The notes under the pieces were generated by a model. The model saw only the letters and a list, made by a program, of their open reading frames with translations. It was not told the origin of the DNA and searched no databases. This document shows, one piece after another, positions 1 to 64,000 of a stretch of 64,000 nt of DNA. Numbering within the stretch: position 1 is the first letter of the stretch; each line of letters begins with the position of its first letter. Both the position numbers and the translations under genes were made by a program. The stretch comes from Massilia soli (GTDB lineage Bacteria > Pseudomonadota > Gammaproteobacteria > Burkholderiales > Burkholderiaceae_D), in NCBI RefSeq assembly GCF_016809835.1, contig NZ_JAFBIL020000006.1:310001-374000 (forward strand), read 5' to 3'.

Positions 1-258
1 GACATCGTGACGGCCGCCAAGGTGCACCGGGCGGACGTGGTGGCGCTGTCGTTCTCGTCCGCGGTATCGGGCCGCGCGGCGATGGACAATATCCTGCAGC
101 TGAAGGAGCGGCTCGACGGTGCGGCCGAGGTCTGGGTGGGCGGCGCCTGCGCCGCACAACTGATACGCCAGCTCGGTCCGGAATGCGTGATCGACCTCGA
201 AGGCATTGCCCCGAGCATCGAGCGCTGGCGCAGGACGCGCGTCCAGCTCGCCGCTTAG
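1..258 (+). CDS. C-terminal part of a cobalamin (B12)-binding-domain protein, probably a MerR-type regulator (5' truncated)
   Basis: The reading frame is open from base 1 and ends at a TAG at 256-258, so only the last 85 residues are visible. A GTG at position 7 is not a convincing start because the frame continues leftwards. The visible part alternates short beta strands and helices (ADVVALSFS, then AEVWVGGACAAQL), as in the Rossmann-like B12-binding fold found at the C-terminus of MerR/CarH-type regulators and of some corrinoid proteins. The N-terminal DNA-binding part and the His of the B12 motif, if present, lie outside the window. The family call rests on fold-like sequence only and could also be a stand-alone B12-binding protein. 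Confidence 0.45.
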   Translation, partial: DIVTAAKVHRADVVALSFSSAVSGRAAMDNILQLKERLDGAAEVWVGGACAAQLIRQLGPECVIDLEGIAPSIERWRRTRVQLAA

Positions 259-366
259 ACAGGATGACAAGAAGCACGGGCCCTGCTCTGGTAAAATACG
301 CGCGATCCAATTCATCGTTCCCCGCAACCGGGGGAATGTGCATGCAGCGCCCGCCGATACAGACCC

Positions 367-1803
367 ATGTTTAGTTTCTTCAAGAAAATTCTTCGCTCGG
401 AAGAGAGTCCGGCGCCTGAGCAAGTCGCGCCGCCAACACCGCCTGCTCCCGCTCCTGTTCCTGCTCCTGTTCCTGTTCCTGCGCCTGCGCCTGCGCCTGC
501 GCCGGCTGAACCTGTGCGCATCGCGCCGCCAGTTGTCGCAGTGCCGCCAGTCGCACTGGCGCCAGTGCCGGTGCCAGCTCCGGTCCCGGCGCCAGCCCCT
601 GCTCCTGCTCCTGCACCTGCTCCTGCACCTGTCGCCGCACCTGCGCCGATTGCCCCGCCAGCGCCGGTTCCAGCACCATCGCCCGTCCAGGTAGCGGCAC
701 CATCACCGGCACCCGCACCGTCGGGCATGTCGCGCCGCTACGGCACCACCTCGACGTTTTCGCCACCGCCAGTGCTGCAGCCGGCGCCGGTCGCGCCGCC
801 GCCGGTAATCCAGCCGCCTGCACCAGTGCCGGTCCCCGAGCCAGTCGCGCAAGCCGCGGAGCTGATTCCCGAGACCGCCGAGCGCCTCGGCAGCGAAGCA
901 GACCGGAAAAAATCCTGGATGGACCGCCTCAAGGCCGGCCTGTCGAAGACCTCCAGCAATCTGAGCCTGTTGTTCGTCGGCGCGCGCATCGACGAGGACC
1001 TGTACGAAGAACTCGAAGCGGCGCTGCTGATGTCCGACGCCGGCATGGACGCCACCCAGTACCTGCTGGATGCGCTGCGCAAGAAGGTCAAGGAAGACAA
1101 GCTGCTCGACGCCGCCGAGGTCAAGGCCGCGCTCAAGGTCTTGATGACCGACATGCTGCGCCCGCTCGAGAAACCGCTCGAACTGGGCCGCTACGAACCG
1201 CTGGTGATGATGATCGCGGGCGTCAACGGCGCCGGCAAGACCACCACCATCGGCAAGCTGGCCAAGCATATGCAGACCTACCACCAGTCGGTGCTGCTGG
1301 CTGCGGGCGACACCTTCCGCGCCGCCGCGCGCGAACAGCTGATGGTCTGGGGCCAGCGCAACAACGTCACCGTGATCTCGCAGGAGTCGGGCGACCCGGC
1401 TGCCGTCGCCTTCGATGCGGTCCAGTCGGGCAAGGCGCGCAAGATGGACGTGGTCATGGTCGATACCGCAGGCCGCCTGCCGACCCAGCTGCACCTGATG
1501 GACGAACTGCGCAAGATCAAGCGCGTGATCGGCAAGGGCATGGAAGGCGCCCCGCACGAAACCCTGCTGGTCATTGACGGCAATACGGGACAGAACGCGC
1601 TGGCGCAGGTCAAGGCCTTCGACGACGCGCTGACCCTGACTGGCCTGGTCATCACAAAACTCGACGGCACCGCGAAAGGCGGCGTGCTGGCGGCGATCGC
1701 ACGTACCCGCCCGGTGCCTGTTTATTTCATCGGCGTAGGCGAGAAAATCGAAGACCTGCAGCCATTCAAGGCTGACGAATTTGTCGAAGCGCTGCTCGGA
1801 TAA
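367..1803 (+). CDS. ftsY: Signal recognition particle receptor FtsY
   Basis: GTPase that docks the SRP-ribosome complex at the inner membrane for co-translational insertion. The 478-residue protein has a short basic start (FSFFKKILR), a long Pro/Ala-rich linker to about residue 170, then the N and G domains. G motifs are visible: GVNGAGKT at 285-292, DTFRAAAREQL, DTAGR at 366-370 and TKLDG at 430-434. The low-complexity linker stands where E. coli FtsY has an acidic A domain and is variable in the family. It heads an ftsY-ftsE-ftsX operon with six bases before ftsE, as in many Proteobacteria. The leader at 259-366 has a TAAAAT box at 292-297 and a small hairpin at 318-336. Confidence 0.96.
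   Translation: MFSFFKKILRSEESPAPEQVAPPTPPAPAPVPAPVPVPAPAPAPAPAEPVRIAPPVVAVPPVALAPVPVPAPVPAPAPAPAPAPAPAPVAAPAPIAPPAPVPAPSPVQVAAPSPAPAPSGMSRRYGTTSTFSPPPVLQPAPVAPPPVIQPPAPVPVPEPVAQAAELIPETAERLGSEADRKKSWMDRLKAGLSKTSSNLSLLFVGARIDEDLYEELEAALLMSDAGMDATQYLLDALRKKVKEDKLLDAAEVKAALKVLMTDMLRPLEKPLELGRYEPLVMMIAGVNGAGKTTTIGKLAKHMQTYHQSVLLAAGDTFRAAAREQLMVWGQRNNVTVISQESGDPAAVAFDAVQSGKARKMDVVMVDTAGRLPTQLHLMDELRKIKRVIGKGMEGAPHETLLVIDGNTGQNALAQVKAFDDALTLTGLVITKLDGTAKGGVLAAIARTRPVPVYFIGVGEKIEDLQPFKADEFVEALLG
436..714 (+). repeat. Pro/Ala/Val codon repeat tract inside ftsY
   Basis: The DNA is a run of degenerate hexamers of the CCTGCT / CCTGTT / CCTGCG / CCAGCG type, coding for alternating Pro and Ala/Val in the FtsY linker. 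Such tracts are prone to slippage, and the opposite strand shows a spurious Gly/Ala open frame because of the same periodicity. The borders are approximate. Confidence 0.7.
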
Positions 1804-1809
1804 GGCCTC

Positions 1810-2469
1810 ATGATCGAATTTCAATCGGTGTCAAAGCACTACTCCGCCGATGCGGTCGCGCTACGCGACGTGTCCCTCAGTATCGCCAAGGGCGAGCTGG
1901 CCTACCTGGCCGGCCCGTCCGGCGCTGGCAAATCCACCTTGTTCAAGATGATCGCCGCGATCGAGCGTCCGACCAGTGGCAAGGTGCTGGTCAACGGCCA
2001 GGACATCGGCAAGCTTGGTCACGCCGGAGTCCCCTTCCTGCGCCGCAAGCTCGGCCTGGTGCTGCAAGACCAGCGCCTGCTGACCGACCGTACGGTACTG
2101 GCCAACACCATGCTGCCGCTGCTGGTGACCGGCGCGCCGCGCCGCGAAGCCGAGCAGCGCGCACGCGCCGCCCTCGAAAAGGTCGGCATGCTCGAGCGCG
2201 CCAAGGCGATGCCGCTGGAACTGTCCGGCGGCGAGCAGCAGCGCGTGGCGATCGCCCGCGCGATCGTCAACCGCCCGCAGATCATTCTGGCCGATGAGCC
2301 GACCGCCAACCTCGACCGCGCCAGCGCCGACAAGGTGCTCGACGCCCTGCGCGCGTTCAACGCGGTCGGCGTCACCTGCCTGATCTCGACCCACGACGAA
2401 CAAGTGCTGCAAAGCGCCCGGCGCGTGATCCATATCGAGAACGGCCAGCTGGTCGGGGGTGCGGCATGA
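1810..2469 (+). CDS. ftsE: Cell division ATP-binding protein FtsE
   Basis: ATPase of the FtsEX complex, which sits at the Z-ring and controls septal peptidoglycan hydrolases. The 219-residue protein has the size of the family. Visible motifs are Walker A GPSGAGKST (35-43), a Q-loop region (LVLQDQRLL), signature LSGGEQQR, Walker B IILADEP and the H-loop STHD. The stop overlaps the start of ftsX in an ATGA, suggesting translational coupling between ATPase and membrane subunit. Confidence 0.96.
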   Translation: MIEFQSVSKHYSADAVALRDVSLSIAKGELAYLAGPSGAGKSTLFKMIAAIERPTSGKVLVNGQDIGKLGHAGVPFLRRKLGLVLQDQRLLTDRTVLANTMLPLLVTGAPRREAEQRARAALEKVGMLERAKAMPLELSGGEQQRVAIARAIVNRPQIILADEPTANLDRASADKVLDALRAFNAVGVTCLISTHDEQVLQSARRVIHIENGQLVGGAA

Positions 2470-3386
2470 AGAGCTGGATCCGCCAACACCGCTTTGCGCT
2501 CGACGGCGCCTTCGCCACCATTCGCCGCGCGCCGGGCAGTTTTTTGTTCAACGTGATCGTCGTCGCGATTGCGCTGGCGCTGCCGTTTGCCGGCCTGACT
2601 CTGCTCGACAACGTCAGGCCGCTGTCGCAGCAGCTTGCGGTCGAACCGGAACTGAGCCTGTTCGTGACGCCCGGCGCGACGCGCGAGCAAGCGCGCGCGC
2701 TTGGACCCGTGCTGCAGAAGAGTGTCGGCAGCCAGCGCGCCACGGTCACCTTCGTGCCGCGCGAAGCGGCGCTCGACAACCTCAAGGCCAAGAGCGCGAC
2801 CGCCGAAGTGCTCGACACGCTCGGCGAGAACCCGCTGCCCGACAGCTACGTGCTCAAGCTGGACGGCTATGAAAGCGCCAGGGACGCCGCCGGCATCGAT
2901 GCGCTGGCCGACAAGCTGCGCGCGCTGCCGAATGTCGACTCGGTGCACGTCGATTCGGCCTGGGTCAAGCGCCTGGCCGCCCTCCTCAATGTACTGCGCC
3001 TGGCGCTGCTGCTGCTGGCGGTCACGCTCGGCATGGTGGTGATTGCCGTGGTATTCAATACCATCCGCCTGCAGGTGCTGACCCAGCGCGAAGAAATTAC
3101 GATGGCCAAGCTGCTCGGCGCCACCGATAACTTCATCCACCGGCCCTTCTATTACACCGGCATGCTGCTCGGCCTTGCCGCCGGAGTGGTAGCGCTGGCG
3201 GCGGTGGCGCTGTCGCTGCAGCCGCTCAACAGCGCGGTGGCCGAGTTTGCCCGGCTGTACGCATCGGAATTCCTGCTGCTGCCGCTCGGCCCGCTGGAAA
3301 GCGCCGGCCTGCTGGCGATCAGCGCCGCGCTCGGCCTCGTCGGCGCGATGCTGTCGATCCGCCGCCATCTTGCTCGGCTGAACTAA
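2466..3386 (+). CDS. ftsX: Cell division protein FtsX (membrane subunit of FtsEX)
   Basis: Permease-like partner of FtsE that passes the ATPase signal across the inner membrane to cell-wall hydrolase activators. The 306 residues show the FtsX plan: a first membrane segment near 22-44, a periplasmic domain up to about 170, then three further hydrophobic segments (about 173-195, 225-248, 270-290). The ATG overlaps the ftsE stop by four bases. Ordinary length and composition; ends 415 bases before rpoH. Confidence 0.95.
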   Translation: MKSWIRQHRFALDGAFATIRRAPGSFLFNVIVVAIALALPFAGLTLLDNVRPLSQQLAVEPELSLFVTPGATREQARALGPVLQKSVGSQRATVTFVPREAALDNLKAKSATAEVLDTLGENPLPDSYVLKLDGYESARDAAGIDALADKLRALPNVDSVHVDSAWVKRLAALLNVLRLALLLLAVTLGMVVIAVVFNTIRLQVLTQREEITMAKLLGATDNFIHRPFYYTGMLLGLAAGVVALAAVALSLQPLNSAVAEFARLYASEFLLLPLGPLESAGLLAISAALGLVGAMLSIRRHLARLN

Positions 3387-3401
3387 CTGTCGTTTGAACA
3401 T

Positions 3402-3427
3402 GTTGCAGACCCGAAGGGGTTTGCAAC
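3402..3427 (+). terminator. Hairpin after ftsX, possible weak terminator
   Basis: An 11-base-pair stem (GTTGCAGACCC / GGGTTTGCAAC, with one G-U pair) closes a GAAG loop 15 bases after the ftsX stop. No U-run follows, so it could be a 3'-end stabiliser or a Rho-associated structure rather than an intrinsic terminator. Confidence 0.45.
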
Positions 3428-3493
3428 GTGAGTTAACGTACAGAGATCACCTCCCCATCGCACTACACTGAACTTGTCTACCGTACCGGGTGT

Positions 3494-3510
3494 CTTAAGG
3501 TCGTCTTAAG
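3494..3510 (+). promoter_or_regulatory. Direct repeat CTTAAG-N5-CTTAAG, candidate OmpR/PmrA/QseB-family operator
   Basis: Two identical CTTAAG hexamers lie 11 bases apart, one helical turn. This matches the published half-site plan of PmrA/QseB-type response regulators (YTTAAK-N5-YTTAAK). No such regulator gene is in the window, and the distance to rpoH (about 290 bases) is large, so the target and the regulator are unknown. Confidence 0.4.
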
Positions 3511-3513
3511 CCC

Positions 3514-3556
3514 GTTGATGCATGATTACTCTGCATCGTATTTGACATGCATCAAC
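3514..3556. repeat. 11-base inverted repeat GTTGATGCATG ... CATGCATCAAC
   Basis: Perfect 11-base arms at 3514-3524 and 3546-3556 with a 21-base loop. It lies directly downstream of the CTTAAG direct repeat and upstream of the rpoH promoters. It may be an operator pair or a small RNA hairpin; there is no direct evidence for either. Confidence 0.5.
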
Positions 3557-3625
3557 CCGGAAAAACCGGTCTCGTCCTAGAGTGAAACCTGCTTATTTAT
3601 TTCCAATCGGCAATCGAAAAGCGGT

Positions 3626-3650
3626 GTTGAAATGCAAATTTGGGCCCGAT
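3626..3650 (+). promoter_or_regulatory. Candidate sigma-32 promoter of rpoH
   Basis: GTTGAAA at 3626-3632 followed after 12 bases by CCCGAT at 3645-3650 resembles the heat-shock pattern CTTGAAA-N11-16-CCCATnT. It would make rpoH autoregulated. It sits directly next to the CIRCE-like element. Inference from motif match only. Confidence 0.45.
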
Positions 3651-3679
3651 TGGCACTCGATGCTGGAGAGTGCTAATAT
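3650..3679 (+). promoter_or_regulatory. CIRCE-like HrcA operator overlapping a sigma-70-like promoter of rpoH
   Basis: TTGGCACTC (3650-3658), nine bases, then GAGTGCTAA (3668-3676) matches the CIRCE consensus TTAGCACTC-N9-GAGTGCTAA at 17 of 18 positions. The same DNA contains a possible -35 TTGGCA (3650-3655) and -10 TAATAT (3674-3679) with an 18-base spacer, so HrcA bound here would block RNA polymerase. CIRCE normally controls groESL and dnaK; upstream of rpoH it would put the sigma factor under the HrcA repressor. Confidence 0.8.
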
Positions 3680-3801
3680 ATGTCCAACGCAGAGCGGACT
3701 ATTCGAAAACCCCGCTTGCGTCCGGTAATAAACCGTTTTTGTCGCTCCATGGCTCGCCATGGCAAATTGACGATGCAACACAGCTCAACTACGAGGAATA
3801 A

Positions 3802-4701
3802 ATGACTATGACGTCCGCACAATCCGCACTGGTTCCTACTGGTAATCGTGCTCTCGGACTCGGGTTCACTGGCAATCTTGGCAACATTGATGCCTACATT
3901 TCGGCGGTCAACCGCCTGCCGATGCTGACGCACGAGGAAGAACAGTCGCTGGCCCGCCGCCTGCGCGACAGCAACGACCTCGGCGCCGCGCAGGAGCTGG
4001 TGCTGTCGCACCTGCGCCTGGTGGTATCGATCGCGCGCGGCTATCTGGGCTACGGCCTGCCGCATGCCGACCTGATTCAGGAAGGCAATATCGGGCTGAT
4101 GAAAGCGGTCAAGCGTTTCGACCCTAACCAGGGCGTTCGCCTGGTGTCCTATGCGATGCACTGGATCAAGGCCGAAATGCACGAGTACATCCTGAAGAAC
4201 TGGCGCCTGGTGAAGGTCGCCACGACCAAGGCCCAGCGCAAGCTGTTCTTCAACCTGCGCAGCAACAAGGTGGGCCTGGACGCGATGTCGCCAACCCAGA
4301 TCGATGCGCTCGCCAAGCTGCTCGACGTCAAGCGCGAGGAAGTCATCGAGATGGAAACGCGCCTGTCGGGCCGCGATATCGCGCTCGAATCGCCGACGGA
4401 CGATGAAGACGACAAGTTCTCGCCAATCGCCTACCTGTCGTCCGACCTGTCGGAGCCGACCAAGGTGCTGGAAGCGGAACAGGTCACGCGCCTGCAGTCG
4501 GAAGGCCTGGAGTCGGCGCTGTCGAAGCTCGACCCGCGCTCGCGTCGCATCATCGAAGCGCGCTGGCTGGCCAACGACGACGGCTCGGGTGCAACGCTGC
4601 ACACGCTTGCTGAAGAGTTCGGCGTGTCCGCCGAGCGCATCCGCCAGATCGAAGCGGCGGCACTGAAGAAAATGAAAGGCTCGCTGGCGGCTTTCGTTTA
4701 A
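3802..4701 (+). CDS. rpoH: RNA polymerase heat-shock sigma factor RpoH (sigma-32)
   Basis: Directs RNA polymerase to heat-shock promoters. The 299-residue protein has sigma regions 2 and 4, and the RpoH box QRKLFFNLR at residues 145-153, which separates it from other group 2/3 sigma factors and takes part in core binding and turnover. Region 4 ends in an HTH (EFGVSAERIRQIEAAALKK). ATG at 3802 is preceded by GAGGA at normal distance; a second in-frame ATG lies two codons on. It is separated from ftsX by a regulatory interval rather than co-transcribed by a short gap, and is followed by a strong intrinsic terminator. Confidence 0.97.
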   Translation: MTMTSAQSALVPTGNRALGLGFTGNLGNIDAYISAVNRLPMLTHEEEQSLARRLRDSNDLGAAQELVLSHLRLVVSIARGYLGYGLPHADLIQEGNIGLMKAVKRFDPNQGVRLVSYAMHWIKAEMHEYILKNWRLVKVATTKAQRKLFFNLRSNKVGLDAMSPTQIDALAKLLDVKREEVIEMETRLSGRDIALESPTDDEDDKFSPIAYLSSDLSEPTKVLEAEQVTRLQSEGLESALSKLDPRSRRIIEARWLANDDGSGATLHTLAEEFGVSAERIRQIEAAALKKMKGSLAAFV

Positions 4702-4723
4702 GCCGGGCAGCGCAGCAAACACC

Positions 4724-4764
4724 AAGGGCCGGGTCCTGTATTGCACAGGACCCGGCCCTTTTTT
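4724..4764 (+). terminator. Rho-independent terminator of rpoH
   Basis: Perfect 16-base stem AAGGGCCGGGTCCTGT / ACAGGACCCGGCCCTT with a 5-base loop, followed by a T-run. An A-pair before the stem makes it partly bidirectional. It begins 23 bases after the rpoH stop. Confidence 0.93.
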
Positions 4765-4896
4765 CGTTTACTCAGCTTAGTGGCTGTGCGGGGCCGCGCC
4801 CGCTTTCGGCGGCACCGTGACCAGCACGGTTTCCTTGGCGCGCGCCGTCACCGGCAGATTTGATACACTCATTCCACTTACCGATGGGATAACGCC

Positions 4897-5298
4897 ATGA
4901 ATCCGCAACGTGCCGGTTACCTGACTCTCGCAGCATGCTTCCTGGCAGCATGCACCACCGTCGGGGAGGCTCCCGTCAACGACGCCACCCTCACCCTCCA
5001 GCCGCAGCAAACGCTCGCGCTGGGCAAGACCATCAGCCTGCGCTACGAACGCGCCGACGACAGCCGCTGCCCCTCGGACGCCCGCTGCGTCTGGGCCGGC
5101 ACCATCGTCTACCACTTCACCCTGGTCGGCAATACGGCATCCGAGCCGTTCAAGCTCGACGCCGACCAAGCGACCTTCGTCTCGACGTCCTTCAAGGGCG
5201 TGCGCATTGTGCTGGCGACAACCGAACCGCCGCCGGTACGCATGTCCAGCGAGCCACCGCCACCCCACCCGGTTACCATCAGCGTCACCAATACCTGA
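4897..5298 (+). CDS. Small hypothetical lipoprotein
   Basis: A 133-residue protein with a short lipoprotein-like N-terminus: hydrophobic residues 7-18 ending in LAAC with Cys19 as the likely lipidated residue (a second LAAC ends at Cys14). The mature part is a small beta-rich domain with a Cys pair in SRCPSDARCVWAG, a motif seen in many uncharacterised secreted bacterial proteins, and a Pro-rich tail. The function is unknown. The possible promoter TTTGATACACTC lies just upstream (4858-4869). It ends four bases before the gamma-glutamyltransferase ATG and may be co-transcribed with it. Confidence 0.75.
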   Translation: MNPQRAGYLTLAACFLAACTTVGEAPVNDATLTLQPQQTLALGKTISLRYERADDSRCPSDARCVWAGTIVYHFTLVGNTASEPFKLDADQATFVSTSFKGVRIVLATTEPPPVRMSSEPPPPHPVTISVTNT

Positions 5299-5302
5299 CA
5301 CC

Positions 5303-7060
5303 ATGACCAGACTGCCGCCCCGAGTTTCAACGACCGTTCTCGCCGCTACCCTGTCCCTGTCACTGCTCCCGGCCTGTGCCGGAACGCCCGTCGCGACCGG
5401 CACTGGCGGCGCTGTTGCGACCATCAGCGTCGAGGCTTCGCGCGCCGCGATGGCCATCCTGAACAAGGGCGGCAACGCGGTCGACGCGGCGGTGGCGGCG
5501 GCGGCCACGCTGGGTGTGACCGATCCGTTCAGCTGCGGTATCGGCGGCGGCGGATTCATGATGCTCTACCTGGCCGACGAAAAGCGCGTGATCACGATCG
5601 ATCACCGCGAAACCGCGCCGGCGGCGGCAACGCCATCGCTGTTTCTTGAAAACGGCCGCGAGATTGATTTCAACACCGCCGTCGCCAGCGGCGCCTCGGT
5701 TGGTGTGCCAGGCACGGTGCGCGGCTGGCACGAAGCACTGGCACGCTACGGCACGATGAGCTTCAAAGAGGTGCTCCAGCCGGCCATTGGCGTGGCCAGC
5801 AAAGGCTTTCCAGTAAGCGCAACCTTCGCGCACCTCACGGCGCAGAATGAAGCAAAGTTCCGGCGCTTCGCCAGCACCAGCGCGCTCTACCTGAAGGACG
5901 GCAAAGCACTTCCGGTCGGCACGGTATTGAAGAATCCGGACATGGCCAGGGCTTACCGCGAGCTGGCCGCCCGCGGCTACCGTGCGTTCTACAGCGGGCC
6001 GATGGCGCGCGCGATTGTCGGCGCCGTCAACCAGCCGCCGGTCGCCGCCGGCTTCAAGGTGCGCGGCGGCGCGATGACACTGGCCGACCTGGCCAATTAC
6101 GAAGCGCGCATCCGCCTGCCGGTTCGCACGACGTACCGCGGCTATGACATCTACGGCATGGGACTGCCAGGCAGCGGCGGCATCGCGATTGGCGAAGCGC
6201 TCAACATCCTCGAAGGATTCAACCTCAAATCGCTGCCGCGCGCCACCGCCGAACACCTGTACCTGGAAGCGAGCCGCTTGTCCTTCGCCGACCGCAACGC
6301 GTATGCGGGCGACCCGGAGTACGTCGACGTTCCCGTCGCAGGGCTGCTGAGCAAGGAGTACGCGGCGCGCCGCCGCGGCCAGGTCGGGATGGAGCGCGTG
6401 CTGGGCAAGACCGGTGCCGGCGACCCATACCCTTTCCAGAATGATCCCAGCACGCCGCTGCGTCCGCACGCCTCGCGCGTGCTGGCGCAAAACGCGCACA
6501 CCACCCACCTCACGGTGTCGGACAAGGCCGGCAATGTGGTCGCCTACACCTTCACGATCGAATCGTGGGGCGGCAGCGGCATTACGGTGCCTGGCTACGG
6601 CTTTATCCTGAATAACGAGCTGACCGACTTCGATTTCAGCGGACCGCATCCGAACGTGCCCGAACCGGGCAAGCGCCCGCGCAGCAGCATGGCGCCGACC
6701 ATCGCCCTGCGCGGCGGCAAACCGGCGTTCACGCTGGGATCACCCGGCGGGTCGACCATCATCACCACGGTATTGCAAACCATCGTCAACCACGTCGACT
6801 TTGGCATGCCGCTCGAGCGCGCGCTGAACGCGCCGCGCCTGAGCCAGCGCAATGAGGCCGTTACCGACATCGAACCCGGCTTTGCCGGGACGCTGCAGGC
6901 GAAGGGCCTTGAGCGCATCGGTCACAAATGGCACCCGGAGCCGGAAGAAATCGGCGCCGCCAACGCCATCGCCTTCCATGCCGATGGCCGCGTAACCGCG
7001 GTCAGCGAAGCGAAGCGGCATGGCGCCGGCTCCGCCCTGGTTCAACAACCGGCGCGCTAG
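5303..7060 (+). CDS. ggt: Gamma-glutamyltransferase (glutathione hydrolase)
   Basis: Cleaves the gamma-glutamyl bond of glutathione and related compounds in the periplasm. The 585-residue proenzyme starts with a signal sequence (LAATLSLSLLPAC, Cys25 might be lipidated). Family motifs are the N-terminal GGNAVDAAVAAA, PFSCGIGGGGFMM, and the autocleavage site before Thr400 in NAHTTHLTVSD, Thr400 becoming the nucleophile of the small subunit. RPRSSMAPTI and GSPGGS form the substrate site. ATG 5303 was chosen over an upstream in-frame start at 5207 that lies inside the lipoprotein gene. The stop abuts the convergent permease stop with no gap. Confidence 0.93.
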   Translation: MTRLPPRVSTTVLAATLSLSLLPACAGTPVATGTGGAVATISVEASRAAMAILNKGGNAVDAAVAAAATLGVTDPFSCGIGGGGFMMLYLADEKRVITIDHRETAPAAATPSLFLENGREIDFNTAVASGASVGVPGTVRGWHEALARYGTMSFKEVLQPAIGVASKGFPVSATFAHLTAQNEAKFRRFASTSALYLKDGKALPVGTVLKNPDMARAYRELAARGYRAFYSGPMARAIVGAVNQPPVAAGFKVRGGAMTLADLANYEARIRLPVRTTYRGYDIYGMGLPGSGGIAIGEALNILEGFNLKSLPRATAEHLYLEASRLSFADRNAYAGDPEYVDVPVAGLLSKEYAARRRGQVGMERVLGKTGAGDPYPFQNDPSTPLRPHASRVLAQNAHTTHLTVSDKAGNVVAYTFTIESWGGSGITVPGYGFILNNELTDFDFSGPHPNVPEPGKRPRSSMAPTIALRGGKPAFTLGSPGGSTIITTVLQTIVNHVDFGMPLERALNAPRLSQRNEAVTDIEPGFAGTLQAKGLERIGHKWHPEPEEIGAANAIAFHADGRVTAVSEAKRHGAGSALVQQPAR

Positions 7061-8464
7061 TTACGCCGCCAGCCGGCCGGCGGGAAACGCCACGGGCGCC
7101 TCGATCATCTTGCGCTGCCTCGACGCGGCCAGACACGCGGTGGCGCCAATGCCGAAAGCGACGCAGACGACGGTGACCGGTACGATCGACGTGCGCAGCA
7201 TCGCAAAGTACGCCGTTCCCGCCATGGCCACCAGGTAAATGGCCGCCAGGTAAATGAACCACGTGCCAAGCGCAGGCTGGCGGGCGTAATCGCGCATGAC
7301 GACCGTCATCAGCGGCATCGCGAGAAAGCAGACCGAGAACTGCAGCAGCGCGAGGTCGGGGTGCGCATTGACCGCTCCCACGACGGCGACCAGCGCCACT
7401 GTCACGATCGCCCATTCGCCCAGCGCGCGGCGCAGCAGGGAGACGCCAATCGCGCGGTTAAACTGGCCGGTGCGCGGCGCGGCCGGCGCCAGGCGCAGCA
7501 AGGATTGCTCACCCAGGCTGGCGGCGGCGCGGCCGGCGATCCGTTGCGGAATCGCTGCAAAGGTCAACAGCAGCGGCATGATGATGAAGCCGCCGGCAAA
7601 TGGCGCCACCGCCCGGCTGTCGTAGCCGGTCGCCTCGATCAGCAACCTTCCCGCGATCAGGATCGCGGCCAGCAGCACCAGCATATGTGCAGAGACGCTC
7701 CAGTGGGCGCCGGGCCCGAGCGCATGCAGCACAAGTTCGCCGGCGCTGCCGCGCTGCCGGCTAACCCGGTCAAGGTCCATGATGTACAGGCTTGAACGCG
7801 CGTTCGCGATGTACGGTCCCTGCACCTGGCACGCGCCTTTGTCGACCGCCGCGCGCTGGTCGAAATGACGGTCGCCGCGCGGGAACAGGGAGCGCTTGCC
7901 GAACCAGGCCAGCAACACAAGCCACGCCGCGCACGCCGCGCTGCCAGCTGGCGTGGCCGCAACTTCCTGCAACGTCAGCATGGCCGGGCGCGGCAGCAGC
8001 AGCACCATGAACGAGACCATCATGAGCAGTATGCCGCGCTGAAGTCCGACCCGCACCATCGCCCCGCCGAGCAGCCACGCCGCGCTAGCCGCGACCCATA
8101 GCGCCGGGTGGCCGAAGCCATCTGCCAGCGCCAGCGCGATCAATACGATGAACATGCCCCAGACAAGGCCGACCAGCTGCATCGCGCGCAGCCGCAGCCG
8201 CGGCACCAGGCGCGCATTGGCAGGCGTGACTTGCCTGACCGCCCCCGCCACCAGGTCGAGCCAGTACAACGTCCCGAGCATGAACCAGGGCAGGATCAGC
8301 AGCAGTGTGCGGCGCGGCGGCGGCGTCGCGCCGCCTGCGCTGTATGCCAGGATGGCGCCCGCGATCGCCAGTAGCGCGCAGATCGCCCACACGATTTTGC
8401 GCAGCATTTTCGGGGCAACGGCGTGGCGCCAGATCAGTCCGAAGTCGCTCAGCACGGCGCTCAT
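7061..8464 (-). CDS. ABC transporter membrane subunit (putative exporter)
   Basis: A 467-residue integral membrane protein with about ten hydrophobic stretches in two groups (residues 20-170 and 265-450) separated by a soluble segment with Arg/Asp-rich sequence. It has no recognisable catalytic motif. The ATG overlaps the stop of the ABC ATPase gene by four bases (ATGA), so it is the natural membrane partner of that ATPase. Substrate unknown. It is the last gene of a GntR-ATPase-permease operon, an arrangement like the ytr-type systems of bacteria, often linked to cell-envelope stress or export. Confidence 0.7.
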   Translation of the reverse strand: MSAVLSDFGLIWRHAVAPKMLRKIVWAICALLAIAGAILAYSAGGATPPPRRTLLLILPWFMLGTLYWLDLVAGAVRQVTPANARLVPRLRLRAMQLVGLVWGMFIVLIALALADGFGHPALWVAASAAWLLGGAMVRVGLQRGILLMMVSFMVLLLPRPAMLTLQEVAATPAGSAACAAWLVLLAWFGKRSLFPRGDRHFDQRAAVDKGACQVQGPYIANARSSLYIMDLDRVSRQRGSAGELVLHALGPGAHWSVSAHMLVLLAAILIAGRLLIEATGYDSRAVAPFAGGFIIMPLLLTFAAIPQRIAGRAAASLGEQSLLRLAPAAPRTGQFNRAIGVSLLRRALGEWAIVTVALVAVVGAVNAHPDLALLQFSVCFLAMPLMTVVMRDYARQPALGTWFIYLAAIYLVAMAGTAYFAMLRTSIVPVTVVCVAFGIGATACLAASRQRKMIEAPVAFPAGRLAA

Positions 8465-9330
8465 TGGGTCACCTCGACAAACAGGTCTTCGAGGCTGAGC
8501 GCATCGGCGCGTACCGCTGGTTCGCGCGCGGCCAGGGCGTCGCCGTCCTCGAAGGTGACGAAACTGCTGGTGCCGCCGTCCAGCTGCATGCGTCCCAGCG
8601 GCGCCGCGCCGGTCAGCTTGTCGATGACGGATGTCGGCCCGACCACGCGGCGCGCCTTCTCAAGCAGCGTGTCCAGGTTGCCCTGCAGCGCGATTTTTCC
8701 GCCCTTGAGGAATGCCACATCCAGCGCCACGCGCTCCAGGTCGGTCAGGATATGCGTCGAAAAAATCACCGTGGTATCGCGTTCGATCACCTGGTTGATC
8801 AGCTCGCGCAGGAAGTCGCGCCGCGCGACCGGATCGAGCGCCGACACCGGCTCGTCGAGCACCAGCAGCGACGGGTCGTGCGCCAGCGCGCGGATGATCG
8901 ACAGGCGCTGGCGTTCGCCGACCGACAGCTTGCCGATCGTCCTGGCGCGCATCGGGGCGTCGAAGCCCCAGCGCCCCAGCAGCGCTTCGACCTTGGCCTC
9001 GTTCCAGCGCGGGTACAACGCCTTGAAGTAGGCCAGCATCTGGTCGGGCGTCAGCCACTCGAACAGGTCGGACTTCTGCGGCACGTAGCCGATGCCCGCG
9101 CGCGCCGCCTCGGACAGGTCGCCCACGTCCTCGCCGCAGATCGACACCGCCCCCGCGTCGAGCTCGCGCAAGCCCAGCAGGCATTCGATCAAGGTCGACT
9201 TGCCGGCGCCATTTCGTCCCAGCAGGCCGATCACCTGGCCTGGCCTTACTTCCCAGTCCAGTCCATCGAGTACGGCGCGACTCGAGAATGATTTCTTGAT
9301 GCCTTCCGCATGCAGGATCGCAGTGCTCAT
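8461..9330 (-). CDS. ABC transporter ATP-binding protein
   Basis: A 289-residue ATPase with Walker A GRNGAGKST (38-46), signature LSVGERQRL, Walker B LLVLDEP and H-loop STH. The C-terminal 70 residues past the ATPase core are variable and may contact the permease. It overlaps its upstream regulator and its downstream permease by ATGA junctions, so the three proteins are translationally coupled. The closest broad type is the CcmA/Ytr-like single-domain ATPase of export systems; the substrate cannot be told from sequence. Confidence 0.9.
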   Translation of the reverse strand: MSTAILHAEGIKKSFSSRAVLDGLDWEVRPGQVIGLLGRNGAGKSTLIECLLGLRELDAGAVSICGEDVGDLSEAARAGIGYVPQKSDLFEWLTPDQMLAYFKALYPRWNEAKVEALLGRWGFDAPMRARTIGKLSVGERQRLSIIRALAHDPSLLVLDEPVSALDPVARRDFLRELINQVIERDTTVIFSTHILTDLERVALDVAFLKGGKIALQGNLDTLLEKARRVVGPTSVIDKLTGAAPLGRMQLDGGTSSFVTFEDGDALAAREPAVRADALSLEDLFVEVTQ

Positions 9331-9725
9331 GGTTGTTCCTTGAGGAGATTGGTGAAAAGTGACAGAACCGTGTCGGGGTCGAGTTCGAGCTGGCGCGCCT
9401 CCAGCGCGGCGCGTTCGAGCGTGGGCCGCAGCAGTTCGATGCGGCTCGCGACGCTGTGCCTGCCCTTGGGTGCGTCGGCCACAAACATGCCCATGCCGCG
9501 CCTGCGCGCCAGCACGCCCTCCAGTTCGAGGATGCCGTAGGCCTTCGATACCGTCATGGGATTGAGCGCGAGCGCTTGGGCGACATCGCGCACCGACGGC
9601 ATGGCGTCGCCCGGGGCGAGCTGGCCGCCGGCAACCAGGCGCTGCGCCTGGTCGACCAGCTGGCGGTAGATCGGCTCGGACGACCCGGGGGCAATTGAAA
9701 ACAGGCTGGCGGAGTGTATGGGCAT
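9327..9725 (-). CDS. GntR-family (YtrA-type) transcriptional regulator
   Basis: A 132-residue regulator with a winged HTH in residues 15-85 (PIYRQLVDQAQRLV, then MPSVRDVAQALALNPMTVSK) and only a short C-terminal helical tail, which is the YtrA subgroup plan that usually sits first in an ABC transporter operon it represses. A perfect inverted repeat just upstream of the start (9735-9754) is a strong candidate operator, supporting autoregulation. The ATG to stop junction with the ATPase gene is ATGA. Confidence 0.9.
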   Translation of the reverse strand: MPIHSASLFSIAPGSSEPIYRQLVDQAQRLVAGGQLAPGDAMPSVRDVAQALALNPMTVSKAYGILELEGVLARRRGMGMFVADAPKGRHSVASRIELLRPTLERAALEARQLELDPDTVLSLFTNLLKEQP

Positions 9726-9734
9726 GATGTCTAG

Positions 9735-9754
9735 TGTATTAGTTGATTAATACA
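9735..9754 (-). promoter_or_regulatory. Operator TGTATTA-N6-TAATACA upstream of the GntR operon
   Basis: Perfect 7-base inverted repeat, arms 9735-9741 and 9748-9754 with a 6-base spacer, starting ten bases upstream of the gntR ATG. Length and symmetry suit a dimeric YtrA-type repressor, and the AT-rich arms may also contain the -10 region of the minus-strand promoter. Confidence 0.65.
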
Positions 9755-9808
9755 GTAAACATGGCGCGCCGCCGTGTCAAGCGATTTTTAACGGCTCGCC
9801 GTAAACGG

Positions 9809-9913
9809 ACAATGCGCAGCGCGTATTGCACCAGTCGCTAACTGTCCCCCTGCCAGTCCGGTAACCAGGCCAGGGAAATGTTACTAACCGATGCAATACG
9901 CGCTGCGCACTGT
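9809..9913. repeat. Long imperfect inverted repeat (22-base arms, 61-base inner region)
   Basis: ACAATGCGCAGCGCGTATTGCA at 9809-9830 faces its complement at 9892-9913 with one mismatch in 22. The inner region carries further aligned pairing (TAAC/GTTA, CCC/GGG, CCTG/CAGG), so the whole 105 bases could fold into one long hairpin. It lies between the gntR operon promoter and the 3' end of the DUF475 gene. It may be a transcript-end structure, a small mobile repeat or a structured RNA. Confidence 0.7.
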
Positions 9914-9930
9914 CTGGCGCAACGCCCTGC

Positions 9931-10995
9931 TTAGTGGTGGCGAACGCCCATCTTCACCTGCTCCAGGTGCTGCTGCTTGTTGTAGCGCAGCGACGACCAC
10001 AGCGAGGCGGCAATGAATGCCACGCCGATCAGGCCGGTGAAGATTTCCGGCACATGGAACTTCATACTTGCCAGCATGATCGCGGCCAGGATACCGATCG
10101 CGTAATGCGCGCCGTGCTCGAGGTAGACATACTGGTCCAGCGTGCCCTTCTCGACCAGGTAGATGGTCATCGAACGCACGAACATCGCGCCGATCGCCAG
10201 GCCCAGCATGATGATCACGACGTCGCTGGTGATGGCGAACGCGCCGATCACGCCGTCGAACGAGAACGATGCGTCGAGCACTTCCAGGTACAGGAAGCCG
10301 CCGATACCGCCGCGCTTGACCATGTCGCCCATTTCGCCGCCTTCTTCTTCGCCTTTTTCAAGCAGGCTCGAAAGCATGTCGACGCCGACGTAAATCAGGA
10401 TGCCCCACAGGCCGGCGATCAGCACGATCATCTTCTGTGCTTCTTCGACCATGTTGATGCTGGCCATCAGGGTGCCCAGCGCGATCATCACGGCGATCGA
10501 CGAGACCTTGCCCAGGGCGCCGATCTTCTTTTCGAAATTGCCAAGCCAGTGCAGTTCTTTTTCGTCGTCGAGCAGGAAGTTAAGGAAAACCAGCAGCAGG
10601 AACATGCCGCCGAACGCCGCCACTTCCGCGTGGTGGTTGGTCAGGTGCATCGAAAATGCCTTCGGATTGGTCAGCGCCAGATTCCATACCTCGGCCATGC
10701 CGAGGTCGGCGGCCACCGCCACGATCACCAGCGGGAACACCAGGCGCATGCCGAAGACGGCGATGATGATGCCCACGCCGAGGAACAGCTTTTTCCAGAA
10801 CGCGTCCCAGTTCTTGAGCACCGACGCATTGACCACCGCGTTATCGAACGACAGCGACACTTCCATCACGCTCAGGATCACCGCAATGCCGAGCGCGGTC
10901 AGCGCACCGCCCAGGCCTGCGTTCTGGTAACCCCACCATCCCGCCACGCCGAGACAGACGATTGCGACAATAAACGACCACCGAAAATGCTTCAT
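9931..10995 (-). CDS. DUF475 family integral membrane protein (TerC-like)
   Basis: A 354-residue polytopic membrane protein. Start MKHFRWSF at 10995 is chosen because GAGGGAAG precedes it; an upstream in-frame ATG at 11079 would add a charged, unlikely N-terminus. The features are a first membrane helix (residues 6-25), the conserved SFDNAVVNASVLKNW segment with Asn/Asp in the membrane, and a second related SFDGVIGAFAITSD segment, the internal duplication typical of TerC/YkoY-like proteins thought to handle metal ions. It is divergently transcribed from the NhaR-type gene. Precise substrate unknown. Confidence 0.85.
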   Translation of the reverse strand: MKHFRWSFIVAIVCLGVAGWWGYQNAGLGGALTALGIAVILSVMEVSLSFDNAVVNASVLKNWDAFWKKLFLGVGIIIAVFGMRLVFPLVIVAVAADLGMAEVWNLALTNPKAFSMHLTNHHAEVAAFGGMFLLLVFLNFLLDDEKELHWLGNFEKKIGALGKVSSIAVMIALGTLMASINMVEEAQKMIVLIAGLWGILIYVGVDMLSSLLEKGEEEGGEMGDMVKRGGIGGFLYLEVLDASFSFDGVIGAFAITSDVVIIMLGLAIGAMFVRSMTIYLVEKGTLDQYVYLEHGAHYAIGILAAIMLASMKFHVPEIFTGLIGVAFIAASLWSSLRYNKQQHLEQVKMGVRHH

Positions 10996-11102
10996 AAAAT
11001 CTTCCCTCTTATATTTTTGTTTAACCGAAGGAGTGTAGTTTGCCAGAGCCGATTTAAAAATAGGAGATAATTGAAGCATTACTTCGTAAAAACGGAAGCG
11101 AG

Positions 11103-12011
11103 ATGAAGGATACCGGCGTCAACTTTCGGCATCTCTACTATTTCTGGGTGGTGGCCAAGGAAGGCGGCATCACCCGCGCCGCCACCCGGATGGGCCTGGC
11201 CATCCAGACCGTCAGCACCCAGCTCGGCCTGCTGGAGCAATCGCTGGGCAAGTCGCTGTTTACCCAGCAGGGCCGGCGCCTGGTGCTCACCGAGGCCGGC
11301 CGCACCGCGCTATCCTACGCCGATCAAATATTCCTGCTTGGCGAACAGATGCAGGACGCGCTCGCCCAGGCCGAAACCAAGCGCAACCGCCTGACGATCG
11401 GCATTTCCGATTCGCTGCCCAAGCCGACCGCGTTCCGCTTGCTCGAAGCGACCTTGCAGATGACGCCGCCGGTCAGGCTGGTGTGCAACGAAGGCCCGTT
11501 CGACGGCTTGCTCACCGACCTGGCGCTGCACAAGCTCGACCTGGTGCTGACCGACCGTCCGGTGCGCTCCGGCACGCCGCTGCGGGTGTTTAGCCACTTG
11601 CTGCTGGAAGGTCCGACCATCGTGGTCGGGTCGGAACAACTTGCCGCCACGTACCGCGACGACTTCCCGCGCAGCCTGGACCGCGCGCCGTTCCTGCTGC
11701 CGACGAGAAATAACGTCTTGCGCGGCAAGATCGACGAATGGTTCGACCATCACGGCGTGCGCCCGGACGTGGTCGGCGAGTTTGACGACAATGCGCTGCT
11801 GGCCACGTTCGGGCGCCGCGGCGCCGGCCTGTTCTTCGCCTCCAGCATGGCCGCCGCCGACATGAAAGACCAGTTCGGCGCGACCCTGGTCGGCGCGGTG
11901 CCCGAGGTGCGCGAGCAATGCTACGCCGTTTCCAACGAACGCAAGATCGCCCACCCTGCCGTCGAGGCGATCATGTCGGCAGTTCATCAGGGTGTCTTGC
12001 ATTCGGCTTGA
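11103..12011 (+). CDS. nhaR: LysR-family transcriptional activator of NhaR type
   Basis: A 302-residue LysR regulator whose N-terminus (NFRHLYYFWVVAKEGGITRAA) matches the NhaR subgroup, which activates Na+/H+ antiporter genes in response to sodium in enteric bacteria. HTH residues are about 20-65; the remainder is the effector-binding domain. No nhaA gene is next to it; the divergent neighbour is the DUF475 membrane protein, 107 bases away, a plausible local target. The symbol is given for subfamily, not for a proven role in sodium response. Confidence 0.8.
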   Translation: MKDTGVNFRHLYYFWVVAKEGGITRAATRMGLAIQTVSTQLGLLEQSLGKSLFTQQGRRLVLTEAGRTALSYADQIFLLGEQMQDALAQAETKRNRLTIGISDSLPKPTAFRLLEATLQMTPPVRLVCNEGPFDGLLTDLALHKLDLVLTDRPVRSGTPLRVFSHLLLEGPTIVVGSEQLAATYRDDFPRSLDRAPFLLPTRNNVLRGKIDEWFDHHGVRPDVVGEFDDNALLATFGRRGAGLFFASSMAAADMKDQFGATLVGAVPEVREQCYAVSNERKIAHPAVEAIMSAVHQGVLHSA

Positions 12012-12061
12012 ACTGTACAATGCCTGTTCGACAGCCAGTGCTGTTCAATTAACCTTACTTC

Positions 12062-13402
12062 ATGGAAAACTTTCTACTCGTAGTACTTGCCCTCATCCTC
12101 GTGGTGCTTAATGGCTTTTTCGTGGCGGCAGAATTCGGCATCGTCACCTTGCGCAAGACGCGCGTTCGCGCGATTGCAAAAACCCAGGGCGTGCGTGGCC
12201 GCATCCTCGGCAAAGTCCACGGCCAGCTCGACGCCTACCTGTCGGCCTGCCAGCTCGGCATTACCCTTGCATCGCTGGGCCTTGGCTGGGTCGGCGAACC
12301 GGCGTTTGCCCGCATTCTCGAACCAATGCTCCTGGCCGTTGGCGTCGAATCCGACAAAGTGCTGCACGGCATCTCGTTCATCGTGGCCTTCGGCGTGATT
12401 TCTTACCTGCACATCGTGATCGGCGAACTGGCTCCGAAGTCGCTGGCGATCCGCTATCCGGAAGCGGTCGGCCTGTGGTGCGCGCCGCCGCTCTACGCGT
12501 TCTACTGGATGATGTACCCGGCGATCTACCTGCTCAACGGCAGCGCCAACTACGTGCTGCGCGTTGCCGGCCTGTCCGGCACCGGCGGGCACGACTCGCA
12601 CTATTCCAACGAAGAGCTCAAGCTGATCCTGCGCACCAGCCAGCCGGGCGAAAAATTCACCCGCGACGAACGCCACATCCTGGCCCAGTCGCTCGATTTC
12701 AGCGCGCTGACGGTGCTTGACCTGATGCGCCCGATCAACGAGGTGATTGCCCTGTACGCCAGCAAGCCGCTGGACGTCAACATGCAGACGGTGCAGCGCA
12801 ACCGCTTCAGCCGCTATCCGTATTTCGATGCGACCGGTGAAGAAGTGCTTGGCGTGATCCACCTGAAGGACCTGTTCTTCGCCCAGCAATCGGGCAAGAC
12901 CATAACCGAACTGACCTCGTTCCTGCGCCCGGTCGAGACGGTATCGGCGCGTACCCCGGCGCAGCAGATGTTCCGCCGCTTCCGCGAAGGCGCGCCGCAC
13001 TTCGCGCTGATCGGCGAAAAGGGCAAACGCCCGGTGGGCTTCATCACCCTCGACAACCTGCTCGGCGCGATGGTCGGCGAGATCCATGACGAATTCCGGC
13101 TCAATGAAAACGACTGGCTGCGCCAGCCCGATGGCACCCTGATCGGCAAGGCGAGCTTGCCGATCTTCTCGCTCGAACGCAGCCTCGGTATCGACATCGA
13201 TAACGAAACGCTTGGCATGGACGAAGTGGAATCGGTCGGCGGACTGCTGATGGTGAAGCTGGGCGATATCCCGAAACAGGGGCAGCGGATCGAGTTCCCG
13301 CAGTTCGATATCGTGGTCAAGAAGATGAACGGGCCGCGGATCGTGCTGGTCAAAGTGATCCCCCGCCTGCACCGGCCAGAGGACCACGAAGAGCACGATT
13401 AA
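12062..13402 (+). CDS. CNNM/CorC-type (HlyC/CorC) membrane protein with CBS domains
   Basis: A 446-residue protein: DUF21/CNNM transmembrane domain (about 1-190, first helix in residues 3-25), a CBS domain pair (about 210-335, with YPYFDATGEEVLGVIHLKDL), and a C-terminal CorC_HlyC domain (about 350-435). The family is implicated in magnesium/cobalt efflux; the older hemolysin name is misleading. It starts with ATG at 12062, 50 bases after the nhaR-type gene on the same strand, so the two could share a transcript. Confidence 0.9.
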   Translation: MENFLLVVLALILVVLNGFFVAAEFGIVTLRKTRVRAIAKTQGVRGRILGKVHGQLDAYLSACQLGITLASLGLGWVGEPAFARILEPMLLAVGVESDKVLHGISFIVAFGVISYLHIVIGELAPKSLAIRYPEAVGLWCAPPLYAFYWMMYPAIYLLNGSANYVLRVAGLSGTGGHDSHYSNEELKLILRTSQPGEKFTRDERHILAQSLDFSALTVLDLMRPINEVIALYASKPLDVNMQTVQRNRFSRYPYFDATGEEVLGVIHLKDLFFAQQSGKTITELTSFLRPVETVSARTPAQQMFRRFREGAPHFALIGEKGKRPVGFITLDNLLGAMVGEIHDEFRLNENDWLRQPDGTLIGKASLPIFSLERSLGIDIDNETLGMDEVESVGGLLMVKLGDIPKQGQRIEFPQFDIVVKKMNGPRIVLVKVIPRLHRPEDHEEHD

Positions 13403-13417
13403 GGCCGTTGGGGCGGT

Positions 13418-13816
13418 TCAGGCCCGGGGCGCCGACCAGACCAGGTTCCACAGGTGGCCGTCGATGTCCTCGAAGCCCTGGTCGTACATGAAGCCATGGT
13501 CCTCGGGCGGGTGCGGCGTACGGCCGCCGGCGGCGACCGCCCTGGCGATCAGGCTGTCGACCTCTTCGCGGCTCTCGCAGCTGAGGCAAATGACCATTTC
13601 ATTGGCTTCCCTGGCATTCACCACGGGCTTGTCGATCAGGGACTTGAAGAACGGTTCGGTCGTCAGCATGGCCTGGATGGCGCCGTCGACGATATTCATG
13701 AACGCCGCGTTCTCGCCGCTCAATTCCGGATCGAAGCTGAAGCCGAGCGCGGAAAAGAAGGCCCTGGATTTATCCAGGTCCTTCACCGGCAGGTTGAGGA
13801 TAATCTGTTTGTTCAT
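13418..13816 (-). CDS. VOC superfamily (glyoxalase/bleomycin resistance-like) protein
   Basis: A 132-residue protein with the beta-alpha-beta-beta-beta VOC fold: IILNLPVKDLDKSRAFFSALGF at the start, and the C-terminal DIDGHLWNLVW where the metal-ligand Glu of glyoxalases is replaced by Asn, as in many PhnB-like members. The function is likely binding or conversion of a small metabolite, unknown here. A perfect 8-base stem hairpin lies upstream at 13854-13876. Convergent with the CNNM gene, 15 bases between stops. Confidence 0.85.
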   Translation of the reverse strand: MNKQIILNLPVKDLDKSRAFFSALGFSFDPELSGENAAFMNIVDGAIQAMLTTEPFFKSLIDKPVVNAREANEMVICLSCESREEVDSLIARAVAAGGRTPHPPEDHGFMYDQGFEDIDGHLWNLVWSAPRA

Positions 13817-13934
13817 CGCGTTTCCCTGGTTGAGGTGGCATGGACCATCGGTGCTTCATCCTTACGACGGATGAAGTTACCCGAGATCGACAAGCCCGCG
13901 GAAGAATTTTTTACCCCACGCGCATCGCCTGTGC

Positions 13935-16157
13935 TTACAAGCGCTCGTTATGCGCGAAACTGCTGGCCAGCACGCCGAGCAAATCCTCGTCGCGCCACGG
14001 CTTTTCGACGAACTTGTAAATCGCGCCCTTGTTGATCGCATCGGCCAGGTTGGCCGGCGTGGTATCGGTGGTCAAGAGCACGCGCACCGCGCGCGGGTAC
14101 ATGCTCTTGATCCGCTGGAAGAAGTCGATTCCGGTATTCCCGATCAGTTCCTGGTCCGAAATCACCACCCCCACCTCGTGCCCGGCCAGCAGCTCGTACG
14201 CTTCCGGCAGCCCGAGCGCGGTCAGCACCTCGAAGCCCTGCCCGTCGAGCATCTTGCGGAAGCTCGACAGCACCTGCGGCTCGTTATCGACCAGCAGCAC
14301 CGTGCGGCGCTGGACGCTGCGCGCCAGCGGCGCGATATCCATGCCCATCCCGCGTTCGAGCATCGCCAGCATCGCCTGCTCCGGCACCGGGCGGCTGAAA
14401 TAATAGCCCTGGATTTCGTCGCAGCCTTCCGCTGCCAGCAGGCGCAGCTGCCCATCGGTCTCGACGCCTTCGGCGATGGCGCGCAGTCCCAGGCTGTGCG
14501 CCATCCTGATCACCGCCGTGACGATCGAGCGGTCTTCCGGGTTGCTGGTCAGGCCGCGCGTGAACGACTGGTCGATCTTGAGCTTGTCGACCGGGAAGCG
14601 CTTCAGGTAAGACAGGTTCGAATAGCCGGTCCCGAAGTCGTCGATCGACATGCCGATGCCGGTCGCCTTGAGGCGGTGCATCAGCGCGATCGAGGCTTCC
14701 GGATCGACCATCGACAGGCTCTCGGTCAGTTCCAGCTCCAGCAGTTCCGGCGCGACCCGGTGCCGTTCCAGCGTGCTGCGCACCAGCTCGTCCATCTCCT
14801 GGTCGGAGAACTGCGACGCCGCCACGTTGACGGCGATCGGCACCACCGGCACGCCGGCATCGAGCCAGCCGCGCAAGGTGGCGCAGGCTTTGTTCAGCAC
14901 CCACTGGCCGATCGCGTTAATCAGGTTGCTCTCTTCGGCCACCGGGATGAACTGCATCGGCGGCACCAGCCCCAGCTCGGGCGACTGCCAGCGCACCAGC
15001 GCTTCCATGCCGACGATGCGGCCGCTGCGCAAGTCCACCTGCGGCTGGAAGTGCAGCACGAACTCGTCGCGCTGCAGCGCGCGGTGCAGCCCCTGTTCTA
15101 GCGCCATGCGCGCGTCCAGGCGGTTCTGCATCTCCTGGGTGAAGAACTGGAAGCTGTTGCGTCCACCCTCCTTGGCGCGGTACATCGCGATGTCGGCCTG
15201 GCGCAGCAGCGCTTCGGCCTTGGTGCCGTCTTCGGGATAGATACTGATGCCGATACTGCCCGTGACGACGTGTTCCTGCCCGCCCAGCATGACCGGCTGG
15301 CCAAGCCGCTGGGCGATGCGTTCGGCGATCATGGCAGGCGTGGTGTCGCCCAGCGGATTATCGAGCAGCAGGACGAATTCGTCGCCGCCCAGGCGCGCCA
15401 CGGTGTCCGAACCGCGCACGCACTGGCCCAGGTGGGTAGCGACCATGCGCAGCAGGTCGTCGCCGGCGGAGTGGCCCAGCGTGTCGTTGATGCTCTTGAA
15501 TTTGTCGAGGTCGACGAACATGACCGCCAGCTTTTCGCCACTGCGCCCGGCGCGGCGGATCGCCAGCGACAAGCGGTCGAGGAACAGCGCGCGGTTCGGC
15601 AGCCCGGTCAGCAGGTCGTGGGTGGCCTGGTGTTCGATCGCCATCTCGTGCTGGCGCCGCTCGGTGACATCGTGGGCGACGCTCAACACCGATTCGGCAT
15701 CGTTGAAGCGGATCGCGCAGCCGAAAAATTCAACGTCGACCAGCGAGCCGTCGACGCGCGTCACGCGCAGCGCGCAGCGCGGCTGCTGCTGCGCTGCGGC
15801 CAGGTCGCCGAAAATCGCGCGCGCCATCGGGTCGCGGAAATCTTCCGGAATCAGGTCGATCGCTTCGCTGCCCAGCAGCTGCTCTGGCGTACTGGCGCCA
15901 AACAGCTGCTGCGCGGCCGGGTTCATGAACACGATGCGGCCGCCGGTATGGATCCAGATCGCGTCCGGCATCAGCTCGACCAGCGTGCGGTAGCGCGATT
16001 CGCTCTCCTCGAGGTGGGAGTTGAGCTGGCGCAGGTTGAGGTTGATGTCGTACAGTTCCCGGCTCTTTTGCTCGAGCAGGGTTTCCGCTTCCTTGCGCGC
16101 GGTGCGCTCTCGGATCAGGCTGCGCGAGGCGACCGTGCTGACAACCGGTTCGATCAT
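13935..16157 (-). CDS. PAS-GGDEF-EAL-REC bifunctional c-di-GMP protein
   Basis: A 740-residue cytoplasmic signalling protein: N-terminal coiled segment (10-55), PAS (about 55-175, LVELMPDAIWIHTGGRIVFMN), GGDEF (motif 257-261, inhibitory I-site RGSD at 248-251), EAL (Glu385, with DDFGTGYSNL later) and a C-terminal receiver. The receiver has its acidic pair (DNE), phospho-acceptor Asp668 in SDQEL, Thr in LLTTDTT and Lys in FVEKPW, so it looks active. Both enzyme domains keep catalytic motifs, so it could make or break c-di-GMP. Its ATG overlaps the H-NOX stop (ATGA), which links it to heme/NO sensing. Confidence 0.93.
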   Translation of the reverse strand: MIEPVVSTVASRSLIRERTARKEAETLLEQKSRELYDINLNLRQLNSHLEESESRYRTLVELMPDAIWIHTGGRIVFMNPAAQQLFGASTPEQLLGSEAIDLIPEDFRDPMARAIFGDLAAAQQQPRCALRVTRVDGSLVDVEFFGCAIRFNDAESVLSVAHDVTERRQHEMAIEHQATHDLLTGLPNRALFLDRLSLAIRRAGRSGEKLAVMFVDLDKFKSINDTLGHSAGDDLLRMVATHLGQCVRGSDTVARLGGDEFVLLLDNPLGDTTPAMIAERIAQRLGQPVMLGGQEHVVTGSIGISIYPEDGTKAEALLRQADIAMYRAKEGGRNSFQFFTQEMQNRLDARMALEQGLHRALQRDEFVLHFQPQVDLRSGRIVGMEALVRWQSPELGLVPPMQFIPVAEESNLINAIGQWVLNKACATLRGWLDAGVPVVPIAVNVAASQFSDQEMDELVRSTLERHRVAPELLELELTESLSMVDPEASIALMHRLKATGIGMSIDDFGTGYSNLSYLKRFPVDKLKIDQSFTRGLTSNPEDRSIVTAVIRMAHSLGLRAIAEGVETDGQLRLLAAEGCDEIQGYYFSRPVPEQAMLAMLERGMGMDIAPLARSVQRRTVLLVDNEPQVLSSFRKMLDGQGFEVLTALGLPEAYELLAGHEVGVVISDQELIGNTGIDFFQRIKSMYPRAVRVLLTTDTTPANLADAINKGAIYKFVEKPWRDEDLLGVLASSFAHNERL

Positions 16158-16705
16158 GCCGTCCCGGTGGTCAGGTCGAAGCGCGCGCGGTGTACGCCGC
16201 CTTCCTTTTCAAGGTTGGTGCGCACCACGGTGATCGGCTCGCCGAAATGCTTGATGCAGCCCTTGATCAGGCCCTCGGCCAGGTCGGCGAAGCCGCGCGG
16301 CGAGCTGTAGGTCAGCACCAGCTGGCCCGGCGCCGGGCGCGCGCACTGCAGGCTGGGCAGCTCGGCGTCGGGATACAGCTTGCGCACTTCGACGTGGATC
16401 ACGCCGTCGATCCGCTCGAGGAATTCGAACGAGTTGGTGACGTCGGCGAACAGCGCCGGATAGCCAACCGAGAAGCGGGTGAACAGGTGCTCGCCGAACA
16501 TCAGCACCAGGTCGGATGTGGTCAGACCGGTGGCGTTGGACAGCGCCGTCACCAGGCGCACCAGTTCGGCGTGGTCGTAGGTGCCGACCGACGTGTAAGC
16601 GCCGTCGTTGGGCAGGTCGGCTTCGCCGATGATGCGGTCCAGCATGTCGAGGCCCATGCGCGACTCGACCAGCTCCATAAATTCAGTGAATACGACGCCC
16701 TTCAT
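16154..16705 (-). CDS. H-NOX heme-based gas sensor
   Basis: A 183-residue stand-alone heme-nitric oxide/oxygen binding protein. The start MKGVVF at 16705 fits the family and has GAGGAAAA before it; an upstream in-frame ATG at 16756 is less likely. Heme contacts are visible: proximal His104 in GVIHVEVRKLYPDA and the YxSxR porphyrin-carboxylate motif Y133-S135-R137. The position matching the distal oxygen-binding Tyr140 of the Thermoanaerobacter protein is Leu142, which predicts a NO-selective sensor that does not bind oxygen stably. It is coupled by ATGA to the downstream GGDEF-EAL-REC gene, a known type of H-NOX partner. A TATAAT box is at 16721-16726. Confidence 0.92.
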   Translation of the reverse strand: MKGVVFTEFMELVESRMGLDMLDRIIGEADLPNDGAYTSVGTYDHAELVRLVTALSNATGLTTSDLVLMFGEHLFTRFSVGYPALFADVTNSFEFLERIDGVIHVEVRKLYPDAELPSLQCARPAPGQLVLTYSSPRGFADLAEGLIKGCIKHFGEPITVVRTNLEKEGGVHRARFDLTTGTA

Positions 16706-16808
16706 GATTTTCCTCAGTGCATTATAGAAGGCGGAGTATATCGAGGAAAATGTCACGCGCCTATTGGCGGCATTTCATACAAAACCAGCAGGTGTAGATA
16801 AATTTGAA

Positions 16809-18959
16809 CTAAAAGCGCTCGTAGTATGCGTAGGCGCTGGCAAGCGTCCCAGTGAGTGCTGAAGGCGACCATGGTTTTGTGGCAAATTTGTACACTGAAC
16901 CGCTGTTGATCGCGTCGGCCAGATTTGTCGCGCTGGTGTCGCCGGTTAGCAACACCCGGACGACGCGCGGATGGATGTGCCTGAGGCGCCGGAAGAAATC
17001 GATGGCCGCGTCGCCGGCGCGCTCCTGGCCGGCGACGACCACGCCGACCTCGTTGCCGGCCAGCAGTTCATAGGCCTCTTCGAAGCCCTGGGCGAGCAGT
17101 ACGTGGTAGCCGGCGCTGGCTGCGATGGCGCGGAAATCGTCGCGCAGCCGCGGGTCCGGGTCGGCCAGCAGCACCGTGCGCAGGCCAAGGCCCGGCATCG
17201 GCAGGGCGGGCCCGATCGCCGCCTGCTGCCCCAGCATCGCCACCATCGCCGCGCCGGACAGCGCGCGGCTGAAGTAGAAGCCCTGCACCTCGTCGCAGCC
17301 CTGTTCGGCCAGCACGCGCAGCTGGCCCTCGGTTTCCACGCCCTCGGCAATCGCCCGCAGGCCGAGGCTATGCGCCATCCTGATCACCGCGGTGACGATC
17401 GCGCGGTCTTCCGGCTCGCAGGTGAGCCCGCGCGTGAACGACTGGTCGATCTTGAGCTTGTCGACCGGGAAGCGCTTGAGGTAGGCCAGGTTCGAGTAGC
17501 CGGTGCCGAAGTCGTCGATCGACATCGAGATGCCGGTCGCCTTCAGCCGGTGCATCAGGGCCACCGATGCCTCCGGGTCTTCCATCGACAGGCTTTCGGT
17601 CAGCTCCAGTTCGAGCAGGTGCGGCGCGACGCCATGGCGCGCCAGCGTGGCGCGCACCACCTGGTCCATCGCCAGGTCGGAAAACTGCGAAGCGGCGACG
17701 TTGACCGCGATTGGCACCACCGGCACGCCCGCGTCGAGCCACGAGCGCAGCGTGGTGCAGGCCTTGTCGAGCACCCACTGCCCGATCTGCGAGATCAGGT
17801 TGCTCTCTTCGGCCACCGGGATGAACTGGAAAGGCTGGACCAGCCCGAGTTCGGGCGACTGCCAGCGCAGCAGCGCCTCGACGCCGACGATGCGCCCGCT
17901 GCGCAGGTCGACCTGCGGCTGGTAGTGCAGCACGAATTCGTCGCGCTGCAGCGCGCGGTGCAGGCCCTGCTCGAGCATCATGCGGGCGTCGAGGCGGCAC
18001 TGCATGTCGTGGGTGAAGAACTGGAAGCCGTTGCGCCCTCCTTCCTTGGCGCGGTACATCGCGATGTCGGCCTGGCGCAGCAGCTCCTCGGCCTCGGCGC
18101 CGTCGTCGGGATGGATGCTGATGCCGATCGAGCCGGTGACCACATGCTCGTGGCCGCCCAGCGACACCGGCTCGCCAAGGCAGCGCGCGACCCGCTCCGC
18201 CACCAGCGCCGGCGTATGCTCGCCCAGCGGGTGGTCAAGCAGCAGCACGAACTCGTCGCCGCCCAGCCGCGCCACGGTGTCGGCGTCGCGCACGCACTGC
18301 GCCAGCCGGGCGCCGACGGTGCGCAGCAGCTGGTCTCCGGCGGCGTGGCCGAGGGTGTCGTTGACATGCTTGAATTTGTCGAGGTCGACGAACATTACCG
18401 CGACCCGGCCGCGGTGCCGTTCGGCGCGCCGGATCGCCAGTGCCAGCCGGTCGAGGAACAGCGCGCGGTTGGGCAGCCCGGTCAGCAGGTCGTGGGTGGC
18501 CTGGTGTTCGATGGCCTGTTCGTGTTCGCGCCGCGCGGTGACGTCATGGGCGACGTTCAATACCGATTCGCGGTTGTTGAAGCGCACCGCGCAGCCGAAA
18601 TATTCGACATCGACCAGGGCGCCGTCGATGCGGCGCAGCTGCAGGGGACAGCGCGGCGGCTGCTGCCGGCAATCGGCGTCGGTCAGGAAGTACTGCGCCA
18701 GCTGGTGGCGCGACTCGGGCGGAACCCGGGCCAGCGCGTCGCTGCCGATCAGGGGCCCGGGGTCGGCGGCGCCGAACAGGCGCCGCGCGGCGGGGTTGGC
18801 GTACACCACCTGGCCACCGCAGTTGATCCAGATCGCCTCCGGCACCAGCTCGACCAGCATGCGGTAGCCGTCGCAAAATTCGGTGGCGGCGGGATTGAGC
18901 TGGCGCAGAACAGGCCTGGCGCCAGCGAGTGCGGGGTCGATCAGGATAGCGCCGTTCAT
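16809..18959 (-). CDS. PAS-GGDEF-EAL protein with degenerate receiver domain
   Basis: A 716-residue paralogue of the protein encoded at 13935-16157, with the same order PAS (about 30-150), GGDEF (motif 233-237, I-site RDAD 224-227), EAL (Glu361) and REC. Long stretches are nearly identical between the two, pointing to tandem duplication. The receiver has lost its phospho-acceptor: SDQEL of the paralogue is AGQER here (Gly644), although DPD, LLTGDTS and TKPW remain. It probably cannot be phosphorylated and may act as a constitutive or ligand-controlled domain. Start MNGAIL at 18959 (GGAGC upstream) is preferred to 19046, which would overlap the AI-2E gene. Confidence 0.92.
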   Translation of the reverse strand: MNGAILIDPALAGARPVLRQLNPAATEFCDGYRMLVELVPEAIWINCGGQVVYANPAARRLFGAADPGPLIGSDALARVPPESRHQLAQYFLTDADCRQQPPRCPLQLRRIDGALVDVEYFGCAVRFNNRESVLNVAHDVTARREHEQAIEHQATHDLLTGLPNRALFLDRLALAIRRAERHRGRVAVMFVDLDKFKHVNDTLGHAAGDQLLRTVGARLAQCVRDADTVARLGGDEFVLLLDHPLGEHTPALVAERVARCLGEPVSLGGHEHVVTGSIGISIHPDDGAEAEELLRQADIAMYRAKEGGRNGFQFFTHDMQCRLDARMMLEQGLHRALQRDEFVLHYQPQVDLRSGRIVGVEALLRWQSPELGLVQPFQFIPVAEESNLISQIGQWVLDKACTTLRSWLDAGVPVVPIAVNVAASQFSDLAMDQVVRATLARHGVAPHLLELELTESLSMEDPEASVALMHRLKATGISMSIDDFGTGYSNLAYLKRFPVDKLKIDQSFTRGLTCEPEDRAIVTAVIRMAHSLGLRAIAEGVETEGQLRVLAEQGCDEVQGFYFSRALSGAAMVAMLGQQAAIGPALPMPGLGLRTVLLADPDPRLRDDFRAIAASAGYHVLLAQGFEEAYELLAGNEVGVVVAGQERAGDAAIDFFRRLRHIHPRVVRVLLTGDTSATNLADAINSGSVYKFATKPWSPSALTGTLASAYAYYERF

Positions 18960-18999
18960 GGATGCTCCATGTGCGTTGCGACCTGACGAGTATAGACCT

Positions 19000-20064
19000 T
19001 CAGTCTTTGGCTGGGGGCACCGCGGGCTTGACGCCGGTCCAATCACGCATCAATGAGTAGCCGACGGCGAGCAGGGTCGGGCCGATGAACAGGCCGACGA
19101 AGCCGAAGGCCAGCACCCCGCCCAGCACGCCGAGCAGCACCAGCAGGAACGGCAGGTCGCTGCCGCGGCTGATCAGGAACGGCTTGAGGACGTTGTCGAC
19201 GCCGCTGATCAGGACCAGTCCCCAGACGATCATGAAGATGCCCCAGCCGGTGCTGCCCTGGTCGAACAGCCACAGTGCGGCGCCGCCCCAGATGATCGGC
19301 GGGCCGATCGGCACCAGCGACATGATGAAAGTGGCAACGCCGAGCAGCGGCACGCCCGGTACGCCGGCGATCGCGAAACCGATCGCCGCCACCAGCGCCT
19401 GGGCCAGCGCGGTGCCGAGCAAGCCGTACATCACCCCGCGCACGGTCTGGCTGACGATGTCCGTGACCTTGGCCGCGCCTTCGCCGATGACCTTCTCCAT
19501 GCCGACCGCCACCGACGACACCAGCGCCAGGCCGTCGCGGTACAGGAAGAAGCTGACAAACGCTGCAAGGCTCATCTGGGCCACGCCGGTGCCGAGCACG
19601 ATGCCGCCGCCAAGCACGTACTTGCGGGCCGGCTCGAGCATGTCGGCGGCCAGCGCCAGCATCTGCTCGCGGCTATGCATCAGCTCCATGGCGTAGGCGT
19701 AGACCGATTCGCCCACCAGCGGAATGCGGCGCAGCCACAGCGGTGGGTCGGTGTTGCCGGTTTCGACAGCGATGCGCAGCTGCTCATACAAATGGCCGAC
19801 GTCGTCGGCCAGGTTGTACGCCACCAGCGCCAGCGGCATGATCACCACGAACGTCAGCGACAGCGTGATCGTCAGCGCCGCCAGGTTGCGGCGCCCGCGC
19901 ATGCCCGAGAGCAGGCGCAGATATAAAGGCCACGACGAGATGACGACGGCGCCGGCGAACAGGATCGCGGCGAGGAAGGGGCGAAGTACGTAAAGGCAGC
20001 CGATCGTCAGCAGTGAGATGGCGGCCAGCTTGGCGTAGTTCGTCGATCCGTCGCGTCGGTCCAT
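19000..20064 (-). CDS. AI-2E family transporter / PerM-like permease
   Basis: A 354-residue membrane protein with about seven to eight hydrophobic segments, including the conserved C-terminal block PIGPPIIWGGAALWLF and GVLGGVLAFGFVGLFIGPTLL of the AI-2E transporter (UPF0118) family. Some members export the quorum signal AI-2, others act as Na+/H+ antiporters; sequence alone cannot decide. It precedes the signalling cluster on the same strand, 40 bases from the degenerate-receiver gene, so co-transcription is possible. Confidence 0.9.
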   Translation of the reverse strand: MDRRDGSTNYAKLAAISLLTIGCLYVLRPFLAAILFAGAVVISSWPLYLRLLSGMRGRRNLAALTITLSLTFVVIMPLALVAYNLADDVGHLYEQLRIAVETGNTDPPLWLRRIPLVGESVYAYAMELMHSREQMLALAADMLEPARKYVLGGGIVLGTGVAQMSLAAFVSFFLYRDGLALVSSVAVGMEKVIGEGAAKVTDIVSQTVRGVMYGLLGTALAQALVAAIGFAIAGVPGVPLLGVATFIMSLVPIGPPIIWGGAALWLFDQGSTGWGIFMIVWGLVLISGVDNVLKPFLISRGSDLPFLLVLLGVLGGVLAFGFVGLFIGPTLLAVGYSLMRDWTGVKPAVPPAKD

Positions 20065-20085
20065 GTGGTCCTTGTTATTGTGGGA

Positions 20086-20667
20086 TTACAGCAGTTGCCT
20101 GATGTCGTGCACCAGCGGCTCGACGCCCTGGCCGTAGCGGACGAACAGGCGCACCTTGCCGGTGCGGTCGAACACGTAGCTGGCCGCAGTGTGGTCCATG
20201 CTGTAGCTGCCCGGCTCCTTGCCCGGCACCTTGGCGTAGAACACCTTGAATTCCTTGGCCACCGCCGCGGTCTGCTCGGGCGTGCCGCGCAAGGCGATGA
20301 AGCGCTTGTCGAAGGCGGGCACGTACTGCGCCAGCAGTTCCTGGGAATCGCGCTCCGGGTCGAGCGTCACCATCAGGACCTGCACGTCGTCGGCCTGCGG
20401 GCCGAGTTCCTTCATCATGCCGGCCATTTCCAACAGCGTTGTCGGGCAGACGTCGGGGCAGTGGGTAAAGCCGAAGAACACCACCACCACCTTGCCCTTG
20501 AAGTCGGCCAGGGTGCGCGGTTTGCCGGTGTGGTCGGTCAGCGCGAAATCCTTGGCGTAGTCGAGGCCAGTCAGGTCGGTGTTCTTGAACGATTGCGGCT
20601 GGCTGGGCAGCTTGTCGCAACCGGCCAGCAGCAGCGCCAGCGCAAAAATCGAGAGCAGTTTTTTCAT
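20086..20667 (-). CDS. sco: SCO1/SenC copper chaperone lipoprotein for cytochrome oxidase
   Basis: Delivers copper to, or reduces the cysteines of, the CuA site of cytochrome c oxidase. The 193-residue protein has a lipoprotein signal (LLLAGC, Cys17) and a thioredoxin fold with CPDVC (Cys70, Cys74) and His159 in MDHTAASY, the three copper ligands of SCO proteins. Start MKKLLS at 20667 is chosen over 20706, which lies inside ctaB. It is the last gene of the oxidase operon, one base after the ctaB stop. Confidence 0.93.
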   Translation of the reverse strand: MKKLLSIFALALLLAGCDKLPSQPQSFKNTDLTGLDYAKDFALTDHTGKPRTLADFKGKVVVVFFGFTHCPDVCPTTLLEMAGMMKELGPQADDVQVLMVTLDPERDSQELLAQYVPAFDKRFIALRGTPEQTAAVAKEFKVFYAKVPGKEPGSYSMDHTAASYVFDRTGKVRLFVRYGQGVEPLVHDIRQLL

Positions 20668-20668
20668 G

Positions 20669-21559
20669 TCAGAGCTTGATGTAGTGGTCCAGCAACAGCG
20701 CGGCAAACAGCAGCGACAGGTACATGATCGACCAGGCGAAGGCCTTGCGGCCGACCTGGTCGCTGTAGTGGCGGTACACGCGCCAGCCGTGCCAGAGGAA
20801 GACCGCGTTGAGGATAATCGCGGAGACGAGGTAGATCAGGCCGCTCATGCGCACGATGTACGGCAGCAGCGTGGTCGCGGCCAGCATGATCGAATACAGC
20901 CACACGTGGAAGCCGGTGAAGTTCATGCCGTGGGTGACCGGCAGCATCGGCAGGCCGGAACGCGCGTAGTCGTCGCGGCGGTACATCGCCAGCGCCCAGA
21001 AATGCGGCGGGGTCCAGACGAAAATGATCAAGACCAGCAGCCATGCCTGCATCGGCACGTCGTTGGCGATCGCCGCCCAGCCCAGCGCAGGCGGCATCGC
21101 GCCCGACAAGCCGCCGATGACGATGTTTTGCGGCGTGGCCGGCTTGAGGATCATCGTGTAGATGATGGCGTAGCCGACGAAGGTGACAAACGTCAGCCAC
21201 ATGGTCAGCGGGTTCACCAGCGCATACAAAATCCACATGCCGGCTCCGCCGATCAGCGCCGAGAAGGCGATGGTCTGGGTGTTGGTCAGTTCGCCCATCG
21301 CGGTGGCGCGGCGCGCCGTGCGCGCCATGCGCGCGTCGATCTTGGCTTCGAGGATGCAATTTACCGCAAAGGCGGCGCCGGCCAGCAGCCAGATGCCGGC
21401 CGTGGCGGCCAGCACCGTCCGCCACGGCGGCAGTTCGTCGGTGGCGAGGAACATGCCGATCACGGCGCAGAACACCGCCAGCTGGGTGACGCGCGGCTTG
21501 GTCAGCGCCAGGTATTGGGCGACACGGCTGGTCGGTTTGGGGATGGCGGTCTGGGTCAT
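20669..21559 (-). CDS. ctaB: Protoheme IX farnesyltransferase (heme O synthase)
   Basis: Adds a farnesyl tail to heme B to give heme O, the first step to heme A. The 296-residue UbiA-superfamily membrane protein has about eight to nine helices, the first Asp-rich region degenerate as in this family ([15 protein letters not shown]), and the conserved PPHFWALAM motif. ATG overlaps the ctaA stop by one base (TAATG), implying coupling of heme O and heme A synthesis. Confidence 0.95.
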
Positions 21560-22713
21560 TATTTCAGGTATGAGGCTTGCGGCGAGAGCGCGCTTGCGGG
21601 AGCGCGGTGCGCCGGGACGAGCTGGTACTTTAACTGGTAGTTTAACATGGTCAGCAACAGCACCAGGATGGCGGCGCCGGCATTATGCAGCACCGCGATC
21701 GCCAGCGGGAAGTCGAGGAACACGGTGGCCACACCGGTGATGAACTGCGCCGCCAGCGCGATGGCCAGCCAGTGGGCGGTCTTGCGCAGGCTGGCGTGCG
21801 GCCAGGCACGCCAGGCCGTGAAGCCGACCAGCGCAAACACCACGAAGGCGAAATTGCGGTGCACCCAATGGATCGCCGTCAGCGCCGAAAACGGCAGGTA
21901 GCTGCCGGCTGCGGTTTTGCCCAGTTCGCGCCACAGCGTGAAGCCATGCTCGAAGTCCATCTCGGGCACCACCTTGCCGCCGCACAGCGGGAAGTCGGTG
22001 CAGGCCAGCGTGGCGTAATTGGTGCTGACCCAGCCGCCCAGCGCGATCTGCACGAACAGCAGCACGATCGAGGCGAGCGCCAGCGGGCGCAGCGCCGCCA
22101 ATGCGGGCGCGCTGCCGGCGGCGGGCGCCACGGGGTGCTGCGCATGGTCCTGGCGCCCGCCCATCCACACCAGCAGCGCCAGAAGGCCCATGCCGAGCAG
22201 CAGGTGGATCGTGACGATCACCGGCTGCAGCTTGAGGGTGACGGTCCAGGCGCCGAACGCGCCCTGCACGCACACGAAGAAGAACAGCGCGGTCGGAATC
22301 GCCGGCGAGAATTCGCTGCGGCGCGTTTTGCGCCACTGGATCCAGCTGGTCGCCATCAGCGCCATGATCAACGCGCCAATCCCCATCGCCAGGTAGCGGT
22401 GGGTCATTTCGATCCAGGCCTTGACCACGGTGACCGGCCCGGTTGGCATCAAGGCTTCGGCGGCGGCGATCTGTTCGTGCGCGATGAACGGGTTGGCGGC
22501 GCCATAGCAGCCCGGCCAGTCCGGGCAGCCGAGGCCCGAATCGGTCAGGCGCGTGAAGGCGCCGAACACGATCAGGTCGAACGTGAAGAACACGATCACC
22601 CAGACCAGCTTGCGGTATTTGTTGGCGTCGGACGACATCCACACCATCGCCAGCGGCAGGCTCGCCGCCAGCAGGCCCTTCGCGGCCAGCAGTACCAGTG
22701 CCGAGGTCTCCAT
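21559..22713 (-). CDS. ctaA: Heme A synthase (COX15/CtaA family)
   Basis: Oxidises the methyl group of heme O to the formyl group of heme A in the inner membrane. The 384 residues form eight hydrophobic segments in two four-helix halves. Conserved features are [20 protein letters not shown] near the start, His in [10 protein letters not shown], a Cys pair in CTDFPLC, and [10 protein letters not shown] in the second half. Located between the thioredoxin-like SCO-family gene and ctaB in the oxidase operon. Confidence 0.95.
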
Positions 22714-22716
22714 GCG

Positions 22717-23313
22717 TCAGCCGATCGCGGACGCTTTGAGCACCTTGCCAATGTCCTTCTTGACCTTGGCCGGGTCGGCGTTTTTCGGGAAGCGCATCAT
22801 CAGGTTGCCAAGCGGGTCGATCAGGTAGATATGGTCGGCCGCGTTGCCGCCCTGCTCCACCGGCAGCCATTTGGCGACCGCGTCCGCCGGCGCGCGCAGG
22901 AAGTGGGTGCCTTCGACTACACGCATCAGCATGGTGTCGAGCGGGGTGCTGTCGGTGATCAGCCAGACGCGTTCGACGCGCTCGCGCTCCTTGCCCTGCA
23001 TCAGGCGCAGCTGGCGCATCTGCACCAGCTGGTCGCGGCAGGCCTGCTGGCAGTCGCCGTTATCGACGTTGAGCATGATCCATTTACCCTTGAACTGCTC
23101 CAGGCCGGACGGCTTGCCGTCCAGCGTCGTCGCGCCCAGCTGCGGAATCGGGTGGTTGCGCGGGTCGATCAGGTCGCCGTAATTGGTGCGGCCGGCCGGC
23201 TTGATCACGTAATAGGTCAGGTATGACAGCAGCAGCGGCGACGCGCAGACGAGCAGCACGGCGAACAGCTTCCAGCGGCCTTTGCGCTTGGCGGGGGTGT
23301 TATGTTGGTCCAC
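22717..23313 (-). CDS. Membrane-anchored SCO-like cytochrome oxidase assembly protein
   Basis: A 198-residue protein with a basic N-terminus, one membrane anchor (residues 15-37) and a periplasmic thioredoxin-like domain carrying CQQAC (Cys88, Cys92), the CxxxC of SCO-type proteins, and DHIYLIDPLGN near the end. It probably helps copper delivery or thiol reduction for the oxidase. GTG start at 23313 is the only reasonable one. Its first 14 bases overlap the SURF1 gene, consistent with translational coupling. Confidence 0.85.
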   Translation of the reverse strand: MDQHNTPAKRKGRWKLFAVLLVCASPLLLSYLTYYVIKPAGRTNYGDLIDPRNHPIPQLGATTLDGKPSGLEQFKGKWIMLNVDNGDCQQACRDQLVQMRQLRLMQGKERERVERVWLITDSTPLDTMLMRVVEGTHFLRAPADAVAKWLPVEQGGNAADHIYLIDPLGNLMMRFPKNADPAKVKKDIGKVLKASAIG

Positions 23314-24019
23314 GTCTAAATCCTGTAGTCACAAAAAACAGCAGCGCCATCACGGCCAGCGCATACCATTGGAAAGCATAGCCCCGGTGTTTCTCAACGC
23401 CCAGGGAGGGGGCCGGCCAGTCGCGCACCAGCGCTTCGCCCGGCTGCGCCGGGTCGGACTGTTCGATGAAGAATGGCTGCAGCGTCAGGCCGCTGGCCTG
23501 GGCAAACTGCGCCACCTCGATGTTCTGCAAAATCGCGCCGGGCACCACCGGCGGCGCGCTACCGAGCTGCATCACCTTGCCCATCGTGGAACGCGCCACG
23601 CCGGTCACCGTGACCGGCCCGGACGGCGTGTCGATCGCAGGCTTCAGGCCCGCGGCGCCGGGCGGCCGCGCCAGCCAGCCGCGCGCCACCAGCACGTGGG
23701 TATCGGTGCCGGCCAGGCGCATCGGCATCAAGAGGTAGAAGCCAGGCCCCTTGCCCTCTTGCGGACGGTTGTCGAGCAGGATCGGCCAGGCGGCGACAAA
23801 TTCGCCGGTGGCGCTGACCCTGCGGTGCTGGACCTCGGCGGCCTCAAGCGGCGTGCCGCCAACGATCAGCGCCGGCGCCCTGGCGGCCTGGTCGACCTGC
23901 TGCTGCACGGCGATCTTGCCGGCGGCGCGGCGGTCCTGCCACTGGCCCAGCGACACCCCCAGCGCCACCAGCAGCATGGTGGCGACGAACGGAATCGGGC
24001 GGAAGCGGAAAGCGCGCAT
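23300..24019 (-). CDS. SURF1 family cytochrome oxidase assembly protein
   Basis: A 239-residue protein with membrane segments near each end (residues 8-24 and about 215-235) and a periplasmic domain between, the SURF1 plan. Family markers are LGQWQDRRAAGK after the first helix, LLDNRPQEGKGPGFYLLMP in the middle and HRGYAFQWYALAVMALLFF at the end. In bacteria SURF1 assists heme A insertion into subunit I. Start at 24019 (MRAFRF) is taken because the upstream extension would run through the DUF2909 gene. Confidence 0.9.
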   Translation of the reverse strand: MRAFRFRPIPFVATMLLVALGVSLGQWQDRRAAGKIAVQQQVDQAARAPALIVGGTPLEAAEVQHRRVSATGEFVAAWPILLDNRPQEGKGPGFYLLMPMRLAGTDTHVLVARGWLARPPGAAGLKPAIDTPSGPVTVTGVARSTMGKVMQLGSAPPVVPGAILQNIEVAQFAQASGLTLQPFFIEQSDPAQPGEALVRDWPAPSLGVEKHRGYAFQWYALAVMALLFFVTTGFRRGPT

Positions 24020-24024
24020 CGGCT

Positions 24025-24225
24025 TCAGCGGATGCCGGTAGGCGCGATCCAGCCGAGCTGGTTGGCCAGCAGGATCAGCAGGAACAAGGTGACCGACAGC
24101 CCGACCCGCATGGCCAGCGCGCGCATCGTGCGCGGGCTCTTGCCTTTGTCGCGCATCAGGAAGAACAGCGCCGACGCGAGGCTGGCAATAATCATGATGA
24201 AAGCGAGGGCGACGAGGATTTTCAT
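24025..24225 (-). CDS. DUF2909 twin-transmembrane protein
   Basis: A 66-residue protein of two hydrophobic helices (residues 4-23 and 41-60) joined by a short basic loop (MRDKGKSPRTMRALAMR). Proteins of this family sit in the cytochrome oxidase operon of many Betaproteobacteria and Gammaproteobacteria, where their role is unknown. It follows ctaE after a terminator-like hairpin and leads into the SURF1 gene five bases on. Confidence 0.85.
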   Translation of the reverse strand: MKILVALAFIMIIASLASALFFLMRDKGKSPRTMRALAMRVGLSVTLFLLILLANQLGWIAPTGIR

Positions 24226-24264
24226 GGCGTTTTGATTGGGTGGCTAAACGATCGGCGATTCGGC

Positions 24265-24305
24265 AAAAAAGCCGCACGCAGGATTATCCCACGTGCGGCT
24301 TTTTT
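24265..24305 (-). terminator. Bidirectional terminator-like hairpin between ctaE and the DUF2909 gene
   Basis: AAAAAAGCCGCACG (24265-24278) and its exact complement (24292-24305) form a 14-base stem with a 13-base loop, with A/T runs on both sides. It may end or attenuate transcription after ctaE so that the heme and assembly genes are made in lower amount than the structural subunits. Confidence 0.85.
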
Positions 24306-24331
24306 GAGCGGAGGGTAACCCCTCCGGCAAA

Positions 24332-25195
24332 TTACAGCCAGTAGACGACGACGTACAGGCCAAGCCAGACGACGTCGACGAAGTGCCAGTACCAGGCGGC
24401 GCCTTCGAAACCGAAGTGATGCTCCGGCGTGAAGTGGCCCTTCATCAAGCGGAACAGGACCACGGCCAGCATGATCGCGCCGACGGTGACGTGGAAGCCG
24501 TGGAAGCCGGTCAGCATGTAGAAGGTCGAACCGTAGATACCCGAGGTCAGCTTCAGGTTCAGGTCGCTGTAAGCGTGCATGTATTCATACACCTGGAAGC
24601 CCATGAAGATGGCGCCCAGCAGCACGGTAGCGGCCAGCCAGGTGATGGTCTTCGAACGCTTGCCCGCCAGCAGGGCGTGGTGCGAAATGGTCAGCGTCAC
24701 GCCCGACAGCAGCAGCAGCGCGGTGTTGATGGTCGGGATCGGGAACGGACCCATGGTCTGGAAGCTGTCGATGACGCCGGCAGGACCGCCGGTGCCCCAC
24801 TGGCCAGCGTAGTCGGGCCAGATCACCTTGTGGTCGAGATCGGCCAGCCAAGGCATCGAGATCGAGCGGGCGTAGAACAGCGCGCCGAAGAAGGCCGCGA
24901 AGAACATCACTTCCGAGAAGATGAACCAGCTCATCGACCAGCGGAACGACAGGTCGATACGCTTGCTGTACAGGCCAGATTCCGATTCCTTGATGGCGTC
25001 GCCGAACCAGAAATACAGCACCAGCAGGGTCGACAGGATACCGCCGATGGTCAGGATCGGACCGAAACCGGCGCCATTAACCCAGCCCGATGCACCGATC
25101 ATCGTGGCAAGCAGGGACATGCCGGCAAACAGCGGCCAGCGCGACGGGCCAGGCACGAAATAGTACGGTGCTGCGGCGCCTTTGGTTGAACTCAT
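24332..25195 (-). CDS. ctaE: Cytochrome c oxidase subunit III
   Basis: Core membrane subunit of the aa3-type oxidase. The protein has seven predicted helices with typical signatures: FVPGPSRWPLFAG, SEVMFFAAFFGALFYAR, and the C-terminal GFHGFHVTVGAIML and AAWYWHFVDVVWLGLYVVVYW. Two ATGs compete: AGGAG is directly before the first (25201) and eight bases before the second (25195), so MSSTKG at 25195 is preferred (287 residues). It is downstream of ctaD, ctaG and DUF2970 in the oxidase operon. Confidence 0.96.
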   Translation of the reverse strand: MSSTKGAAAPYYFVPGPSRWPLFAGMSLLATMIGASGWVNGAGFGPILTIGGILSTLLVLYFWFGDAIKESESGLYSKRIDLSFRWSMSWFIFSEVMFFAAFFGALFYARSISMPWLADLDHKVIWPDYAGQWGTGGPAGVIDSFQTMGPFPIPTINTALLLLSGVTLTISHHALLAGKRSKTITWLAATVLLGAIFMGFQVYEYMHAYSDLNLKLTSGIYGSTFYMLTGFHGFHVTVGAIMLAVVLFRLMKGHFTPEHHFGFEGAAWYWHFVDVVWLGLYVVVYWL

Positions 25196-25252
25196 CTTCA
25201 TCTCCTAAATCAAACTGTATTCGGTGAATGTCTTGCTGCTGTTTTTTAAAAT

Positions 25253-25468
25253 CTATTGTGCTACCGCGAACCGGACCACCATCACCAGCACGCCGATAAA
25301 AATCGCCGCCCCGATCAGGCCGGCGATGATCACATGCACCGGGTTCAGGTTGGCTGAATCGCTTGCGTAATCCTTGCCCTTGCGCACGCCAAAAAAGGAC
25401 CAGAACACGGCCTTCATGGTGGCGCCGAACGACGCCTTGCGGCGCCTGGCCTGGTTCAGTTCATCCAT
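25253..25468 (-). CDS. DUF2970 small membrane protein
   Basis: A 71-residue protein with a soluble N-terminal part containing KASFGATMKAVFWSFFGVRKG and one membrane helix (about 48-68). The family is regularly found between ctaG and ctaE in Burkholderiales oxidase operons. No biochemical role is established; an assembly or stability function for the oxidase is inferred from position. Confidence 0.88.
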   Translation of the reverse strand: MDELNQARRRKASFGATMKAVFWSFFGVRKGKDYASDSANLNPVHVIIAGLIGAAIFIGVLVMVVRFAVAQ

Positions 25469-25481
25469 CGCGCCCGCCCTG

Positions 25482-26036
25482 TCACTTCGCCGCGTTCATG
25501 CCGGCGATTTCAAAGAACGTGTACGACAGCGTAATCGTTTTTACTTCGCGCGGCAGCTTCGGGTCGATAAAGAACACGACCGGCATCTGCCTCGCTTCAT
25601 TCGGTCCCATGGTCTGCTCCTTGAAGCAGAAGCACTCCACTTTCATGAAGTGCGGCGTGGCCGACTGCGGCGCGTAGCTCGGAATCGCCTGCGCCTTGAT
25701 CGTGCGCGCCTGGGTGTTGACCACTTCGTACATCACGGTGGCCAGCTCGCCCGGGTGGACATCGATGCTGCGCGTGGTCGGGCGGAAGCGCCACGGGCCC
25801 TGCGCATTACCATCGAGCTCAACCGTAATGGTGCGGCTCTTGTCGACCTGGGTGTTCTCAGGACGTTCGACCATGCCATCGGACTGCGTCAACACGTTGA
25901 TGCCGAGCGCCTCGCACAACTGCTTGTACATCGGCACCAATGCGTAGCCGAAGCCAAACATCATCACCGCCAGCACAACCAATTTTCCCAGCATCTTTTT
26001 ATTGAGCTGGATCCTGCCTGACTGTTCGCGGTTCAT
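25482..26036 (-). CDS. ctaG: Cytochrome c oxidase assembly protein CtaG (Cox11)
   Basis: Inserts copper into the CuB site of subunit I. The 184-residue protein has one N-terminal helix (about 14-35) and a periplasmic immunoglobulin-like domain with the copper-binding motif VECFCFKEQ (Cys-x-Cys) and VFFIDPKLP. It starts one base after the 35-residue small ORF and is followed by the DUF2970 gene. Confidence 0.95.
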   Translation of the reverse strand: MNREQSGRIQLNKKMLGKLVVLAVMMFGFGYALVPMYKQLCEALGINVLTQSDGMVERPENTQVDKSRTITVELDGNAQGPWRFRPTTRSIDVHPGELATVMYEVVNTQARTIKAQAIPSYAPQSATPHFMKVECFCFKEQTMGPNEARQMPVVFFIDPKLPREVKTITLSYTFFEIAGMNAAK

Positions 26037-26037
26037 A

Positions 26038-26145
26038 TCACATCAACCACATGCGCTTGACGAACAAGGCCACGAAAAAGAACAGGGCGATCCCGCCGAT
26101 GATCAGGCCGGTCTTCAGGTTATTCGGTTTCTTCGGGTCAGTCAT
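26038..26145 (-). CDS. 35-residue cytochrome oxidase small assembly protein
   Basis: A very short gene: ATG at 26145, TGA at 26038-26040. It encodes 35 residues with a charged start (MTDPKKPNNLKTG), one hydrophobic helix (LIIGGIALFFFVALFV) and a basic end. Small single-helix proteins at this place between ctaD and ctaG are found across Burkholderiales and are named cytochrome oxidase small assembly protein. The stop is one base from the ctaG start, arguing for translation. Function unproven. Confidence 0.8.
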   Translation of the reverse strand: MTDPKKPNNLKTGLIIGGIALFFFVALFVKRMWLM

Positions 26146-26166
26146 GGTTACCACTTATTGTTCCGT

Positions 26167-26197
26167 GGCGGCGCGGGCCCGTCGGGCCCGCGCCGCC
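26167..26197. repeat. Perfect GC-only hairpin between ctaD and the small assembly gene
   Basis: Two 15-base arms (26167-26181 and 26183-26197) are exact complements around one central T, giving a very stable stem ten bases after the ctaD stop. There is no U-run on the minus strand, so it is more likely a 3'-end protector or processing site that raises ctaC-ctaD mRNA over the assembly genes than a terminator. Confidence 0.75.
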
Positions 26198-26207
26198 GGT
26201 GCTGCTA

Positions 26208-27806
26208 TTACTTGACCAGCGGCGGCGTTTCGAACGTGTGGAAAGGCGCCGGGCTCGGTACGGTCCACTCCAGGCCTTCCGCGCCATCCCATGGCTTGTC
26301 GGCAGCTTTTGCACCGCCACGGATGGTCGGCAGGACCACGAAGAACAGGAAGTACGCTTGCGACAGGCCGAAACCGAATGCGCCGATGGTTGCGATGGCG
26401 TTGAAGTCGGTGAACTGCGCCGAGTAATCCGCATAGCGGCGTGGCATGCCTGCCAGGCCCAGGAAGTGCATCGGGAAGAACGTGATGTTGAACGTGATCA
26501 GCGATGCCCAGAAGTGGAACTTGCCGCGGAACTCGCTGTACATGTGGCCGGTCCACTTCGGTACCCAGTAGTAGAAGCCGGCGAACAGCGCGAACAGCGA
26601 ACCTGCCACCAGTACATAGTGGAAGTGCGCCACCACGTAGTAGGTATCCTGCAGCTGGATGTCGATCGGGGTCACAGCCAGGATCAGGCCGGTGAAGCCG
26701 CCGATGGTGAACACGAAGATGAAGCCGACCGAGAACAGCATCGGGGTTTCGAAGGTCATTTCGCCCTTCCACATCGTGGCGACCCAGTTAAATACCTTCA
26801 CGCCGGTCGGCACCGCGATCAGCATGGTGGCGTACATGAAGAACAGCTGGCTGGTCACCGGCATGCCGGTGGTGAACATGTGGTGCGCCCAGACGATGAA
26901 CGACAGGATCGCGATCGACGCGGTCGCGTAGACCATCGATGCGTAGCCGAACAGCGGCTTGCGTGCGAATGCTGGCAGGATCTGCGAGACGATACCGAAC
27001 GCCGGCAGGATCATGATGTACACCTCCGGGTGTCCGAAGAACCAGAAGATGTGCTGGTACATGACCGGGTCGCCGCCGCCGGCAGCGTTAAAGAACGAGG
27101 TGCCGAAGTGGCGGTCGGTCAGGGTCATGGTGATCGCGCCTGCCAGGACCGGCATCACGGCGATCAGCAGGTAGGCGGTGATCAGCCAGGTCCAGCAGAA
27201 CATCGGCATCTTCATCAGGGTCATGCCAGGAGCGCGCATGTTCAGGATGGTGACGACGATGTTGATCGAACCCATGATCGACGAGGCGCCCATCAGGTGC
27301 ATCGCGAAAATACCCATGTCCATGCCGATACCCATCTGGGTCGACAGCGGTGCGTACAGGGTCCAGCCGGCAGCGGTGGCGCCGCCAGGAACGAAGAACG
27401 ACGCGGCCAGCAGGATTGCCGCAGGCGGCAGCAGCCAGAACGAGAAGTTGTTCATGCGCGCGAACGCCATGTCGGATGCGCCGATCTGCAGCGGGATCAT
27501 CCAGTTGGCGAAGCCGACGAAGGCCGGCATGATCGCGCCGAACACCATCACCAGGCCGTGCATCGTGGTCAGCTGGTTGAAGAACTCAGGCTGGAAGAAC
27601 TGCAGGCCAGGCTGGAACAGCTCGGTACGGATGCCCAGCGCGAGAACGCCGCCGGACATCAGCATGACGAGGGAGAACCACAGGTACAGCGTACCGATGT
27701 CCTTGTGGTTGGTCGCGAACAACCAGCGGCTCAGACCGTGTGGATGATCGTGCGCGTGATCGTGGCTGTCGTGGCCGTGTGCGTGATCGATTGTGCTTGT
27801 GCTCAT
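26208..27806 (-). CDS. ctaD: Cytochrome c oxidase subunit I (aa3 type)
   Basis: Catalytic subunit with heme a, heme a3 and CuB. The 532-residue protein has twelve membrane helices and a His-rich N-terminus. Active-site motifs are [16 protein letters not shown] (heme a His), [18 protein letters not shown] (CuB His and the cross-linked Tyr), and VAHFHYVL (heme a3/heme a His pair). The D- and K-channel positions look standard for A-type oxidases. It lies 13 bases after ctaC on the same strand. Confidence 0.98.
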
Positions 27807-27819
27807 CTGAAGCTCCTAA

Positions 27820-29007
27820 TTACTTGCGTGCAGCCAGAACTTCGGCTGGTTGAACGATGTTTTCCGCTGCCTTGTTCGACCAGCTATTGCGGGTGTAGGT
27901 GATCACCGCAGCAATATCCGAATCCGACAATTGTTTCCATGCTGGCATTTCCGAAGGGTACTTACCGCTCTTCTGGCCGTTCAGCAGCACGTCGATCTGC
28001 GGCGCTTTCGGGCCGAGCACGAGGGCCGAGCCGTCCAGCGGCGCGAAGGCGCCCGGCACACCCTTGCCGTTGGCCTGGTGGCAGGCGATGCAATTGGTGT
28101 TGTAGACGGTTTCGCCTTTGGTTTTCAGTTCGTCGATGGTCCAGACCTTGGTCGGATCGTCGGCCAGCGCCGCCATTTCCTTCTGCTTGCCGGCGACCCA
28201 TGCGCTGTAGTCGGCGTCGGACACGACGCGCACGACGATCGGCATGAAGGCGTGTTCCTTGCCGCACAGTTCGACGCAGTTGCCGCGGTAGGTACCGATT
28301 TTCTCAGCCTTGAACCAGGTGTCGCGCACAAAACCAGGAATCGCATCCTGCTTGACGCCGAACGCAGGAATCGTCCATGCGTGGATCACGTCGTTGGCGG
28401 TCAGCACCAGGCGGACTTTCTTGTTTACTGGAACGACGACTTCGTTGTCGACTTCCAGCAGGTAGTTTTCATTGCGCGCTTCAGTTGGCGCCACGCCTGG
28501 CGAGCCCACCTGCGAACGCGGGGTCGACAGGTTCGACAGGAAGGAAATGCCTTCGCCCTCGCCCTTCAGGTAATCGTAGCCCCACTTCCACTGCATGCCG
28601 GTGACCTTGATGGTCAGGTCGGCGTTGGAGGTGTCCTTCATCGCGACAACGGTCTTGGTCGCTGGCAGCGCCATGCCAATGACGATCAGGAACGGCACCA
28701 CGGTCCATGCTATTTCGACCGCGGTCGATTCGTGGAAGGTCGCTGCCTTGTGTCCCTGCGAACGGCGGTGCTTGAAGACCGAATAGAACATCACGCCGAA
28801 CACGGCAACGAAGATCACCAGGCAGACCACCATCATCCAGGTGTGCAGCGTGTTGATTTCATCAGCGATGCGCGTTACAGGCATCTGCAGGTTCAACTGA
28901 TTCTCAATTGGACGCCCCTGCACCTGTGCCACAGCCAATGCCGGAAGTCCGGCTGCCGTAACAGCCAGGCCGAACATCAAGGCTTGAAGTCGCTTTGCAT
29001 ATGTCAT
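27820..29007 (-). CDS. ctaC: Cytochrome c oxidase subunit II with C-terminal cytochrome c domain (caa3-like)
   Basis: Takes electrons from cytochrome c through CuA. The 395-residue precursor has a signal peptide (about 1-27), two membrane helices (55-76, 98-118) and a cupredoxin domain with CuA ligands His209, Cys244, Glu246, Cys248, His252 and Met255. A fused cytochrome c domain follows, with CIACH at 306-310 and axial Met354. Start MTYAKR at 29007 has GGGGAA before it; 29022 is an alternative. It is the first gene of the oxidase operon. Confidence 0.97.
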   Translation of the reverse strand: MTYAKRLQALMFGLAVTAAGLPALAVAQVQGRPIENQLNLQMPVTRIADEINTLHTWMMVVCLVIFVAVFGVMFYSVFKHRRSQGHKAATFHESTAVEIAWTVVPFLIVIGMALPATKTVVAMKDTSNADLTIKVTGMQWKWGYDYLKGEGEGISFLSNLSTPRSQVGSPGVAPTEARNENYLLEVDNEVVVPVNKKVRLVLTANDVIHAWTIPAFGVKQDAIPGFVRDTWFKAEKIGTYRGNCVELCGKEHAFMPIVVRVVSDADYSAWVAGKQKEMAALADDPTKVWTIDELKTKGETVYNTNCIACHQANGKGVPGAFAPLDGSALVLGPKAPQIDVLLNGQKSGKYPSEMPAWKQLSDSDIAAVITYTRNSWSNKAAENIVQPAEVLAARK

Positions 29008-29370
29008 GTTTTCCCCAACCACCCAAAGATAAGAATATTTTTAAACGCCCAGCAATCCTGGCTTGCTACCGCAGACGCTCCAAAACCATCGCACAAAAAG
29101 GTCCCATACCGGCACACCGCGCCGATTGCCGCGAATCCGGTTGGAACCATCACAACGTACCCGGTGGAGAAAACGCACCGCGCACGCTGGCTTGCTATCG
29201 CGCTCGACTTTCATGCCGCTGAATTCGCCCGTTTTTTGAGCACACACAGCCACAGTCGACAAAATTAGTCGTTGATTATACTCAATGAGTAGTGTCTACA
29301 TCAAGGAATAATCGCCGCCGTTGTGGCCTGAACCCTTGCATTTCGCTGGGGCGACCCCACGTTTCGGGAC
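29008..29370 (-). promoter_or_regulatory. Leader and promoter region of the cytochrome oxidase operon
   Basis: This 363-base gap holds no convincing gene. The best minus-strand promoter (29275-29304) would give ctaC a leader of about 260 bases, long enough for structure or regulator sites. No U- or A-rich terminator for the bioC-like gene was seen, since that gene ends at the left side of the adjacent block. Confidence 0.5.
29275..29304 (-). promoter_or_regulatory. Sigma-70-like promoter for the ctaC operon
   Basis: On the minus strand TTGATG (29304-29299) is followed by an 18-base spacer and a perfect TATAAT (29280-29275). The spacer contains the palindrome ACTCATTGAGT. No closer promoter to ctaC is apparent. 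Confidence 0.6.
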
Positions 29371-30288
29371 CTAGCGCGGCCGCGGCGGTTCGAAGCGGAT
29401 GATCGCTTCGCCGGCCGCGGTCTTGCGCGGGGCCGGGCGGAATGCATGTCCATAGATGACCTCGAAACTCAGGCCCAGCTTGCCGTCGGGGCGGCGCTGG
29501 CGCTCCAGCGCAGCGCGCATTCTAAGCCAGCCGGCCCGGCCTTGCAGGCCGCGCACGCGCGTGGCGAGCGGATTGCCGCCCAGCGCGCGGACGTCGGCCA
29601 ACAGCGCGTCAGGCGTGTCGTATGTCACGGTAATAATTTCCATATCCATCACCGGAGTCGAGAAACCGGCTTCCACCAGCTGGTCGCCGAAATCGTGCAT
29701 GTCGACGAACGGCAAGGCATGCGGATGCCCGTCGACCTCGGCAAAGGCCGCCCGCAGCTCGCGGAAGGTATCGGGACCGAAATTGGAGAACATCAACAAC
29801 CCCTCCACCCGCAACACCCGGCGCCACTCGGCGAACACCCGGTCCGGCTGCGGATGCCAGTGCAGCGCCAGGTTCGACCACACCAGGTCGACGGAGTTCG
29901 GCCCGAGCGGCAATTGGCCAAAGTCCGCGCACACCAGGTCGATGCCGGTTTTGCCTGGCATCAAGCGGTTCAGCATCGATTTCAGGCTGGAGGCCGGCGC
30001 CGCCGCCCTGGCCCCGGCCAGCATCGCGGCGCTGGCATCGACGCCGATCACCTGCGCGGCGGGATAGTCTTTTTGCAATGTTGCAAGATCGGCTCCGGTG
30101 CCGCAGCCCGCGTCGAGCACCTGCGCCGGCGCCAGTTTCACCAGCGCCAGCCGGTCATGCATGCGCGAAGCAATCTCGCGGCGCAGGAAATCGGACGGCG
30201 CCACGCGGGCAGGATCGGCGAACAAGGTGCGCACGCGCGCCAGGTCGATCGGCGCGCTCATTTTGGAAGGGGACTGGGGATTTGCCAT
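29371..30288 (-). CDS. bioC: SAM-dependent methyltransferase, BioC-like (malonyl-ACP O-methyltransferase)
   Basis: A class I methyltransferase with motif I VLDAGCGTGADL, acidic strand-2 motif VIGVDASAAML, and LVWSNLALHWHPQPDRVFAEWRRVL typical of BioC, which methylates malonyl-ACP to start pimelate synthesis for biotin. Length with the chosen start is 305 residues, near the longer BioC forms of Burkholderiales. The N-terminus is uncertain: ATG 30288 or 30261, neither with a good ribosome binding site. It is divergent from comF, an arrangement seen in related bacteria. Other biotin genes are not in the window, so the symbol is tentative. Confidence 0.75.
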   Translation of the reverse strand: MANPQSPSKMSAPIDLARVRTLFADPARVAPSDFLRREIASRMHDRLALVKLAPAQVLDAGCGTGADLATLQKDYPAAQVIGVDASAAMLAGARAAAPASSLKSMLNRLMPGKTGIDLVCADFGQLPLGPNSVDLVWSNLALHWHPQPDRVFAEWRRVLRVEGLLMFSNFGPDTFRELRAAFAEVDGHPHALPFVDMHDFGDQLVEAGFSTPVMDMEIITVTYDTPDALLADVRALGGNPLATRVRGLQGRAGWLRMRAALERQRRPDGKLGLSFEVIYGHAFRPAPRKTAAGEAIIRFEPPRPR

Positions 30289-30339
30289 GACGGTAATGCG
30301 AATGCGTGCCGCGAGAATGAGATAATGGCGGAAGTGTAC

Positions 30340-31104
30340 ATGTTGCGAGGCGAGAGCGTGGCCGACCGATTGCGCCTGACGATGCAAGGATGGCCGCTGG
30401 CAGTGGCGCGCGCCTTGCTGCCCTCCTCCTGCGCGCTGTGCGGCGCCGGCTGCGGCGGCGTCGTGTGCGTGCCCTGCCACGGCGAGCATGTGGCGCCGCG
30501 CCGGCCGCGCTGCCGGCGCTGCGCCAACCCGCTGGGCGCCGGTGCCGACGGCCGCATCGACTGCGCGGCGTGCCTGAGCGAGGGGCGCGCCTTCGACGCC
30601 AGCGTGGCGGCGGCCGATTACACAGCGCCATTGGACCAGCTGGTGTTGCAGCTCAAGTTTGGCGGGCGGCTGGCGTTGGCGCCCTGGTTCGCACTGATGA
30701 TTGCCGACACGGTGCGCGAGCAGCGCCAGCTGTTGCTGCCGAATGTACTGTGCCCGGTGCCGCTGGGCCGGCAACGGCTGGTGGAGCGCGGTTTCAACCA
30801 GGCGCTGGAAATTGCCCGGCCGCTGTCGAGCCTGCTTGGCATTCCGCTGCGGCCGCGGTTGGCGATCCGGGCGCTGGAGACGCCGGCGCAGTCCGGTGTC
30901 GCGCCCGACCAGCGCCGCCGCAACATCCGCAACGCCTTCATCGTGGCGCCGGACGCGCTGGCGATGGTGCGCGGCCAGCACATCGGCATCGTCGACGATG
31001 TGATGACCAGCGGTCACACGCTCGATGAACTGGCCGTCACGCTCAAGCGTTTCGGCGCGGCGCGGGTCTCCAACCTGGTGTTCGCGCGCACGCCACCCCA
31101 TTGA
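30340..31104 (+). CDS. comF: ComF family phosphoribosyltransferase-like protein
   Basis: A roughly 254-residue protein with an N-terminal zinc-finger-like region (CALCGAGC, CVPC, CRRC, CAAC) and a C-terminal phosphoribosyltransferase fold with the PRPP loop IGIVDDVMTSGHTLDEL. ComF homologues take part in natural DNA uptake, moving single-stranded DNA through the inner membrane, although many Proteobacteria keep the gene without known competence. ATG 30340 has GGAAG five bases before it; ATG 30325 is an alternative. Followed 18 bases later by trmL. Confidence 0.9.
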   Translation: MLRGESVADRLRLTMQGWPLAVARALLPSSCALCGAGCGGVVCVPCHGEHVAPRRPRCRRCANPLGAGADGRIDCAACLSEGRAFDASVAAADYTAPLDQLVLQLKFGGRLALAPWFALMIADTVREQRQLLLPNVLCPVPLGRQRLVERGFNQALEIARPLSSLLGIPLRPRLAIRALETPAQSGVAPDQRRRNIRNAFIVAPDALAMVRGQHIGIVDDVMTSGHTLDELAVTLKRFGAARVSNLVFARTPPH

Positions 31105-31122
31105 TCTTTAAGGAGAAGCACC

Positions 31123-31593
31123 TTGTTTCATGTTGTTTTGGTCGAGCCCGAAATTCCGCCGAACACCGGCAATGTCATCCGCCTGTGCGCGAATACGGGT
31201 GCCCGGCTGCACCTGATCGAGCCGCTCGGCTTTCCGCTGGACGACACCAAGATGAAGCGCGCAGGGCTCGATTACCACGAGTACGCCAGCATGAAGGTCC
31301 ACGCAAGCTGGGAGGCTTATCTTGAGGCGGAGCGGCCTGATGCCTCACGCATGTTCGCGCTGACCACGCACGGCTCGTCGCCGTTTGCCAGCGCCAGCTT
31401 CAAGCCGGGCGACGTGTTCGTATTCGGCAGCGAGACGCGCGGCTTGGCGCCCGAACGGCGCGAGTCGTTCCCGCCGGCCCAGCGCATCCGCCTGCCGATG
31501 ATGCCCGACAACCGCAGCCTGAACCTCTCGAACACGGTGGCCGTGGTGGTGTTCGAGGCATGGCGCCAGAACGGCTACGCCGGAGGCGCCTGA
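31123..31593 (+). CDS. trmL: tRNA (cytidine/uridine-34 2'-O)-methyltransferase TrmL
   Basis: SPOUT-fold methyltransferase that modifies the wobble base of tRNA-Leu. The 156 residues carry the family motifs EPEIPPNTGNVIRLCANTG, VFGSETRGLAPE and the knot-forming LPMMPDNRSLNLSNTVAVV. There is no in-frame ATG near the start: the protein begins with TTG at 31123, seven bases after AAGGAG, which agrees with the conserved FHVVLVEPEIPPNTGN beginning. It ends three bases before the convergent NTF2-like gene. Confidence 0.95.
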   Translation: MFHVVLVEPEIPPNTGNVIRLCANTGARLHLIEPLGFPLDDTKMKRAGLDYHEYASMKVHASWEAYLEAERPDASRMFALTTHGSSPFASASFKPGDVFVFGSETRGLAPERRESFPPAQRIRLPMMPDNRSLNLSNTVAVVVFEAWRQNGYAGGA

Positions 31594-31596
31594 AGT

Positions 31597-32061
31597 TCAG
31601 TGGATCGATGGCGGCGTCGTCGCGTCGGTCACGGGCACGTTGCGGCTGGTTCCCGCTTGCCCCAGCTGAAACGCCTCCACCGCGCGGTGGGTGTCCGTCA
31701 TTTCGCGGAACGCGGTGACTTTACCGTCCTGAACCGTAAACAGGTGCACCCAGTCGCTGCCCCAGTCGAAGCCGTTTGCCCTGACGGTCCAGTCGTAATG
31801 CCCCAGGACCACCACGCGACCGTCCTGCGCGATGAATTCGGCCGGCCGGAAGTCGCGCAGCTGCTGGGCCGCAGCGACCATCTGGAAAAATTCGGCGACG
31901 CTGGCGCGCCCCTGGCGCTTGCCGGCGAAAGGCAGGCCCGGCACGTCCGGCTCTTCCCACGCGATGTCCTGCGCCATGTAGGACAGCAAGCGCCCGCTGT
32001 CGCCCTTGGTGAAGGCGTCGTAGACCTGCTGGATGAGCTCGATGTTGGCTTGTTCGTTCAT
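31597..32061 (-). CDS. NTF2/SnoaL-like domain protein
   Basis: A 154-residue protein of the nuclear transport factor 2-like fold: helical start (IELIQQVYDAFTKGD), then the cone-shaped sheet with AWEEPDVPGLPFAGKRQG and VFTVQDGKVTAF-type strands (LFTVQDGKVTAFREM). Such small proteins are ketosteroid-isomerase-like enzymes or ligand binders of unknown substrate. Start MNEQAN at 32061 has GGGAGAAG before it; 32097 is a longer alternative. A possible role in stress or small-molecule turnover cannot be shown. Confidence 0.8.
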   Translation of the reverse strand: MNEQANIELIQQVYDAFTKGDSGRLLSYMAQDIAWEEPDVPGLPFAGKRQGRASVAEFFQMVAAAQQLRDFRPAEFIAQDGRVVVLGHYDWTVRANGFDWGSDWVHLFTVQDGKVTAFREMTDTHRAVEAFQLGQAGTSRNVPVTDATTPPSIH

Positions 32062-32180
32062 GATCTTCTCCCGCCACGTTGATTCGTCGATGATCAACTC
32101 AGTATGGTCGGGGGATGCATGAACTTCAATGATGCGGGCGCAATTGTGGTGCGCTCGCGGATGACGCCGACGCCGCCTCG

Positions 32181-32657
32181 TCAGCCGGCCCGGACCTTCG
32201 TCAGCAGCTTGGTGGTCGAGCGGTCGTGCTTGAAGTCGATCGCGATCGCCTGGCCGCCGTAGGCAAGCACGGCCTGGCCTTCCGGGATCGCGGTCATGTC
32301 GTAGTCGCCGCCCTTGGCATAAATCTCCGGGCGCGCTTCCTGCACCACTTCCAGCGCGGTGTCTTCATCGAAGTCGACCACCAGCGCCACCGACTCCAGC
32401 GCGGCCAGCACCGCCATCCGGTCGGCGCAGGTATTCAACGGCCGGTCATCGCCCTTGCCGAGCCGCTTCACCGACGCGTCGGTGTTGGCCGCCACCACCA
32501 GCGAGGCGCCCAGCGCGCGCGCCTGCGCCAGGTAAGTCACATGGCCGCGGTGCAGGATGTCGAACACGCCGTTGGTCAGCACCACCGGTTTCGGCAGCGC
32601 GGCAACGCGCCGCGCCAGTTCGCTGCGGGTGCAAATCTTGTTCTCGAAATCAGGCAT
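32181..32657 (-). CDS. rfaE2: D-glycero-beta-D-manno-heptose 1-phosphate adenylyltransferase
   Basis: Makes ADP-heptose precursor for the lipopolysaccharide inner core. The 158-residue nucleotidyltransferase has the HxGH motif in FDILHRGHVTYL and the ISSTK-like motif as DRSTTKLL near the end. It corresponds to the C-terminal half of the fused HldE of E. coli; here, as in many Betaproteobacteria, it is a separate gene. It is 23 bases downstream of the lone PilU-type gene but probably unrelated in function. Confidence 0.95.
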   Translation of the reverse strand: MPDFENKICTRSELARRVAALPKPVVLTNGVFDILHRGHVTYLAQARALGASLVVAANTDASVKRLGKGDDRPLNTCADRMAVLAALESVALVVDFDEDTALEVVQEARPEIYAKGGDYDMTAIPEGQAVLAYGGQAIAIDFKHDRSTTKLLTKVRAG

Positions 32658-32680
32658 GAGATCGCTTTAAAGTAATTGGG

Positions 32681-33868
32681 TTAATGCGCCGGCTTGTCTT
32701 CTTCCGGCTCTTCTTCAATCGCCATCGACAGGTCGTCGGCCGTGGTCGCGCTGGTGTTGCCAGGCTCCTTGCGGTCGCCGCGCAGCTTGATCTGCAGGCG
32801 CAGGCCGTTGGCCGAGTCGGCGTTGCGGATCGCCTCGTCGTAGCTGATGCTGCCCTGGTTGTACAGCTCGTACAGCGCCTGGTCGAAGGTGCACATGCCC
32901 AGCTCGCGCGACTTGTGCATGATCTCCTTGATCCCGTGGAAGTTCCCTTTCAGGATCATCTCACTGATCGTCGCGGTATTGAGCAAGATCTCGATCGCGG
33001 CCTTGCGGCCCTTGCCGTCCTCGGTGCGCACCAGGCGCTGCGAGACGATGCCGCGCAAGTTCGACGACAGGTCCATCAGCAGCTGGTTGCGCCGCTCTTC
33101 CGGGAAGAAGTTGATGATCCGGTCCATCGTCTGGTTGGCGTTGTTGGCATGCAGCGTGCCAAGGCACAGATGGCCGGTTTCGGCGAACGCGATCGCGTGC
33201 TCCATCGTCTCGGTGTCGCGGATCTCGCCGATCAGGATCACGTCCGGGGCCTGGCGCAAGGTATTCTTCAGCGCGTTGTGCCAAGAGTGCGTGTCGACGC
33301 CGACTTCGCGGTGCGTGACCAGGCAGTTCTTGTTCTTGTGAACGTACTCGACCGGGTCTTCCACGGTGATGATATGCCCGGCCGAATTGGCGTTGCGGTA
33401 ATCGATCATCGCAGCCAGCGTCGTCGACTTGCCCGAACCCGTGCCGCCGACCACCAGCACCAGCCCGCGCTTGGTCATGATGACTTCCTTGAGCACTTCC
33501 GGCAGGCCGAGCTTGTCGAAGTTCGGAATTTCGGAGGCGATCGTCCGCACCACCATCGCCACGCACTGCTGCTGCACAAACACATTGACGCGGAAGCGGC
33601 ATACATTGGGCAGCGAGATCGCGAAATTGCATTCCATCTCGGCCTCGAACTCGGCGCGCTGGCGCTCGTTCATCAGCGACATGGCGAGCGCGCGCGTGAC
33701 CTCGCCGGTCAGGCGCTGCTGGCTCAGCGGCTTCATGGCGCCCTGATGCTTCATGCTGGGCGGGAAGTCGGACGAGATAAACAAGTCGGAACCGCCCTGG
33801 TGGTGCATCACGGTGAGCAGTTTATGGATGTAAGCCTGGGCTTCGGCGGGGCCAAAGGTCGTAGACAT
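32681..33868 (-). CDS. PilT/PilU-family type IV pilus retraction ATPase (second PilU-like copy)
   Basis: A 395-residue hexameric-type ATPase with an N-terminal PAS-like domain and Walker A GGTGSGKST, Asp box, Walker B (ILIGEIRD) and His box (GHLCLGTLHANNA). It lacks the AIRNLIRE motif of PilT and has the PilU-like LLNTATISEMILKGN. It is closely related to the PilU at 39661-40797 but has an acidic C-terminal tail (EEEPEEDKPAH). It is separate from the pilT-pilU pair, so it is a second PilU-like retraction helper of unknown division of labour. Confidence 0.9.
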   Translation of the reverse strand: MSTTFGPAEAQAYIHKLLTVMHHQGGSDLFISSDFPPSMKHQGAMKPLSQQRLTGEVTRALAMSLMNERQRAEFEAEMECNFAISLPNVCRFRVNVFVQQQCVAMVVRTIASEIPNFDKLGLPEVLKEVIMTKRGLVLVVGGTGSGKSTTLAAMIDYRNANSAGHIITVEDPVEYVHKNKNCLVTHREVGVDTHSWHNALKNTLRQAPDVILIGEIRDTETMEHAIAFAETGHLCLGTLHANNANQTMDRIINFFPEERRNQLLMDLSSNLRGIVSQRLVRTEDGKGRKAAIEILLNTATISEMILKGNFHGIKEIMHKSRELGMCTFDQALYELYNQGSISYDEAIRNADSANGLRLQIKLRGDRKEPGNTSATTADDLSMAIEEEPEEDKPAH

Positions 33869-33979
33869 GGAAGCCTTTCACGGATTATGCTGGAGCTGGA
33901 CTAGCCCCCCCGGCAATTATATCGACACCTTTCCGGTAGAATATAAAATCTTTCCGACCCAGAGTGGTTGACTACGCCC

Positions 33980-34924
33980 ATGACCCTGACCGAACTGAAA
34001 TACATCGTTGCCGTCGCGCGTGCGAAACATTTCGGCCATGCGGCCGAGGCTTGTTTTGTGGCCCAGCCGACTTTATCTGTCGCGATCAAGAAGCTTGAAG
34101 ACGAACTTGGCGTGGTGCTGTTCGAGCGCGGCGGTTCCGAGGTATCCGTCACGCCGCTGGGCGCGCAGATCGTGGCCCAGGCCGAGCGCGTGCTGGAGCA
34201 AACGGCCGCGATCAAGGAGCTGGCCAAGCAGAACAAAGACCCGCTGGCCGGCCCGCTGCGCCTCGGCGTGATTTACACCATCGGCCCTTACCTGCTGCCG
34301 CCGCTGGTCAAGAACATGATCGACCACGTGCCGCAGATGCCGCTGATCCTGCAGGAAAACTTCACCGTTCGCCTGCTGGAGATGCTGCGCCAGGGCGAGC
34401 TTGACGCGGCCATCATGGCGCTGCCGCTGCCCGACCACGGCATGTCGATGCAGGCGCTGTACGACGAGCCGTTCGTGGTCGCGATGCCCAAGCATCATCC
34501 GTGGGCCGCGCGCAGGTCGATTCCCGCAGCCGACCTGAAATCCGAAACCATGCTCCTGCTTGGCAACGGCCACTGTTTCCGCGACCAGGTGCTGGAAGTG
34601 TGCCCGGAAATGGCGCGCTTCTCGACACCCGGCAATGGCATGCAGCGCACGTTCGAAGGCTCGTCGCTGGAAACGATCCGTCACATGGTCGCCAGCGGCA
34701 TCGGCCTGACCGTGCTGCCGCGCGCCTCGGTGGCCGACATGAACCCGAAAGACGGCATGCTGCGCTACACGCCCTTCGACGCGCCGACGCCGTCGCGGCG
34801 CGTGGTCATCGTCTGGCGCAAGAGCTTCACGCGCCGCGCGGCCATCGAAGCGGTCTGCGCCGCGGTCGCCGCCTGCGACCTGCCCGGCATCGAGATGCTT
34901 GCCAACGAGGCCGTCGCGGCTTGA
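33980..34924 (+). CDS. oxyR: Hydrogen-peroxide-sensing LysR regulator OxyR
   Basis: A 314-residue LysR regulator. The redox-active cysteines sit exactly where they do in E. coli OxyR: Cys199 and Cys208 in [12 protein letters not shown], which form the disulfide on peroxide exposure. The N-terminus is the HTH ([19 protein letters not shown]). ATG 33980 is preferred over an in-frame TTG at 33968. It is divergent from the PilU-like gene, 111 bases apart, and upstream of ubiA on the same strand. No catalase gene is adjacent. Confidence 0.95.
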
Positions 34925-34950
34925 TCCCTAACGAACAACCAAAGCACGAC

Positions 34951-35805
34951 ATGAACAAGCTGGCGCTGTATGTTCGGCTGGTCCGCCTGGACAAGCCGAT
35001 TGGTATCCTTTTGCTGCTGTGGCCTACCCTGTGGGCCTTGTGGATGGCCTCCGGCGGACGTCCCGACATCGGCATCGTCCTGATCTTCACGCTCGGCACC
35101 GTCCTGATGCGCTCGGCCGGCTGCGCCATCAACGACTACGCCGACCGCGACATCGATAAATTCGTCAAGCGCACCGCCGAACGGCCGCTCACGTCCGGCC
35201 GCCTCCAGAGCTGGGAAGCGCTGATGGTGGCCGGGGTGCTGGCGCTCGTGTCGTTCGTGCTGATCCTGCCGCTGAACACACTGACCAAGCAATTGTCGAT
35301 CGCGGCCGTGATCATCGCCGGCAGCTACCCGTACTTCAAGCGCTTCTTCGCGATCCCGCAGGCCTACCTGGGCATCGCCTTCGGCTTCGGCATTCCGATG
35401 GGCTTTGCCGCGGTAACCGGCGCGGTGCCGGCGGTAGCGTGGTGGCTGCTGGTGGCCAACGTGTTCTGGGCGGTTGCCTACGACACCGAATACGCGATGG
35501 TCGACCGCGACGACGACCTGAAAATAGGCATCCGCACCTCGGCCATCACCTTCGGGCGCTTCGATGTGGCCGCCGTGATGCTGTGCTACGGCGCGGCGCT
35601 GGCGATCATTCTCGTGTCCGGCTGGCATCTTGGGCTGCGCTACTGGTTTGTCGGCGGTATCGCCGTGGCGGCAGCAATTGCGCTCTACCACTACACCCTG
35701 ATCCGCGGACGCGACAGAATGGCGTGTTTTGCGGCTTTTCGTCACAACAATTGGTTGGGTGCGGCGGTTTTTGCTGGTGTCGCGTTAGACTACGCGTTAG
35801 GATAA
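34951..35805 (+). CDS. ubiA: 4-hydroxybenzoate octaprenyltransferase
   Basis: Joins the polyprenyl tail to 4-hydroxybenzoate in ubiquinone synthesis, in the inner membrane. The 284-residue protein has about eight to nine helices and both Asp-rich motifs, NDYADRDID and [17 protein letters not shown], which bind the Mg-prenyl diphosphate. ATG 34951 is 26 bases after the oxyR stop; the longer open frame upstream overlaps oxyR and is not real. The quinone supply connects to the oxidase genes elsewhere in the window. Confidence 0.96.
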
Positions 35806-35903
35806 TGTTGTCCGAAAAGCACGGCAGGTGAGAGTTGCTCCAGCGCAAAGTATGCGGAGCTAACCTCCCTACAGTAGATCAATAATTTAAATGTGAGGAA
35901 CTC

Positions 35904-36224
35904 ATGATGCAACCAATTCCAACCAAAACCGGCGCTCGCGACCAACTGATGAATGACCTGAAAACCGTGATCCAGGATGCCGAAGCGTGGCTGCGCCACG
36001 GTGGAAACCTGACCGGCGATGAGTTCCACGCGGCCAAGGCCAAGTTCGAGCAGACGCTGATCAGTGCCAAGGCTGACTTGATCCACCTGCAGGAAACCGT
36101 GGTCGAGGGCACCAGGGAAGCGGCCAAGGCAACCGACGAATACGTGCATGAGAATCCATGGAAGTCGGTCTGCATCGGCGCCGGCGTCGGACTGCTGCTG
36201 GGCGTGCTGATCTCGCGCCGCTAA
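35904..36224 (+). CDS. DUF883 family protein (ElaB/YqjD-like)
   Basis: A 106-residue protein: helical soluble part (residues 10-80) rich in Ala, Lys and Glu, then a single C-terminal helix with glycine zipper (KSVCIGAGVGLLLGVLISRR). E. coli YqjD and ElaB of this family anchor in the inner membrane by the C-terminus and bind ribosomes in stationary phase. GAGGAA precedes the paired ATGs. First of a three-gene cluster with a holin-family and a YqjK-like protein, as in the E. coli yqjDEK operon. Confidence 0.9.
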   Translation: MMQPIPTKTGARDQLMNDLKTVIQDAEAWLRHGGNLTGDEFHAAKAKFEQTLISAKADLIHLQETVVEGTREAAKATDEYVHENPWKSVCIGAGVGLLLGVLISRR

Positions 36225-36230
36225 CCCGCC

Positions 36231-36608
36231 ATGGCGATCTTCGAATCGGTCGGGCGGCTGGGATCGACCCTGGTTGACATGTTGCACACGCGCCTGGAGC
36301 TGGCCGCGATCGAGGTCGAGGAAGAATCCCAGCGCATGCTGGGCTTCCTGCTGTTCGGCCTGCTTGCACTGGTCCTGTTCGGAGTCGCCTTCATCTTGCT
36401 GGCGTTTTTGGTGATCGTGATTTTCTGGGACACCCACCGCGTTGCGGCGGTGGCCGGCATGGCCGCGCTGTTCGGCGTTGCCGGCGCGATCATCGCAATG
36501 AAGGTCAAGTCAGGCTTCGCCAACAAGCCGCGGCTGCTGGCCAACACCATCGAAGAAATGCGCAAGGACATTGCATACGCGCGCATGGCGAGGGACGTCG
36601 ATGAATAA
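36231..36608 (+). CDS. Phage holin family / YqjE-like membrane protein
   Basis: A 125-residue protein with an amphipathic start (GRLGSTLVDMLHTRLELAAIEVEEE) and two hydrophobic hairpin helices (about 42-66 and 72-92), the Actinobacterial holin-3/YqjE family form. Despite the family name it is an ordinary chromosomal inner-membrane protein, not a phage gene. Six bases after the DUF883 gene; the stop overlaps the next start by eight bases. Confidence 0.88.
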   Translation: MAIFESVGRLGSTLVDMLHTRLELAAIEVEEESQRMLGFLLFGLLALVLFGVAFILLAFLVIVIFWDTHRVAAVAGMAALFGVAGAIIAMKVKSGFANKPRLLANTIEEMRKDIAYARMARDVDE

Positions 36609-36900
36609 GACATCAAAACATGCGCCGGCATCGCTGGCGGCGCGGCGCGAGGGGCTGGTGACGCTCTGCGCGCTGCAGCGGGTTTCCGCGACCGCCGAGA
36701 TTCGCGACATCATGGCGCCGGTGCACAACCTGCGCGCCAAGGTTGGCGGGAATTTTGCGATTCCGGTGTCGGCGATCGGACTGATTGGCGGACTGATTTT
36801 CGCGGCGCGCAGCGGACGCTTGCTGCCGATGCTGACCACCGGGTTGTCGCTGTGGCGGCTGGGGCGCAATTCGCTGGACGCCTGGCGCCAGCGGGGCTAG
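36601..36900 (+). CDS. YqjK-like small membrane protein
   Basis: A 99-residue protein beginning with MNKTSKHAPASLAARREGL at ATG 36601. It has a basic cytoplasmic part and a weakly hydrophobic stretch (about 52-68, FAIPVSAIGLIGGLIFAA). Third gene of the DUF883-holin cluster, overlapping its upstream neighbour by eight bases, and in the same place as yqjK in enterics. No function known. Ends four bases before a REP-like inverted repeat. Confidence 0.75.
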   Translation: MNKTSKHAPASLAARREGLVTLCALQRVSATAEIRDIMAPVHNLRAKVGGNFAIPVSAIGLIGGLIFAARSGRLLPMLTTGLSLWRLGRNSLDAWRQRG

Positions 36901-36903
36901 CAT

Positions 36904-36980
36904 GTCGTTCCCGCGCAGGCGGGAACCTATACGCCGCGTGCGTTTAGTTCAGCATAGGTTCCCGCCTGCGCGGGAACGAC
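36904..36980. repeat. REP-like perfect inverted repeat between the yqjK-like gene and proC
   Basis: Arms of 27 bases (36904-36930 and 36954-36980) are exact complements with a 23-base loop. The core GTTCCCGCGCAGGCGGGAAC is itself a near-palindrome and recurs near uvrD at 61011-61709. It lies between convergent genes, two bases from the proC stop, as extragenic palindromes usually do, and can act as a bidirectional terminator or mRNA stabiliser. Confidence 0.88.
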
Positions 36981-36981
36981 G

Positions 36982-37797
36982 TTAATTAGCGCCCATCTCC
37001 TCACCCAATTCGCGTCCACGAGCCGACGCCGCCTTCAGCGCCTTCACCACGGCCTCCTTCACGCCACTCTCCTCCATGCTGGTGATGGCTGCATACGTAG
37101 TCCCTCCCTTGGACGTCACGCGCTCACGCAGCACCTGCAAACTCTCAGGTGAACGCGCCGCAAGTTCCGCCGCGCCGGCAAAGGTGGCCAGCGCCAGCTC
37201 CCTGCCCTGCTCCGCGGTCAAGCCCAGTTCCACCGCCGCCTGCTGCATCGCTTCCAGAAAATAGAACACATACGCCGGACCGCTGCCCGACACCGCGGTC
37301 ACCGGATCGATCAATGCCTCGTCGTCGAGCCACACGGTCTGGCCGGCCGCCTTCATGATCGCGTCAGCAGCGGCCTTCTGCGCCTCGCTCACGCCATCCA
37401 TCGCCACCATGCCGGTGATGCCGCGCCCGATCAGCGCCGGGGTATTGGGCATCGTACGCACTACCGCGCGGTGCCCGCCCAGCCAGCGCGACAAGTCAGC
37501 GCCGCGAATCCCGGCCGCGATCGACAGCACCAGCGTACCGGCGCCGAGCTGCGGCTGCAGCAGGGCCGCCGCTTCGCGCATCTGCTGCGGCTTCACCGCC
37601 AGCACCACCACTTCCGACGCACGCACCTCATCGCCGATCTGCTGCGCTGCCGTGACGCCGTGCGCCTGCCGCAAGCGCTCAAGCGCTTCCGGATTCGGAT
37701 CGACCACGTGAATGTTCGCGCCGGGCGTGAACTTGCCGGCCAGGCCCGCGATCAGCGCGGAGGCCATATTGCCGCCACCGATAAATGCAATCTTCAT
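36982..37797 (-). CDS. proC: Pyrroline-5-carboxylate reductase
   Basis: Last step of proline synthesis, NAD(P)H reduction of pyrroline-5-carboxylate. The 271-residue enzyme begins with the Rossmann motif IAFIGGGNMASALI and contains VVRTMPNTPALIGRGITGM and the C-terminal SPESLQVLRERVTSKGGTT signature. Nine bases downstream of the YggS-family gene on the same strand, the usual Proteobacterial pair linking PLP homeostasis and proline synthesis. Confidence 0.96.
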   Translation of the reverse strand: MKIAFIGGGNMASALIAGLAGKFTPGANIHVVDPNPEALERLRQAHGVTAAQQIGDEVRASEVVVLAVKPQQMREAAALLQPQLGAGTLVLSIAAGIRGADLSRWLGGHRAVVRTMPNTPALIGRGITGMVAMDGVSEAQKAAADAIMKAAGQTVWLDDEALIDPVTAVSGSGPAYVFYFLEAMQQAAVELGLTAEQGRELALATFAGAAELAARSPESLQVLRERVTSKGGTTYAAITSMEESGVKEAVVKALKAASARGRELGEEMGAN

Positions 37798-37806
37798 GAC
37801 TTCCCC

Positions 37807-38508
37807 TTATTCGTAAGTGCGTGAGCCGAAGATGGCGCTGCCGACGCGCACGATGGTCGCGCCTTCGGCAATCGCGGCGGCCATGTCGGCCGACATGCCC
37901 ATCGACAGCGTATCGACCGCGAGGCCAGCGTCGCGCAGCTGCTCCAGCATCTCGCGCAGGCGCGCAAATGGCGCGCGCTGGCGCGCCGGATCTGCCTCGG
38001 GCTCGGGAATCGCCATCAAGCCGCGCAGGCGCAGGTTTGGCAACAGCGCCACCGCGCGCGCCAGCTCCGGCAGTTCGGCGGCGCTGATGCCGCTCTTGCT
38101 CGCCTCGCCGCTGATGTTCACCTGCAGGCAGATGTTCAGCGGCCCCATGCCGGCAGGCCGCTGCTCGGACAGTCGCTGCGCGATCTTCAAGCGATCGACC
38201 GTGTGGGCCCACGCGAAATTCTCCGAGATAGGCCGGGTTTTGTTGCTCTGGATTGGACCGATGAAATGCCACTCCACCTGCACATCCGGCGCCGCCGCAT
38301 GCACCGCCTGCTGTTTGTCGAGCGCTTCCTGCAGGTAGTTCTCGCCGAACGCGCGCTGGCCGCCGGCCATCGCTTCGAGCACCGCTTCAGGCGGGAAGGT
38401 CTTCGACACGGCAAGCAAAAGGATGTCGTCGCGCGCGCGGCCGCAGGCCTTCGCAGCAGCAACAATAGTGTGATCGACTGCTTGCAAGTTCTGGGCGATT
38501 GTGGACAT
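37807..38508 (-). CDS. YggS/PLPBP family pyridoxal phosphate homeostasis protein
   Basis: A 233-residue TIM-barrel protein that binds PLP without known enzyme activity and buffers free PLP. The PLP lysine is Lys36 in LLAVSKTFPP; other markers are FGENYLQEAL, WHFIGPIQSNKTR and the phosphate loop SMGMSADMAAAI. Start MSTIAQ at 38508 fits the family; 38514 and 38535 are in-frame alternatives with poor ribosome sites. Divergent from pilT as in many Gammaproteobacteria and Betaproteobacteria. Confidence 0.94.
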   Translation of the reverse strand: MSTIAQNLQAVDHTIVAAAKACGRARDDILLLAVSKTFPPEAVLEAMAGGQRAFGENYLQEALDKQQAVHAAAPDVQVEWHFIGPIQSNKTRPISENFAWAHTVDRLKIAQRLSEQRPAGMGPLNICLQVNISGEASKSGISAAELPELARAVALLPNLRLRGLMAIPEPEADPARQRAPFARLREMLEQLRDAGLAVDTLSMGMSADMAAAIAEGATIVRVGSAIFGSRTYE

Positions 38509-38598
38509 AATCATTTTCTTAGAGCAATCAAGCACTTAGGTAAATAAATGCTAACGGTGTTATCAGGCAGGCACCGATAACAGGCACAGGGATTATAA

Positions 38599-39642
38599 AT
38601 GGACATCTCCGAATTACTCGCATTCTCCGTCAAGAACAAGGCATCCGACCTGCACCTGTCGGCCGGCCTGCCGCCGATGATCCGCGTGCACGGCGACGTT
38701 CGCCGCATCAACCTGCCGCCGCTGGAGCACAAGGACGTGCACAGCATGATCTATGACATCATGAACGACGGCCAGCGCAAGCAGTACGAAGAAGTGCTCG
38801 AGGTCGACTTCTCGTTCGCGATTCCGGGCCTGGCGCGCTTTCGCGTCAACGCGTTCAACCAGGAGCGCGGCGCTTCCGCCGTGCTGCGGACGATTCCATC
38901 GAAGATCCTCAGCCTGCAAGACCTGAACGCGCCCAAGATTTTCGGCGAACTGGCGATGCGTCCGCGCGGCCTGGTGCTGGTCACCGGCCCGACCGGCTCG
39001 GGCAAATCGACGACCCTGGCGGCGATGGTCAACCACCTCAACGAAAACGAGTATGGCCACATCCTGACGATTGAAGACCCGATCGAGTTCGTGCACGAGT
39101 CGAAGAAATGCCTGATCAACCAGCGCGAAGTCGGCCCGCACACGCTTTCGTTCAACAACGCGCTGCGCTCGGCGCTGCGCGAAGACCCGGACTGCATCCT
39201 GGTCGGCGAACTGCGCGACCTCGAAACCATCCGCCTGGCCCTGTCGGCCGCGGAGACCGGCCACCTGGTGTTCGGCACGCTGCACACCTCGTCGGCCGCA
39301 AAAACCATCGACCGTATCGTCGACGTGTTCCCGGCGGATGAAAAAGAGATGGTGCGCGCGATGCTGTCCGAATCGCTGCAAGCGGTGGTATCGCAAACCC
39401 TGCTCAAGACGAAGGACGGCAATGGCCGCGTGGCCGCCCATGAAATCATGATCGGCACGCCGGCGATCCGCAACCTGATCCGCGAAGCGAAGATCGCCCA
39501 GATGTACTCGGCGATCCAGACCGGCAGCAACGTCGGCATGCAGACGCTGGACCAGAACCTGACCGACCTGGTGCGCCGTAACGTCATCTCGAGCGCCGCC
39601 GCGCGCTCCGCCGCCAAGATCCCGGATAACTTCCCCGGCTAA
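38599..39642 (+). CDS. pilT: Type IV pilus retraction ATPase PilT
   Basis: Powers pilus retraction for twitching motility and DNA uptake. The 347-residue protein has Walker A GPTGSGKST, Asp box (EDPIEFVHESKK), Walker B (ILVGELRD), His box (TGHLVFGTLHTSSA) and the PilT-specific AIRNLIRE, needed for retraction. Divergent from the yggS-type gene and 18 bases ahead of pilU. Confidence 0.97.
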   Translation: MDISELLAFSVKNKASDLHLSAGLPPMIRVHGDVRRINLPPLEHKDVHSMIYDIMNDGQRKQYEEVLEVDFSFAIPGLARFRVNAFNQERGASAVLRTIPSKILSLQDLNAPKIFGELAMRPRGLVLVTGPTGSGKSTTLAAMVNHLNENEYGHILTIEDPIEFVHESKKCLINQREVGPHTLSFNNALRSALREDPDCILVGELRDLETIRLALSAAETGHLVFGTLHTSSAAKTIDRIVDVFPADEKEMVRAMLSESLQAVVSQTLLKTKDGNGRVAAHEIMIGTPAIRNLIREAKIAQMYSAIQTGSNVGMQTLDQNLTDLVRRNVISSAAARSAAKIPDNFPG

Positions 39643-39660
39643 GAACATAAAGGACACGCG

Positions 39661-40797
39661 ATGGAACGCGACCAGGCTTCAAAATTCATGTTCGACCTGC
39701 TGCGCCTGATGACCAGCAAGGGCGGCTCCGACCTGTTCATCACGGCCGGCTTCCCGCCTGCGATGAAAATCGACGGCAAGATGACGCCGGTCTCCAGCCA
39801 GCCCTTGACCGCGTCGCACACTGCGGACCTCGCGCGCGCCATCATGAACGACAAGCAGACCGCCACGTTCGAGCTGTCGAAGGAATGCAATTTCGCGATC
39901 AGCCCGGGCGACCTGGGGCGCTTCCGCGTCTCGGCGTTCGTGCAGATGAGCTGCGTCGGCATGGTGCTGCGCACGATCACGACCACGATTCCGAAGCTCG
40001 AAGACCTCGATCTTCCGCCCGTCCTGTCGGACATCATCATGTCCAAGCGCGGCCTGGTGATCATGGTCGGCGCCACCGGCTCCGGCAAATCGACGACGAT
40101 GGCCGCGATGGTCGGCTACCGCAACGAGAACAGCTACGGCCACATCATCACCATCGAAGACCCGGTTGAATACGTCCACCCGCACAGGAACTGCGTGATC
40201 ACGCAACGCGAAGTGGGCGTCGACACCGACAGCTTCGAAGCGGCGCTCAAGAACTCGCTGCGCCAGGCGCCGGACGTGATCCAGATCGGCGAAATCCGCG
40301 ACCGCGAAACGATGGAACACGCGATCGCGTTTGCCGAAACCGGCCACCTGTGCCTGGCCACGCTGCACGCCAACAGCGCCAACCAGGCGCTCGACCGCAT
40401 CATCAACTTCTTCCCGGAAGAGCGCCGCCAGCAGCTGCTGATGGACCTGTCCCTGAACCTGAAGGGGCTCGTTTCGCAGCGGCTCGTTCCGCGCAAGGAA
40501 TCGAAGGGCCGCGTGGTCGCCGTCGAGATCATGCTCAACTCGCCGCTGATTTCGGACCTGATCTTCAAGGGCGACGTCCATGAGATCAAGGAAATCATGA
40601 AGAAGTCGCGCGAACTGGGGATGCAGACTTTCGACCAGGCGCTGTTCGACCTGCACGAGGCGGACAAGATCAGCTACGAAGACGCGCTGCGCAACGCCGA
40701 CTCGGTCAACGACCTGCGCCTGACCATCAAACTGCAAGGCAAAGACGCCAAGAACCGCGACCTGTCGGCGGGTACCGAGCACCTGGGCATCGTTTGA
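39661..40797 (+). CDS. pilU: PilT-dependent retraction ATPase PilU
   Basis: Accessory retraction motor that acts with PilT. The 378 residues carry Walker A GATGSGKST, Walker B (VIQIGEIRD) and His box (GHLCLATLHANSA); in place of AIRNLIRE it has LISDLIFKGD. Part of a pilT-pilU pair. Its stop overlaps the glutathione peroxidase start by four bases (TTGA). Confidence 0.95.
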   Translation: MERDQASKFMFDLLRLMTSKGGSDLFITAGFPPAMKIDGKMTPVSSQPLTASHTADLARAIMNDKQTATFELSKECNFAISPGDLGRFRVSAFVQMSCVGMVLRTITTTIPKLEDLDLPPVLSDIIMSKRGLVIMVGATGSGKSTTMAAMVGYRNENSYGHIITIEDPVEYVHPHRNCVITQREVGVDTDSFEAALKNSLRQAPDVIQIGEIRDRETMEHAIAFAETGHLCLATLHANSANQALDRIINFFPEERRQQLLMDLSLNLKGLVSQRLVPRKESKGRVVAVEIMLNSPLISDLIFKGDVHEIKEIMKKSRELGMQTFDQALFDLHEADKISYEDALRNADSVNDLRLTIKLQGKDAKNRDLSAGTEHLGIV

Positions 40798-41273
40798 ACG
40801 TCTACGATTTTCGCGCCACCGACATCCAGGGCCAGCCGCTCGCGCTGGAACAATACCGCGGCAAGGTGCTGCTGATCGTGAACACGGCCAGCGCATGCGT
40901 GTTCACGGCGCAGTACAAGGAGCTCGAGCAGGTGTACCAGCAGTTTCGGGACCAGGGCGTGGTGGTGCTTGGCTTCCCCTGCAATCAGTTCCGCCAGCAG
41001 GAGCGCGGCACCGAAGCGGAGATCGGCGCTTTCTGCGAACGCAATTTCGGCGTGACGTTCCCCATGTTTGCCAAGATCGACGTCAACGGCGCCGGCGCGC
41101 ATCCCCTGTTCAAGCATCTGAAGAAGGAGAAGCCGGGGCTGCTGGGGACGGGGCTGATCAAGTGGAACTTCACCAAGTTCTTGGTCGCCCGGGATGGCAG
41201 CGTGGTGGAGCGCTACAGCCCGACGACATCGCCGCGCGCGATTGCGGGCGACATCGAGAAACTGCTGGCGTGA
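40794..41273 (+). CDS. Glutathione peroxidase (thioredoxin-type)
   Basis: Reduces peroxides using a cysteine rather than selenocysteine. The 159 residues show the catalytic tetrad Cys35 (ASACVFT, usually SxCGFT), Gln65 (FPCNQF) and Trp124-Asn125 (KWNFTKF). The start is a TTG at 40794 overlapping the pilU TGA; no ATG is available and the family's N-terminus (YDFRATDIQG) starts here. Translational coupling to pilU is implied, although a functional link is not obvious. Confidence 0.92.
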   Translation: MNVYDFRATDIQGQPLALEQYRGKVLLIVNTASACVFTAQYKELEQVYQQFRDQGVVVLGFPCNQFRQQERGTEAEIGAFCERNFGVTFPMFAKIDVNGAGAHPLFKHLKKEKPGLLGTGLIKWNFTKFLVARDGSVVERYSPTTSPRAIAGDIEKLLA

Positions 41274-41310
41274 CCCGTACGGCGGACGGGCGAAGCGTCA
41301 TCCGCCGGAT

Positions 41311-42537
41311 TCACGCCGTCTTCAACGCCTGGTCGATCAACTCGATCCAGTGCGACACCGGCGTATCGGTGCCTGACTGAAGATGGGTCACGCAACCGAT
41401 GTTCGCCGACACAATCACTTCGGGCCGGGTGGCATGCAGGTTGGCCAGCTTCTTGTCCCGCAGTTCAGTGGCCAGCTCCGGCTGCAGCACCGAATAGGTG
41501 CCCGCCGAGCCGCAGCACAAATGATTATCAGCGCATAGCTTCACATCGACGCCGCAAGCGCGCAGCACCCCTTCCACCTTCCCCCTGATCTGCTGCCCAT
41601 GCTGCAAGGTGCATGGCGGATGGAACGCCACCCGCGGGCCGACCTTGCCGGCAAAGCGCGCAGTCAGCTCCGTTTCGAACTCCGGCAAAATCTCCGACAG
41701 GTCGCGCGTCATCTCCGAGATGCGTTTCGCCTTCGCCGCATACGCGCTGTCGTGCTCCAGCAAATGTCCATACTCCTTGACCGTCACCCCGCAGCCCGAT
41801 GCGGTCATGACGATAGCCTCAACCTGCTCGACCATCGGCCACCACGCGTCGATATTGCGGCGCATGTCGGCAAGGCCGCCCTCCTGGTCGTTCATGTGAT
41901 AGCGCACCGCGCCGCAGCAGCCGGCCTTCGGCGCCATGACCAGTTGGACGCCGACCGCATCGAGAACGCGCGCCGTGGCGCTGTTGATGTTCGGCGCCAT
42001 CGCGGGCTGCACGCAGCCTTCCAGCACCAGCATCTTGCGCGCGTGCGCGCGCGAGGGCCACTGTCCCGCGCTCTTGGTGCGCGGCAGCTTGTCCTGCAGC
42101 TTCGGCGACAGCAATGGGCGGAACAGCTGGCCAGCCCTGAATGCTGGCGTAAACAGCCATTTGCGCGGCAACGCTTCCTTGAGCACCGTGCGCTTGATGC
42201 GCTCGCCCAACGGACGCTGTACGCGGTCCTCCACCACCTTGCGGCCGATGTCGACCAGGCGGCCATACTTGACGCCCGACGGGCACGTGGTTTCGCAATT
42301 GCGGCAGGTAAGGCAGCGGTCCAGGTGGATCTGCGTCTTGCGCGTGACTTGCGCGCCTTCCAGCACTTGCTTCATCAGGTAGATGCGCCCGCGCGGGCCA
42401 TCGAGTTCGTCGCCGAGCAGCTGGTAGGTCGGGCAGGTGGCCGTACAGAAGCCGCAGTGGACGCAGGCGCGCAGGATCGCCTCGGCCTCGTCGCCTTCGC
42501 GCGTGCCTTTGATGAAATCGGCGAGATTGGTTTGCAT
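41311..42537 (-). CDS. glcF: Glycolate oxidase iron-sulfur subunit
   Basis: Passes electrons from the flavin subunits to the quinone pool. The 408-residue protein has two [4Fe-4S] motifs, Cys25-28-31-35 (CVHCGFCTATCP) and Cys75-78-81-85 (CLTCRNCETTCP), and two CCG domains (GCCGAVRYHM, LCCGSAGTYS). Start MQTNLA at 42537 is one base after the glcE stop. It ends the glcDEF operon. Confidence 0.96.
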   Translation of the reverse strand: MQTNLADFIKGTREGDEAEAILRACVHCGFCTATCPTYQLLGDELDGPRGRIYLMKQVLEGAQVTRKTQIHLDRCLTCRNCETTCPSGVKYGRLVDIGRKVVEDRVQRPLGERIKRTVLKEALPRKWLFTPAFRAGQLFRPLLSPKLQDKLPRTKSAGQWPSRAHARKMLVLEGCVQPAMAPNINSATARVLDAVGVQLVMAPKAGCCGAVRYHMNDQEGGLADMRRNIDAWWPMVEQVEAIVMTASGCGVTVKEYGHLLEHDSAYAAKAKRISEMTRDLSEILPEFETELTARFAGKVGPRVAFHPPCTLQHGQQIRGKVEGVLRACGVDVKLCADNHLCCGSAGTYSVLQPELATELRDKKLANLHATRPEVIVSANIGCVTHLQSGTDTPVSHWIELIDQALKTA

Positions 42538-42538
42538 G

Positions 42539-43606
42539 TCAGTACATCCGTCCTGGATTGAAGATGTTCGATGGGTCGAACGAAGCCTTGAGGCGCTGAT
42601 GGATCTTCGCCACCGCGGGCGCCAGCGGATGGAACACGCCCACCTCCTTGTCGCCGCCGCGGAACAGCGTGGCGTGGCCGCCAACGGCTGCTGCGGTGCG
42701 CCGGATGCGCTGCGCCATGTCGGCGTCGGCGTCGACCTTGAGCCAGCGCTGCGCGCCGCCCCACTCGATCAGCTGCTCGCCCTTCAGGATGATGGCGCCT
42801 GCGCTGGTCGGTACCGACAGGCGCCACAGGCTCTCGGTGTTGGTGAAGAACGGGTGCTGCTGCTCGCGCACGCGCGACCAGAAATCGTCCGCGCTGTCGG
42901 CCAGCTCGCCGCCCAGGTCACGCGCAGCCGCCTCCACCGCGGCCTCCGCGCCCGACAGGCGAACCGTCAGCACGCCGCCGTGCCAGCAGCTGGCAGAAAT
43001 CGGCAGCGGCAAACCGCCCCACTCGTTGAGCATGCGCAGCGCGTCGATCTCGCTGGTTTCAAAGCGCAGCGTGGTCTCGCGGATCGGCCGCGGCAGCACC
43101 TTGACCGACATCTCGAGCATCACGCCCAGCGTGCCAAGCGAGCCTGCCAGCAGGCGCGAGACATCGTAGCCGGCCACGTTCTTCATCACCTGCCCGCCAA
43201 ACGACAGCACCTGCCCGCTGCCATCGAGGAGTTTGGTGCCGAGTACAAAGTCGCGTGCAGCGCCGCTGGTAGCCCGGCGCGGACCGGACAGGCCGCTCGC
43301 GATGGCGCCGCCAAAGGTGGCGCCGTCGCCGAAATGCGGCGGCTCGAACGCCAGCATCTGCTTGCGTTCGGCCAGCGCCGCCTCGATCTCGGCGAGCGGC
43401 GTGCCGCAGCGCGCGGTGATGACCAGCTCAGTGGGCTCGTAGTCGATGATGCCGCTGTGGACCCGCGTGTCGAGCACCTGGCCGTCGATGCGCTGGCCAT
43501 ACCAGTCCTTGGTGCCGCCGCCACGGATGCGCAATACGCTGCCCGCCGCCGCCGCCGCCAGTACCTGCTCTCTTAATTGTTCGATCGACTGCACAGTGGT
43601 TCCCAT
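42539..43606 (-). CDS. glcE: Glycolate oxidase FAD-binding subunit GlcE
   Basis: FAD-binding partner of GlcD. The 355-residue PCMH-type protein has VLRIRGGGTKDWYG at the start and GDGATFGGAIASGLSGPRR in the FAD domain. ATG at 43606 overlaps the glcD stop by one base (TGATG), and the stop is one base from glcF, so the three subunits are translated as a coupled set for glycolate to glyoxylate oxidation. Confidence 0.95.
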   Translation of the reverse strand: MGTTVQSIEQLREQVLAAAAAGSVLRIRGGGTKDWYGQRIDGQVLDTRVHSGIIDYEPTELVITARCGTPLAEIEAALAERKQMLAFEPPHFGDGATFGGAIASGLSGPRRATSGAARDFVLGTKLLDGSGQVLSFGGQVMKNVAGYDVSRLLAGSLGTLGVMLEMSVKVLPRPIRETTLRFETSEIDALRMLNEWGGLPLPISASCWHGGVLTVRLSGAEAAVEAAARDLGGELADSADDFWSRVREQQHPFFTNTESLWRLSVPTSAGAIILKGEQLIEWGGAQRWLKVDADADMAQRIRRTAAAVGGHATLFRGGDKEVGVFHPLAPAVAKIHQRLKASFDPSNIFNPGRMY

Positions 43607-45087
43607 CAGAAGCGCGGCAAATCCGCGAACGGCAGCACGCCGCCGCTGACGCGCATCTTGCCGAATTCGGCGCATCGGTTAAGTGTCGGAATCGCCTTGT
43701 CCGGATTGAGCAGCATCGGCGGATCGAAGGCGCGCTTGACGGCGAAGAAGGCGTCGAGCTCCTCGCGCGTGAACTGCACGCACATCGAGTTGATCTTCTC
43801 CATGCCGACGCCATGTTCACCTGTGATGGTGCCGCCTACTTCGACGCACAGCGCCAGGATGGCGGCGCCGAAGGCCTCGGCACGCTCGAATTCGCCGGGC
43901 TTGTTCGCATCGAACAGGATCAGCGGATGCAGGTTGCCGTCGCCCGCATGGAACACGTTTGCGCAGCGCAGGCCGAACGTGGTCTCCATCTGCTCGATGC
44001 CGATCAACACCTGCGCCAGGTTCTTGCGCGGGATGGTGCCGTCCATGCAGTAGTAGTCGGGCGAAATGCGTCCCGCCGCCGGGAAGGCGTTCTTACGGCC
44101 GGACCAGAAGCGCATGCGTTCCGATTCGGTTTCCGACACCGCGATCGCGCTTGCGCCGGCCTTCTCCAGCACGGCGGTCATGCGCGCGATTTCTTCGTCC
44201 ACTTCCAGCTTGGTGCCGTCGGCCTCGCACAGCAGGATCGCTGCCGCGTCGGTATCGTAGCCCGCCTTGACGAACGGCTCGACCATGCGCGACGAGGTGC
44301 GGTCCATCATCTCCAGGCCGGCCGGGATGATGCCCGCGGCGATCACGCTGGCCACCGCGTTGCCGCCGGTGACAACGTCGTCGAACGACGCCATGATGAC
44401 GCGCGCCGTCGCCGGCTTGGGGACCAGCTTGACGGTGACTTCGGTGACGATGCCGAGCATGCCTTCGGAGCCGATAAAGACAGCCAGCAGGTCGAGGCCG
44501 GGCGCGTCGAGCGACTCGCCGCCCAGTTCAATGATCTCGCCGTCGATGGTGGCGACGCGCACGCGCATCACGTTGTGCACGGTCAGGCCGTACTTCAGGC
44601 AATGGACGCCGCCCGAGTTCTCGGCCACGTTGCCGCCGATGGTGCAGGCGATCTGCGACGACGGATCGGGCGCGTAGTACAGGTCGTACGGTCCGGCGGC
44701 ATCGGAGATGGCCAGGTTGCGCACGCCCGGCTGGACAACCGCCAGGCGGGCATACGGCTCGACGCGCAAGATGCGGTTCAGGCGCGCGGTGGAGATCACC
44801 ACGCCGTCGGCCATCGGCAGCGCGCCGCCAGACAAGCCGGTGCCGGCGCCGCGCGGCACGATCGGCACGTTCAGTTCGCGGCACACGTTCAGGATCGCCA
44901 GCACCTGCTCCTCGTTGTCCGGAAGGGTGACGATCATCGGCAACTGGCGATAGGCGGCAAGGCCATCGCACTCGTACGGACGGGTATCTTCCGGATCGGA
45001 AAGAATGCAGCGATCTGGCACGCGGGCGCGCAGCGCAGCGGCTACTTGCTGGCGTCGCTCGTTATTGACGGGGATGGAGGCGGACAT
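43606..45087 (-). CDS. glcD: Glycolate oxidase FAD-linked subunit GlcD
   Basis: Main FAD subunit of the membrane-associated glycolate oxidase. The 493 residues have the VAO/PCMH FAD fold with VPRGAGTGLSGGALP, IGGNVAENSGGVHCLKYG, and the C-terminal GEHGVGMEKINSM region of the family. First gene of glcDEF; 74 bases separate it from the divergent cobalamin adenosyltransferase. No glcC-type regulator is adjacent. D-lactate as an alternative substrate cannot be excluded. Confidence 0.95.
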   Translation of the reverse strand: MSASIPVNNERRQQVAAALRARVPDRCILSDPEDTRPYECDGLAAYRQLPMIVTLPDNEEQVLAILNVCRELNVPIVPRGAGTGLSGGALPMADGVVISTARLNRILRVEPYARLAVVQPGVRNLAISDAAGPYDLYYAPDPSSQIACTIGGNVAENSGGVHCLKYGLTVHNVMRVRVATIDGEIIELGGESLDAPGLDLLAVFIGSEGMLGIVTEVTVKLVPKPATARVIMASFDDVVTGGNAVASVIAAGIIPAGLEMMDRTSSRMVEPFVKAGYDTDAAAILLCEADGTKLEVDEEIARMTAVLEKAGASAIAVSETESERMRFWSGRKNAFPAAGRISPDYYCMDGTIPRKNLAQVLIGIEQMETTFGLRCANVFHAGDGNLHPLILFDANKPGEFERAEAFGAAILALCVEVGGTITGEHGVGMEKINSMCVQFTREELDAFFAVKRAFDPPMLLNPDKAIPTLNRCAEFGKMRVSGGVLPFADLPRF

Positions 45088-45161
45088 GCACCGATTGTAA
45101 GCACAATTCCGGGGTTTTGTCGTATGCTCAAGCTATTCTTTTTTGCATGCTAGGGACAACC

Positions 45162-45716
45162 ATGGGCAATCGCCTCTCAAAAATCGCCACCCGCACGGGC
45201 GACAACGGCACCACAGGCCTCGGCGACGGCAGCCGCACCGAGAAAGACAGCATTCGCGTCCATACGCTGGGCGAGGTGGATGAGCTGAACTCCTTCGTCG
45301 GGCTGCTGCTGTGCGAAGACATGCCGGACGACCTGCGCGAAGAGCTGGTCTCGATCCAGCACGACCTGTTCGACCTGGGCGGAGAGCTGTGCATCCCGGG
45401 CTACCAGCTGATCACCGACGCCCATGTCGAGCGCCTCGACGCGCTGCTGGAGAAGTACAACGCCACCCTGCCCGCGCTGCAGGACTTCATCCTGCCGGCC
45501 GGCTCGCGCGCCGCCGCCGTCGCGCACCTGTGCCGCACCGTGTGCCGCCGCGCCGAGCGCAGCATCGTCAGCCTGGGCCGCGAAGAGAAGATCAACGAGC
45601 ACCCGCGTCAATACGTAAACCGCCTGTCCGACCTGATGTTCGTGCTGTCGCGCGTATTGAACCGGTTTGCCGGAGGCAGCGACGTGCTGTGGCAGAACGA
45701 CCGCAAACGGGGATAG
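45162..45716 (+). CDS. ATP:cob(I)alamin adenosyltransferase, PduO type
   Basis: Makes adenosylcobalamin by transferring adenosine from ATP to cob(I)alamin. The 184-residue protein begins with the ATP-binding TRTGDNGTTGLGDGSR and has the C-terminal RLSDLMFVLSRVLNR helix, typical of PduO-type enzymes. Start MGNRLSK at 45162 agrees with the family; an in-frame ATG 45 bases upstream adds an implausible leader. It could serve a B12-dependent mutase elsewhere, and the window starts with a B12-binding-domain protein, but the two are far apart. Confidence 0.94.
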   Translation: MGNRLSKIATRTGDNGTTGLGDGSRTEKDSIRVHTLGEVDELNSFVGLLLCEDMPDDLREELVSIQHDLFDLGGELCIPGYQLITDAHVERLDALLEKYNATLPALQDFILPAGSRAAAVAHLCRTVCRRAERSIVSLGREEKINEHPRQYVNRLSDLMFVLSRVLNRFAGGSDVLWQNDRKRG

Positions 45717-45723
45717 AAACGCG

Positions 45724-46215
45724 TCAGATGTGCTTCATCTCGAGTTCGAGCCTGCCGTGCGGAGGCACCTCCTGCCACTTCGCGGCCAGGGTGCGCGCGG
45801 CGCCATACAGCTGATCTTCGACGACGACGCCCGCGAGTTCGGGGGCCGGCCGGCCCCGCGTCGCGCATGCGCCGCGCACGCCTTCGACGAACTGGCCCGG
45901 ATCGAACGCCCCGCTCCACAACTGCGCCTGCAGGCTCTCAACGACCGCCTCCGCATGCACCGCCTGATCGGCCAGTGCGGCGTTCGCGATGTCGTGCCCT
46001 TGCGTCATCGCGAAGCCGATGTCGCTGCCGGCGGCGACCATGCCAAGGAAGCCACCGGTATATGCCAGCGTGTCCTCCACCACAAAATGGATCAGGTCAT
46101 GCGGCAGGATGCCCTGGCGCGGCATCGCGACCGAGGTCTGGGTGCCATCGCCGCGTATGCAAAGCAAGGAATCGTATTTGTCGGATTTTCCGTGCTTGGT
46201 GGCGATCAGCTTCAT
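45724..46215 (-). CDS. Hypothetical protein
   Basis: A 163-residue soluble protein I do not recognise. It has no signal peptide or membrane segment. The first half has alternating beta strands with two His clusters (ATKHGKSDKY, PHDLIHFVVEDTLAY) and GGFLGMVAAGSDIGFAM; the second is helical with one Cys (GACATRG) and ends in LELEMKHI. Codon use is like its neighbours, so it looks like a native gene. It is convergent with the adenosyltransferase, eight bases apart. Confidence 0.75.
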   Translation of the reverse strand: MKLIATKHGKSDKYDSLLCIRGDGTQTSVAMPRQGILPHDLIHFVVEDTLAYTGGFLGMVAAGSDIGFAMTQGHDIANAALADQAVHAEAVVESLQAQLWSGAFDPGQFVEGVRGACATRGRPAPELAGVVVEDQLYGAARTLAAKWQEVPPHGRLELEMKHI

Positions 46216-46369
46216 GGATGGATTCCGTTCAGGGGATTGGCCCTGACATTAAATGCGGACTGCGTCCAAGTCAACCCATCAGAGTCAACAGGCAAAGCGC
46301 GCGGTGCGTGACCGATCAACCGCTCTTGTGTAACATCGGCTGCAAAAACAACGTACAGGAGACTGGTTC

Positions 46370-47062
46370 GTGCATGACTTTATCGAGACCTACGACGGCG
46401 CGCTAACGCCAGAACAGTGCCAGCAGATCATCGGCCGCTTCGATGCCAGCGACAAGGTAGTGCGCGGCCGCACCGGCAACGGCGTCGACGTGACCAAGAA
46501 GGACAGCTACGACCTGACGATCGGCTCGCACAAGGAATGGCACGACGTGGGCAACCTGATGCTGACCGTGGTCCGCCAGCACCTGCGGGCGTACATGGAC
46601 AAGTACCGGATGCTGCTGGTGGGCGCGCTGTCGCCGACGGTTGCGCATCCGGAGACCGGCGAGCCGGTGGTGCTGACGCTGGAGAACTTCGACGCCTGCG
46701 GCACGCCGAACATCGACGCGCTGATCCAGTACATGTACCGCGCCGGGCCGATCAACCTGCAGAAGTATGTCAAGGCGAGCGGCGGCTACCACCACTGGCA
46801 TTCCGAGATCTACCCGCAAAACGCCAGCTGCGAGACGCTGCACCGCGCGCTGCTGTTCCAGTTTTACCTGAACGACGTCGACGACGGCGGCGAGACCGAA
46901 TTCCTGTACCAGCAGCGCAAGGTCGAGGCGCGCCAGGGACGGCTGATCATTGCGCCGGCCGGCTTCACGCATTCGCACAAGGGACACGTGTCGAGGAGCG
47001 GCGACAAATACATCGCCACGTCATGGATCTTGTTCCAGCGTGCCGAGACGCTGTATAGCTAG
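46370..47062 (+). CDS. 2-oxoglutarate/Fe(II)-dependent oxygenase (prolyl-4-hydroxylase-like fold)
   Basis: A 230-residue protein with jelly-roll signatures: HHWHSE (His144 and Glu146 as the HxE/D iron ligands), YLNDVDDGGETEFLYQ, and THSHKGHVSRSGDKYIATSW, where His203 is the likely distal iron ligand and Lys213, ten residues on, the likely 2-oxoglutarate carboxylate contact. Substrate unknown. The start is GTG at 46370, eight bases after AGGAG; the ATG four bases later is out of frame. It is followed by a very long perfect palindrome. Confidence 0.85.
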   Translation: MHDFIETYDGALTPEQCQQIIGRFDASDKVVRGRTGNGVDVTKKDSYDLTIGSHKEWHDVGNLMLTVVRQHLRAYMDKYRMLLVGALSPTVAHPETGEPVVLTLENFDACGTPNIDALIQYMYRAGPINLQKYVKASGGYHHWHSEIYPQNASCETLHRALLFQFYLNDVDDGGETEFLYQQRKVEARQGRLIIAPAGFTHSHKGHVSRSGDKYIATSWILFQRAETLYS

Positions 47063-47070
47063 CGAAAAAA

Positions 47071-47138
47071 TTCCAAAATCGGGGACAGACCACCATTTTA
47101 GAATCTTCTAAAATGGTGGTCTGTCCCCGATTTTGGAA
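47071..47138. repeat. 68-base perfect palindrome between two convergent genes
   Basis: The left arm 47071-47103 and the right arm 47106-47138 are exact 33-base complements around a two-base centre. The outer part contains TCGGGGACAGACC, a word met in short extragenic repeats of several Oxalobacteraceae genomes as I recall (not checked). It begins nine bases after the 2OG oxygenase stop. It could end transcription from both sides, although dxs has its own terminator next to it. Confidence 0.92.
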
Positions 47139-47169
47139 CTTTCCGAATGCGGGACTTTTTTTTGAGCGT

Positions 47170-47203
47170 AAAAAAGGCGGATGGCGCGTTGCGCTTGTCC
47201 GCC
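47170..47203 (-). terminator. Rho-independent terminator of dxs
   Basis: On the minus strand GGCGGA ... TCCGCC closes a loop containing a second small GCGC pairing and is followed by six T residues. It begins 20 bases after the dxs stop. Confidence 0.85.
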
Positions 47204-47223
47204 TTGCGTGCCAGCCTGTCGGC

Positions 47224-49092
47224 TTAGGTGTTGTTGACCACCAGGCGCGGTTCACCCGACATGAATCGCTGGCGGATCGAGGCGGCGATGCCTTTGGCGT
47301 CGAGGCCAACACCGGCCAGCAGCGCAGCCGGGTCGCCGTGGTCGATGAACTTGTCCGGCAGGCCAAGCATCAGGATCGGCTTGACGATGCCTTCGGCCGC
47401 CAGCGCTTCGGCTACCGCCGCGCCAGCACCACCCATCACGCAGCCCTCTTCCACCGTCACGAAATAGTCGTGGTCGGCCGCGAGGCGCTTGACCAGTTCC
47501 ACATCAAGCGGCTTCACGAAGCGCATGTTGGCGACCGTCGCACCAAGCTCGGCTCCGGCGGTCACGCTTGGCGCGACCATCGAGCCGAACGCGAGAATCG
47601 CGATCTCCTTGCCTTCTCGCTTGATCTCGCCCTTGCCAATCTCGATCGAGGTCAGCTCCTTCAGGATCTCCGCGCCGATGCCGGCGCCGCGCGGGTAGCG
47701 CACCGCGGCCGGGCCTTCGTAGCGGTACGCCGTGGTCAGCATGCGGCGGCATTCGTTTTCGTCCGAGGCGGCCATGACGACCATGTTCGGGATGCAGCGC
47801 AGGTACGAAATATCGTAGTTGCCGGCGTGGGTGGCGCCGTCGGCGCCGACCAGGCCCGCGCGGTCGAGCGCGAACGTGACGTCGAGGTTTTGCAGCGCTA
47901 CGTCGTGGATCAATTGGTCGTAGGCGCGCTGCAGGAAGGTCGAGTAGATCGCGACGACCGGCTTGAGTCCTTCCGTGGCCAGGCCCGCGCCGAACGTCAC
48001 CGAGTGCTGCTCGGCGATGCCGACGTCAAAGTAGCGGTCCGGGTACTGCTGCTCGAAGCCGACCATGCCGGAGCCTTCGCGCATCGCCGGCGTGATGCCG
48101 ACCAGGCGCTTGTCGGCAGCGGCCATGTCGCACAGCCAGTTGCCGAATACTTCGGTGTAGGTCATCTTGCCGGCCTTGGCGGGCTGGATGCCTTCGGTCG
48201 GGTTGAACTTGCCGGTGCCGTGGTACAGGATCGGCTCGGCCTCGGCCAGCTTGTAGCCCTGGCCCTTCTTGGTCACCACGTGCAGGAACTGCGGCCCCTT
48301 GAGCTTCTTGATGTTTTCCAGCGTCGGAATCAGCGATTCGAGGTCGTGGCCGTCGATCGGGCCGATGTAGTTGAAGCCGAATTCTTCGAACATCGTGGCC
48401 GGCACCACCATGCCCTTGGCATGCTCCTCGAAGCGCTTGGCCAGTTCGAGGACCGGGCCAGGCAGCACCGACTTGCCGACGTTCTTGGCGGCGGCGTAGA
48501 ACTGCCCCGACATCAGGCGCGCCAGGTAGCGGTTCAGCGCGCCGACCGGCGGCGAGATCGACATGTCATTGTCGTTCAGGACCACCAGCAGGTTGACGTC
48601 TTCCTGTACGCCGGCGTTGTTCATCGCTTCGAACGCCATACCGGCGGTCATCGAGCCGTCGCCGATCACCGCGATCGCGTGGCGCTGCTCGCCCTTGATC
48701 TTGGCCGCTTGCGCCATGCCCAGCGCGGCGGAGATCGAGGTCGACGAGTGCGCGGTGCCGAAGGTGTCATATTCGCTCTCGACGCGGCGCGGGAAGCCCG
48801 AGACGCCGCCAAACTGGCGCAGCGTGTGCATCTGCTCGCGGCGGCCGGTAAGGATCTTGTGCGAATAGGTCTGGTGGCCGACGTCCCAGACGATGCGGTC
48901 GTGCGGCGTGTTGAACACGTAGTGCAGCGCGATCGTCAGTTCGACGGTGCCGAGATTGGACGACAAGTGGCCGCCCGTCTTCGATACCGAGTCGAGCAGG
49001 AAGTGGCGCAGTTCGTGCGCCAGCGGCGTGAGTTGGGTACGGGGCAGCTTGCGCAGCTCGGCCGGGCTGTTGATGGTCTCTAGCAGTTTCAT
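47224..49092 (-). CDS. dxs: 1-deoxy-D-xylulose-5-phosphate synthase
   Basis: First enzyme of the MEP isoprenoid pathway, condensing pyruvate and glyceraldehyde-3-phosphate. The 622-residue TPP enzyme has the domains in order: [14 protein letters not shown], the TPP/Mg motif [33 protein letters not shown], the transketolase pyrimidine domain with [12 protein letters not shown] and [11 protein letters not shown], and a C-terminal domain. Start directly abuts the ispA stop (TAAATG). With ispA and xseB it forms the standard xseB-ispA-dxs operon. Confidence 0.97.
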
Positions 49093-49986
49093 TTACGCTT
49101 TCCGCTGCACGATCAGGTCGGCGAGGTCGCGCAGCCTGCATGCTTGTTCTCCAAACGGTTCGAGCGCACGGTGCGCGTCGTTCCGCAGTTTTTCCGCAAG
49201 GGCCCGCGACTGCTCCAGGCCCAGAATCGATACATAGGTCGGCTTGTTGGCCGCCGCGTCCTTGCCGGCGGTCTTGCCCAGCGTGGCCGAGTCGGCGGTG
49301 GCGTCAAGCACGTCGTCGACAACCTGGAACGCCAGCCCGATCGCGCTTGAATACGCGTCGAGCGCGGCCAGTTCCTGCGCCGACAAATCCTTGCCCGCCA
49401 GCGCGCCGAGCACCACCGCGGCGCGCAGCAGCGCACCGGTTTTCAGCTGGTGCATGCGCTCGAGCTGTTCGAGCGTGAGGCTGATGCCGACGCTGTCGAG
49501 GTCAATCGCCTGGCCGCCGCACATGCCGCCTGAACCTGCCGCTTGCGCCAGCAGCTTCACCATCGCGAGCTGGCGCGCCGGCGGAACGGTATCGCCTTCG
49601 CACAACACGCTGAAGGCCTGCGCCTGCAGCGCGTCGCCCACCAGCAGCGCGGTGGCCTGGTCATACGCTACGTGCACCGTCGGCTTGCCGCGCCGCAGAT
49701 CGTCGTCGTCCATGCACGGCATGTCGTCATGGACCAGCGAGTACACGTGGATCATCTCGACCGCGGCGGCGGCGCGTTCCAGCGCGCGCACATCGGCGCC
49801 GGTCAGCGCGCCGGCGGCGAACGCCAGCAGCGGGCGTACCCGCTTGCCGCCGCCCAGCGCCGTGTAGCGCATCGCCTCGTGCAGCTTGTGCGGCACCACG
49901 GCGGCCGGCGGCAGAAACGTCTGCAGCGCGGTTTCAACGCGGGCCTGCACGGTTTTCATCCAGTCATCGAAAGCGCCGGCGATCAT
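49093..49986 (-). CDS. ispA: Farnesyl diphosphate synthase (polyprenyl synthetase)
   Basis: Builds C15 farnesyl diphosphate from IPP and DMAPP, feeding quinone tails, heme O and peptidoglycan carrier lipid. The 297 residues have the first Asp-rich motif in VHDDMPCMDDDDLRRGKPT and the second in QVVDDVLDATAD. ATG overlaps the xseB stop (ATGA); its stop touches the dxs ATG. Confidence 0.96.
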   Translation of the reverse strand: MIAGAFDDWMKTVQARVETALQTFLPPAAVVPHKLHEAMRYTALGGGKRVRPLLAFAAGALTGADVRALERAAAAVEMIHVYSLVHDDMPCMDDDDLRRGKPTVHVAYDQATALLVGDALQAQAFSVLCEGDTVPPARQLAMVKLLAQAAGSGGMCGGQAIDLDSVGISLTLEQLERMHQLKTGALLRAAVVLGALAGKDLSAQELAALDAYSSAIGLAFQVVDDVLDATADSATLGKTAGKDAAANKPTYVSILGLEQSRALAEKLRNDAHRALEPFGEQACRLRDLADLIVQRKA

Positions 49987-50243
49987 TGGTCGCCCTCGCC
50001 GCCATTGGCGACCGCGAACGGCTTGAGCATGTCGCCTTCGAGGACCTTGACCTGGGCTTCGACTTTTTCCAGCTGGGCGGCGCAGTAGCGCACCAGCTCC
50101 GAGCCGCGCGCGTAGGCGGCCACCGAGGCGTCGAGCGGCAGTTGTCCGGCTTCCATTTGGGCGACCAGTTGCGCCAGTTCGGCCATTGCCTGCTCGAACG
50201 ACTCCGGGGCGGCAACGCCGTCGGCTGTTATTTTCTTTGACAT
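49983..50243 (-). CDS. xseB: Exodeoxyribonuclease VII small subunit
   Basis: Small regulatory subunit of the single-strand DNA exonuclease VII. The 86-residue helical protein shows the family core ESFEQAMAELAQLVAQMEAGQLPLD in shortened form (SFEQAMAELAQLV, then EAGQLPLDASVAAYARGSEL). Start MSKKIT at 50243 is preferred to 50273. The large subunit xseA is not in the window. Confidence 0.93.
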   Translation of the reverse strand: MSKKITADGVAAPESFEQAMAELAQLVAQMEAGQLPLDASVAAYARGSELVRYCAAQLEKVEAQVKVLEGDMLKPFAVANGGEGDQ

Positions 50244-50588
50244 AAATACTTTAAGTGAGGCTGAGGCATGCAACTTTATGCTTGCCGTTCCAGTCTAATC
50301 GCTTATTTTAGAATAATTCACCCCATCGGGTAACGTCGGTTCGCCAGCGACAGCTTGCAAGTCAGACCAGATTTTATCCCAATTAGGGGGCTGCCCATGA
50401 AAACGATGCCGTTCCGGCAACACCTCCATCTCGCGGCGCCACATTCGCGCGCTGGCCCACGACTGTAGAGCTCGTTCGCGGTATAATCTCCGGTTCTGTC
50501 CGAAATACCGTATTCCGCACTCCCAAAATACTGGTCTTTGGATTCTTTCTCTTCTTTGGCTTGATGCTCATTTAAAAGGGGGGTTGGG
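50244..50588. other. Intergenic region between xseB and the Rieske gene
   Basis: No credible gene beyond a 23-codon ORF at 50397-50468 (ATG after AGGGGG). There is a minus-strand TAAAAT box (50310-50305) that may serve xseB and a plus-strand TATAAT (50482-50487) for the Rieske gene; both lack a good -35. The Rieske ribosome site is a run of G directly before ATG 50589. Confidence 0.5.
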
Positions 50589-51689
50589 ATGTCCGATCTG
50601 GCTACCCACGCCAAGCTGGCGCAATCGTGCGCGCAGCTTCCGGTAGATGTCTACTTTGATGAAGCGCTGCTAAAGCGCGAGATGCAGCAACTATTCCAGA
50701 ACGGCCCGCGCTATGTCGGGCACGAACTGATGGTGCCCGACGTGGGCGATTTTGCCACCCTTGCTTCTGAGAACGAGGGTCGCATGCTCGTGCGCAATGC
50801 AAATGGCATTGAAGTGTTGTCCAACGTCTGCCGCCACCGCCAGGCGCTGATGTTCAATGGCCGCGGCAACGCGGCCAACATCGTCTGCCCGCTGCACCGC
50901 TGGACCTACGATCTCAAGGGCCAGCTGATCGGCGCGCCGCATTTCCCGGAAACGCCTTGCGTGCACCTGGCGAAAACGCCGCTGCAGAGCTGGAACGGCT
51001 TGCTGTTCGAGCAGAACGGCTACAACGTCATCGACAAGCTGAAAACGCTGTCGGTGACCAAGGACCTCGATTTCACCGGCTACATGCTCGACCACGTCGA
51101 GGTGCATACCTGCGACTACAACTGGAAGACCTTCATCGAGGTCTACCTGGAAGACTATCACGTCGAGCCATTCCATCCGGGCCTGGGCGGCTTCGTCAGC
51201 TGCGACGACCTGCGCTGGGAATTCGGGCGCGACTACAGCGTGCAGACGGTGGGCGTGAACCGCGGCCTGCAGAAGTCCGGCTCGCCGGCCTACCAGAAAT
51301 GGCAGGAGCAGGTGCTCAAGTTCCGCCGCGGCGAACCGCCTCCGTACGGCGCGATCTGGCTGACCCTGTACCCGAACATCATGGTCGAGTGGTACCCGCA
51401 CGTGCTGGTGGTGTCGACGCTGTGGCCGGACGGCCCGCAGAAGACCCGCAACGTGGTCGAGTTCTACTACCCCGAGGAGATCGTGCTGTTCGAGCGCGAG
51501 TTCGTCGAGGCCGAGCGCGCCGCGTACATGGAAACCTGCGTCGAGGACGACGAGATCGCACTGCGCATGGACGCCGGCCGGCGCATCCTGGTGCAGCGCG
51601 GAGTCAACGAAGTCGGGCCATACCAGTCACCAATGGAAGATGGCATGCAGCATTTCCACGAGTGGTACCGAAGCAATATCGACCTTTAA
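50589..51689 (+). CDS. Rieske-type aromatic ring-hydroxylating oxygenase alpha subunit
   Basis: A 366-residue oxygenase with an N-terminal Rieske [2Fe-2S] domain (Cys81-His83 in CRH, Cys100-His103 in CPLH) and a C-terminal mononuclear iron domain (His191 and His196 in YHVEPFH). The residue that should bridge the two metal centres, three before His191, is Glu188, whereas classical aromatic dioxygenases have Asp; Glu is known in carnitine/quaternary-amine monooxygenases such as CntA. No reductase or ferredoxin gene is adjacent. In related bacteria this gene is a regular neighbour of the xseB-ispA-dxs operon, divergently transcribed. Substrate unknown. Confidence 0.88.
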   Translation: MSDLATHAKLAQSCAQLPVDVYFDEALLKREMQQLFQNGPRYVGHELMVPDVGDFATLASENEGRMLVRNANGIEVLSNVCRHRQALMFNGRGNAANIVCPLHRWTYDLKGQLIGAPHFPETPCVHLAKTPLQSWNGLLFEQNGYNVIDKLKTLSVTKDLDFTGYMLDHVEVHTCDYNWKTFIEVYLEDYHVEPFHPGLGGFVSCDDLRWEFGRDYSVQTVGVNRGLQKSGSPAYQKWQEQVLKFRRGEPPPYGAIWLTLYPNIMVEWYPHVLVVSTLWPDGPQKTRNVVEFYYPEEIVLFEREFVEAERAAYMETCVEDDEIALRMDAGRRILVQRGVNEVGPYQSPMEDGMQHFHEWYRSNIDL

Positions 51690-51703
51690 CGCCAAAGGAT
51701 CCC

Positions 51704-52621
51704 ATGGCGTCGCTATGGATGTTACTTGCCAGTTTCTCGTTCGCCGCCATGGGCGCGGCCGTGAAACTGGCTTCCGAGTTGTACTCCACCTCTGAAATCG
51801 TGATGTACCGCGGCATGGTTGGCACCATCATGCTGCTGTTGCTGGTGCGCCACCAGGGCGGCACCTTCCGTACCGCGCTTCCCAAAGAGCACCTGTGGCG
51901 CGGCTTCGTTGGCGTCATATCTCTGTGGCTGTGGTTTTACGCCATCGGCGAGCTGCCGCTGGCCACCGCCGTCACCCTTAATTACCTGGCACCGATCTGG
52001 ATCGCGCTCTACCTCGCCCTGATGGGCTGGCTGCGCGGCAAGCACCATGTCGAATGGCCGATGCTGCTGGCCGTCAGCGCCAGCTTTGTCGGCGTGGTGC
52101 TGGCGCTGCAGCCTGCGGTCGAGTCCGAGGCCTGGCTCGGCGCGACGGTGGCGATCGCCTCGTCGCTGCTGTCGGCGATGGCGTACATGCAGGTTCGCCG
52201 GCTCGGCAAGATGGGCGAGCCGGAATACCGGGTGGTGTTCTATTTCTCCCTGATCACCGTGGTGTTCGGCCTGGTCGGCACGCTGGCACCTAGCCAGGGC
52301 GGCGAGCCGTCGCTGCATGCCCACAGCTGGTATAGCGCCGGCCTGCTGGTGGCGGTGGGTTTCTGCGCGACCATCGCGCAAATGGCGATGACGCGCGCTT
52401 ACCGGGTCGGCAATGTCCTGGTGGTGGCCAACCTGCAATACACTGGCATCATCTTCTCCAGCCTGTGGGGCATGGCGCTGTGGGGCGATGTGTTCGACTG
52501 GCATGTGTGGCTCGGCATGGGCGTGATCCTGGTATCGGGCGTGGCTGCAACGTTCTACAATACACGCAGCACGCCGCCCGCAGGAGCGGTGAGGACCGAT
52601 CCGATTGCCAGCGAACTCTGA
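51704..52621 (+). CDS. EamA/DMT family transporter
   Basis: A 305-residue membrane protein with ten helices in two EamA repeats, beginning MASLWMLLASFSFAAMGAAVKLA. Sequence landmarks include ATAVTLNYLAPIWIALYL in the first repeat and VLVVANLQYTGIIFSSLWG in the second. Drug/metabolite transporters of this type export amino acids, nucleobases or other small compounds; the substrate is not readable. ATG 51704 has AAGGA before it and lies 14 bases after the Rieske gene. Confidence 0.9.
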   Translation: MASLWMLLASFSFAAMGAAVKLASELYSTSEIVMYRGMVGTIMLLLLVRHQGGTFRTALPKEHLWRGFVGVISLWLWFYAIGELPLATAVTLNYLAPIWIALYLALMGWLRGKHHVEWPMLLAVSASFVGVVLALQPAVESEAWLGATVAIASSLLSAMAYMQVRRLGKMGEPEYRVVFYFSLITVVFGLVGTLAPSQGGEPSLHAHSWYSAGLLVAVGFCATIAQMAMTRAYRVGNVLVVANLQYTGIIFSSLWGMALWGDVFDWHVWLGMGVILVSGVAATFYNTRSTPPAGAVRTDPIASEL

Positions 52622-52628
52622 GGACACC

Positions 52629-53480
52629 ATGTACACGACACTGATTTCCGCCGCCGACCTCGCCCCGCACATCGACAGCCCCAACTGGGCCGTCATCGAC
52701 TGCCGCCACGACCTGGCCGACCCGCAGGCCGGCCACGCCGGCTATGCGATCGGCCATATCAGCCATGCGCTGTTTGCCCATGTGGACACCGACCTGTCGG
52801 GTCCGAAGTTCGGCGCCGACGGCGCCTTCCGCGGCCGCCACCCCCTGCCCGACCGCGAGACCTTCATCGAGACCTTGCGCCACTGGGGCATCAACGGCGA
52901 CACCCAGGTCGTCGCCTACGACGCCCACGGCGGCATGTTCGCCGCGCGCCTGTGGTGGATGCTGCGCTGGGTCGGCCACCAGCAGGTCGCGGTGCTCGAC
53001 GGCGGCCTGGCTGCCTGGCAGGCCGGAGGCTTCCCGATGTCGACCGAGGCGCCGATCCGCGAGCGCGGCACGATCATGGACCGCGGCCCGCTGGTGGAAA
53101 CCGTGTCGGCGGCCGAAGTGCTGCAAAATCTCGCGATCGGCGCGCGCGTGGTCATCGACGCCCGTGCGGCCGACCGCTTCCGCGGCGAGAACGAAACGAT
53201 GGACCCGGTCGGCGGCCACATCCCGGGCGCGAAAAACCGCTTTTTCAAGGACAACCTGCAGCCGGACGGCCGCTTCAAGGCTGCGGCCGAGCTCAAGGCC
53301 GACTTCGCCGGCCTGGTGGCGGAGCCGGCGGCGGCGATCATGCAGTGCGGCTCCGGCGTCACTGCCTGCCACAACCTGCTGGCGCTGGAAGTGGCCGGCC
53401 TGCCGGGCGCGGCGCTGTATCCGGGTTCGTGGAGCGAGTGGAGCTCCGATCCCTCGCGCCCGGTGCATACGGGCGCGTAG
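52629..53480 (+). CDS. Sulfurtransferase with two rhodanese domains (SseA-like)
   Basis: A 283-residue protein with an inactive N-terminal rhodanese domain (VVAYDAHGGMFAARLWWML) and a catalytic C-terminal one with Cys240 in CGSGVTAC, the loop of 3-mercaptopyruvate sulfurtransferases rather than thiosulfate-specific rhodaneses (CRKGVT). PGAKNRFFKDNL and LYPGSWSEWSSDP are conserved. ATG 52629 has GAGGA before it. Seven bases after the transporter gene, probably the end of the same transcript. Confidence 0.92.
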   Translation: MYTTLISAADLAPHIDSPNWAVIDCRHDLADPQAGHAGYAIGHISHALFAHVDTDLSGPKFGADGAFRGRHPLPDRETFIETLRHWGINGDTQVVAYDAHGGMFAARLWWMLRWVGHQQVAVLDGGLAAWQAGGFPMSTEAPIRERGTIMDRGPLVETVSAAEVLQNLAIGARVVIDARAADRFRGENETMDPVGGHIPGAKNRFFKDNLQPDGRFKAAAELKADFAGLVAEPAAAIMQCGSGVTACHNLLALEVAGLPGAALYPGSWSEWSSDPSRPVHTGA

Positions 53481-53510
53481 GCGACCTTGTCGGTACAGCG
53501 TGCCGCTGCG

Positions 53511-54284
53511 TCAGTGAGCGCCGGTCAGGAACACCACAATCAGCACCCCAATGCCGATCAACAGCACCTGCGGCACCGACTCGCGCACGGTGGCGCGGCG
53601 CTGCATCTGCGGCATCAGGTCGCTCACGGCGATATACAGGAAGCCTGACGACGCAAACACCAGCACATACGGAATCAGCCCGCTGGCGCGGTCCAAGGTG
53701 TAGTAGCCGATCAAGCCGCCGGCCACCGCCATCAGGCTGCACAGCAGGTTGAAGACATAGGCGCGGCGGCGCGAGAAGCCGGCGTTGAGCAGCACGATGA
53801 AGTCGCCGATTTCCTGCGGGATTTCGTGGGCGATGATGGCCAGGCCGGTGATGATGCCCAGCTCGGGATTGGCCAGGAACGCCGCGGCGATCAGGATACC
53901 GTCGGTGAAATTGTGCATCCCGTCGCCGATCAGGATCATCCACCCCGACTTGCCCGCCTCGCGCGCATCGTGCCCGTGCGCGTGGTGATGGCCATCGCCC
54001 TCGTGATGGTGCGAGTGGCGCAGGATCGCCAGCTTCTCCAGCATGAAGAAGGCCAGCAGGCCACCGAGCAGGGTGGCGAACAGCTGGTGCGTATCGGCGC
54101 CCGACTCGAATGCCTCGGGCAGCGCGTGCAGCAGCGCTGTCGACAACATGATCCCGACCGACAGGCTGACCATGCGCTCGACCATTTTCGACAGCAGCGT
54201 GAACGAGAACACGGCGGCCGCAGAAATGCTGACAACGCCGCCGATGGTGGTCGCGAGCAGGATGGAAATGAGGATCGGGTCGAT
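53511..54284 (-). CDS. ZIP family metal (zinc) transporter, apparently starting at an ATC codon
   Basis: A divalent metal importer of the ZIP family. Membrane helices carry the metal-site motifs GDGMHNFTDGILIA and AHEIPQEIGDF, with a His-rich cytoplasmic loop (HSHHHEGDGHHHAHGH). The conserved first helix (ILISILLATTIGGVVSISAA) lies upstream of the only standard start (GTG 54212). It is in frame with no ATG, GTG or TTG before it; AAGAGG sits seven bases before an ATC at 54284 where homologues would have ATG, giving 257 residues. Either a rare ATC start or a sequence change is likely. The shorter GTG form would lack helix 1. Confidence 0.8.
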   Translation of the reverse strand: MDPILISILLATTIGGVVSISAAAVFSFTLLSKMVERMVSLSVGIMLSTALLHALPEAFESGADTHQLFATLLGGLLAFFMLEKLAILRHSHHHEGDGHHHAHGHDAREAGKSGWMILIGDGMHNFTDGILIAAAFLANPELGIITGLAIIAHEIPQEIGDFIVLLNAGFSRRRAYVFNLLCSLMAVAGGLIGYYTLDRASGLIPYVLVFASSGFLYIAVSDLMPQMQRRATVRESVPQVLLIGIGVLIVVFLTGAH

Positions 54285-54378
54285 TTTGTTGCCTCTTGTA
54301 CGGATGTTGCGAGATGCGCAAGCCCGGCATTGTACCGCCTCGGCCCGCTATCCGTCCGCCTGTTGGCCTGCCGCCCAG

Positions 54379-54407
54379 AAAAAAAGGCCTCCGGTGAGGG
54401 AGGCCTT
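54379..54407 (-). terminator. Rho-independent terminator of the DUF4382 gene
   Basis: AAGGCCTCC and its complement GGAGGCCTT form a stem with a short loop, followed on the minus strand by seven T residues. It is 21 bases beyond the stop of the DUF4382 lipoprotein gene. Confidence 0.88.
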
Positions 54408-54427
54408 GCGGGGCGGCTGCGCGACGC

Positions 54428-55663
54428 TTACGGCACGAGCGCGAAGTTAATGTTGGACGCGTTCTGCGTTGCAATATCAACCGCGGTGGCCCGGGTCTGG
54501 GTGGCATAACCGGTGGCTGCGGCCGACACCGAATACTGGCCCGCGCCTGGCGTCGCCGTGGTCGCGGCCGAGAACGTCAATGGCAGGGTCGCGCTGTAGG
54601 TGGCGTATTGCGGGGCGGCTACGGGCAAGTTGTTAAGCGTGTAGACGCCGGTTGCCAGGTCGGCGCCTGCATACTTGATCACCACCGTCGGGCCGGCAGC
54701 GAAGGTTTGGCGGGCCGAGACATAGGCCGCTTCGCCAGTGGCGCTGGCCGGGGTCATCGTGACACTGCCGGCGATGCTGCCGACCGGGCTGGCCGCCAGC
54801 GTCAGCGGAGCGGCGACCGTGCTCAGCGAAGTGGTGCTCGAGACCGTCGCGACCGGGACCGCGGCAACGACCGCGGCGGCGCGGCCGTCGGCGGTGATGA
54901 CCACGTCATAGCTGCCTGGCGCCAGGCGCGACAGGATGAATTCGCCCGATGTCGGGTTCGGCGCCGTCGAACTGACGATCGTGCCGTTCTGCTGGGCGCT
55001 CACGCTCACGCCGCTCGACAGCAATGCCGGGCTGATGAAGCCGTTGATCCCATTGCTGACGGTTGGCACCAGTTTGATGACCGGCTTGAGCGCATACTTG
55101 CCGTTGCCTTTTGTGAGTACCGATTTGCAGGCATCGAAGTCGAGCACCAGGTCGGTGCGCTGGCCGGAGACCACGTCGAAGGTGCCGGCGATCTTGATGC
55201 CGCTCTGAACGGCGCTTGGCGTATCGAGCGTCTTCTCGGCGGTGGTACCGGTGGCGACGACGGTGTTGGCGGTGCCGGCGCCGCCGTTGGCATCGAGCAC
55301 CAAGCGCAGCTGGTTGTACTTACCAGGAGGCAAACTGGTCGCGCCCAGCGTTTCCAGCACGCCGTTGGTCAGGTTAAGCAAGTTAATCTTGCGGGCCGGG
55401 CTGAGCGTGATATCGCTCCAGCCGCTATCGGCGTCGCCGGCGGCGCCGTTCTGGTGCACGCGCACCTTGCTGACAGTGACGTTGACGGCATCGAAACCGC
55501 AGGCTGGCGCGTCGGTCAGCGACACGCCGAGCGTGCCGGACTGGGTAGGCGCCGGTGCCGGCGCGGCGCTATCCCCGCCGCCGCCGCCGCCGCAAGCGGC
55601 AATGGTGGCCGCGGCAATGGTGGCGCAAGCGATCAGGGTCGGACGAACGAATGTCAGTGTCAT
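54428..55663 (-). CDS. DUF4382 domain lipoprotein with carboxypeptidase-regulatory-like repeats
   Basis: A 411-residue secreted lipoprotein: signal and lipobox ATIAAC (Cys24) followed by a glycine run, then a DUF4382 domain (about 40-210, GTLGVSLTDAPACGFDAVNVTVSKVRVH) and C-terminal beta-sandwich segments with SGEFILSRLAPGSYDVVITADG typical of carboxypeptidase regulatory-like domains. The composition is Ala/Thr/Ser/Val-rich as in surface proteins. The role is unknown, perhaps adhesive or structural. Start MTLTFV at 55663 has AGAGG before it. Confidence 0.87.
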   Translation of the reverse strand: MTLTFVRPTLIACATIAAATIAACGGGGGGDSAAPAPAPTQSGTLGVSLTDAPACGFDAVNVTVSKVRVHQNGAAGDADSGWSDITLSPARKINLLNLTNGVLETLGATSLPPGKYNQLRLVLDANGGAGTANTVVATGTTAEKTLDTPSAVQSGIKIAGTFDVVSGQRTDLVLDFDACKSVLTKGNGKYALKPVIKLVPTVSNGINGFISPALLSSGVSVSAQQNGTIVSSTAPNPTSGEFILSRLAPGSYDVVITADGRAAAVVAAVPVATVSSTTSLSTVAAPLTLAASPVGSIAGSVTMTPASATGEAAYVSARQTFAAGPTVVIKYAGADLATGVYTLNNLPVAAPQYATYSATLPLTFSAATTATPGAGQYSVSAAATGYATQTRATAVDIATQNASNINFALVP

Positions 55664-55824
55664 ATATAACCTCTCAAAAATGAATAATCCGGCACGCGTA
55701 GCGCGCTGCAACAACCGGACTATACATTTCCGAGTGGCAAGTTTGTGTGCGCCAACACACATTGCAACTTTTGCTTACAACTTCGCTGAGATTTCGTTAG
55801 CTGACCGTCAATATTCCGTCGCGT

Positions 55825-58569
55825 TTAGTGCGCTTTGTCCCAATTGCTGCCCACGCCAACCTCGGCCAGCAGCGGGACCTTCAGCTGCGCGACGCCTGCC
55901 ATCAGCTCCGGCAGCTTGACCTTGACGATCTCCAGTTCGCGCTCCGGCACTTCCAGCACCAGCTCGTCGTGCACTTGCATCACCATCTTTGTCGCCATGC
56001 CGGCCGTTTCGAGCCAGCCCTGCACCGCGATCATCGCCAGCTTGATCAGGTCGGCCGCCGTGCCCTGCATCGGCGCATTGATCGCGGCGCGTTCGGCGCC
56101 CTGGCGGCGCGGGCCGTTCGGGGAGTTGATCTCGGGGAGCCACAGTCTCCGTCCGAAGACCGTCTCGACGTAGCCGCGCGCCTTCGCTTGCATGCGGGTG
56201 TCGTCCATGTACTGCTTCACGCCCGAGAAGCGCGCGAAGTAGCGCTCGATGTAGCTCTGCGCAGCCGAGCGGTCGACGCCCAGGTTGGCCGCCAGCCCGA
56301 AGGCGCTCATGCCGTAGATCAGGCCGAAGTTGATGACCTTCGCGTAACGGCGCTGCTCGCTTTCGACGTCGGCCGGCGCCACGCCGAAAATCTCGGCCGC
56401 CGTCGCGCGGTGGATGTCTTCGCCATCGGCAAATGCGCGCAGCATCGCTTCGTCTTCCGAGATGTGCGCCATGATCCGCAGCTCGATCTGCGAGTAGTCG
56501 GCCGAGACGATCACGCTGCCTGGCGGCGCGACGAAGGCTTCGCGGATGCGCCGCCCTTCGGCTGTTCTGATCGGGATGTTCTGCAGGTTCGGGTCGTTCG
56601 ACGACAGCCGTCCCGTCACCGCCACCGCTTGCGCGTAGTTGGTGTGCACGCGGCCAGTGGCGCGGTTGACCATCTTCGGCAGCTTGTCGGTGTAGGTCGA
56701 CTTCAGCTTCGACAGGCTGCGGTGTTCAAGCAGGACCTTCGGCAGCGGGAAGTCTTCGGCCAGCTTTTGCAGCACTTCTTCGTCGGTCGATGGGGCGCCG
56801 CTCGGGGTCTTTTTAATCACCGGCAGCTGCAGCTTGCCGAAGAAGATTTCGCCGATCTGCTTGGGCGAGCCGAGGTTGAACGGGCCGCCGGCCAGTTCGT
56901 GCGCTTTCTGCTCCAGCTCCATCAGGCGCGCGCCAAGTTCGTTCGACTGCGTGTCGAGCAGCGCGGCGTCGATCAGCACGCCGTTGCGCTCGATCTTCTG
57001 CAGCACGACGGACGTCGGCAGTTCGATCTGGCGGTAGATGAAGTTGAGCTTTTCGTCGCTTTCGACGTGGCCCTTCATCGCGTGGTGCAGGCGCAGCGTG
57101 ATGTCGGAGTCTTCGCCGGCGTATTCGGCCGCGCGCGACAGCTCGACCTGGTCGAAGCAGATCTGCCCCGCGCCCTTGCCGCATACGTCGGTGAACGGGA
57201 TGGTGGTGTAGCCGAGGTGGCGCATCGCCAGGCCGTCCATGTCGTGCGGCTTGTGCGATTCGAACACGTACGATTGCAGCAGGGTGTCGTGCGCGATGCC
57301 GCGCAAGGTCACGCCGTGGTTGGCGAAAATGTGGCTGTCGTACTTGAGGTTCTGGCCGACCTTCGGCTTGGCCGGGTCTTCCAGCCAGGCGCGCAGCTTG
57401 CCCAGCACCAGCTCGCGCGACAGCTGTTCCGGCACGCCGGCGTAGCGGTGCGCGACCGGAATGTAGGCGCCCTTGCCCGGCTCGACGCTGAGCGAGATGC
57501 CGACCATTTCGGCCGTCATCGGGTCGAGCGAGGTGGTTTCGGTGTCGACCGAAGTCAGTTCGGCGGCGTCGATCAGCGCCAGCCATTTGTCGAGCGCCTC
57601 TTCGGTCAGCACGGTCTCGTATTCGCCACGGATGACCGGTGTCGCTGCGACGCCGAACAGGTCGCCTTCGGGCGAATTGAGCAGCACGCCACTGGCGCCC
57701 GCGTCGACCGCCGCGCCGATCTCGCGCAGCAGTGTCTTGAAGCCGTAGCGCTGGAAGAAGTCGCGCAGGCCGTCCTTGTCTTCCTCGCGCCCTACCAGCG
57801 ATTCGGAGATCGACACCATGTGGCCAGAGAGGTCGCAGTCGGTCTTCACGGTGATCAAAGTGCGGCCTTGCGGCAGCCATTCAAGCGCAGTGCGCAGGTT
57901 TTCGCCAACCGCGCCGGTAATGGTGTGGTGGTTGTCGATGACGCCTTGCAGGCTGCCATGCTGCGCCAGCCATTTGAGGGCCGTCTTTGGGCCGCACTTG
58001 CTGACACCGGGGATGTTGTCGACGGTGTCGCCGATCAGCGTGAGGTAGTCGATGATGCGGTCCGGCGGCACGCCGAACTTGGCCATCACGCCGGCTTCGT
58101 CGAGCTTCTCGTTGGTCATCGTGTTGATCAGCATGACCTTGTCGTTGACCAGCTGCGCCAGGTCCTTGTCGCCGGTCGAGACGATCGTCTTCATCCCCAG
58201 CTTTGACGCCTGCACCGACAGGGTACCGATCACGTCGTCGGCCTCGACGCCGTCAACCATCAAGATAGGCCAGCCCATGTGCTTGACCGCCTCGTGGATC
58301 GGCTCGATCTGCAGGCGCAGGTCGTCCGGCATCGAGGCGCGCGTGGCCTTGTATTCGGGGTACATGTCGTCACGGAAAGTTTTGCCCTTGGCATCGAACA
58401 CGCAGGCGATGTAGGCGGCCGGGTAATCCTGGCGCAGGCGGCGCAGCATGTTGACCATGCCGTGCATGGCGCCGGTCGGATGGCCGTCCGGGCTGCGCAA
58501 GTCGGGCAAGGCGTGGAACGCGCGGTACAGGTAACTGGAGCCGTCGACTAACAACAGGGTATTTTGCAT
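55825..58569 (-). CDS. polA: DNA polymerase I
   Basis: Okazaki fragment processing and repair synthesis. The 914-residue protein has the 5' nuclease (LLLVDGSSYLYRAFHAL, DDVIGTL), an apparently active 3'-5' proofreading domain (Exo I DTETT, Exo II GQNLKYD, Exo III YAGEDSD), and the polymerase with motif A VSADYSQIELR, motif B RRYAKVINFGLIYG and motif C QVHDELVLEVP. Start MQNTLLLVDG at 58569 matches the family. Standard length. Confidence 0.98.
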   Translation of the reverse strand: MQNTLLLVDGSSYLYRAFHALPDLRSPDGHPTGAMHGMVNMLRRLRQDYPAAYIACVFDAKGKTFRDDMYPEYKATRASMPDDLRLQIEPIHEAVKHMGWPILMVDGVEADDVIGTLSVQASKLGMKTIVSTGDKDLAQLVNDKVMLINTMTNEKLDEAGVMAKFGVPPDRIIDYLTLIGDTVDNIPGVSKCGPKTALKWLAQHGSLQGVIDNHHTITGAVGENLRTALEWLPQGRTLITVKTDCDLSGHMVSISESLVGREEDKDGLRDFFQRYGFKTLLREIGAAVDAGASGVLLNSPEGDLFGVAATPVIRGEYETVLTEEALDKWLALIDAAELTSVDTETTSLDPMTAEMVGISLSVEPGKGAYIPVAHRYAGVPEQLSRELVLGKLRAWLEDPAKPKVGQNLKYDSHIFANHGVTLRGIAHDTLLQSYVFESHKPHDMDGLAMRHLGYTTIPFTDVCGKGAGQICFDQVELSRAAEYAGEDSDITLRLHHAMKGHVESDEKLNFIYRQIELPTSVVLQKIERNGVLIDAALLDTQSNELGARLMELEQKAHELAGGPFNLGSPKQIGEIFFGKLQLPVIKKTPSGAPSTDEEVLQKLAEDFPLPKVLLEHRSLSKLKSTYTDKLPKMVNRATGRVHTNYAQAVAVTGRLSSNDPNLQNIPIRTAEGRRIREAFVAPPGSVIVSADYSQIELRIMAHISEDEAMLRAFADGEDIHRATAAEIFGVAPADVESEQRRYAKVINFGLIYGMSAFGLAANLGVDRSAAQSYIERYFARFSGVKQYMDDTRMQAKARGYVETVFGRRLWLPEINSPNGPRRQGAERAAINAPMQGTAADLIKLAMIAVQGWLETAGMATKMVMQVHDELVLEVPERELEIVKVKLPELMAGVAQLKVPLLAEVGVGSNWDKAH

Positions 58570-58751
58570 AATGCCAATAAGAAGGTGGGCCGGGCCGGGC
58601 GCCGGCGAATAGCTGCCATTATCGCAGAATCGCGCATGAAGAAAACGCAACGACTCGTCGAATCATGCCCACCATATGGGGACGATTACACGCATTTTCA
58701 CAGGGAAGCATTCGGTTTGTTACAATGGTCACAACGATAAAGGTGACTATC

Positions 58752-59186
58752 ATGACGCGCACATCCCCAGCCTTGAAATTGCTTGCCCTCTTCCTTTTTG
58801 CCAATGCCGGTTCCGCGTTTGCCCAGGCCAAGCCGAGCGACGCGCCACCACGGCTCGAGCGCATCGAAGAAGGCTCGGACACGCCGGTGACCATCGTGCC
58901 GAAGCGCGAGCAGCAGCGCCGGGTGACCGAGACCCGGGATGGCGGCCAGGTCAAGGAAGTGACGGTCAAAAGCGGCAAGAGCACGTACACCATGAAGGGC
59001 CGCAACCCTGCCAGCGTGAACGAGACCAGCGTCGGCACTGGCAGCACCTTGCGTCCGCCGCAATGGCAGGTACTGGAGTTTGACCTGAGCAAAAAGAAGC
59101 AGGCACAGCGCGACGAGGAAGCAGCAGCCGCCGCGGCCGCGGCGCCGCCGGCAAATGTCCCGCCACCGCCGCCGCCAGCGAAATAA
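58752..59186 (+). CDS. DUF2782 family secreted protein
   Basis: A 144-residue protein with a signal peptide (LKLLALFLFANAGSAFAQA, cleavage near residue 25), a short conserved core (PRLERIEEGSDTPVTIVP and QVKEVTVKSGKSTYTMKG) and a Lys/Ala/Pro-rich tail. DUF2782 proteins usually lie next to polA and thrB in Betaproteobacteria, as here. Function unknown. ATG 58752 has AAAGGTG before it. Confidence 0.85.
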   Translation: MTRTSPALKLLALFLFANAGSAFAQAKPSDAPPRLERIEEGSDTPVTIVPKREQQRRVTETRDGGQVKEVTVKSGKSTYTMKGRNPASVNETSVGTGSTLRPPQWQVLEFDLSKKKQAQRDEEAAAAAAAAPPANVPPPPPPAK

Positions 59187-59271
59187 CCGCGCCCCCGCCC
59201 GGCAGCCGGACCCGGCCATCGCGATGCGGTACCGGTCCATTCTCAACTGACTTTTTCTTTTTTGCGTTCAC

Positions 59272-60234
59272 ATGGCAGTTTTTACCGCGGTCGGGCTGGG
59301 TGAGCTTACCCAGTGGATCAAGCAGTTCCCACTCGGCAACGCACTTGCGCTCAGAGGCATCGCTTCCGGCATTGAGAACAGCAATTTCTTCCTGACGACC
59401 GAGCGCGGTGAGTATGTGCTCACCATCTTCGAGAACCTTGGTTTTGACCAGCTGCCGTTCTACCTCAACTTGATGAACCACCTCGCGCTGCGCGGCATTC
59501 CGGTGCCCGCGCCGGTCGCCAATGACCGTGGCGAGCTGGTAGTGCCGCTGCAGGGAAAGCCTGCCGCCATCGTCAGTAAGCTCGACGGCAGTTCGCAGAT
59601 GGATCCGCAGCCGGCGCACTGCGCCGCCGTTGGCGCGATGCTCGCCAAAATGCACGTGGCCGGAAGCGACTTCCCGATGCAGCAGTCCAACCTGCGCGGC
59701 CTCGACTGGTGGAACGAGACCACGCCCGCGGTGCTGCCGTACCTGGACGACGCCGATGCCCACCTGCTGCGCGCCGAGATGCACTTCCAGCAAGCCTTCC
59801 ACGGCTGCGCGCATTACGCCGCACTGCCGCGCGGCCCGATACACGCCGACCTGTTCCGCAATAACGTGATGTTCGTCGGCGAGCAGCTGACCGGCTTCTT
59901 CGATTTCTATTTCGCCGGCTGCGACACCTGGCTGTTCGATGTCGCCGTCACCGTCAACGACTGGTGCATCGACCCGGACAGCGGCGTGATCGACCGCGCG
60001 CGCGCACGCGCGATGCTCGACGCGTATCACGCCGAGCGTCCGTTCACGCACGACGAACAGGCATCCTGGCAGCCGATGCTGCGCGCCGCCGCGCTGCGCT
60101 TCTGGCTGTCACGCCTCTACGATTTCCACCTGCCGCGCGAGGCCGAGATGCTGACCCCGCACGACCCGACCCATTTTGAGCGCATCCTGCGCGAACGACT
60201 CGCCACACCGGCACCGGAGCTGTTTCATGAATAA
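59272..60234 (+). CDS. thrB: Homoserine kinase, type II (ThrB)
   Basis: Phosphorylates homoserine in threonine synthesis. The 320-residue protein belongs to the aminoglycoside-phosphotransferase-like fold, not the GHMP fold of E. coli ThrB. The catalytic loop is [13 protein letters not shown] and the metal site [11 protein letters not shown]. Its stop overlaps the start of the next membrane protein gene by eight bases. Confidence 0.94.
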
Positions 60235-61009
60235 GATACCAGCGCGCGAAGGCTGGAACTGGGTCAAGCGTGGCTTTGCCCTGTTCCGCAAGCAGCCGCT
60301 GGGCCTGGCCGCGCTGTTCTTCGGCTATGTCCTGATTACCGTCGCCCTCGGCCTGGTGCCGCTGGTCGGCAAACTGCTGTCCTACCTGCTGGTGCCGATG
60401 TTTACGGTCGCCTTCATGCAGGGCTGCGCCAACGCCGAAGCGGGCAAGCGCGTCCATCCGGGCCTGCTGCTGACGGGCTTCCGCTCGCCGCACTCCGCAA
60501 CATTGTTCAAGTTGGGCATGGTCTACCTGCTGCTGGCGGTGCTGGCCATTGCCGCCTCCACGCTGGTCGATGGCGGCTTGTGGCTGCAGATCCTCTTGAA
60601 CCAGGTCGAGCAGGAGGCGATCGACCCGAAGACATCGTCGGTGGGCGCGGCGATCCTGTTTACCGCCTTTGCCCAGCTGGTCACCTTCGTGCTGCTCGCG
60701 TTCACCGGACCGCTGGTTCACTGGCAGGGCATGGGCGTCGGCAAAGCGGTGTTCTACAGTGTGGTCGGGATCTTTGGCGCGGCCAAGTCGTTCGCGGTAT
60801 TCGCGCTGGCGTGGTTCGGCATCAGCGCGATCATCGGCCAGGTGGTGGCGCTGATTTTTGGGCGCACGCAGATGTTCCAGACGGTGCTCATCCCGGTATC
60901 GCTGATCTACACGATCGCCGCGTTCTGCTCGTTCTTTGCGGTTTATTGCACCCTGTTCGGCGCACCGGAAGCCGAACCGGCGAAGCCGGTTGCGGCCGAC
61001 GAAGCCTGA
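60227..61009 (+). CDS. BPSS1780 family membrane protein
   Basis: A 260-residue membrane protein with about six helices, beginning [23 protein letters not shown] and containing the conserved [24 protein letters not shown]1780-type proteins follow thrB in many Burkholderiales and have no assigned function. Start MNKIPA at 60227 lies inside the end of thrB. Its 3' end (from about 60953) has a partial copy at 61241-61261. Confidence 0.9.
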
Positions 61010-61095
61010 CCCCGTCATTCCCGCGCAGGCGGGGATCCATGCGGCGCATTGCTCCAGCGACGACCTGTAGGTTCCCGCCTGCGCGGGAACGACGT

Positions 61096-61240
61096 CTAGC
61101 GGGCCACGCGTTCCAGCTTGGCCACTGACAGGTCAAGCGCCTTTATCTGGGCACGCGCATTGCCGCCGCTGCCTCCGATATTCACGGTCACGCCTTCGCC
61201 GAACTTGCTGTGCGCGACTGATTCGCCGATCCGCCAACCC
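61096..61240 (-). pseudogene. Copy A of the uvrD 3' end (fragment)
   Basis: This 145-base stretch matches the end of uvrD (61712-61877) from the stop codon to the triplets for GWRIGES, with a few substitutions and one 21-base in-frame deletion (the seven codons between ARAQ and the final KxLDLSVAK). It is fused at a CCC microhomology to 21 bases of the BPSS1780-type gene end. Confidence 0.9.
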
Positions 61241-61310
61241 CTGTTCGGCGCACCGGAAGCCTGCCCCCGTCATTCCCGCGCAGGCGGGAATCCATGCGGC
61301 GCATTGCTCC

Positions 61311-61376
61311 CGCCGCTGCCTTCGATATTCACGATCACGCCTTCGCCGAACTTGCTGTGCGCGACTGATTCGCCGA
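61311..61376 (-). pseudogene. Copy B of the uvrD 3' end (internal fragment)
   Basis: A 66-base match to the uvrD segment coding for FGESVAHSKFGEGVIVNIEG. It lacks the stop end and is joined directly to the left arm of a REP-like unit, so a deletion has removed the right arm and the uvrD tail. Confidence 0.85.
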
Positions 61377-61477
61377 ACCGGCAAAGCCTGAACCCGTCAT
61401 TCCCGCGCAGGCGGGAATCCATGCGGCGCATTGATCCAGCGACGACCTGTAGGTTCCCGCCTGCGCGGGAACGACGT

Positions 61478-61611
61478 TTAGCGGGCCACGCGTTCCAGCT
61501 TGGCCACTGACAGGTCAAGCGCCTTCATCTGGGCACGCGCATTGCCGCCGCTGCCTTCTATATTCACGATCACGCCTTCGCCGAACTTGCTGTGCGCGAC
61601 TGATTCGCCGA
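61478..61611 (-). pseudogene. Copy C of the uvrD 3' end (fragment)
   Basis: A 134-base match to uvrD from the stop codon (TAA here instead of TAG) leftward, carrying the same 21-base deletion as copy A. It ends at CGCCGA, where the sequence crosses into a GAACCGGC word resembling the BPSS1780-type gene end. The shared deletion shows copies A and C have a common ancestor. Confidence 0.9.
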
Positions 61612-61711
61612 ACCGGCAAAGCCTGGCCCCGTCATTCCCGCGCAGGCGGGAATCCATGCGGCGCATTGTCCAGCGACGACCTGTGGATTCCCGCCTGCGC
61701 GGAAACGACGT

Positions 61712-64000
61712 CTAGCGGGCCACGCGTTCCAGCTTGGCCACTGACAGGTCAAGCACCTTCATGCCGGCGCGGCCGAAGTTAATCTGGGCACGCGCATTGC
61801 CGCCGCTGCCTTCGATATTCACGATCACGCCTTCGCCGAACTTGCTGTGCGCGACTGATTCGCCGATCCGCCAACCCGGTCCGCTGGTGGACTTCTGGGT
61901 GATCTGCTGGGCGATCTTGTTGTCCGATCCGCCGTTGAACTTCGCGTCATCCCACGCCGATTTGCGGTTGCCGAACCACTGCGTCTGCACGCGCGGGGAC
62001 AGCCATTTGAGCGCTTCCTCGGGCAGTTCGTCGAAGAAGCGCGACTTCATGTTGTAGCGCGTCTGGCCATGCAGCATGCGGGTCTGCGTGAAGCTCATGT
62101 ACAAGCGGCGGCGCGCGCGCGTGATCGCCACGTACATCAGGCGCCGCTCTTCGTCGACGCCATCTAGCTCGCGCGAGCTGCTCTCGTGCGGGAACAAGCC
62201 TTCCTCAAGCCCGGTGATGAACACCGCGTCGAACTCCAGGCCCTTGGCCGAGTGCACCGTCATCAGCTGCAGCGCGTCCTGCCCTGCCTGCGCCTGCGCG
62301 TCGCCCGCTTCGAGCGATGCGTGCGACAGGAAAGCCGACAGTGGCGACATCACGGTGGCCAGCGGCACGTCGGCGTCGAGGATCTCGAAGCCATCCTGGT
62401 TGACGATCGCTTCACCGGCCTGCGCCTGCGCTTGCGGGCCGAGGTGCGCGGGCGCGCCCTGGCCGAAGCCTTCTTCCTGCACGAAGTGGGTTGCAGCGCT
62501 GACCATCTGCTCGAGGTTTTCGATGCGGTCTGCGCCTTCCTTTTCGTTCTGGTAGTGCGTCAGCAGGCCGCTCGATTCGAGCACCACGCGCACCATTTCC
62601 GGCAGCGACAGCTGCTGGGTCTCGAAACGCGCGCCTTCGATCAGGCGCACAAAGCTGTTCAGCGACGAGCCGCCCTTGCCTGCCACGTAAGGCACCGCCG
62701 CATACAGCGACACGCCGTACTGGTCCGCCGCAGCTTGCAGTTGCTCGATGGTGCGCATGCCGATGCCGCGGGTCGGGAAGTTCACCACCCGCAGGAACGC
62801 CGAATCGTTGTGCGGGTTATCCATCAGCTGCAGGTACGCGATGGCGTGCTTGACCTCGGCGCGCTGAAAGTAGCGCTGGCCGCCGTAGACGGTGTACGGC
62901 AGGCCGGCTGCAAACAGCGCATGCTCGATCACGCGCGACTGCGCGTTGGAGCGGTACAGGATCGCGATGTCGCTGCGCGCCGCGCCCTCTGCCATCAGGC
63001 TCTTGGCTTCCTCGATGATCCACTGCGCTTCTTCGAGGTCGGACGAGGCTTCGTAGATGCGTACCGGCTCGCCGTGGCCGGCGTCGGTGCGCAGGTTTTT
63101 GCCGAGGCGCTTGCTGTTATTGGCGATCAGCTGGTTGGCGCTGTCGAGGATGTGGCCGTGCGAGCGGTAGTTCTGCTCCAGCTTGATCAGGTTCTCGACC
63201 TGGAACTCGCGCTCGAACGCGCTCATGTTGCCGACGTTGGCGCCGCGGAAGGCGTAGATGCTCTGGTCATCGTCGCCGACCGCGAACAGCGCCCCGCCGT
63301 GGCGCTCGCCATGGCCGGCCAGCAGCTTGAGCAACCGGTATTGCAGGTCGTTGGTATCCTGGAACTCGTCGACCAGGATATGGCGGAAGCGGGTCTGGTA
63401 ATGCTCGCGCAGCGGCTGGTTGCGCGACAACAGCTCGTAGCAGCGCAGCAGCAGCTCGGCGAAATCGACCACGCCTTCGCGCTGGCACTGCATGTCGTAC
63501 AGCTCATACAGCTCCACCATGCGGCGCTCGATCGGATCGAACGCTTCGACCTGGCTGGCGCGCAGCCCTTGGTCCTTGGCGTTGTTGATGAAGTACATCA
63601 GGTTCTTCGGCGGGTACTTTTCGTCGTCGACGTTGTTCGCCTTGAGCAGCCGCTTGATCATCGACAGCTGGTCTTGCGAGTCGAGGATCTGGAAGGTCTG
63701 CGGTAGCGCCGCGTCGCGGTAGTGGGTGCGCAGCAAACGGTTCGACAAGCCGTGGAAGGTACCGATCCACATGCCGCGCGTGCTGATCGGCAGCATTGCC
63801 GACAGGCGCGTGGTCATCTCCTTGGCGGCCTTGTTGGTAAACGTCACCGCCATGATCCCGGCCGGCGAGACCTGGCTGGTCTGGATCAGCCAGGCGATGC
63901 GGGTGGTCAGCACGCGCGTCTTGCCCGATCCGGCACCCGCCAGGATCAGGGCGCTTTGCTGCGGCAGGGTGACGGCGGCGAGTTGTTCGGGATTGAGATT
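61712..64000 (-). CDS. uvrD: UvrD/Rep-type superfamily I DNA helicase (5' end beyond window)
   Basis: ATP-dependent 3'-5' helicase for mismatch and excision repair and replication restart. 762 residues are visible; the frame is still open at 64000, where NLNPEQLAAVTLPQQ is close to the usual start, so only a few residues are missing. Motifs are AGAGSGKT (Walker A), LVDEFQDTND, GDDDQSIYAFRGA, QNYRS, and TVHSAKGLEFDAVF. The C-terminal Tudor-like domain (GESVAHSKFGEGVIVNIEG, ending LSVAKLERVAR) is the region copied three times downstream. Its natural 3' flank is a REP-like palindrome (61628-61709). Confidence 0.95.
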   Translation of the reverse strand, partial: NLNPEQLAAVTLPQQSALILAGAGSGKTRVLTTRIAWLIQTSQVSPAGIMAVTFTNKAAKEMTTRLSAMLPISTRGMWIGTFHGLSNRLLRTHYRDAALPQTFQILDSQDQLSMIKRLLKANNVDDEKYPPKNLMYFINNAKDQGLRASQVEAFDPIERRMVELYELYDMQCQREGVVDFAELLLRCYELLSRNQPLREHYQTRFRHILVDEFQDTNDLQYRLLKLLAGHGERHGGALFAVGDDDQSIYAFRGANVGNMSAFEREFQVENLIKLEQNYRSHGHILDSANQLIANNSKRLGKNLRTDAGHGEPVRIYEASSDLEEAQWIIEEAKSLMAEGAARSDIAILYRSNAQSRVIEHALFAAGLPYTVYGGQRYFQRAEVKHAIAYLQLMDNPHNDSAFLRVVNFPTRGIGMRTIEQLQAAADQYGVSLYAAVPYVAGKGGSSLNSFVRLIEGARFETQQLSLPEMVRVVLESSGLLTHYQNEKEGADRIENLEQMVSAATHFVQEEGFGQGAPAHLGPQAQAQAGEAIVNQDGFEILDADVPLATVMSPLSAFLSHASLEAGDAQAQAGQDALQLMTVHSAKGLEFDAVFITGLEEGLFPHESSSRELDGVDEERRLMYVAITRARRRLYMSFTQTRMLHGQTRYNMKSRFFDELPEEALKWLSPRVQTQWFGNRKSAWDDAKFNGGSDNKIAQQITQKSTSGPGWRIGESVAHSKFGEGVIVNIEGSGGNARAQINFGRAGMKVLDLSVAKLERVAR

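Follow-up and report, generated by a model that had tools for sequence, protein, structure and literature searches.

Tandem clusters of REP sequences that carry flanking DNA with them are already known, and the array that lies downstream of uvrD in Massilia soli is a further case. In Pseudomonas fluorescens SBW25, Bertels and Rainey (2011, PMC3116915) described 16 ordered REPIN clusters; according to the legend of their Figure S7, near-identical REP pairs are tandemly repeated there together with flanks from both sides, which is also the arrangement of our array. Those clusters differ from ours in being built from another type of REP and in that RAYT genes are found beside three of them. The CGTC-1 family of REPs includes the neisserial dRS3 elements (Di Nocera 2013, PMC3733652); in the sections of that survey cited here no transposase is reported to adjoin the CGTC REPs, the enzyme that serves them is left as an open question, and large clusters of the GTAG type are already described. 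Finally, the intergenic mosaic elements of Neisseria, as presented in the passages considered here (PMC9778887, PMC3898611), consist of units of 50-150 bp placed between ATTCCC(N8)GGGAAT repeats to form intergenic arrays, a layout that is the same as that of the uvrD array.

The array between uvrD and its convergent neighbour

The window (the whole stretch of 64,000 nucleotides that was analysed) contains the intact 3' end of uvrD on the minus strand (61712..64000, continuing past the window edge, with UvrD_C, UvrD-helicase and PcrA_UvrD_tudor domains in 61712-63913). Facing it on the plus strand is an open reading frame, gene A (60227..61009; no Pfam family at E 0.001 for the 259 aa from 60230), whose 3' end adjoins the array. 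The approximately 700 bases that separate the two genes hold three full REP pairs, one halved pair and three partial uvrD ends, organized as four blocks in tandem, each made up of a neighbour-tail scrap, a hairpin pair and a uvrD tail, the fourth block being the end of the intact uvrD itself. From left to right, REP pair 1 (61013..61094), two inverted CGTC-type REPs that form one long hairpin (fold z −6.1), is followed by uvrD tail copy A (61096..61240, minus strand, 21 bases missing) and, at junction J1, by a scrap of gene A recognized by repeat comparison and junction check (61239..61261, plus strand, 23 bases, family D6). Next comes a single REP found by pattern match (61268..61294, plus strand), which is the left half of pair 2, its right half being deleted; 61268-61312 has only a weak fold (z −1.45). 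It precedes the truncated copy B (61309..61376, minus strand), the scrap at J2 (61372..61388, plus strand, 17 bases, family D5) and REP pair 3 (61395..61476, fold z −8.0). The series is completed by copy C (61478..61611, minus strand), the scrap at J3 (61607..61623, plus strand, 17 bases, family D5, with the same breakpoint as J2), and REP pair 4 (61630..61710, fold z −8.1), which adjoins the stop codon of the real uvrD. The tail copies and the scraps at J2 and J3 were delimited by repeat comparison.

An earlier sequence-only reading of this DNA had claimed three partial uvrD 3' ends downstream of the real gene, each beside a REP-like unit and one of them fused to a scrap of the neighbour. The three ends are indeed present (approximately 61096-61240, 61309-61376 and 61478-61611, with the real gene ending at 61712 on the minus strand), but they are part of a larger set of four blocks when the real end is counted. 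The REP-like units are there as well, in the form of inverted REP pairs that span 81-82 bases when complete, one of which is halved (61268-61294), and the fusion is real, but a gene A scrap occurs at all three internal junctions (J1, J2, J3) rather than at one. The same reading derived copies A and C from one deleted ancestor: the 21 bases missing from both are kept in the real uvrD and in all five relatives aligned, which supports their common descent. Copies A, B and C differ from each other by substitutions, deletions and different ends. Chance is excluded as an origin of the array, because the window contains 8 REP matches (7 of them inside the array) versus 0 in 100 shuffles, and because a 248-nt repeat at 94% identity is present.

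The REP has the form CGTC ATTCCCGC GCAG GCGGGAAT CCA, that is, a tag, an 8-bp stem, a 4-nt loop and a tail, as in the definition of CGTC-1 REPs given in the part of the 2013 survey used here (PMC3733652). With up to 3 mismatches this pattern has 139 matches in the genome, versus 0 for a backward control. Exactly two REPs are found in 63 of the 91 clusters of this genome, the mostly dimeric state of CGTC-1 REPs, and those of the window are inverted pairs; the complete pairs that were folded (n = 5) form long hairpins with z from −6.1 to −8.7, as REPINs do. REPs flanking a RAYT gene, the other mark of a REPIN, were absent from the 3.5-3.8 kb around each of the three Y1 genes of this genome, and a CGTC REP was near none of 15 Y1 transposase loci, 3 of them from this genome. 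We rejected amplification driven by a RAYT on the grounds that the three Y1 genes of this genome have no CGTC REP nearby. A Y1 transposase-type gene with one in-frame stop is located at G000:C11:313540-313866. Judged by sequence, the repeat of the uvrD array fits the CGTC-1 REPs of the dRS3 family; the likeness extends over tag, stem, loop, tail, paired units, location at gene 3' ends and the lack of an adjoining Y1 transposase, as these traits are given in the same sections of the survey (PMC3733652).

Relatives and loci of the same plan

The comparison of this interval among relatives for copy number, which had been proposed from the sequence alone, was carried out with 19 other uvrD loci (L002-L020), 17 of which could be read for at least 1500 bases past the gene. 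A single uvrD tail was found in 19/19; in two of these (L015 and L019) the contig stops 181 and 12 bases beyond the match, respectively, so they carry little weight. Of the 19 uvrD sites one has a REP match, namely the single pair in the closest relative, G003; the site in G008 bears a short inverted repeat satisfying a loose REP test, and those in G001, G014 and G015 have no REP in the stretch aligned. The last 270-310 bases of gene A are about 83% identical to G003 and G008. In a search of the genus (17 genomes) the uvrD array was found in the Massilia soli genome only. In G018, the genome of L019, the start of a second contig also bears part of the uvrD tail. Matches to the array elsewhere in its own genome are to REP stretches only, among the matches listed (of 21).

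The plan of the array recurs at other loci of the genome. We scanned for local repeats 68 stretches around REP matches plus the window (69 stretches, 493 kb), drawn from 100 of the 139 matches, the other 39 all having 3 mismatches; these stretches contain 197 matches to a loose REP core, while a broader pattern has 286 in the whole genome. Repeats qualified if they were direct, comprised at least 35 non-REP bases at an identity of at least 78%, and were no more than 3 kb apart. In these stretches, all chosen around REPs, 9 qualifying places were found in the 82 kb near REPs (within 400 bp) versus 1 (L095) in the remaining 411 kb. The near-REP places are L084, L097, L103, L105, L116, L118, the uvrD array and two weak ones (L091 and window 442-648). 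The weak repeat of the window consists of 63 bases (442-504 and 586-648, 81% identical) close to a lone REP.

Two of these places are built like the uvrD array: L084 (C36:152.9k) has 4 copies of both gene tails around a REP pair between convergent MYG1-like and DUF4272 genes, and L116 (C38:15.3k) has about 5 such copies between convergent genes for a TonB receptor and a short-chain dehydrogenase. A tandemly repeated REP pair with flanking DNA, the mark of an ordered REPIN cluster, is found at uvrD, L084 and L116 alike. The spare copies of L116 have common short deletions that the real genes lack, as in the uvrD array; no such shared deletion was seen in the copies of L084. The counterpart of L084 has no REP in the stretches aligned from G003, G008 and G001, and that of L116 has, in the stretches aligned, one REP pair in G003 and none in G008. 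At L103 a 70-base unit is repeated directly after a phosphoglucomutase-type gene, presumably glmM, and L097, L105 and L118 contain a longer element with its own ends, repeated. This element, which is also present at L172 in G003, carries REPs, has ends like GTCACCGTTAAGTGTGGAA and occurs in tandem in two species. A REP-pair array of period 119 with at least 4 full pairs (L389:99-559) reaches the contig end of G000:C7.

When the 91 REP clusters of the genome were placed in context by a rough gene call, 28 turned out to lie between convergent genes. Clusters with at least 4 REPs number 6 of 91: four between convergent genes (uvrD, L084, L116 and L090), one in a unidirectional and one in a divergent setting. 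Clusters of CGTC-1 REPs are called rare, save in Neisseriae and Wolbachia, in the relevant part of the 2013 survey (PMC3733652), to be set against these 6, one of which is the locus of a nuclease gene. The latter, L090, was rejected as a fourth large convergent array: what the REPs flank there is a GIY-YIG gene. The same method applied to G003 (64 stretches and 84 REP clusters, the stretches being drawn from the listed exact matches of contigs C2 to C14) yielded a single tandem array, made of the longer element, at L172, a stretch chosen with that array already in view; the other near-REP repeats, L328, L332 and L361, on inspection proved to be repeated coding stretches in two cases and a repeated tRNA-like stretch in the third. 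There were no gene-tail arrays among the 84 clusters scanned. Since G003 has 272 matches to the same REP pattern, versus 286 in Massilia soli, and yet 0 gene-tail arrays in the part scanned, the number of REPs is no predictor of amplification, and the notion that more REPs make more arrays was discarded.

A GIY-YIG nuclease gene beside the REPs

The gene at L090:2476-3117 (G000:C37, approximately 327.3-328.0 kb) encodes a small nuclease with a GIY-YIG domain and is enclosed by CGTC REPs. To find relatives, named genomes were scanned with a ten-protein alignment of this kind, and the best 80 of 482 loci, from several phyla, were inspected with a generic CGTC-REP test. For these best 80 of 482 loci a REP is present within 350 bp in 72/80, and REP hits number 178 in 54 kb near the genes versus 47 in 441 kb far from them. 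Within 200 bp, a REP with its tag pointing outward is found upstream in 55 of these 80 loci and downstream in 53, and 40 loci have one on each side, while the opposite orientation is found in 13, 19 and 6, respectively. In the 40 pairs the left stem equals the right one in 27, versus 16.5 expected and a maximum of 24 in 10,000 shuffles; the pairs whose left stem is other than the commonest match in 6/18. Distant flanks and Y1 loci served as controls for proximity; UvrC loci (0/16 with REPs) are no control, as their flanks lie inside a long gene.

In a sample at the level of the order, the nuclease gene is present in 34/200 genomes. At least 5 REPs of one pattern occur in 24/34 genomes with the gene versus 17/166 without it, counts that ignore relatedness, and a REP is within 350 bp in 20/29 loci (own locus excluded), while only 6 of these loci have an outward-tagged REP on either side. 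Every one of the 10 genus genomes whose gene of this family is intact has at least 48 REP matches; the 7 that lack it have 0 to 16, save for G003 with 272. The genus has 13 stand-alone GIY-YIG loci, and a REP lies near 9 of them; once L188 and L206, which are without the family motif, and the broken L207 are set aside, the proportion is 9/10. Six order-level genomes have the gene and no REP of the searched pattern; one of them, G102 (L313), has REPs with another stem beside the gene. At the site of the gene the flanking matches are about 100 bases apart in G001, and in G003 the site holds about 0.8 kb of other sequence; both genomes are without the gene. G148 has two GIY-YIG copies (C1:552723-552995 and C1:851665-851937), with a different REP stem variant beside each.

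In these data the association of nuclease and REPs is strong. G003 and the gene-bearing genomes without the searched REP pattern weigh against a simple partnership. We take the gene to match the Ssn family, GIY-YIG enzymes said to go together with a repeat that is abundant in Neisseria and many other bacteria; a 2025 paper in Nature Communications reportedly describes how this family cuts single-stranded DNA at the abundant Neisseria repeat. No study linking a GIY-YIG nuclease to REPs was recognized by title or abstract among the literature matches listed, and we make no claim that the link is unpublished.

Origin of the arrays and their place among known systems

The joins between gene tails provide a record of how the blocks may have been made. 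At J1 the uvrD and neighbour sequences share 2 bases, CC; J2 and J3 are one identical junction, with 5 shared bases, GCCGA, common to both parents. The L116 junction has 2 shared bases, CG, and the single L084 junction that was matched exactly has 0. The breakpoints fall within the coding part of the parent genes, approximately 40 to 170 bases away from the REPs. As with J2 and J3, the same junction recurs within L084 and within L116. From their sequence, the junctions look like those of tandem duplication at short homologies, and the recurrence of identical junctions looks like the outcome of later unequal exchange.

Overall, we favor a REP-spanning, short-homology tandem duplication followed by decay of the spare copy and then by unequal exchange, and give this reading a probability of about 0.8. 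The starting point would be a CGTC-1 REP pair (a REPIN) flanked on either side by the stop codon of a convergent gene. A duplication in tandem whose breakpoints fall in both coding tails, with 0-5 shared bases, would copy the REP pair together with both gene ends; the spare block, released from selection, would lose short segments; and unequal exchange between the repeated REP pairs would multiply the decayed block. We infer this order of events. Stalling or nicking at the hairpins is a plausible trigger of the duplication, as suggested by their association with the arrays, and the palindromes inside the duplicated block probably supply the homology for later growth in copy number. The array is most likely neutral, and we propose no host function for it. 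Several observations weigh against this explanation: the order of units (J1, J2, J3) requires several exchanges, the matched L084 junction has no microhomology, and G003, with nearly as many REPs, has no gene-tail array in the part scanned. The stepwise tandem duplication of a block of neighbour tail, palindrome and uvrD tail, as the sequence-only reading had it, is upheld by the single tail in relatives and by the repetition of the block plan at two other loci; its founding event, recombination or template switching at the palindromes, is not supported, as the breakpoints are in the coding tails and away from the REPs.

A different origin would have the small REP-bounded GIY-YIG nuclease nick single-stranded REPs, with local template-switch repair then producing the tandem blocks. 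This genome does have a gene of that type between CGTC REPs, the proximity of the two extends to relatives (72/80 of the best 80 of 482 loci and 20/29 at the order level, versus 0/15 Y1 loci), and at least 48 REP matches are found in 10/10 genus genomes with an intact gene versus 1/7 without. Ssn enzymes, being of the GIY-YIG type, are said to cut single-stranded DNA at such repeats, which would suit the proposal. However, what these data link to the gene is REPs rather than arrays: in G008 the gene is present and the listed part of its 62 REP matches includes no gene-tail array, G003 is without the gene and yet rich in REPs, and the breakpoints are away from the REPs. We consider this origin unlikely. 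A broader proposition, that all three arrays are newborn mosaic arrays with units derived from adjacent convergent gene tails and initiated by the REP-bounded nuclease cutting REP hairpins, is in our judgment quite unlikely.

Selection might instead retain the array as a strong bidirectional terminator or as a buffer of supercoiling between convergent genes, and all three gene-tail arrays are indeed found in that setting. CGTC REPs are common there regardless (28/91 clusters; see also the corresponding part of PMC3733652), relatives do without the array, the copies are truncated, one REP pair is halved, and one hairpin would be enough, so that we regard such a role as highly improbable. As for an artefact of short-read assembly, the genome is a draft of 39 contigs and a similar REP array sits at the end of contig C7, but the copies differ by substitutions and deletions inside a contig of 475 kb, and three separate loci are alike. 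Because the copies and their ends differ, and two similar arrays exist elsewhere in the assembly, we give an artefact almost no credence.

With duplication, decay and exchange as the preferred reading, the arrays offer a view of before and after: sister species have no hairpin pair or one, versus four to five blocks here, and across the loci one can follow how gene ends are made into intergenic tandem repeats by hairpin repeats. The Ssn enzymes have reportedly been studied for natural transformation and not for tandem arrays, and the 2025 paper is said to have already paired such nucleases with such repeats. The association of nuclease and REPs bears on the question of the enzyme for CGTC REPs, as raised in the pertinent part of the 2013 survey (PMC3733652). 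With respect to the SBW25 clusters, whose flanks are not described as coding tails of both neighbours in the passages cited (PMC3116915), the flanks here are identifiable gene ends. The units of the neisserial mosaic elements, whose origin between dRS3-type repeats is left unexplained in the portions of that literature cited here (PMC9778887, PMC3898611), likewise differ from those of Massilia soli, which are recognizable ends of two adjacent genes; a hypothesis suggested by this, and open to test, is that the spacer units in dRS3-type mosaic arrays also come from gene tails. What sets the uvrD array apart from these systems is that its flanks come from the identifiable ends of both neighbours, in a REP family said to form clusters only rarely except in Neisseriae and Wolbachia.
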